Source: a virus
Direction: 5' to 3' (one strand)
DNA: 25,702 nucleotides
Virus record (IMG/VR): IMGVR_UViG_3300048586_000134
Span: 1-25,702 of that record
The notes beneath the pieces were generated by a model. The model made no database searches, was not told the DNA's origin, and worked only from the letters and a program-made list of their open reading frames with translations. The position numbers were made by a program, and so were the translations under genes. Shown here in pieces: positions 1 to 25,702 of the stretch. The first letter of the stretch is position 1. Each line of letters starts with the position of its first letter.

Positions 1-1508
1 ATCAAGTCATTGAGCAATTAGCCTTTACCTTTCCGACATGGTTCTTCGAGGTGCTGTGTTCCTATCACGGCTCTCCCCTTGTCCTCGAACCGTTCCAAGT
101 CAAATACCTCCTAGACGAGTCGCTTTTCCGAATCGTTCTGAAAACACGTCAGGCGGGTGGTTCCTTTCAGTTGTCGATGTCGAAATTCTACAAGGCATAC
201 ATGAATCCGAACTTCCGCTGCGATATCGTTTCTACAACTCTATCAGAAGCGACCGACAAAATCAAGTACATCCGCGACCTTTATGAATCCCTTCCAGCAA
301 GATACCAGATTCCGCTCGAAGTTAACAACGCCCTTTCGATTGGCTTTCACAAGGGCGCAAAACTGAGCATCGTGCGTTCAGTCGCAGCGACAGGCACTTC
401 TGTTCGTGGTGGTCGTAAGGAACTCGCCTTTGACGAGTTTGCACACGTTGCTGGCGCAGAAGACCTCTTCTTCTCCGCGCTTCCTGCAATCATCCGCAGT
501 CAGAATCTTGGCGTTGACATTATCTCTACTCCACGCGGCGATCTGAACCTCTTCGCAAAAATCTGGAACAATGAACTTGATCCCTTTACAAATGAGCGTC
601 CATTTGACATGTTCTCTCGACATAAGTTCCTCTGGATGGATGTTCCTTCGTTCACCGTTGATTACGATGCAGCACAAAAGGCATGGTATCAGGAGTACGA
701 AGAGAACATGGACATGATGGAGGAGATGGTTGCTCGATTCGCATCCCCGAAGCTGAAGCTCATCATGATGCAGAACCCTTGGGAATGGTTCCTTCAGGAG
801 TTCTGTGGTGTCTTCCTCTCCGAACTGGATGCGTTCTTCCCGCAAGAACTGATTGACAAGTGTTTGCGCGGTGAGGTTGCCAAGGTTGAAGATCAGGAAG
901 AAGAAGCGCTTGAGCGTTGGAATCTGACTGAAGGACGACCGAAGGAATCAATGCACAATCAGGTCTACATGGGAATCGACTTTGGTGAGTCGTCTGAGAC
1001 GACTGACAAGACCTCCATTCAGGTACTTGAGTACGATGCGGCATCAGGGAGATACCTGCATCGATTTGGAGAGACGTTGAACAAACGACAACACCCTGAC
1101 TTCCCTGCACAGGCAGCTTATATAGGTCAGGTTGCAAAGGCAATGAAGGTCAATCGTATCTATGCCGACGAGACAGGTCTCGGACGCGGCATTGTTCCCC
1201 TGCTTAGACGCGATTTGACCTCAGTAAACATCGAAGGCGTCAATTTTAACCCCTCTTCGAAAGAAGATATGGTGATGGGACTTAAAACTTTGATGGAACA
1301 GGGAAACCTTTTGCTCCCTCAACGTGATATTCAATTGCAGGGACAAATTCGCAACATCAAACGCGAAATCTCCCCTGCTGGCACCACACGTTACAGTGGT
1401 AAACCACATGATGACATGTTTTGGGCTTTGGCGCTCGCAGCGAGAGGTGGACGACATACGAAATTCGCAATCTACCAACTTGGTTCTCGTTCGCCATTCG
1501 GGAGGTAA
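1..1508 (+). CDS. terL: Terminase large subunit (5' end outside window)
   Basis: ATPase-nuclease motor that pumps DNA through the portal and cuts concatemers. The frame is open from base 3 to the TAA at 1506, so the GTG at 51 is only an internal codon and the true start lies upstream of the window. A Walker A-like loop reads TRQAGGS (about 147-167). The Walker B-type acidic pair is in LAFDEF (about 423-440), and a coupling motif STPRG lies at about 525-539. The C-terminal RNase H-like nuclease shows GIDFG (first Asp, 978-980), ADETGLGRG (Asp at 1167) and HDDMFWA (Asp pair 1410-1415), the expected acidic metal-binding set. The gene ends 3 nt before portal, and the portal ribosome binding site overlaps its last codons. 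The small subunit is not in the window and should lie upstream. The identification rests on the full motif series and on position. Confidence 0.95.
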   Translation, partial: QVIEQLAFTFPTWFFEVLCSYHGSPLVLEPFQVKYLLDESLFRIVLKTRQAGGSFQLSMSKFYKAYMNPNFRCDIVSTTLSEATDKIKYIRDLYESLPARYQIPLEVNNALSIGFHKGAKLSIVRSVAATGTSVRGGRKELAFDEFAHVAGAEDLFFSALPAIIRSQNLGVDIISTPRGDLNLFAKIWNNELDPFTNERPFDMFSRHKFLWMDVPSFTVDYDAAQKAWYQEYEENMDMMEEMVARFASPKLKLIMMQNPWEWFLQEFCGVFLSELDAFFPQELIDKCLRGEVAKVEDQEEEALERWNLTEGRPKESMHNQVYMGIDFGESSETTDKTSIQVLEYDAASGRYLHRFGETLNKRQHPDFPAQAAYIGQVAKAMKVNRIYADETGLGRGIVPLLRRDLTSVNIEGVNFNPSSKEDMVMGLKTLMEQGNLLLPQRDIQLQGQIRNIKREISPAGTTRYSGKPHDDMFWALALAARGGRHTKFAIYQLGSRSPFGR

Positions 1509-1511
1509 CAC

Positions 1512-3233
1512 ATGACAGATATCTTTCTGCCGAATGGTCAGTTGGCTGAGAAGGCGCTAATACAACCAGAGGGTAAAGCCAAGATTACAGGCATGACCCC
1601 TTGGAAGGACACCTTCATCTCAGGACGAGATGTCAAGGGAGCGGCAATCAAGAAGGGTAAATGGAAAGACTACTATGACATGTATCGCCAGCACTCGATT
1701 GTCTACTCCGCGATCAATAAGATTGCGAAGACGGCAACGAATGTTGGATACGACTTCGTTCCTCGTGATAGCCGTTCTACGGCCAAGAACAGGGAAGTCA
1801 AGATTCTCAAGGAGTTCTTTGCGAACCAGCCCGACTTCATGGGTGAGCTTCGCAAGATTTATCACGACTTGATGATCTATGGCGATGCATATCTCTATGT
1901 CGTTCCAGACCGCCGCCGAAGACCATTTCGACTCAAGCGACTTCGACCGAAGGATATTCATATCCACGCAAAGAAAAACGGTCAAGTCATTGCCTACTAT
2001 CAAAAAGACCTCGATGACATTAATGACGACATCGTATCTTTCGAACCACACGAAATTCTGCATTTTAAGCTCGATGATCCTGACAATGACATTTACGGAC
2101 TCTCGCCGCTTGAAGCGCTGAGATGGGCGGTTGCGACCGACCTCTACGCACAACGCTTCAATGCCGCATTCTTTGAGAACAGCGGTGTCACAGGTACAAT
2201 CATCGGTGTGCGCAATGCTGATCCCGCCGAAATTGAGCGCAACCGTAAGTGGCTGTTCGAGAACTACACTGGACCAGCCGCAGCCCATAAGCCGATTATC
2301 GTTGAAGGTGAATCCATCTCCATCGATAAGGCCGTCGTTTCGCACAATGATATGGGTTTCCTTGAGGGACGCAAGTTCATCATTCTGGAAATCCTCGCCG
2401 TGCTCGACGTTCCTCCTGCAAAGATCGGTATCATGGAAAGCGCGAACCGCTCGAACTCCAAGGAACAGGACAAGTCTTTCCGTACTGAGGCAGTCAGTCC
2501 GTTACAGATTCTTGTTCAGAATGTTATTAACGACCAATTCATTCGACCAATTCTCGGTGTTGAGAACACCATCTTCATCCACTCCGAAGGTGATACCCGC
2601 GATGCTATTGAGCAGATGGATTACTACACCAAGGGTGAAGCGTGGGGTGTCTTCAACGTCAACGAAATCCGTGCGAAGCTCGGTATGGCTCCTGTTGAGG
2701 GTGGCGATATCAACGGCATCATGGCACCGACTGGATTCGTTCCGCTCGACCGTCTGAAGCTGTACTTCGAACCGCAGCAGATTCCTGACACGGCTACTGG
2801 AACGCCTGAAGACCCGCTTACGGGTGAACCCGTTCCTGGCCCGACTCCGCAATCACGCATCGCAACAGGCGCTCAGCGCGGCTCGATCAACAAGTCATAT
2901 GTTGAAGGCTCTCTGGCCCTGCAAGGTGCACTGATTAAGTTGGCACAAGCTCAACACAATCCGTCCGCTTTGACACAAGCATACACCTATCTGAACGATG
3001 CGTCAAACCTGAACGATCATCGCGTCAATCTTGCATTCGACGCGGTAGGGAAGGCGCTACGCACCGAAGATCAATTCCTGCGTCAAGGGTATTTGGATCG
3101 TGCACACGAAACGCTTTCCGTCTTCATCAAGGTTGATACCGAAGAGTTGACGGTCAAGCAAGTGCATCACGAAGATACCTTTGGCGAGCGACCAGCCGTA
3201 TTCGGTGACTTTGAGGATTATGACAATGATTGA
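1512..3233 (+). CDS. Portal protein (HK97-type family)
   Basis: Dodecameric portal at the unique capsid vertex: the DNA entry channel, terminase docking site and nucleus of head assembly. The 573-residue product has the family's usual pattern. An early HSIVYSAINKIAKT helix is followed by DLMIYGDAYLYVV, then RLKRLRPKDI, EILHFK and YGLSPLEALRWA. A long central stem/crown region contains GIMESANRSN and KSFRTEAVSPLQ. The C-terminal ~150 residues, including a Pro-rich stretch around residue 435, diverge and may form the internal barrel or crown. The start ATG follows GGAGG at 1501-1505 with good spacing. The 3' end overlaps the protease gene by 8 nt, suggesting translational coupling. Context (terminase before, protease and capsid after) fits exactly. 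Confidence 0.95.
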   Translation: MTDIFLPNGQLAEKALIQPEGKAKITGMTPWKDTFISGRDVKGAAIKKGKWKDYYDMYRQHSIVYSAINKIAKTATNVGYDFVPRDSRSTAKNREVKILKEFFANQPDFMGELRKIYHDLMIYGDAYLYVVPDRRRRPFRLKRLRPKDIHIHAKKNGQVIAYYQKDLDDINDDIVSFEPHEILHFKLDDPDNDIYGLSPLEALRWAVATDLYAQRFNAAFFENSGVTGTIIGVRNADPAEIERNRKWLFENYTGPAAAHKPIIVEGESISIDKAVVSHNDMGFLEGRKFIILEILAVLDVPPAKIGIMESANRSNSKEQDKSFRTEAVSPLQILVQNVINDQFIRPILGVENTIFIHSEGDTRDAIEQMDYYTKGEAWGVFNVNEIRAKLGMAPVEGGDINGIMAPTGFVPLDRLKLYFEPQQIPDTATGTPEDPLTGEPVPGPTPQSRIATGAQRGSINKSYVEGSLALQGALIKLAQAQHNPSALTQAYTYLNDASNLNDHRVNLAFDAVGKALRTEDQFLRQGYLDRAHETLSVFIKVDTEELTVKQVHHEDTFGERPAVFGDFEDYDND

Positions 3234-4434
3234 AGACTTTAAACTCATCATGCAAATCGATCAAGCATTCGAGAAGTCAGCCGATGACGGTTCTACCCTC
3301 CGATACATTGGAGGCCGTGCGTCAGGCACGAATCTCGACCTTGATGGAGAACGCATGGCTCAAACAGCTATCGCCGCTTTCCAAAAGGCGATTAAAGAAG
3401 GCATCACCCTCGATGATGGTTCAGTTTCGCAGATTCCTTTGCGAAGCGGCCACCGTAAGGAGTGGGATGATATTTTAGGTTGGGTTGTCGATGCTCATGT
3501 TGATGAGAGCAACGACCTCTGGATTGTCGCAGAACTGGAAGACACGGCGAAGGCTGCTGATCTGTTCACGAAACTGACGACACCTCAGAAGGCTGGACGC
3601 CCAAACCAACTCGGTTTCAGTGTAGGCGGCAAGATTCAAAAGGCAAGCCTGCTATGGGACTCTGAGCTAAAACGATCAGTGCGAACCATTGAAGATGTTG
3701 CACTGAAAGAAATTAGTGTCGTCGGACGCCCTGCGTACGCGACAGCTTACGTAGAAGCGCTCTCCAAGAGCGTCAATTGGGACGACGTAGAGCGTCCATC
3801 GAATGAGCCAGTAAAGGAGCAACCTATGACTCTTGCTGAAAGCAACGTCTCGACAGAGAGTGTCGAGGAAACCACTAAAGAGGCAACAACTGCACCTGTA
3901 GTTGAAGAGGTACAGAAGGACGAAAGTCTCGCTGATGCTGCAACGGAGGTTACGACCGAAACTGTTGTGGAAACCCCTGACTATGGAACGCAGATTGCAA
4001 CCCTGAGCGATCAGGTCAATAAGCTCACCGAGGCCGTATCTCTTCTGATCGGTCAGAGTGAGGAATCGAACAAGTCGGAAACCGTTGAGGAAGTAACGAC
4101 TGACGTTCAAAAGAGCGAAGGTAACGAGGCAACCGAGACTGACGTTGCGGAAATTGTCAAGACCGCAATCAGTGCAGCGTTCGCATCGTTTACCGAGACT
4201 GTTATTAATCCAATCAATGAGAAGCTGGATGCAACCAAGTCGGTGATCGAGGAGATTGGAGCACAAGGAATTGACAAGTCGCTATCGGTAGTGACTTCGA
4301 AAGACCCAGCTAACCCAATCGACGCGTTCATTAAGAAGTACGAGGGCGCATCGCGTGCTGACCTCTCAAGCACTGGATTTATTCGTGACATTGTGCAACT
4401 GGCGCAGCCAGGGGCACTGAACGCTGGTAATTAA
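3226..4434 (+). CDS. Prohead serine protease with C-terminal scaffold-like domain
   Basis: The N-terminal ~200 residues look like an HK97-type (S78-like) capsid maturation protease, which cleaves scaffold and other head proteins inside the prohead. Likely catalytic residues are His76 in LRSGHRKEW and Ser132 in LGFSVGG, followed by the conserved strand LKEISVVGRPAY. The C-terminal ~200 residues are different: acidic and Thr/Glu/Val-rich, with a predicted coiled-coil stretch and an ending (YEGASRADLSSTGF) resembling a capsid delta or scaffold segment. I chose ATG 3226 because GAGG at 3213-3216 is 9 nt upstream. ATG 3220 would leave only 3 nt, and an upstream TTG at 3181 lies deep inside portal. 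The gene overlaps portal by 8 nt. The capsid protein that follows lacks a long N-terminal delta domain, which suits scaffolding supplied by this gene. The third catalytic residue is not assigned. Confidence 0.88.
   Translation: MIEDFKLIMQIDQAFEKSADDGSTLRYIGGRASGTNLDLDGERMAQTAIAAFQKAIKEGITLDDGSVSQIPLRSGHRKEWDDILGWVVDAHVDESNDLWIVAELEDTAKAADLFTKLTTPQKAGRPNQLGFSVGGKIQKASLLWDSELKRSVRTIEDVALKEISVVGRPAYATAYVEALSKSVNWDDVERPSNEPVKEQPMTLAESNVSTESVEETTKEATTAPVVEEVQKDESLADAATEVTTETVVETPDYGTQIATLSDQVNKLTEAVSLLIGQSEESNKSETVEEVTTDVQKSEGNEATETDVAEIVKTAISAAFASFTETVINPINEKLDATKSVIEEIGAQGIDKSLSVVTSKDPANPIDAFIKKYEGASRADLSSTGFIRDIVQLAQPGALNAGN
3813..3819 (+). promoter_or_regulatory. Internal ribosome binding site for nested scaffold
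   Basis: AAAGGAG lies inside the protease frame, 6 nt before an in-frame ATG at 3826. It matches the strength and spacing of the best gene-start sites in the window (capsid 4439-4444, tube 8038-8043). It sits exactly at the junction between the protease domain and the acidic scaffold-like half, where an internal start would be useful. Confidence 0.7.
3826..4434 (+). CDS. Nested in-frame capsid scaffold protein (predicted)
   Basis: A 202-residue product would start at ATG 3826 (MTLAESNVSTE) in the same frame as the protease and share its stop codon. It would contain only the acidic Glu/Thr/Val-rich part, a coiled-coil-like stretch (TQIATLSDQVNKLTEAVSLL), a helical middle part and the C-terminal delta-like end. 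This mirrors phage lambda, where scaffold Nu3 is translated from inside protease gene C, and gives excess scaffold over protease. The evidence seen is the ideal ribosome binding site at 3813-3819 and its placement at a domain boundary. That the product is really made, and that it acts as scaffold, is inference. The alternative is that only the fusion is made and is cut by its own protease. Confidence 0.65.
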   Translation: MTLAESNVSTESVEETTKEATTAPVVEEVQKDESLADAATEVTTETVVETPDYGTQIATLSDQVNKLTEAVSLLIGQSEESNKSETVEEVTTDVQKSEGNEATETDVAEIVKTAISAAFASFTETVINPINEKLDATKSVIEEIGAQGIDKSLSVVTSKDPANPIDAFIKKYEGASRADLSSTGFIRDIVQLAQPGALNAGN

Positions 4435-4451
4435 TTTTAAGGAGTAACGAT

Positions 4452-5366
4452 ATGTCTACACTTCCTGAACTCGATCTTCGTAAGGCACTTGACACAGGAG
4501 CGGTTTCTACTGGTGCCGTCCTCGTGCCTGAAATCGTCAGCCCTGGTATCCGCATGTTCGTGGAGACCCGCTCGCCGCTATGGAACATTCTACCAAAGAT
4601 TGACCACGACGGCTACAGCTACAACTACAAAGAGCAGAATGGTCTTCCTGTAGGATCGTTCGGCGCTGAGCTTGCAGCACTGCCAGCAGCGCAGAACGCG
4701 ACCTACGTAGACCGCACCGTTCCGATCAAGTCTCTCTACATCCGTGGTGAGATTTCGGGACAGTTGATCGAGGCGTCCCGCACGTTCGTGAATGCGCTTG
4801 AGCGCGAAATCACCAACTCGGCGCTTGGTATGGTCCGCACAATTGAGCAGGCACTCATCGCTGGTGACAGCGGCGTTTCGTCGGTTCAGTTCGACGGTCT
4901 GGCAAAGTGGATCACCAACACCGTCTATGCAGACTCGGTTGGTGACGGTTCTGGTACTGATGGTGAGCTTTCGCTCGCGTTCCTCGACCTCCTTCTCGAC
5001 GCTCCTGCTGGTGGTGAGCCAACTCACCTCATCATGGGTAAGGCAATGACCCGCAAGCTGTGGAGTATTCTTCAGCCGCAGGTTCGTTACCTTGAGACCG
5101 AGATTGACGGTGGTTTCCGCGTACCGACCTACATGGGCCTGCCGATTGTCCGTCTCTTCGATCACGTCACTCTGCTGAACAACACCATTCTGGCATTTGA
5201 CCGCAACCTTGTCACCGTTCCTATCCTCAAGCCGATCACCTACGAAGAGCTTGCACACACTCGTGACAGCACGGACTACATGCTGAAGACCTACATGACT
5301 CTCGTCGTTGAGGGTGCATCCCGCCACCACGCGAAGCTCGTGGATGTCGATTCGACCATTGCCTAA
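4452..5366 (+). CDS. Major capsid protein (HK97 fold)
   Basis: Main shell subunit, 304 residues. It starts with the N-arm pattern of mature HK97-fold capsids (KALDTGAVSTGAVLVPEIVSP), followed by an E-loop-like region (YNYKEQNGLPVGSFGAE). It continues through a spine helix region (LEREITNSALGMVRTIEQALIAGD) and P/A-domain strands ending in TYMTLVVEGASRHHAKL. No long N-terminal delta domain is present, which agrees with a separately encoded scaffold in the gene upstream. The start follows TAAGGAG with 7 nt spacing, one of the strongest sites in the window, as expected for the most abundant virion protein. A strong hairpin lies directly after the stop. The length is at the compact end for the fold. 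The call rests on position, N-arm and the overall pattern. Confidence 0.92.
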   Translation: MSTLPELDLRKALDTGAVSTGAVLVPEIVSPGIRMFVETRSPLWNILPKIDHDGYSYNYKEQNGLPVGSFGAELAALPAAQNATYVDRTVPIKSLYIRGEISGQLIEASRTFVNALEREITNSALGMVRTIEQALIAGDSGVSSVQFDGLAKWITNTVYADSVGDGSGTDGELSLAFLDLLLDAPAGGEPTHLIMGKAMTRKLWSILQPQVRYLETEIDGGFRVPTYMGLPIVRLFDHVTLLNNTILAFDRNLVTVPILKPITYEELAHTRDSTDYMLKTYMTLVVEGASRHHAKLVDVDSTIA

Positions 5367-5372
5367 TCTAAT

Positions 5373-5394
5373 GGGAGCGGCTAACCCCGCTCCC
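5373..5394 (+). terminator. Hairpin after capsid gene (weak terminator or processing stem)
   Basis: A perfect 8-bp stem GGGAGCGG / CCGCTCCC encloses the 6-nt loop CTAACC, starting 6 nt after the capsid stop codon. The following bases (TTAGTATAAA) contain only a poor T-run, so it may be a partial terminator, an mRNA 3'-end protector or a processing site rather than a full stop. It would reduce read-through relative to capsid expression. Confidence 0.6.
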
Positions 5395-5419
5395 TTAGTA
5401 TAAAGGAGGGGAGAGAATT

Positions 5420-5692
5420 ATGCCACAATTACTGGACAAGCCCGTTCGCGTTCGACAGGTAGCCATTCCTGGCGACAAGGCGAATTGGGACGAACACTTT
5501 TATACGGGACGACTCAAGGTCATTCAAGGGGTAACGGAAACGGATAACCCGATCTGGCTAGAACATCTTCTCGCTCGTGGATTCAAAGTTATTGACGAGG
5601 AAGGGCAAGTCGTTCAGGCAGAAGCACCACAGACAGCGGAAGCGTCTGAGGAAGTCAAGAAGCCGCGTGGCCGCTCTTCCCGTAGTCGATAG
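5420..5692 (+). CDS. Small head-region protein of unknown function
   Basis: A 90-residue protein with a very strong ribosome binding site (AAAGGAGGGG at 5403-5412) and ATG at 5420. The N-terminal ~65 residues are mixed and probably beta-rich (VRVRQVAIPGDKANWDEHFY, WLEHLLARGFKVIDEEGQVV). The C-terminus is an acidic stretch followed by a basic tail, KKPRGRSSRSR. Small proteins in this position, just after the capsid gene, are often capsid-associated or minor head components. I do not recognise a family with confidence. The basic tail could touch packaged DNA or the inner capsid wall, but that is speculation. Its stop overlaps the ribosome binding site of the next gene. Confidence 0.75.
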   Translation: MPQLLDKPVRVRQVAIPGDKANWDEHFYTGRLKVIQGVTETDNPIWLEHLLARGFKVIDEEGQVVQAEAPQTAEASEEVKKPRGRSSRSR

Positions 5693-5701
5693 GAGAACAC
5701 A

Positions 5702-6463
5702 ATGACAGAAGTACAACTAGAACTGGCTCAGGCTCGTAACAAGACAAATGAAGAGCTTGCACGCGAGCATGAGTTCTATGCGGACGATTATGAGAAGAAG
5801 CGTCGTGAGAACGAGGCTGAGGCGCAGCACCTTGTTGCGACCGAAGGCGTGGATTTTTCTCTCGTCAACCGTCAGGCAAACGCGGAAAAGGCAAAGCATC
5901 ACACCGAATACGCAACTTCTTTTGAGGATGATCGACGCAAGATCGAGGATCGTGTCGTCAATGCCGCAAGCGAAGGTGGCGAGGTTGATGAGCTAGTCAA
6001 GCTCGCATCTCCTGACGAGGCAATCAACTCTGATCCGCTTCAGGAGAAGGCAGCAGCCAAGGATGGTATGCTCACGCACGATCCTGATGCTCCTGACGCT
6101 GGTAAGAAGGCGGTTATCCCGCTTGAGTACCGCGACAAGGAGAATGCGGCATTCGAGACGCTGAACGCACGCGACCGTGTTGATCTTGGCGTTGCAAAGA
6201 CCTTCCAAGAGAAGTTTGTTGACAACCCGCTTGATGAGCATGAGATGCAATTTGAGGATCAGATCGAGGGTGCGCTCCTTTCAGGATCAAACGACTGGAC
6301 TGAGAACCAAGATGTCAATCTTGTCGCAAAGCGAAATCTCGAAAAGGATGCGGAGACCTATGCTGAGAATCTTGGCGTAGACGCAGACGCAATCGAGGTA
6401 GTTGACGGCGACGACGACGAGAAGTCTACCAAGAAGACCGCAAAGAAGTCAAGCTCCAAGTAA
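5702..6463 (+). CDS. Highly charged putative head protein, unknown function
   Basis: A 253-residue hydrophilic protein starting 6 nt after AGGAG (5691-5695). The N-terminal ~100 residues are highly charged and predicted helical or coiled coil (KTNEELAREHEFYADDY, KKRRENEAEAQHL). The middle is acidic with little hydrophobic content, and the C-terminus goes from an acidic run (VVDGDDDE) to a Lys/Ser-rich tail (KKTAKKSSSK). There are no Cys-rich, membrane or catalytic motifs. Placed between capsid and connector, it is likely a virion or assembly protein; an internal or accessory scaffold-like role is possible but unproven. Its tail resembles in style the basic tail of the preceding small protein. 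The stop codon is part of the next gene's TAAGGAG site. Confidence 0.75.
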   Translation: MTEVQLELAQARNKTNEELAREHEFYADDYEKKRRENEAEAQHLVATEGVDFSLVNRQANAEKAKHHTEYATSFEDDRRKIEDRVVNAASEGGEVDELVKLASPDEAINSDPLQEKAAAKDGMLTHDPDAPDAGKKAVIPLEYRDKENAAFETLNARDRVDLGVAKTFQEKFVDNPLDEHEMQFEDQIEGALLSGSNDWTENQDVNLVAKRNLEKDAETYAENLGVDADAIEVVDGDDDEKSTKKTAKKSSSK

Positions 6464-6474
6464 GGAGATAACGC

Positions 6475-7017
6475 ATGGCAACGCCACAATTAGTAACGGT
6501 ACGAGACTTTTCAACGTCTCCCTATAGCCAGCTTGCAGACAATCTTGATACACCGCTGACCGAGATTCTGGCGAGAGCCGAATCTGCGATTCAGACCAGA
6601 CTCCGACGCAAGCTCGGCGTAACGGCGTACACTGAGCGTTTCCGTGCAACCTCTTCTACGATTTTCACGAAGCATCGCCCCATCGTTAGCGTAACCTTGT
6701 TGCGTGTTCGGTGGGGCAAATCCTTTCCGTGGGAAACGCTCGACACCTCTGACCTTCTTATTGAAAGTGAGCCTGGGTACATCGAATCTGATGTTGCATT
6801 ACGCGGCAGGGAAATCGAATTAACCTATACCGCTGGCTACGCAGAACTTCCTGAAGTGTTGCGACAAGCGATTCTGATGCAGGCTGTCATGTTTGCCTAC
6901 CAAGACCTTGAGGTTTACGGTAGCGGCGACGGTCGTACCCCTGGCATTCTTTATATGAACGATCATATCGATTCCCTGATTGCTCCATTCAAGCAGTCAT
7001 CTACGGTGTGGCACTAA
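6475..7017 (+). CDS. Head-tail connector / adaptor protein
   Basis: A 180-residue protein of the gp6/gp15-like adaptor type, which binds under the portal and closes the head after packaging. It shows a helical N-terminus with TEILARAESAIQTRLRRKLG, a beta hairpin region (RPIVSVTLLRVRW, ESDVALRGREIELTYTAGYAELP) and the typical helix LRQAILMQAVMFAYQDLEVYG. The phrase 'tYtAGYaelPevlrqAil' is a common signature of this family. The start ATG follows AAGGAG (6462-6467) with 7 nt spacing. The stop TAA shares one base with the next gene's ATG (TAATG at 7015-7019), a sign of coupled translation. The family call rests on the motif and on position. Confidence 0.8.
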   Translation: MATPQLVTVRDFSTSPYSQLADNLDTPLTEILARAESAIQTRLRRKLGVTAYTERFRATSSTIFTKHRPIVSVTLLRVRWGKSFPWETLDTSDLLIESEPGYIESDVALRGREIELTYTAGYAELPEVLRQAILMQAVMFAYQDLEVYGSGDGRTPGILYMNDHIDSLIAPFKQSSTVWH

Positions 7018-7514
7018 TGATTACCATTAAGGTCTCGCCTAAATCAATCGCGGCACTTACCCGTACCGCAACGGCAATCACCAATGCAAGGGCCGATTTG
7101 AAAGATCGTTCTGAACCGCTCAAGAAGGCCCACGACTATATGCAGAAGAGATGGGTTGAAAATATCCAGCTTCAAGGGCAGCACTATGGTGGGTTCGCTC
7201 CCCTACGACCAAATACCGTAGCGCGTCGTGGTTCTTCAAGTCCAATCCTTATCCATCGCGGCAAAATGCTGAGATGGGTAGCGGATGCAGGCGGATCAGG
7301 CAAGATTTCTCCACAGGCTGTCAATTGGGAATTTGCATTCAGCGGTAAGGGTGATGGATCACAAGCTGTTCTGCATACCACAGGCTATTTCAATGTTCCC
7401 TACCAGACCTTCGTTACCTCTCGTGTTGTGTTTGACACGAACGCGGAAGATGAAGAGAAGGTAGCGAAACTTATGGAGAGCCACATCAACACGGTTGTTC
7501 GTAAGTACTTCTAG
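7017..7514 (+). CDS. Tail completion / virion morphogenesis protein (Mu gpG-like)
   Basis: A 165-residue protein resembling the phage virion morphogenesis family (Mu gpG type), which acts at the head-tail joint or in tail completion. Characteristic features are the N-terminal helix with ARADLKDRSEPLKKAHDYMQKRWVEN, the phrase GGFAPLRPNTVARRG, LIHRGKMLR, and later an HTTGYFNVPYQTFVTSR segment. I chose ATG 7017, which overlaps the connector stop by one base, over a GTG at 7008 that would add three residues. The coupling explains the absence of a clear independent ribosome binding site. The basic N-terminal half may face the connector ring. The family assignment is by recognised pattern, and the exact role within the joint is inferred. 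Confidence 0.78.
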   Translation: MITIKVSPKSIAALTRTATAITNARADLKDRSEPLKKAHDYMQKRWVENIQLQGQHYGGFAPLRPNTVARRGSSSPILIHRGKMLRWVADAGGSGKISPQAVNWEFAFSGKGDGSQAVLHTTGYFNVPYQTFVTSRVVFDTNAEDEEKVAKLMESHINTVVRKYF

Positions 7515-7522
7515 GACAGGAT

Positions 7523-8020
7523 ATGACACAATTTACAATGGAAGATTTGCTGGTGCATCTCGAAATGGTGCTCAGCAAGCAGTTCTCACGAAGCGTAAGT
7601 AAAATCTACTTTGGCGATATCGGTGTCTACCTGCCTGAAGCATTTGGCAGTTCACGCAAGGAACAGAAGGCCGTTATCGCCCTCTCCCCAAGCTACAATC
7701 GGCCTCTGGAAGATCAGCGAAACGCGGCTGCGGAGTACCGCATCCTTGGTGTGGATATTATCACACTGGTGAACATCACACCATTCTTCAAAGCAAATCC
7801 TGAAGAGGCGTACGGCGAGCGTATGCTTGTTCGTCTCACAACTGAGATTGCACAGTTTCTTACGCAGGAAGCGAATGTCACCCTTGGTGGTGGTGTTCAG
7901 CACTCGAAAGTCGGCGCAATCGATTGGGGTTGGCAAACGAGTGACAATCAGGCGCTCCGTGGCGCATCTATCAATTTTGAGGCTCGCGTTCGCGTAGACA
8001 GACAACTCTTGCAACGCTAG
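7523..8020 (+). CDS. Tail terminator protein (probable)
   Basis: A 165-residue protein in the position where siphophages encode the tail terminator, the hexameric ring that ends tube growth and joins the tail to the head. It has an N-terminal helix (MEDLLVHLEMVLSKQF), a long beta-rich middle (YRILGVDIITLVNITPFF) and a second helix (ERMLVRLTTEIAQFLTQE). A C-terminal strand block ends in GASINFEARVRVDRQL, consistent with an alpha/beta fold of the gpU type. The ribosome binding site is modest (AGGA at 7513-7516, overlapping the previous stop). No sequence motif is decisive, so the call depends largely on gene order between the Mu gpG-like gene and the tube gene. Confidence 0.7.
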   Translation: MTQFTMEDLLVHLEMVLSKQFSRSVSKIYFGDIGVYLPEAFGSSRKEQKAVIALSPSYNRPLEDQRNAAAEYRILGVDIITLVNITPFFKANPEEAYGERMLVRLTTEIAQFLTQEANVTLGGGVQHSKVGAIDWGWQTSDNQALRGASINFEARVRVDRQLLQR

Positions 8021-8051
8021 CTCTTTCTTCTACTCATAAGGAGTAACCCAC

Positions 8052-9038
8052 ATGGCACAGGCTTCTTTTGGTTACTTTGGGATTGGTGTCGAAACGGTTC
8101 CTGGTACTGCTGTCGCTCCGACAAAGTTCCTACCAGTTCGCGACGTTGACTTCCCAATTGAAAACAACTTCATTGAGATTCGTGAAATCGCTGGCTCGCG
8201 TCAGCGTTACTCGAACTATGATGGACCGCTTCGCCCGAATGTCTCCTTCTCGACATCATTCTACCCTGTAGGCGCGATGGGTGTTATCCTCCGCGCTCTC
8301 TTTGGTAGTGTTTCGACGGCGGCTGAAGGCTCATCAGCAACCGCATTCCGACACACCTTTGGTGACGCGGCAACGCTTCCTAGCCTTTCCGTTGAGCGTT
8401 CCGACGCTCGTGGTGCTGGTCAAGGTGTGCTGCTTCAGCGTCTTAATGGTGTCAAGATCGAGTCGGTTGGCTTCTCGTGCAACTACGGTGAAGCGGTCGA
8501 TGTCTCCGTCTCTGGACAGGGACTTGACTTCCCTTCGACTCCTGGCTCCAAGCCAGGATCGATCACCTACCCTTCGGTCGATCCGTTCATCTTCTCGGGT
8601 GCAACGGTCTCAATTGATGGAACACCAAATTCGCTCTTCAAGAGCATCGACTTCGAGTTCACCAACGTTCTTGAGCGTCAGGAGTCGCTACGTGGCGCTC
8701 GCACCGCATACAAGATTTACGAGGGTGGCCTGACGTGTACCCTAAGCGGCACGCTTATCTTTGAAGACCTGACGCTCTATAACAACCTCAAGAATAGCAC
8801 ATCCTTCTCGGTTGGCGCACTCTTCGAGGGAGCAGTGATTGACGTTCCAAATGACATCCGCTATGCAGCAGAGTTCGTTTGGCCGAACGTGAAGGTTTCG
8901 ACCTTCGGCATTCCAATGACCGCAGGTGAGGTCATCGAGGCAGACGTGGAATTCCAAGTCTCGTTCGATTCGGGTATTGATGGTATTGTTGACGCATCGA
9001 TTGTCAACCTTGAGCCAGCAGCAACCTACAACACCTAA
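8052..9038 (+). CDS. Major tail tube protein
   Basis: A 328-residue beta-rich protein that would polymerise as hexameric rings around the tape measure. It begins FGYFGIGVETVPGTAVAPT, a start often seen in phage tail tube proteins, followed by DVDFPIENNFIEIREIAGSR and a run of strands with few Cys. Repeated phrases such as VKIESVGFSCNYGEAVDVSV, FKSIDFEFTNVLERQ and the late EADVEFQVSFDSGI fit two tube-like halves. The gene starts 8 nt after AAGGAG (8038-8043), a strong site fitting an abundant protein. A strong terminator-like hairpin begins 7 nt after its stop. Placement just before the frameshifting chaperones and tape measure gene confirms the role. Confidence 0.88.
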   Translation: MAQASFGYFGIGVETVPGTAVAPTKFLPVRDVDFPIENNFIEIREIAGSRQRYSNYDGPLRPNVSFSTSFYPVGAMGVILRALFGSVSTAAEGSSATAFRHTFGDAATLPSLSVERSDARGAGQGVLLQRLNGVKIESVGFSCNYGEAVDVSVSGQGLDFPSTPGSKPGSITYPSVDPFIFSGATVSIDGTPNSLFKSIDFEFTNVLERQESLRGARTAYKIYEGGLTCTLSGTLIFEDLTLYNNLKNSTSFSVGALFEGAVIDVPNDIRYAAEFVWPNVKVSTFGIPMTAGEVIEADVEFQVSFDSGIDGIVDASIVNLEPAATYNT

Positions 9039-9044
9039 TATGAT

Positions 9045-9081
9045 GAGCGTGCGTCCGTGATAGGGCGCACGTTCCTATTTT
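9045..9081 (+). terminator. Terminator-like hairpin after tail tube gene
   Basis: The stem GAGCGTGCGTCC (9045-9056) pairs with GGGCGCACGTTC (9063-9074): 12 bp with two G-T wobbles around a GTGATA loop. It is followed by CTATTTT. The T-run is short, so partial termination is likely, leaving some read-through into the chaperone and tape genes. Confidence 0.65.
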
Positions 9082-9104
9082 GAATCATACGCCATATGGC
9101 GGAA

Positions 9105-9128
9105 TCGCAGGCGAAACTCAACCTGCGA
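9105..9128 (+). other. Second stem-loop in the tube-chaperone spacer
   Basis: TCGCAGG (9105-9111) pairs perfectly with CCTGCGA (9122-9128), with a 10-nt loop. It lies 12 nt before the AGAGG ribosome binding site of the chaperone gene. Just upstream is a perfect 12-bp palindrome, CGCCATATGGCG (9090-9101). It is not followed by a T-run, so it is not a terminator. A role in mRNA stability or translation control of the chaperone is possible. Confidence 0.45.
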
Positions 9129-9151
9129 ACTAGGAAAGAAAGAGGTACACA

Positions 9152-9517
9152 ATGGGTAATTTCTTTAAGAAGGCCAATCGTGAGGAAGTGATTCGTTTTG
9201 AAACTCCCGATGGTGAGGACTTCATCGAGTTCCGTGCATCACTCAGCAAGGCTGAGGCAAATGCCATTCTCAGTGCAGCGCCGTCCGAACAGGGCGACAT
9301 CGAAGGTGGACTGTTCTTCATTAGTAGATACGTGGAACGAGCGGGTGTCCGCTGGTCCTTTACGGACGAGAGTGGTGAGCCTGTTCCACTGACGCTAGAG
9401 AACTATCTCGACCTTGACGCGGTTGCGGCGAGATGGGTAGACGAGCGTGCTGGTGAGGCAATGCAACAGACCATTGGTAAGCAGATCGAAAAACTTGAGG
9501 GGGAATCTACGAGCTAG
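9152..9517 (+). CDS. Tail assembly chaperone, upstream product (gpG-like)
   Basis: A 121-residue protein in the position of lambda gpG, which coats the tape measure protein and recruits tube subunits. It has a beta-rich start (EVIRFETPDGEDFIEFRAS), a helix (LSKAEANAILSAA), a middle VRWSFTDESGEPVPLTLENYLDL and a C-terminal helix (AARWVDERAGEAMQQTIGKQIEKLEG). It starts after AGAGG (9141-9145) with 6 nt spacing. Near its end is a GGGGGAA run where ribosomes probably slip -1 to add the downstream domain. The protein has no recognisable enzymatic motif. The call is by position, size and the frameshift arrangement. Confidence 0.78.
   Translation: MGNFFKKANREEVIRFETPDGEDFIEFRASLSKAEANAILSAAPSEQGDIEGGLFFISRYVERAGVRWSFTDESGEPVPLTLENYLDLDAVAARWVDERAGEAMQQTIGKQIEKLEGESTS
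9499..9505 (+). promoter_or_regulatory. Probable -1 ribosomal frameshift site
   Basis: Zero-frame codons here are GAG GGG GAA. The -1 frame has a TGA at 9496-9498, and the zero frame stops at TAG 9515-9517, so a shift must occur within about 19 nt. GGGGGAA is the only slippery-looking run there. It is not a perfect X-XXY-YYZ heptamer: the P-site Gly codon re-pairs fully, but GAA to GGA does not. A palindromic GCTAGC 7 nt downstream (9513-9518) could pair with a second GCTAGC at 9555-9560. Confidence 0.65.
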
Positions 9518-9807
9518 CCTCCGATGTAGCCCAAGGCAAACAGGTTCGGAACAAGCTAGCCAATAATCCTATCCTCAGATACCACTACGAAAATTATGAC
9601 ATGTGCCGAAGTAAGGAATTTGTTACATTCCGAAAGCCAGGACGAAAAGAAGGTTCCGAAAAGATCGTAACCGCTATTTGGCCTACTGGCTACTCTGTAC
9701 TCCCACGCAAGGGAGGTCTTGAAGAACAGGACTTCCTCACCATGCGGCTCTTTCATGCCGCCATGCGCGGAGAGATGGACGGATTCAGACGCGTTATCGC
9801 GAAATAA
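9505..9807 (+). CDS. Tail assembly chaperone, -1 frame extension (gpT-like)
   Basis: This frame is open from 9499 to the TAA at 9805. A -1 shift at GGGGGAA would fuse it to the upstream chaperone, giving a product of about 218 residues, as in lambda gpG-T. The extension begins IYELASDVAQGKQVRNKLAN and includes YHYENYDMCRSKEFVTFRKP and FLTMRLFHAAMRGEMDGFRRV, typical helical chaperone-extension character. The first ATG in this frame (9601) has no ribosome binding site and would lose a third of the domain, so independent translation is unlikely. The gene is followed by a strong terminator and then the tape measure gene, the expected order. The N-terminal boundary depends on the true slip site. 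Confidence 0.75.
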   Translation: MYELASDVAQGKQVRNKLANNPILRYHYENYDMCRSKEFVTFRKPGRKEGSEKIVTAIWPTGYSVLPRKGGLEEQDFLTMRLFHAAMRGEMDGFRRVIAK

Positions 9808-9819
9808 CTTCGGGATTGG

Positions 9820-9856
9820 GCGGGTGAGAAGTCTATCTTCTTACCCGCTCTTTTTT
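9820..9856 (+). terminator. Intrinsic terminator just upstream of tape measure gene
   Basis: GCGGGTGAGAAG (9820-9831) pairs with CTTCTTACCCGC (9837-9848): 12 bp with one G-T wobble around a 5-nt loop. It is followed by TC and six Ts (9851-9856). This is the best-formed Rho-independent terminator in the window. It ends only 7 nt before the AGGGG ribosome binding site (9864-9868) of the tape measure gene. Partial read-through, antitermination or a hidden promoter is therefore needed to express the rest of the tail. Confidence 0.8.
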
Positions 9857-9874
9857 CGTTTTCAGGGGTGAGCT

Positions 9875-12800
9875 ATGGCAAGAACAATCAATATCGATAT
9901 TAATACAACAGCCGATCTTGCAGCGCTGACAAGTCTCCTTCGTGGAATCAACACTGTCAAGCGCTCCCTGACAGGCTTCGCGAATTCCAAGACAGGAAAC
10001 TACTTCAAGGATATCGCGGATAGCGCCAACAATCTTGCAAAGGCGATGGATCGTCTGGCGGCTGCACAAGAGAAGCAACAAGCCTCTGCCAAGAAAAGCG
10101 CGACCAGCGCAAGCAAACAGGGCAAGGAAATCAACGAAACCGCGCAAAACTATCGGGAGCTATCAAGAAGTCTCGGTAACCTGAACGGTTTCTTGCGACA
10201 GTCACAGAATATGATGGTTGCACAAGGGCAGCAAGTACGCAAGGTTGACCAGCAATTCGACGCACTTGAGCGCTCTATCCGAGAACTCGGAGAGGCGGAA
10301 GCGGAACTCAACCGTCTCCGCCGAACTGGACGTGCGACAGATGATCAGCGAACGCTCGCAATGACTCGCTTCTCTGAGGCAGCAGCACGAGCGAGAGCGG
10401 CCCTGACAAACCTGAACCAGTCACAGCGGTCGATCATTAACTTCGATGATAATATGTCTCGACAGTTGACGGATTTCATGACGAAGATTCGTCAGATGCA
10501 GGACATGAAAGACCTCGATTTGATTCCAGAGGGGCAAGCAGCCCGATTCGAGTCAGAACTTCGTCAGATGCAATTCGCCGCTCGCGAACTTCAACAGAAG
10601 GCGCGTGATGCTGGCACGACACTACAGCAACTCGACTCAGCTATTGGCATGTCGAATGATGTGGTTCGTCGCGCCACGGCTGGCAAGCAGGAATACACAA
10701 ATCAAATCAGACAGAACACAGAAGCAGCCAGAGCGTCAACGGCTGCATGGCGCACCTTTGGTCAGAGTATCACAAGCGTTCTCGCCCCAATCAAAAACTT
10801 TGTCAATGCTCTTCGTCAGATTGCTTCGAATCTTACCCAAGGCGTAAGGAATGCACTGAATTCGATCACACGTTCTATCAGCACCTTTGGTAGCACGGCG
10901 GGATCAGCCTTTGCAAAACTGCGATCTACAATGAGCATGGCTGGGGGTTGGTTTAGCACCTTCGCGCAACGTGTCCAGCAGAGCATGAATGCTTCTCGTC
11001 AAGCGGTTACAACCTTCTATAATGCGGGTTGGTCGCTCCTGACGAGTGGTTATATGGCGCAGTCGTTCGGTACGGGTATTTTCCGTGGCTTGAGCGATAA
11101 TCTCAATCAATATATGGATTACGAACGTCAGCTTATGAAGGCAACGATTGCGGCTGGTAGCTTCGAAGGAACAGGCGAGCAGGGAACACTCACCATTGAT
11201 CCGAAGATCGTTCAAGAGATGATCTTTGGTATGCAGCGTGGTACGCTTGGTGCCGCTCCGCTCCGTTCGTTTGATGCCGCGCAACTTGCAGAAGGTCTCT
11301 ACTACTACGCATCCGCAATCGGTCAGCCGATTACGGAACAGAACATGGGGCAACTGGCACCGATCATCGGTAATATTATGTCACTGTCGCAGGTTTCTGG
11401 TGCAGGACTGGAAACAACCGTCAAGGCTGTTCTCAACACGGCTCTTGAGTTTGGCTTCGATCCTCGTGCAACGGGCGATGCTGAGCAAATGGGCGCTCTT
11501 GGAAACATCGCGGCTCAGATTGGTTGGCTCTCTAACATTTCCACGATGGAAGTTCCAGACATTGCTGAAATGTTCAAGCAAGTCGGTCCTATGGCAAACC
11601 TCCTCGTTGGTGGTCAGGGTGGCGGCTTGAATGATACCATGCTCCTCGCCTTCCTCGCATCTGAAATGGGTCTGCGTGGTAGCCGCGTGGGTACTGGTCT
11701 CAACCAAGCCTTCATGACGCTTCTCGATCCAACAGACAAGAACCTTGAAACCGCTTCTCGCTTCTTTGGCATCGAAGCCTCTCAGGAGGCATGGGACGCA
11801 TTCTTCAAAGACTCGGAGGGACGACTCGAAGGGGGAATCCCTGGACTGTTTGAGAAAATTGGACAGATTCCGAAAGAACAGCAAGCACAATTCCTTGCAG
11901 AACTCTTCACAACCAACGCAACCCGTAACGTGCTTGCTATGCAGGCTGCACTAGAAAAGAACGGCGGTTGGGATGCGATCATGGAAGAGACGAGACTGGC
12001 AACGGGTGATCCGCAGCGTTGGCTCTCTCAGGCTATGGCAGCGACCAACGATACGGTCTTCGCAAGCATGCAGAACATGAAGAATGCATGGTTTGCGATC
12101 CAGACTGAAATCATCGACGGTATCAGTGGTCCCTTCAAAGGTGCTTTGAATGGAATTGCAGAAATCTTTTGGGAGATTGCTGACGTTGTTCGCGCAAATC
12201 CTTGGATCGCTGAACTTGTTGCTTCGATTACGACGGCAATTGCAGCGGTCTCCTCGTTCATTGGCGTTCTCTTTGTCATGAGTGGTTCGGTTCTTCTCGT
12301 TCTGAAGGCATTCCAGATGCTCGGAGGATCACTTGGTCCTGCGGTCTTCTTCCTGCTTTCGGCGGTGAAGGCGGCTGTCTTGCTCGTACCGCTTCTGGCG
12401 GCTCTGGCGGCAGTCGGAACCATGCTTTACATTGCATGGCAAAACAACTTCTTGGGTATTCGCGATTTCGTTGATGGTATGCGACAAACCCTTGATGTTG
12501 GAGAACTAATGCAGTCCATGATGGACCGTATCTATGAAGGCGCACAACTTCTTGGTACGGCGTGGATGCAGTTTGTTTCTGTCTTCCTCCTCGGTATCGA
12601 TGGTCCGATCAACGCTCTTGGTTCACTGCTGACGACATTGTTTGGTCCGCAACTGGCGAACTATTTCCTCTCGACGCTCACGAATTGGAGCAACGGTCTT
12701 AACAACTTCCGCGAAAACTTTGTGGATTTTGTAACCGATCTGCGTAATGGCGCGGGTGCGCTGACAGGTATCGCGGATACCATTCAGGGCTTCCTTGAAG

Positions 12801-15800
12801 TCTTGTTCCTTGGCGGAATCAGTCAAGAAAATCTTGGAGGAATGCGTAATCTAGGAGCATTGCTCGGTATCGAGAACTTTCCGCTTCAGATTCACCGTGC
12901 GGCGACAGCGCTCAACGGTTTCCTCGACTCCGCCGCTGGCTACTTTGTCGGCTTCCGCGACATCATCGCTGGCATCTTCAATCAGATTGGGAATAACCTT
13001 ACGCGCATCTTCCGTGGTTTGACCTCTAGCGTCGGTCTCGGCGCGATTCGTGACGCACTCACAGGGTTCGCGATGGGCTTTGGCTCTGCGATCCTCACTG
13101 CTGTAAGAGCAGTTGAACTCCTGACGCGTGCGCTGGCAAACCTTGGACGTGCTGGGAGATGGATGTCTGATCTGCTTGAGCGGGTAACAGGCATCAGCGT
13201 CGGCGTTGGTACGCTGGCGACAGCCGTTGGCGTTCTTCTCGGCGCATTCGCGGGTGGACGACTCCTGGCTGCGATTCTCCCGTTTGAGACATTGCTTGGC
13301 GTACTCATGAGAATTGGTCCGATTATCTCCATCGTCGTCAGTGTCGTTGGTACGCTCCTCACCTCGGTTGGTCTGCTTGCAGCACCGATTCTGGCGGTTG
13401 CAGCAGCGCTCCTGATTTGGGAGAATCGGGCAAACGGCATCGAAGGTGTCATGGCAGGATTGCAAGGTATTCTCGACGGTTTTATCGTTGGTCTCTTTGC
13501 AATCGGGCAGGCTGTTTACTCCGCAGTTGAACCTCTCGTACAGTGGGTAGCGGGACTGCTTCAGAGCCTTGACAGCATGACCGCATTCAATGCAGTTGGC
13601 TTTGCGCTGGCAGCAGTGTTTGCAATGCTGGCGGGTGGCGCAATCCTTGGCGTGGTTGCTTCTCTTGCGCAATTCACGGTGGGCCTGATCACGGCGGCGG
13701 CAACGATTACAGGTGCCGTTCTTGGAGCTATTGCTTCGCTTACTGCGTCGTTTATCAAACTCTCCTTTAGTCTTACCAAAGATGTTCTCACTGCCATTGG
13801 CGCATTCGGTTCTGCTATGGCAACAACAACAGCGGGTGTCGCGGCAAATGGCGCGGTCATGTCAACTGGTCTCATGGCAATCTTCACAAACCCGATTGCG
13901 GCAATTGCAGCCCTTATCGCGGCCCTCTTTACCCTCGTTACAGCGGTAAGCCTCGTAGCGTTTACCATGACAGGAGGCTGGGGAGCCGTTCTTCAGACGA
14001 TGGGCGAATTCATGGATATGGCTGCACCGATCATGATGAACATCATGGAAATCTGGCAGCATGACGCATCGACTGGTATGGCAATGCTCGGAGCAACGCT
14101 GGCAGTCGGTCTTGCAGGCGCAATTGCAACTATGATTGCTCAGGGACCAAAGATGCTCGGTTGGCTCGGTGGTGGCGCTCTCGATCTTCTCGGGGGTCTT
14201 CTACCTGAAGACAGTGCTCTCGGCTTGTTGCTCGGAAAGGGTGCGGACGCAACGCGCTTCCTCGGTAACATGTCCACAATGGGCTTCCAAGCGGAAGTCC
14301 GCGACATTCAGGCAGGCTTCCTCGGCAAGATTTATACCAGCACGCAAGGCATGGTAGACTCCTATGGTGAAATGGATACGGAAGGCGGTATCGGTGGATG
14401 GGCTGATCGGCTCGTCGCAGGATTCACAGACCGTATCTCAAATACTCGATTCGGAAATCTCTGGAATCAGGTACTTGAAGCAATGGGTATGGACCCGAAC
14501 AATCCGAAATTCGGAGACGTTGACTGGAAGAACCTTCTTGGTTTCGCCCAGCTTGACGATTTGATGAATAGCGAAGCGTTCCAGTACATGCCGAAAGAGC
14601 TTCAGGGCTGGATGGAGATTGTTGACGACTGGCAGCAATGGCAGGAAACGGTTGCGCGATTCGGTGGTAACGTCAACATGGCTCGTGGATTCTACGAAGC
14701 CAACAACATGACTGTTCCGAAGCCACCGAACTATGAAGAGTATTGGGCATCTATCTCAGAGCAAATGGATGAAGGTGCGGCGGAAGCAGAGGCAGCGGCA
14801 CAACGAGCAGCAGAAGTTCTACAGCAAATGAATGAAGCGCTAATGGGTGCAGACCTTGGAACCTTCTTGCAGACTTCCTTCATGCCAGAAGGCGGCGGAA
14901 AGTCCGCGATGTCGTTCATCTACGAAAATGCTGAAGCAATTATCAGTAACATTGGTGATGCTGGACCGTGGCTCAATCCTGTCGAACTCCTCGCTGACGT
15001 AGCGGGAGCGGGTGGTGGCAACGTCAATGTGCTCGGCAAGAACGTCCATGAGGCGTTACGACCAGCACTTGAAATCGTCGCACAGCAGACAGGCGTCTCG
15101 ATTGACGAAATGCTGAAGGATATTCCGAAGTTTTACGCACCAGAAGAATTCGTCAATGTGGCGACAGATGACCTCCTCGAAGGTATTGCTACACTGCCGA
15201 AGGAACTCTACCAGAAAGTAGACACGCTCGGGGCGGGCGACTGGACTGAATTCGGTCTTGACTGGCAAGAGCTTACGGATTATGCTATCGGACAGGCAAT
15301 CACAGGAACCGAATGGAACCTTGCTGATTATGTCATGGAAGCATTTGGTGTCTCGGAAGATGAGGCAATCCGCCGACTCAAGGCGGCTGGTCTTTCTGAC
15401 GCGGATATCGATGCTATCGGTAGTAGCTGGTTCGGTGACACAACTTTGTGGGCGCAATCGCTCCAAGGACAGGTCAATGTTATCAATGAAACATGGTGGC
15501 CGATTGTTCAAGGTATGACCGACGACATGAAGGATACAACCATCGAAATCTCGGAAGGTGCGTTCGCGGCTCTCCCTGACTCGGTGAAGACCTCCCTCTC
15601 GGCGCTTGGTTACACCTTTGTTATCGGTGGACAGCAGACGGCAAATCAGGTTGCCGCTGGTCTCGGTGCAATCCAGACAGCGATTCTTGCGAATCACCCT
15701 GAGATTCCACCTGACATTATGTCTGGCATCATGACATCATTGATGAGCGGTGAAGTAGACTTCAGAACGTGGACAGACGAAGCTGGTACTAGCTGGACAA

Positions 15801-17602
15801 CCTTTGTGGACAACATTAACGGTACGGAGATTACGATCCCGACCGCTGATGCACAACCACTCATCTCGGCGGTTAACGAGTCGAAGACCGCTGTCGATGG
15901 GCTTGTCGGTTCGTTGAATACGCTCAAGAACTGGAAGTACGATCCTGGCCTCTTTGGTGGTCAGTACGCTCCATCGCAACAGGAAATGGCAACCACGCCT
16001 GATCCTGGCGGAACGGGTGGTCCTGCTGTTGGTGCGGAGTATGTTGGCGCAACACCAGAAATGGTACGCCAATTCCTCGCAAGCCTCGGTATCCCGACTC
16101 CTGAAGAAATCGATACAGCCGTTGCTGAAGTTTCGACAGCAATCGAAACCTCGGTTACGGAAATTAATCTTGACTCGATTGAACTGTCTGGTTTCGAAGA
16201 TTTTGGTAAGTCTGTTGCTGAAGCAATCGGTAAGGGACTTTCCGACAATCTCGGAACGGCAATCAGTGCAGCGCTGTCAGGACAAACCACAGGCGACGGA
16301 ACTGGCGGTCCTGAGACGGACACTGGATTATTCTCGAATTATGGTAAGCAGTCGGCAGAGCAATTCCGCATTGCATTCACTGAAAATATTAACGGTGAGA
16401 CAAGCCTCTTCAATCCATTCGGAGAGGGCGCGGCAGTCGGTAATCCGTGGGAAACCTTTGGTAACTACGGTACAGACGCAGCAGAAGCATTCCGCACCGC
16501 TTTCCAGACAGGTCTTGAGGGACTGGCTTCTGGACTCGGCTTGCTTGACTTCGCATCGCAAGGCACCACATGGGGCATTGCAGCGGGTAATGCGTTTGCG
16601 GCGGCTTTCCGCTCTTCAATGTCAATTGGAGCAGGCGGGGGAGCACCTATCGGCGCGGATGGAAATCCTGCACCGTACGCTCCTGGCGGCGGTATGGGCT
16701 TTACTGATGGTAGCATGGGCGGAGGAGGCATGGCACCACAGACCATCACTGTCGCGGTCAAGATGGACTTTACCGACTATGACGCTGGGTTGGCAAGCCT
16801 GAACCAAAACCTGATTGACAATGCGGACGCAAATCTGACTGTTGACGCCAAGATGGATGACACAGAATTTATTCGTGTCTTCAACGCTGTCAATGGTTAT
16901 ATTACTACGCTAGGTAACCGAAAAGCCGTTCCTGCGGTCTTGCTTCAAGCGTACGCCTTTGACATGACCTACAATGCAGTGAATGGTAAGCTCGACACTT
17001 TGACACAGAGGATCGCCACACCAACGGTCAACCTGAACGATAATGCTTCAGGACCGCTTGGAACGATCATCGACAGACTGAACAGCATCGATGGACGTGT
17101 GGTGACATCTACCGCAAACGTCAATACGAACAATACCACAACGAACACAGTTCGTACAGTAACGGAGGGTATTGGTCCAACGCAACAACTGGCAACTGGT
17201 GGTTACGTCAACTCGGCCATTCAGCTTGTCGGTGAGCAGGGACCAGAACTTGTGGCATTGCCGCAGGGATCGTATGTGTACAATGCGACGGCAACGGCGA
17301 ATATGATGGACTCACTCGCTTCTCCTGTTGGAGTTGCGATGGACGCAGGCTTCTCGGCTAATGCTCCTCGTTCGTTTAGTAACGGCATTTCGAACATCGA
17401 TGCTGCGGAAATGAAGAGATGGTTGATCGATGCCGCACAAGGTAAGCAAGAAATCCACTACAACATTAATGTTGACGCAATCAACATTTCTAAGGAAGTG
17501 GATATCGACCGTGCACTTGAGCGATTCGACCGACTGACAGGTAACCGAACGGAACTTCTCCGACGCGGTATGGGGACATTCGAGGAACATCGAACAATGT
17601 AG
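9875..17602 (+). CDS. Tail tape measure protein (2575 residues)
   Basis: Sets tail length and is ejected ahead of the DNA. The start ATG follows AGGGG with 6 nt spacing. The N-terminal ~390 residues are helical or coiled coil and Gln/Ala-rich (MDRLAAAQEKQQASAKK). Residues about 390-740 resemble the conserved tape-measure core of the TP901-type minor tail family (QLAEGLYYYASAIGQP, IGWLSNISTMEVPDIAEMF, LRGSRVGTGLNQAFMTLLDP). Several very hydrophobic stretches follow at about 782-853, 1111-1182, 1236-1293, 1333-1365 and 1402-1422, probable membrane-inserting segments. The C-terminal part is Gly/Thr-rich and ends with the common tape-measure phrase GGYVNSAIQLVGEQGPELVAL (about 2442). No lysozyme or peptidase motif was recognised. 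At ~0.15 nm per residue the tail would be about 385 nm, unusually long. Confidence 0.95.
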   Translation: MARTINIDINTTADLAALTSLLRGINTVKRSLTGFANSKTGNYFKDIADSANNLAKAMDRLAAAQEKQQASAKKSATSASKQGKEINETAQNYRELSRSLGNLNGFLRQSQNMMVAQGQQVRKVDQQFDALERSIRELGEAEAELNRLRRTGRATDDQRTLAMTRFSEAAARARAALTNLNQSQRSIINFDDNMSRQLTDFMTKIRQMQDMKDLDLIPEGQAARFESELRQMQFAARELQQKARDAGTTLQQLDSAIGMSNDVVRRATAGKQEYTNQIRQNTEAARASTAAWRTFGQSITSVLAPIKNFVNALRQIASNLTQGVRNALNSITRSISTFGSTAGSAFAKLRSTMSMAGGWFSTFAQRVQQSMNASRQAVTTFYNAGWSLLTSGYMAQSFGTGIFRGLSDNLNQYMDYERQLMKATIAAGSFEGTGEQGTLTIDPKIVQEMIFGMQRGTLGAAPLRSFDAAQLAEGLYYYASAIGQPITEQNMGQLAPIIGNIMSLSQVSGAGLETTVKAVLNTALEFGFDPRATGDAEQMGALGNIAAQIGWLSNISTMEVPDIAEMFKQVGPMANLLVGGQGGGLNDTMLLAFLASEMGLRGSRVGTGLNQAFMTLLDPTDKNLETASRFFGIEASQEAWDAFFKDSEGRLEGGIPGLFEKIGQIPKEQQAQFLAELFTTNATRNVLAMQAALEKNGGWDAIMEETRLATGDPQRWLSQAMAATNDTVFASMQNMKNAWFAIQTEIIDGISGPFKGALNGIAEIFWEIADVVRANPWIAELVASITTAIAAVSSFIGVLFVMSGSVLLVLKAFQMLGGSLGPAVFFLLSAVKAAVLLVPLLAALAAVGTMLYIAWQNNFLGIRDFVDGMRQTLDVGELMQSMMDRIYEGAQLLGTAWMQFVSVFLLGIDGPINALGSLLTTLFGPQLANYFLSTLTNWSNGLNNFRENFVDFVTDLRNGAGALTGIADTIQGFLEVLFLGGISQENLGGMRNLGALLGIENFPLQIHRAATALNGFLDSAAGYFVGFRDIIAGIFNQIGNNLTRIFRGLTSSVGLGAIRDALTGFAMGFGSAILTAVRAVELLTRALANLGRAGRWMSDLLERVTGISVGVGTLATAVGVLLGAFAGGRLLAAILPFETLLGVLMRIGPIISIVVSVVGTLLTSVGLLAAPILAVAAALLIWENRANGIEGVMAGLQGILDGFIVGLFAIGQAVYSAVEPLVQWVAGLLQSLDSMTAFNAVGFALAAVFAMLAGGAILGVVASLAQFTVGLITAAATITGAVLGAIASLTASFIKLSFSLTKDVLTAIGAFGSAMATTTAGVAANGAVMSTGLMAIFTNPIAAIAALIAALFTLVTAVSLVAFTMTGGWGAVLQTMGEFMDMAAPIMMNIMEIWQHDASTGMAMLGATLAVGLAGAIATMIAQGPKMLGWLGGGALDLLGGLLPEDSALGLLLGKGADATRFLGNMSTMGFQAEVRDIQAGFLGKIYTSTQGMVDSYGEMDTEGGIGGWADRLVAGFTDRISNTRFGNLWNQVLEAMGMDPNNPKFGDVDWKNLLGFAQLDDLMNSEAFQYMPKELQGWMEIVDDWQQWQETVARFGGNVNMARGFYEANNMTVPKPPNYEEYWASISEQMDEGAAEAEAAAQRAAEVLQQMNEALMGADLGTFLQTSFMPEGGGKSAMSFIYENAEAIISNIGDAGPWLNPVELLADVAGAGGGNVNVLGKNVHEALRPALEIVAQQTGVSIDEMLKDIPKFYAPEEFVNVATDDLLEGIATLPKELYQKVDTLGAGDWTEFGLDWQELTDYAIGQAITGTEWNLADYVMEAFGVSEDEAIRRLKAAGLSDADIDAIGSSWFGDTTLWAQSLQGQVNVINETWWPIVQGMTDDMKDTTIEISEGAFAALPDSVKTSLSALGYTFVIGGQQTANQVAAGLGAIQTAILANHPEIPPDIMSGIMTSLMSGEVDFRTWTDEAGTSWTTFVDNINGTEITIPTADAQPLISAVNESKTAVDGLVGSLNTLKNWKYDPGLFGGQYAPSQQEMATTPDPGGTGGPAVGAEYVGATPEMVRQFLASLGIPTPEEIDTAVAEVSTAIETSVTEINLDSIELSGFEDFGKSVAEAIGKGLSDNLGTAISAALSGQTTGDGTGGPETDTGLFSNYGKQSAEQFRIAFTENINGETSLFNPFGEGAAVGNPWETFGNYGTDAAEAFRTAFQTGLEGLASGLGLLDFASQGTTWGIAAGNAFAAAFRSSMSIGAGGGAPIGADGNPAPYAPGGGMGFTDGSMGGGGMAPQTITVAVKMDFTDYDAGLASLNQNLIDNADANLTVDAKMDDTEFIRVFNAVNGYITTLGNRKAVPAVLLQAYAFDMTYNAVNGKLDTLTQRIATPTVNLNDNASGPLGTIIDRLNSIDGRVVTSTANVNTNNTTTNTVRTVTEGIGPTQQLATGGYVNSAIQLVGEQGPELVALPQGSYVYNATATANMMDSLASPVGVAMDAGFSANAPRSFSNGISNIDAAEMKRWLIDAAQGKQEIHYNINVDAINISKEVDIDRALERFDRLTGNRTELLRRGMGTFEEHRTM

Positions 17603-17614
17603 TAGCAACAGATG

Positions 17615-17640
17615 AGGGGGAGCTAATCACTCCCCCTTTT
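17615..17640 (+). terminator. Hairpin terminator after tape measure gene
   Basis: GGGGGAG (17616-17622) pairs perfectly with CTCCCCC (17630-17636) around a 7-nt loop, with an extra A-T pair outside (A17615/T17637), and TTTT follows. It lies just before the AAGGAG site (17647-17652) of the distal tail gene. The T-run is short, so incomplete termination is likely. Confidence 0.65.
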
Positions 17641-17659
17641 CTGGACAAGGAGCGTGGCT

Positions 17660-20600
17660 ATGGCGCTGAACCCTTCAGCAATTTCATTTAACGGTACATC
17701 ACAACACGCTAAGCTCTCGGCAAATGCTTCTATCAAGAACATGACAGCCTTCACATGGATGGCTTGGGTTAAAGTAGGAGCAAACGCAAATTCGCCGTAT
17801 AAAAAGCTATATGTGGAGCGACAGGGAACTGGTTCTGGAATCAGATTTGCTGTTAACGCTTATCATAGTAGGCTTCGATTCGAGCTAGCGGTTCAAGATG
17901 GACAAACCGACACAAATTATGACTACCGAACAACATGGGATGACTACTGGCACCACATCGCATTTGTGGCGCGTATCAGCGGCGAGAATCCAACCTACCA
18001 AATGTTCAAGGACGGCTCGCTTGTAGCAGAGGGAACACTTGTCAAGCCTGCTGGTGTCGATAATATCTCGAATACTGCCCCACTTGGAAGTACGATCTAT
18101 GTTGGTAACCATTCTCTGCACACGAGCGGAGGAGAGAGTTTTCTCGCAGATCGTTACTGGCATGGCAAGATCGATGATGTCCTGATCTTTGACGAAGCGA
18201 AGTCAGCAGGAGACATTACCAGCTACTTCTCAAGCAATGATACATGGGATATGGGCGATACAGCAATGTTCTCTTATTGGCGCTTTGACGAAAATACAGG
18301 CTCTTCCACAGTCGATGCTGATAATGGCGGATGGACAGGAACACTCCTGAACAATAACGTTGCAAGTTCAGGGCTTTGGACCATTGATCGTGCATTCCTT
18401 GGCAACGGTACGGTGGACACAACGGCTCCAACCACACCGACACTGCCTGGAACGCCGACGACATCGATCACGGCAGACGGCTTTCGGGCAACATGGATAA
18501 CAACAACGGATAACGTCTACGTGCAGGGATACGAACTTCAAGTATCCACAGTCTCGAACTTTGCCAGCTACACAACATACCACACCCCCAACGGGCAAGT
18601 GACTGAACTGATTACGGGATTACTTCCTAATACGAATTACTATTGGAGAGTGCGTGCATACGATGCTGAACTCAATATGAGTGGTTATACAGCAACACAA
18701 TCACTGACAACATCGAATGTTGCTGATCTGACTCCGCCGAACCAGCCAACGAATGTTACCTCGTCCTCGGTTACGCACTCATCGTTTGCGGTAAGCTGGA
18801 CAGGCAGCACTTCTCCTGATGTGACTGGATACAAGATTGACGTTGGACTTGATCCGAACTTCAATAACTACCTCTCAGGATATCGTAACCGTGACATCGG
18901 CGCAGTCCTGACAACGACCGTTAGCGGCACGTTACCGCTCACCAGTTACTATGTGCGCCTGCGTGCTTATGATAATGACCGTAATGAAAGTCTGGAAACG
19001 GACTACATCCTCGTCCAGACGCCTTCGATTCCTGACCTCATTGCACCGAATGTTGTTGATCCCCTTCCTGCGACGAGCATTACCTCGCGAGCATTTACGG
19101 CAAGCTGGGAAGAGGGTGAAGATAACGTAGGTGTCACAGGGTACTATCTCGATGTCTCAACGGCATCGGACTTCTCCTCATTTGTGACAGGATACCAGAA
19201 TCTCTTTGTTGGAAACGTCACTGAGTATCGTGTAACAGGGCTTGTTCCTGAGACGACCTACTACTACCGAACACGCGCAACAGACGCAGCGGGAAACATT
19301 AGCGGCAACTCGGTTGTCGAAATGGATGTTACAACGCTCATCACTTCGGTTGAAGATGGTGGTATCACGACTGTTCTCATTGAACCAACGGCGGATGCGG
19401 AAGTGCGGAGTGCCAGCGCTTCGACAAACTACGGTTCTGCGACCTCGATTACGGTTGTCGGTAACGGTAGTGCGGCGACACAGGCGGCACACCTTCTCTT
19501 CCCGCTTGACTTTGTGACAGGCAACCTGACCTCAGCAGTTCTGAACATTTATGTCACGGAAGCCTCATCTGTTGCGGCGGCGGCGAAGGCCGACAATGTA
19601 ACCTTTACCGAGTCAACCCTAACATGGACGAATCAGCCTGCGGTTGCGGGTAGCTCGGTTGCCTTTACACCGCTCGCAACGGGCTGGGTAGCGATTCCGA
19701 TTACCTCTCTCCTCCTCGACGGTAAGACAACCTATGATGTTTACCTTTCAACGACAAGTGCGGACGGCTTCACCTTTGACTCGAAGGAAGGTACGAACAA
19801 ACCATATCTCGAAGTTGAATACGACCAGAGTACAGCGACCAAGCTGGATGCGATCAGTGTAGAGGCGGGTTCAAGTGGACGCGTGAACATGAACCGCAAT
19901 CCGAACTTTGAAGGAAATGCCACAACAGGTTATGCTATTTCAGCAGCGGGTGTCACATTGTCTGTTCATGCAACAGAGGGTGTTGAAGGTTCGAAGGCGC
20001 TGTCAGTGGTATCGACTGGCTCAGCGGCAAACCTTGGATTCATTCATGGTGATTCTATCTGGACTCCTGCTTCCTTCGGAGAAACGCTTACCGTTTCGTT
20101 TGCGGCTCGTGCAACGGCAACGGAATCGTTAGTTATCTCGGTGCAACAACGTAATTCAGCAGGATCGCTTCTCTCCTCAACGCTTAAAACAATCTCAGTA
20201 GGGACAACACGTCAACGTTATGTCCACACGGTCGAGATGAATCAAGCAACTGTCGCGTATTTTGTGGTTTACGTGTACAAAGTTGCGGCTGCGGCATTTA
20301 CCGCGTACTTTGACGAATTCCTTTTCGAGAAAGCGTCCTCGTACCTCGGATACTTTGACGGTAACACTCCTGGCGCATACTGGCAAGGTACGGCCAATGC
20401 GAGTTTCTCGGTTATGCCTGTCTCCAAAATCGAAACGTCAACAACGTACCTTGGAGACAGCGACACCGATAACAGTGTTAGCCTCTACTTCAAGCCTTCT
20501 GAAGAAAGTGAGTGGATGACGCATCCTGCTCTCGTTCCTGTCGTCAACCGAACGACGAAGCGATGGGAGTATACGCTTGAGGGTGGTCTTGGTGAGTATA

Positions 20601-22357
20601 ATCTCGTACCGAACCCTGGCTTTGAACTCGATACGGCCAACTGGACTGTTATCAATGGTGCAACTGGCTTTGCTCGACAAGACACTGAGGTATATGAAGG
20701 CAGCTACGCAGCAGTCTTTACTTCTGCTGGTAGCACCTCGGGTATCTGGACAGGTCATATTCCTGTAACGGCAGGCACCGTTCTTCATTGCCGCAATCGT
20801 GTCAAAGGTCCGATTGGGAATGACTTTAAGTTGGTGCTTCGCTTCTATGATGCCGCAGGGACAACACTTCTCGGCACGTCTAACGATGTTATGGGCCAGA
20901 GTCGCTACAGCGCTCTTGACGGAACATGGCAGGAAGCATGGGTTGTTGCGACGGCTCCTGCATCCACGGCATCTGTTCGCGTTGCGCTCACAGCGGTAGG
21001 TATGGCGGGTGGTCCGTACTACATCGACAACGTTCTTCTTGGCTTTGGTGCAAATCTGAATCCATACCGAGACGGCTCCTACCCTGACGCATTCTGGAAC
21101 GACACCGAACACAACTCGGTGACGCACCTGATGATTATGCCAGAGCGCAGCTACGACATTCGTTATGTCTACAGTGATCCTGACGGCTTGATCGACGCCC
21201 CTGGCTCGACAACCGCAGAGATGGTCACAACCTACATAACGACAGCAATGCCTGACAACACGACGACGATTGGAACGATCACAACTGAATCAGATGTTGA
21301 GTCGATCACCGTTCGTGGTGTCTATGTCGGTGACGATAACGAAAACATGACGATGCGGGTTGAGTGGAAGCGTACCGACCTCACCAACTGGAATACGGTG
21401 ACACACGCAGTCAGCCGTGACACCAAGAGCTTTGCGGCGACAATTCCGTATCTGCGTGCAGGAACGTCCTACACCATTCGATTCACCTTCACCGATCCCG
21501 ATGGTGTGTACAACACGACAAATGGTGTTGTGGAGGTGCTGGCGACAACCATGCTCTCCCATACGACTCCTGATGTCATTTCGCGCATCCGCTTCGGTGG
21601 TTTCGTCCTCATGGACAGCGCCGACTACACATCAAAGGTAGGTGTGACTGAACATAATGCCTTTGGATTCCCTGAGCGTCGTCTACAGATCGAAGACCTT
21701 CCTCGTGAGGACGGAGCGATTGAACTTCAGAACCTTTGGGGACGACGTTCGATTTCGATGCAGGGCTTCATTGAAGGAGCAACGAGAGTCGAGCTTGAAC
21801 AGAATCTTCAAGCACTCAAGAGAGCGCTCGCACCACGATTGCAGCGCCTTCAGATCGATACGTTGAACGACACTGGTCGCTACTACACGGCAACCTGTGA
21901 GAGTTTGGCGATTGTGGAGAGTCCAGAGAACATTCGTCACCTGACATGGGATGCTGACTTTGTGTGCGCTGATCCGTTCGCGTACGATACGACCGTCAGC
22001 ACGCTCCCTGAGTTTACGGCGGCACATAATAGTACCGTCACGATCAACAATGTTGGAGATACGCGTGTTCCGCTGCGAATGAATGTGCGCACGACACACA
22101 CCTTCCCTGTCACGTTGTCGATTATTAACTCTACAAGTGGAGAACGAATCAGTCCATCCAAAACGCTGATCAGCGGTGATCGTCTGGTTATCGACAGCAC
22201 GCGCAAGTCAATTACCAAGAATGGTATCGAACTCGATTACCAAGGAGCCTTCCCGCACTTGCTGATGGGAGGCAACACCTTCACGTTCGTCCTCAGCACG
22301 ACGAGCGGAACCCCAACGATTCTTGTCGAGATGGTCTGGCAAAGCCAGTATCTCTAA
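17660..22357 (+). CDS. Distal tail protein with giant N-terminal adhesin region
   Basis: A 1565-residue tail-tip protein starting at ATG 17660, 7 nt after AAGGAG; a GTG at 17654 is too close to that site. Approximate modules: LamG/concanavalin-like lectin (1-245); three FN3 domains (252-350, 354-455, 457-562); a DNRLRE-like beta domain (570-722) with DAEVRSASASTNYGSATSI; and an NPxFE carbohydrate-binding-like module (739-919). Then comes an FN3 domain split by a second NPxFE module (920-1195, insert ~977-1158), and another FN3 (1198-1300). The last ~260 residues (1308-1565) look like a siphophage Dit ring protein: EDGAIELQNLWGRRSISMQG, LEQNLQALKRALAP, RYYTATCESL and DFVCADPFAYD. Dit forms the hub joining tube to tip. 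Here its N-terminal region probably displays sugar-binding modules for host attachment. The domain calls are by eye, and the Dit assignment is the firmest. Confidence 0.87.
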   Translation: MALNPSAISFNGTSQHAKLSANASIKNMTAFTWMAWVKVGANANSPYKKLYVERQGTGSGIRFAVNAYHSRLRFELAVQDGQTDTNYDYRTTWDDYWHHIAFVARISGENPTYQMFKDGSLVAEGTLVKPAGVDNISNTAPLGSTIYVGNHSLHTSGGESFLADRYWHGKIDDVLIFDEAKSAGDITSYFSSNDTWDMGDTAMFSYWRFDENTGSSTVDADNGGWTGTLLNNNVASSGLWTIDRAFLGNGTVDTTAPTTPTLPGTPTTSITADGFRATWITTTDNVYVQGYELQVSTVSNFASYTTYHTPNGQVTELITGLLPNTNYYWRVRAYDAELNMSGYTATQSLTTSNVADLTPPNQPTNVTSSSVTHSSFAVSWTGSTSPDVTGYKIDVGLDPNFNNYLSGYRNRDIGAVLTTTVSGTLPLTSYYVRLRAYDNDRNESLETDYILVQTPSIPDLIAPNVVDPLPATSITSRAFTASWEEGEDNVGVTGYYLDVSTASDFSSFVTGYQNLFVGNVTEYRVTGLVPETTYYYRTRATDAAGNISGNSVVEMDVTTLITSVEDGGITTVLIEPTADAEVRSASASTNYGSATSITVVGNGSAATQAAHLLFPLDFVTGNLTSAVLNIYVTEASSVAAAAKADNVTFTESTLTWTNQPAVAGSSVAFTPLATGWVAIPITSLLLDGKTTYDVYLSTTSADGFTFDSKEGTNKPYLEVEYDQSTATKLDAISVEAGSSGRVNMNRNPNFEGNATTGYAISAAGVTLSVHATEGVEGSKALSVVSTGSAANLGFIHGDSIWTPASFGETLTVSFAARATATESLVISVQQRNSAGSLLSSTLKTISVGTTRQRYVHTVEMNQATVAYFVVYVYKVAAAAFTAYFDEFLFEKASSYLGYFDGNTPGAYWQGTANASFSVMPVSKIETSTTYLGDSDTDNSVSLYFKPSEESEWMTHPALVPVVNRTTKRWEYTLEGGLGEYNLVPNPGFELDTANWTVINGATGFARQDTEVYEGSYAAVFTSAGSTSGIWTGHIPVTAGTVLHCRNRVKGPIGNDFKLVLRFYDAAGTTLLGTSNDVMGQSRYSALDGTWQEAWVVATAPASTASVRVALTAVGMAGGPYYIDNVLLGFGANLNPYRDGSYPDAFWNDTEHNSVTHLMIMPERSYDIRYVYSDPDGLIDAPGSTTAEMVTTYITTAMPDNTTTIGTITTESDVESITVRGVYVGDDNENMTMRVEWKRTDLTNWNTVTHAVSRDTKSFAATIPYLRAGTSYTIRFTFTDPDGVYNTTNGVVEVLATTMLSHTTPDVISRIRFGGFVLMDSADYTSKVGVTEHNAFGFPERRLQIEDLPREDGAIELQNLWGRRSISMQGFIEGATRVELEQNLQALKRALAPRLQRLQIDTLNDTGRYYTATCESLAIVESPENIRHLTWDADFVCADPFAYDTTVSTLPEFTAAHNSTVTINNVGDTRVPLRMNVRTTHTFPVTLSIINSTSGERISPSKTLISGDRLVIDSTRKSITKNGIELDYQGAFPHLLMGGNTFTFVLSTTSGTPTILVEMVWQSQYL

Positions 22358-22376
22358 GCTATAGGAGCAGACTACT

Positions 22377-22913
22377 ATGGCGATTACGGACAAAAGACGG
22401 TATGAAAAGCGGAAGAGTGAGGGGCGCTGCGTGGCGTGCGGCAAACCGCGCTCTATCCACGAGACGACAATCAAGTGTTCGGACTGCCGTCGCAGGCATA
22501 AGGAAGCGAGCCTTAAGTATATTTATCGGCACAAAGGGAAAGACTGCTGCCAGAGATGCGGTTCAGCACACCTTATCACACAGCCAGAAGGTGCGAAGTG
22601 GCGCTTTTGTGAAGAATGCTTTCTAAAGAAGTTGTCACGAACGCATCTTGGGACAGAGAAGGAATGGAAATTCTTGAAGGAGTTGTTCGAAAGTCAAAAC
22701 GGTTGTTGCTATTATACGGGCGAACGGCTGACTCTCGGCATCAACGCCTCGATTGACCACAAGCTGCCACAGAAACGATTCCCTGCGGTGAAGCACAGTC
22801 CTGACAATGTTTGCTGGTCTACGTTGGAGGTAAATCTTATGAAGAGGGATTTGACGGACACAGAATTTATTAATCTTTGTGCTCAAGTCACGAGGGTAAC
22901 ACAATGCCGATAA
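22377..22913 (+). CDS. Free-standing HNH endonuclease with two Cys-pair fingers
   Basis: A 178-residue putative homing endonuclease. Four CxxC pairs suggest two zinc-binding knuckles: C18/C21 with C34/C37, and C58/C61 with C78/C81. The HNH nuclease lies at about 109-165, with CCYYTGERLTLG, the catalytic-type DH at 127-128 in ASIDHKLP, and N144 and N153 in DNVCWSTLEVNLMKRDLT. AGGAG (22363-22367) precedes the ATG. The gene sits between two tail-tip genes, overlaps the start of the next by 10 nt, and uses more CGG, GGG and GAG codons than its neighbours by eye, which may indicate later arrival. Neither neighbour looks interrupted, so it is free-standing rather than intron-borne. A packaging-associated HNH role is less likely this far from the terminase gene. 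Confidence 0.87.
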   Translation: MAITDKRRYEKRKSEGRCVACGKPRSIHETTIKCSDCRRRHKEASLKYIYRHKGKDCCQRCGSAHLITQPEGAKWRFCEECFLKKLSRTHLGTEKEWKFLKELFESQNGCCYYTGERLTLGINASIDHKLPQKRFPAVKHSPDNVCWSTLEVNLMKRDLTDTEFINLCAQVTRVTQCR

Positions 22914-25702
22914 AACCCGTTACCGTATTCGACACATTTTCGCGCACACGCACGGATTTGTGGGGTACTGGCGACAGTGGACACACATGGTCGAACACAA
23001 ACAACTCTCGCTTCGATGTGAACGGTTCGGTAGGCACCATCTCGGTGCCTGCCAACCAATCGGCACACATTGCGTACCACAACGGCGAATCCGACACAAC
23101 CTGTCAAGTCTTGACACTCATGCGTTGGACGAGTAGCGCGGCCTCGCCGCTGACTGACGTTGGCCCTGCTTTGAGCCGCATCGATAACTCGACATACTAT
23201 ACGGTGGCGATTCAAGACCTTTACGACGAAGTTGCAATCGTTTTCTACCAGAATGGTACAAGATGGGAACTCAACCGTGCGGCAAAGACCGTTTCGAAGA
23301 ATACGTGGTATTGGGTACGTTTTGAGCGTACTTCGACGGCATTGCGTGCAAAGGTTTGGGCGCAAGGTACTACCGAACCATCTTCGTGGACCGTTACAAG
23401 CGGTCTCTGGTCTGGCTCAAACCCCCCTGCCTCGGGAAATCCTGGCTTCTACGCAAAAGGTAACGCGGATGCGTATAATGTAGAACTCGCAGCCTACTAC
23501 TTCTACAGCGGTGAGGACGACGAACCTGGCGTTCCTGTCAATGATACATTCGAGAGAGGTGTCACAACAGGTTGGGGTATGTCGGATAGTGGTCACGTAT
23601 GGGAAGGAAACTTCTCTCTTGATCCCGCGATCCGAACGAGAGCCGCTGAGGGCTTTGTCAACGATCCTGGCGACGGCTATGCTCAATACTCTATCGATAA
23701 CACCGACGAACACTATGGTTTCATTGGACCAAACCGCAGCACAAACATGGAGATTTACACTGAATTCTCCATCAACTCCGCTGCTGGTAGCACGATTCTG
23801 TATATCGGCCAACGTGGTACAATGGAAGTCGCGAGCGGTGCGGTCTCTGGTTACGGCTATGCGGTGAAGGTTACTTCTGGCGCTACGACCATTCCGATCA
23901 TGAAGAAAACATCGTCGGGTGGTTCGTGGACGCAGGTTGGTACAGCAAGCACGGTAACCGCACTCGTGGCAAATACCATTTATTCGGTGCGTTTTCAGCT
24001 TGTTGGTACAACACTTCAGGCGAGAATTTGGGTAGCAGGAACCGCAGAACCCGCGACTTGGCATTCGACAGGCACCGACTCCTCCATTACTGTTGGCCGT
24101 GCCTTTACAATGATCACACAGACGGTCACAACGACACGTCAGGTACGTTTCTACCGCTTCGATCATACGACTCCGACGCCACAGGCAACAACGACACACA
24201 CCACGACTGGTGCCATTACAACCGCACAACTGAACGACATTTCTGCTACACTGCGAGCAGCGTTCACGAACGACTCTAACTCGAATAACTCAGTAGTTGT
24301 GAGCTATCGTGTAGCGGGTACTCAAACATGGACCACGTTCGGCGGCACAGTTACTAGAACCGCCACGTATCACCAGTTTCAACTGACTGGACTGACTCCG
24401 AACACGAGTTATAACGTTCGCGTAGAATTCTCGGATGCTGACACAGTTGTTGGTACAAACCCTGTTCTCGCAACGATCACGACGACGAATCAAGGCGTTG
24501 TTACGGGAAATGTCACGATCACGGCGGTTGGTCCGTCTACGATAGACGTGGAAGCAACCTACACTGAAGACACGGACAACAACTCGACAGCGACTTTGGA
24601 CTATCGCGTAACATCTCAAACAACCACACTCGGCTCAGACAGCTTCAACGGCTTGACAGGAACCGAACTCTCAACTCATGTTGCTGATCTTGGTCCTGCG
24701 TGGGTCAAGCATCCAACAAGTGCGTCCAATACGTCACTTGCTCTCGTGAACAACCGCGTGCGGATGGTTTCTGATGCCACGAACAAGACGGTACGATACT
24801 ACCAAGACTTCAGTTCGATTGACAATCAGTACACTGTTTCAGCGCACTTTGTCTATCTTGGAGCAATGTCAAATACTGCACTCATTGGTCGCGCAAGTAA
24901 GACGTTGCTCACATACTATGGACTTTCTTACTCTGCCTCAGCAGGGAGATGGGAACTCTATAAGCAGGTTAGCGGCGTGTACACGCTTCTCGGTAGTTTT
25001 GCTGCCGTTGTCAACATCGATGACATTCACGTTGTTGAACTTGTCTTGCGTGATGATTACAAAGCTGCTATCATTGATGGTGTTGAACGCATTCGTTCGA
25101 CGGATAACACCATCGCCTCTGGTGTCCCAGGTTTAGCGCTCAGTTCTATCGTGGGTGCCGCAGAGCTACCCACGGAAACAAATCACGTGCTGGTTGACAA
25201 TTATACAGTGACGACACGTTCTATGGGCGGCTCGTGGACTTCGGCTGGTGCCATGACTGCTGATCGTGTCAACAAGAAATTCACCAAGCAATTGACTGGT
25301 CTCACGGCTGACACGGTGTACGAAGTTCGTGTTACCTACGCAGACACGTTCGGTGTTCGTGGTTTTAACCCGATCAGCGCGACGGCGATGACGACAGGAG
25401 CCGCTTCAGGACTCTTTGCGATTACGTCAACCGTGCAACCAACCTCTGTTGTTCTGGATGTTTTCTATTACTTTGACTCGAACGCAAACTCGTCATTAGC
25501 GATTGAGTATCGTTCAGTCATGGATTTCCTCTGGACAACTGTTCCATCAGGAAATATTCAGGTTGATCGTGGAGCCAAGAAATTCACGACGATCCTTTCC
25601 AGCCTCTCTCCTAACACAACCTATCAGGTTCGGGCAACGATTACCGATCCTGACGGCTTTATTCAAGGACTGCCGTCGCAACTCACTGGTCTGATTACGA
25701 CG
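22904..25702 (+). CDS. Tail-tip adhesin with jelly-roll and FN3 modules (3' end outside window)
   Basis: The frame is open from ATG 22904 to the window end with no stop (933 codons). The ribosome binding site is GAGGG at 22893-22897 inside the HNH gene, whose stop overlaps this start by 10 nt. Two related jelly-roll (LamG-like) modules come first, at about 7-205 and 212-426. Each begins D-x-F-x-R and carries a WG...DSGHxW motif, and late in each is (V)R-F-(E/Q)L-type strand sequence. FN3 a follows (427-530), then FN3 b, which is split by a third jelly-roll module (insert about 576-773), and FN3 c (834 onward). FN3 ends show the repeated pattern LTGLTPNTSYNVRV. It is likely a host-binding or hub-associated minor tail protein. 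Siphophage order after Dit would predict a Tal-like hub domain, possibly at its unseen C-terminus. Confidence 0.85.
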   Translation, partial: MPIKPVTVFDTFSRTRTDLWGTGDSGHTWSNTNNSRFDVNGSVGTISVPANQSAHIAYHNGESDTTCQVLTLMRWTSSAASPLTDVGPALSRIDNSTYYTVAIQDLYDEVAIVFYQNGTRWELNRAAKTVSKNTWYWVRFERTSTALRAKVWAQGTTEPSSWTVTSGLWSGSNPPASGNPGFYAKGNADAYNVELAAYYFYSGEDDEPGVPVNDTFERGVTTGWGMSDSGHVWEGNFSLDPAIRTRAAEGFVNDPGDGYAQYSIDNTDEHYGFIGPNRSTNMEIYTEFSINSAAGSTILYIGQRGTMEVASGAVSGYGYAVKVTSGATTIPIMKKTSSGGSWTQVGTASTVTALVANTIYSVRFQLVGTTLQARIWVAGTAEPATWHSTGTDSSITVGRAFTMITQTVTTTRQVRFYRFDHTTPTPQATTTHTTTGAITTAQLNDISATLRAAFTNDSNSNNSVVVSYRVAGTQTWTTFGGTVTRTATYHQFQLTGLTPNTSYNVRVEFSDADTVVGTNPVLATITTTNQGVVTGNVTITAVGPSTIDVEATYTEDTDNNSTATLDYRVTSQTTTLGSDSFNGLTGTELSTHVADLGPAWVKHPTSASNTSLALVNNRVRMVSDATNKTVRYYQDFSSIDNQYTVSAHFVYLGAMSNTALIGRASKTLLTYYGLSYSASAGRWELYKQVSGVYTLLGSFAAVVNIDDIHVVELVLRDDYKAAIIDGVERIRSTDNTIASGVPGLALSSIVGAAELPTETNHVLVDNYTVTTRSMGGSWTSAGAMTADRVNKKFTKQLTGLTADTVYEVRVTYADTFGVRGFNPISATAMTTGAASGLFAITSTVQPTSVVLDVFYYFDSNANSSLAIEYRSVMDFLWTTVPSGNIQVDRGAKKFTTILSSLSPNTTYQVRATITDPDGFIQGLPSQLTGLITT

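Follow-up and report, generated by a model that had tools for sequence, protein, structure and literature searches.

A Dit protein with its core at the C-terminus behind adhesion-type modules in an uncultured, putatively siphoviral phage

In the usual view, the core of the Dit protein of a phage tail is fixed, and insertions are accommodated within its galectin-like domain or behind it. Evolved Dits carry carbohydrate-binding modules (CBMs) inserted within the core, and both of their ends align to a classical Dit (PMC10688798, PMC7291167). In lactococcal phages, such Dit-borne CBMs promote adsorption to exopolysaccharide-bearing hosts (PMC10688798). The extra domain of Corndog gp58 is also internal, lying between domains I and III (PMC13252515). 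Among hub proteins, lambda gpJ and T5 pb3 are N-terminally extended, with the core away from the N-terminus (PMC7291167). In the open-licence literature, we found no report of carbohydrate-binding arms at the N-terminus of a Dit.

Here, we analyzed a 25,702-nt stretch (hereafter the window) of the virus record IMGVR_UViG_3300048586_000134, which is 127,895 bp in total and possibly incomplete. It contains a long Dit gene whose product differs from these Dits in the position of its modules. Window features given below lie on the + strand.

Gene neighbourhood of the long Dit

Terminase, portal, capsid and tail-tube genes were all identified in the window by Pfam and PHROG searches. No tail sheath was found among the window proteins searched, which suggests that the phage is a siphovirus. 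A gene for a 2575-aa product (9875..17602), which by its length, position and sequence would be the tape-measure protein, lies immediately 5' of the long Dit gene. The latter (17660..22357; 1565 aa) is a genuine open reading frame with both Pfam and PHROG matches. Its ATG at 17660 is 57 bp 3' of the tape-measure gene and is preceded by the Shine-Dalgarno sequence AAGGAG (17647..17652), whose duplex energy of -8.1 is comparable to those of other genes in the window. The gene thus stands after the tape measure and before the hub (Tal) gene, and a small HNH/endonuclease VII-like gene (22377..22913; phrog_1035, 1.8e-13) occupies the interval between Dit and hub. This small gene overlaps the start of the Tal gene by 10 bp.

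The initial annotation would have been undermined by a separate Dit gene elsewhere; we found no second Dit in the 127,895-bp, possibly incomplete record. Relatives of the phage were sought in several ways. A tblastn search with the whole 1565-aa protein against phages and plasmids gave no match, and no related phage came to light when viral contigs were scanned for its Dit core, portal, tape measure and capsid, with one distant portal as the sole match. A scan of genome contigs did not find a relative either. Streptomyces phage Riptide, Brevibacillus phage Emery and Thermus phage MN1 are distant portal or terminase relatives, and were rejected as guides to this tail since they have different tail modules; Emery and MN1 carry baseplate or sheath genes.

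Elsewhere in the record, positions 114661-124485 encode a 3274-aa protein that resembles a tail fibre and contains both phage tail repeats and YadA-head repeats; we regard it as a candidate for the main receptor-binding protein. In addition, ten tRNA genes lie within 20 kb (record 108000-127895), four of which are for serine.

A complete Dit core at the C-terminus

Several lines of evidence placed a Dit core at residues 1307-1565 (21578..22354), without interruption. First, Pfam SPP1_Dit matched residues 1467-1560 (1.3e-7; 32.2 bits, above the curated cut-off of 25), which identifies the C-terminal galectin-like domain (22058..22339). The belt (RIFT-related) domain, whose matched part spans 21686..21910, was recognized by Sipho_tail at residues 1343-1417 with 0.0076, below the cut-off (16.9 bits vs 24.2; 21.6 bits genome-wide) and also by hhalign; Sipho_tail models the belt domain, and a match to it supports but does not define a Dit. 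Second, two PHROG families matched residues 1310-1557, one of minor tail proteins (phrog_5577, 7e-13) and one of Dits (phrog_202, 2e-9). Third, a profile of nine other Dits, from which the window sequence was left out, aligned by hhalign to residues 1297-1565 over 233 columns (99.3%, E 1e-20), with no large insertion. The same profile recovered the SPP1 Dit (2x8k) at 5.8e-25 and had no match in residues 1-1296. The belt and the C-terminal galectin-like domain are therefore found in one chain, belt first. Finally, the core shared 25% identity over 85% with the Dit of Geobacillus phage GBSV1 (E 6e-4).

An AlphaFold2 model of the core, built from 26 aligned Dits, had a mean pLDDT of 74; the C-terminal domain reached about 90, and the first ~65 residues scored low. 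The belt half, which is weak in Pfam, was modelled with low-to-moderate confidence near its start. In a Foldseek search of the PDB, all of the best 14 matches were Dits or Dit-equivalents, including monocin FtbK and the proteins of SPP1, NF5, Douge, TP901-1, 80alpha, p2 and Bxb1. The TM-scores of these PDB Dits were only ~0.4, since it is uncertain how the two core domains are placed relative to each other, and this aspect of the predicted model should not be trusted. The best viral fold match was an annotated distal tail protein with a TM-score of 0.61. A 734-aa minor tail protein of an Arthrobacter phage also matched the model by fold, and more N-extended Dits may exist among proteins of this kind.

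The suggestion that a Dit sits at the C-terminus of this protein was thus well supported by the SPP1_Dit match above cut-off, the nine-Dit profile at 1e-20 and the fold matches, and the combined profile and fold search, which might have come back empty, found the Dit fold at residues ~1307-1565. By every defining feature that could be tested, the protein belongs to the Dit family.

Modules ahead of the core and in the neighbouring hub

Residues 1-1296, in front of the core, consist of adhesion-type modules. The chain begins with a LamG/ConA-like lectin module at residues 11-186 (17690..18217; Laminin_G_3, 1.3e-15, 58.3 bits vs a cut-off of 27.6; PDB 4qvs, 8e-4), whose Laminin_G_3 match was seen only when this piece was searched alone. 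It is followed by three FN3-type modules at residues ~260-559 (18437..19336; three Pfam fn3 stretches and PDB FN3 matches) and a CBM96/DNRLRE module at residues 572-720 (19373..19819), which matched PF24517 (2.2e-22; 80.1 bits vs 26) and NCBIfam NF033679 (1.6e-15; 57.5 vs 34). Next comes the first of two NPxFE (CBM_4_9-like) modules, at residues ~740-922 (19877..20425), with a PF02018 match of 2e-4 that is below cut-off (22.2 bits vs 25.9). The second NPxFE module, at residues ~979-1159 (20594..21136), had no match to the CBM_4_9 model and was delimited by alignment z scores; the two are homologous to each other (z 11.8). This second copy is nested in an FN3-like module, the two halves of which occupy residues ~925-978 and ~1160-1196 (20432..21247 for the whole). 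When joined, the halves aligned to the following FN3-like module with z 11.2, as compared with z 4.8 and 8.0 for each half singly. That last FN3-like module (residues ~1197-1299; 21248..21556) has a weak fn3 match and adjoins the core. The module order first proposed (lectin, three FN3, DNRLRE-like, two NPxFE, FN3 and the Dit last) therefore holds with refinements, including one that had been missed, namely the CBM-like module nested inside an FN3 module.

A similar layout, also overlooked before, was found in the next-but-one gene. The putative Tal/hub gene begins at 22904, so that only its start (22904..25702) is in the window, and extends to 27475 of the record. It has N-terminal modules first and the hub core last, behind roughly a thousand residues. 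It opens with a tandem pair of related modules (z 19.5), and its FN3 modules are related to those of the long Dit (z 12.3 with the last FN3-like module). An FN3 module of the Tal/hub protein is likewise interrupted by an insert. We are less certain of the hub assignment than of the Dit: Prophage_tail matched residues 1323-1459, in the frame counted from an upstream TTG, with 27.1 bits vs a cut-off of 31.3, and the genome-wide match, with neighbours in frame, reached 31.8 bits, just over that cut-off. A small three-hub profile did not find the hub core in this protein, and a larger set of hubs gave a weak match confined to the end of the core.

These observations bear on whether a tail-fibre gene was joined to a Dit gene during metagenome assembly. 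The sequence does come from a single uncultured record for which close relatives were not found. However, the frame runs unbroken from arm into core, and the arm modules ahead of the join have relatives in the neighbouring hub, whose gene is laid out alike. The long Dit gene also has a canonical start directly 3' of the tape-measure gene. We consider an assembly artefact highly improbable.

Our preferred explanation, which we hold to be probably correct, is that this gene is the only Dit of the phage, that its core builds the ring and that its N-terminal modules are glycan-binding arms on the ring subunits. The C-terminal ~260 residues would fold as a two-domain Dit core and form a ring between the tail tube and the hub. 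Since the modules are on the N-terminus of the core and not inserted into it, each ring subunit would bear a long arm, up to six per virion, made of about eight lectin-, CBM- and FN3-type modules (~1,300 residues). The hub could add similar N-terminal modules in up to three copies, such that six and three arms would surround the tip. Polysaccharides or other glycans on the surface of the host are the most likely ligands of the arms, which would draw the tail tip to the cell. The main receptor-binding step might reside in a different protein, for instance the 3274-aa fibre. We infer ring formation, the number of arms, glycan binding and the role in adsorption from the assignments above; in particular, both a hexameric ring with six arms and the binding of sugars by these arms are predicted from homology, the latter from the families of the modules.

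It is also conceivable that the arm modules are spacers or a tail decoration that binds no ligand. FN3 modules are frequent inert spacers in tail proteins, and for the CBM96/DNRLRE and NPxFE modules a function is assigned here by homology only. Yet the LamG, CBM96 and CBM_4_9-like modules are either members of carbohydrate-binding families or similar to them, and CBMs in the Dits of other phages do bind hosts (PMC10688798, PMC7291167), which makes a purely structural role unlikely.

The boundary between arm and core offers another possibility. The strongest in-frame Shine-Dalgarno sequence of the long Dit gene, GGAGGT with a duplex energy of -10.6, is separated by a 13-nt spacer from the ATG at 21551 (M1298; whole site 21532..21553), and this codon sits right at the junction of the last FN3-like module with the core. 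An energy of -10.6 was reached by 3% of synonymous shuffles, a post hoc test devised once the site had been seen. Initiation at this putative internal start would yield a 268-aa Dit, of about the classical size (240-265 aa in the Dits compared), beside the full-length armed protein, and a mixed hexamer with fewer than six arms could result. If so, translation would set the number of arms on the tail-tip ring. Besides the post hoc nature of the test, the spacer is long, that of the portal gene being about 5 nt, and no such boundary site was present in the hub gene or in the N-extended prophage Dit described below. We regard two products from this gene as rather doubtful.

Comparison with known Dits and hubs

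To assess how unusual this layout is, we surveyed two samples of ~400 genomes each, drawn from the phylum and the class of Anoxybacillus (~800 Bacillota genomes). Dit frames longer than 600 aa numbered 14. Eleven of them were enlarged by sequence inserted between the core domains, two were fusions of a tape measure and a Dit, and a single one had an N-terminal extension (~415 aa). None of 80 viral Dits of one group had an extension. The two fusions, 1824 and 2045 aa long and ending in a Dit, had been considered as further N-armed cases. In both, the tape measure is joined in frame to a Dit with an internal insertion, and both occurred in a single Bacilli genome (L090:1933-8070 and L091:8052-13526 (-)).

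According to these two fusions, the N-terminus of a Dit in the ring may lie near the end of the tape measure or the lumen. They also have a bearing on a possible processing step in which assembly removes the N-terminal modules and the virion retains a Dit of classical form, as fusions of this type would presumably need some such step for stoichiometry. AlphaFold2 had very low confidence in the ~20 residues preceding the core of the long Dit, which would fit a flexible linker. Against cleavage, neither a protease nor a cleavage site was identified, and both proteins would need cutting since the hub has the same kind of N-terminal modules. We consider such processing very unlikely. The long Dit makes it a directly testable question whether the N-terminus of a Dit can point outward from the ring.

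The N-extended case from the survey was a 650-aa Bacillota prophage Dit with its core at residues 417-650 (L052:10389-12341), and an identical copy was present in an IMG/VR contig (L097). Like the long Dit, it has a C-terminal core behind a large N-terminal domain, whereas its extension is a single ~415-aa region without a Pfam match rather than a chain of lectin, CBM and FN3 modules. A 666-aa protein without a Pfam match is encoded 5' of it (L052:8387-10387); by eye, this protein and the N-extended Dit have the look of alpha/alpha toroid enzymes.

Classical Dits such as SPP1 gp19.1 and that of GBSV1 share with the long Dit the full-length two-domain core, the fold and the position after the tape measure. 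This position was also found for the Dits of BSTP12, TMW 1.1393 P1 and GBSV1, the last lying between the tape measure and a tail protein. However, classical Dits are 240-270 aa long, whereas here 1,300 residues stand ahead of the core. The evolved Dits of lactococcal 936/Skunavirus, streptococcal and lactobacilli phages resemble the long Dit in that they bear carbohydrate-binding modules, but these are inside the core; in the long Dit the core is whole and all modules are N-terminal. The profile alignment shows no internal CBMs, the defining feature of evolved Dits, and on this basis the long Dit is not a classical 'evolved Dit'. The initial annotation had described evolved Dits as carrying modules within or after the core. 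The first part agreed with the literature, which describes insertion inside the core (PMC10688798, PMC7291167), and thus the N-terminal placement observed here departs more sharply from known cases than had been stated. Bxb1 gp23 and Corndog gp58 are likewise enlarged by extra domains, and Bxb1 is also a fold match, but their extra domains are internal (for Bxb1 gp23, by its record note) and not N-terminal.

Some hubs offer a parallel in layout. In Bacillus phage BSTP12 gp66 (L007:4663-8025), ~655 residues with a galactose-binding-type module precede the hub core. However, gp66, gpJ and pb3 are extended hubs, not Dits, and the Dit of BSTP12 is classical. An N-armed Dit beside an N-armed hub suggests that the N-termini of both cores can bear large adhesion chains, which widens the range of ways to hang host-binding modules on a tail tip. 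It is also a warning for annotation, in that an apparent tail-fibre protein may have a Dit core at its far C-terminal end. On our best reading, N-extended hubs and internally inserted evolved Dits were already known, and a Dit with N-terminal adhesion arms is what this phage adds to them.
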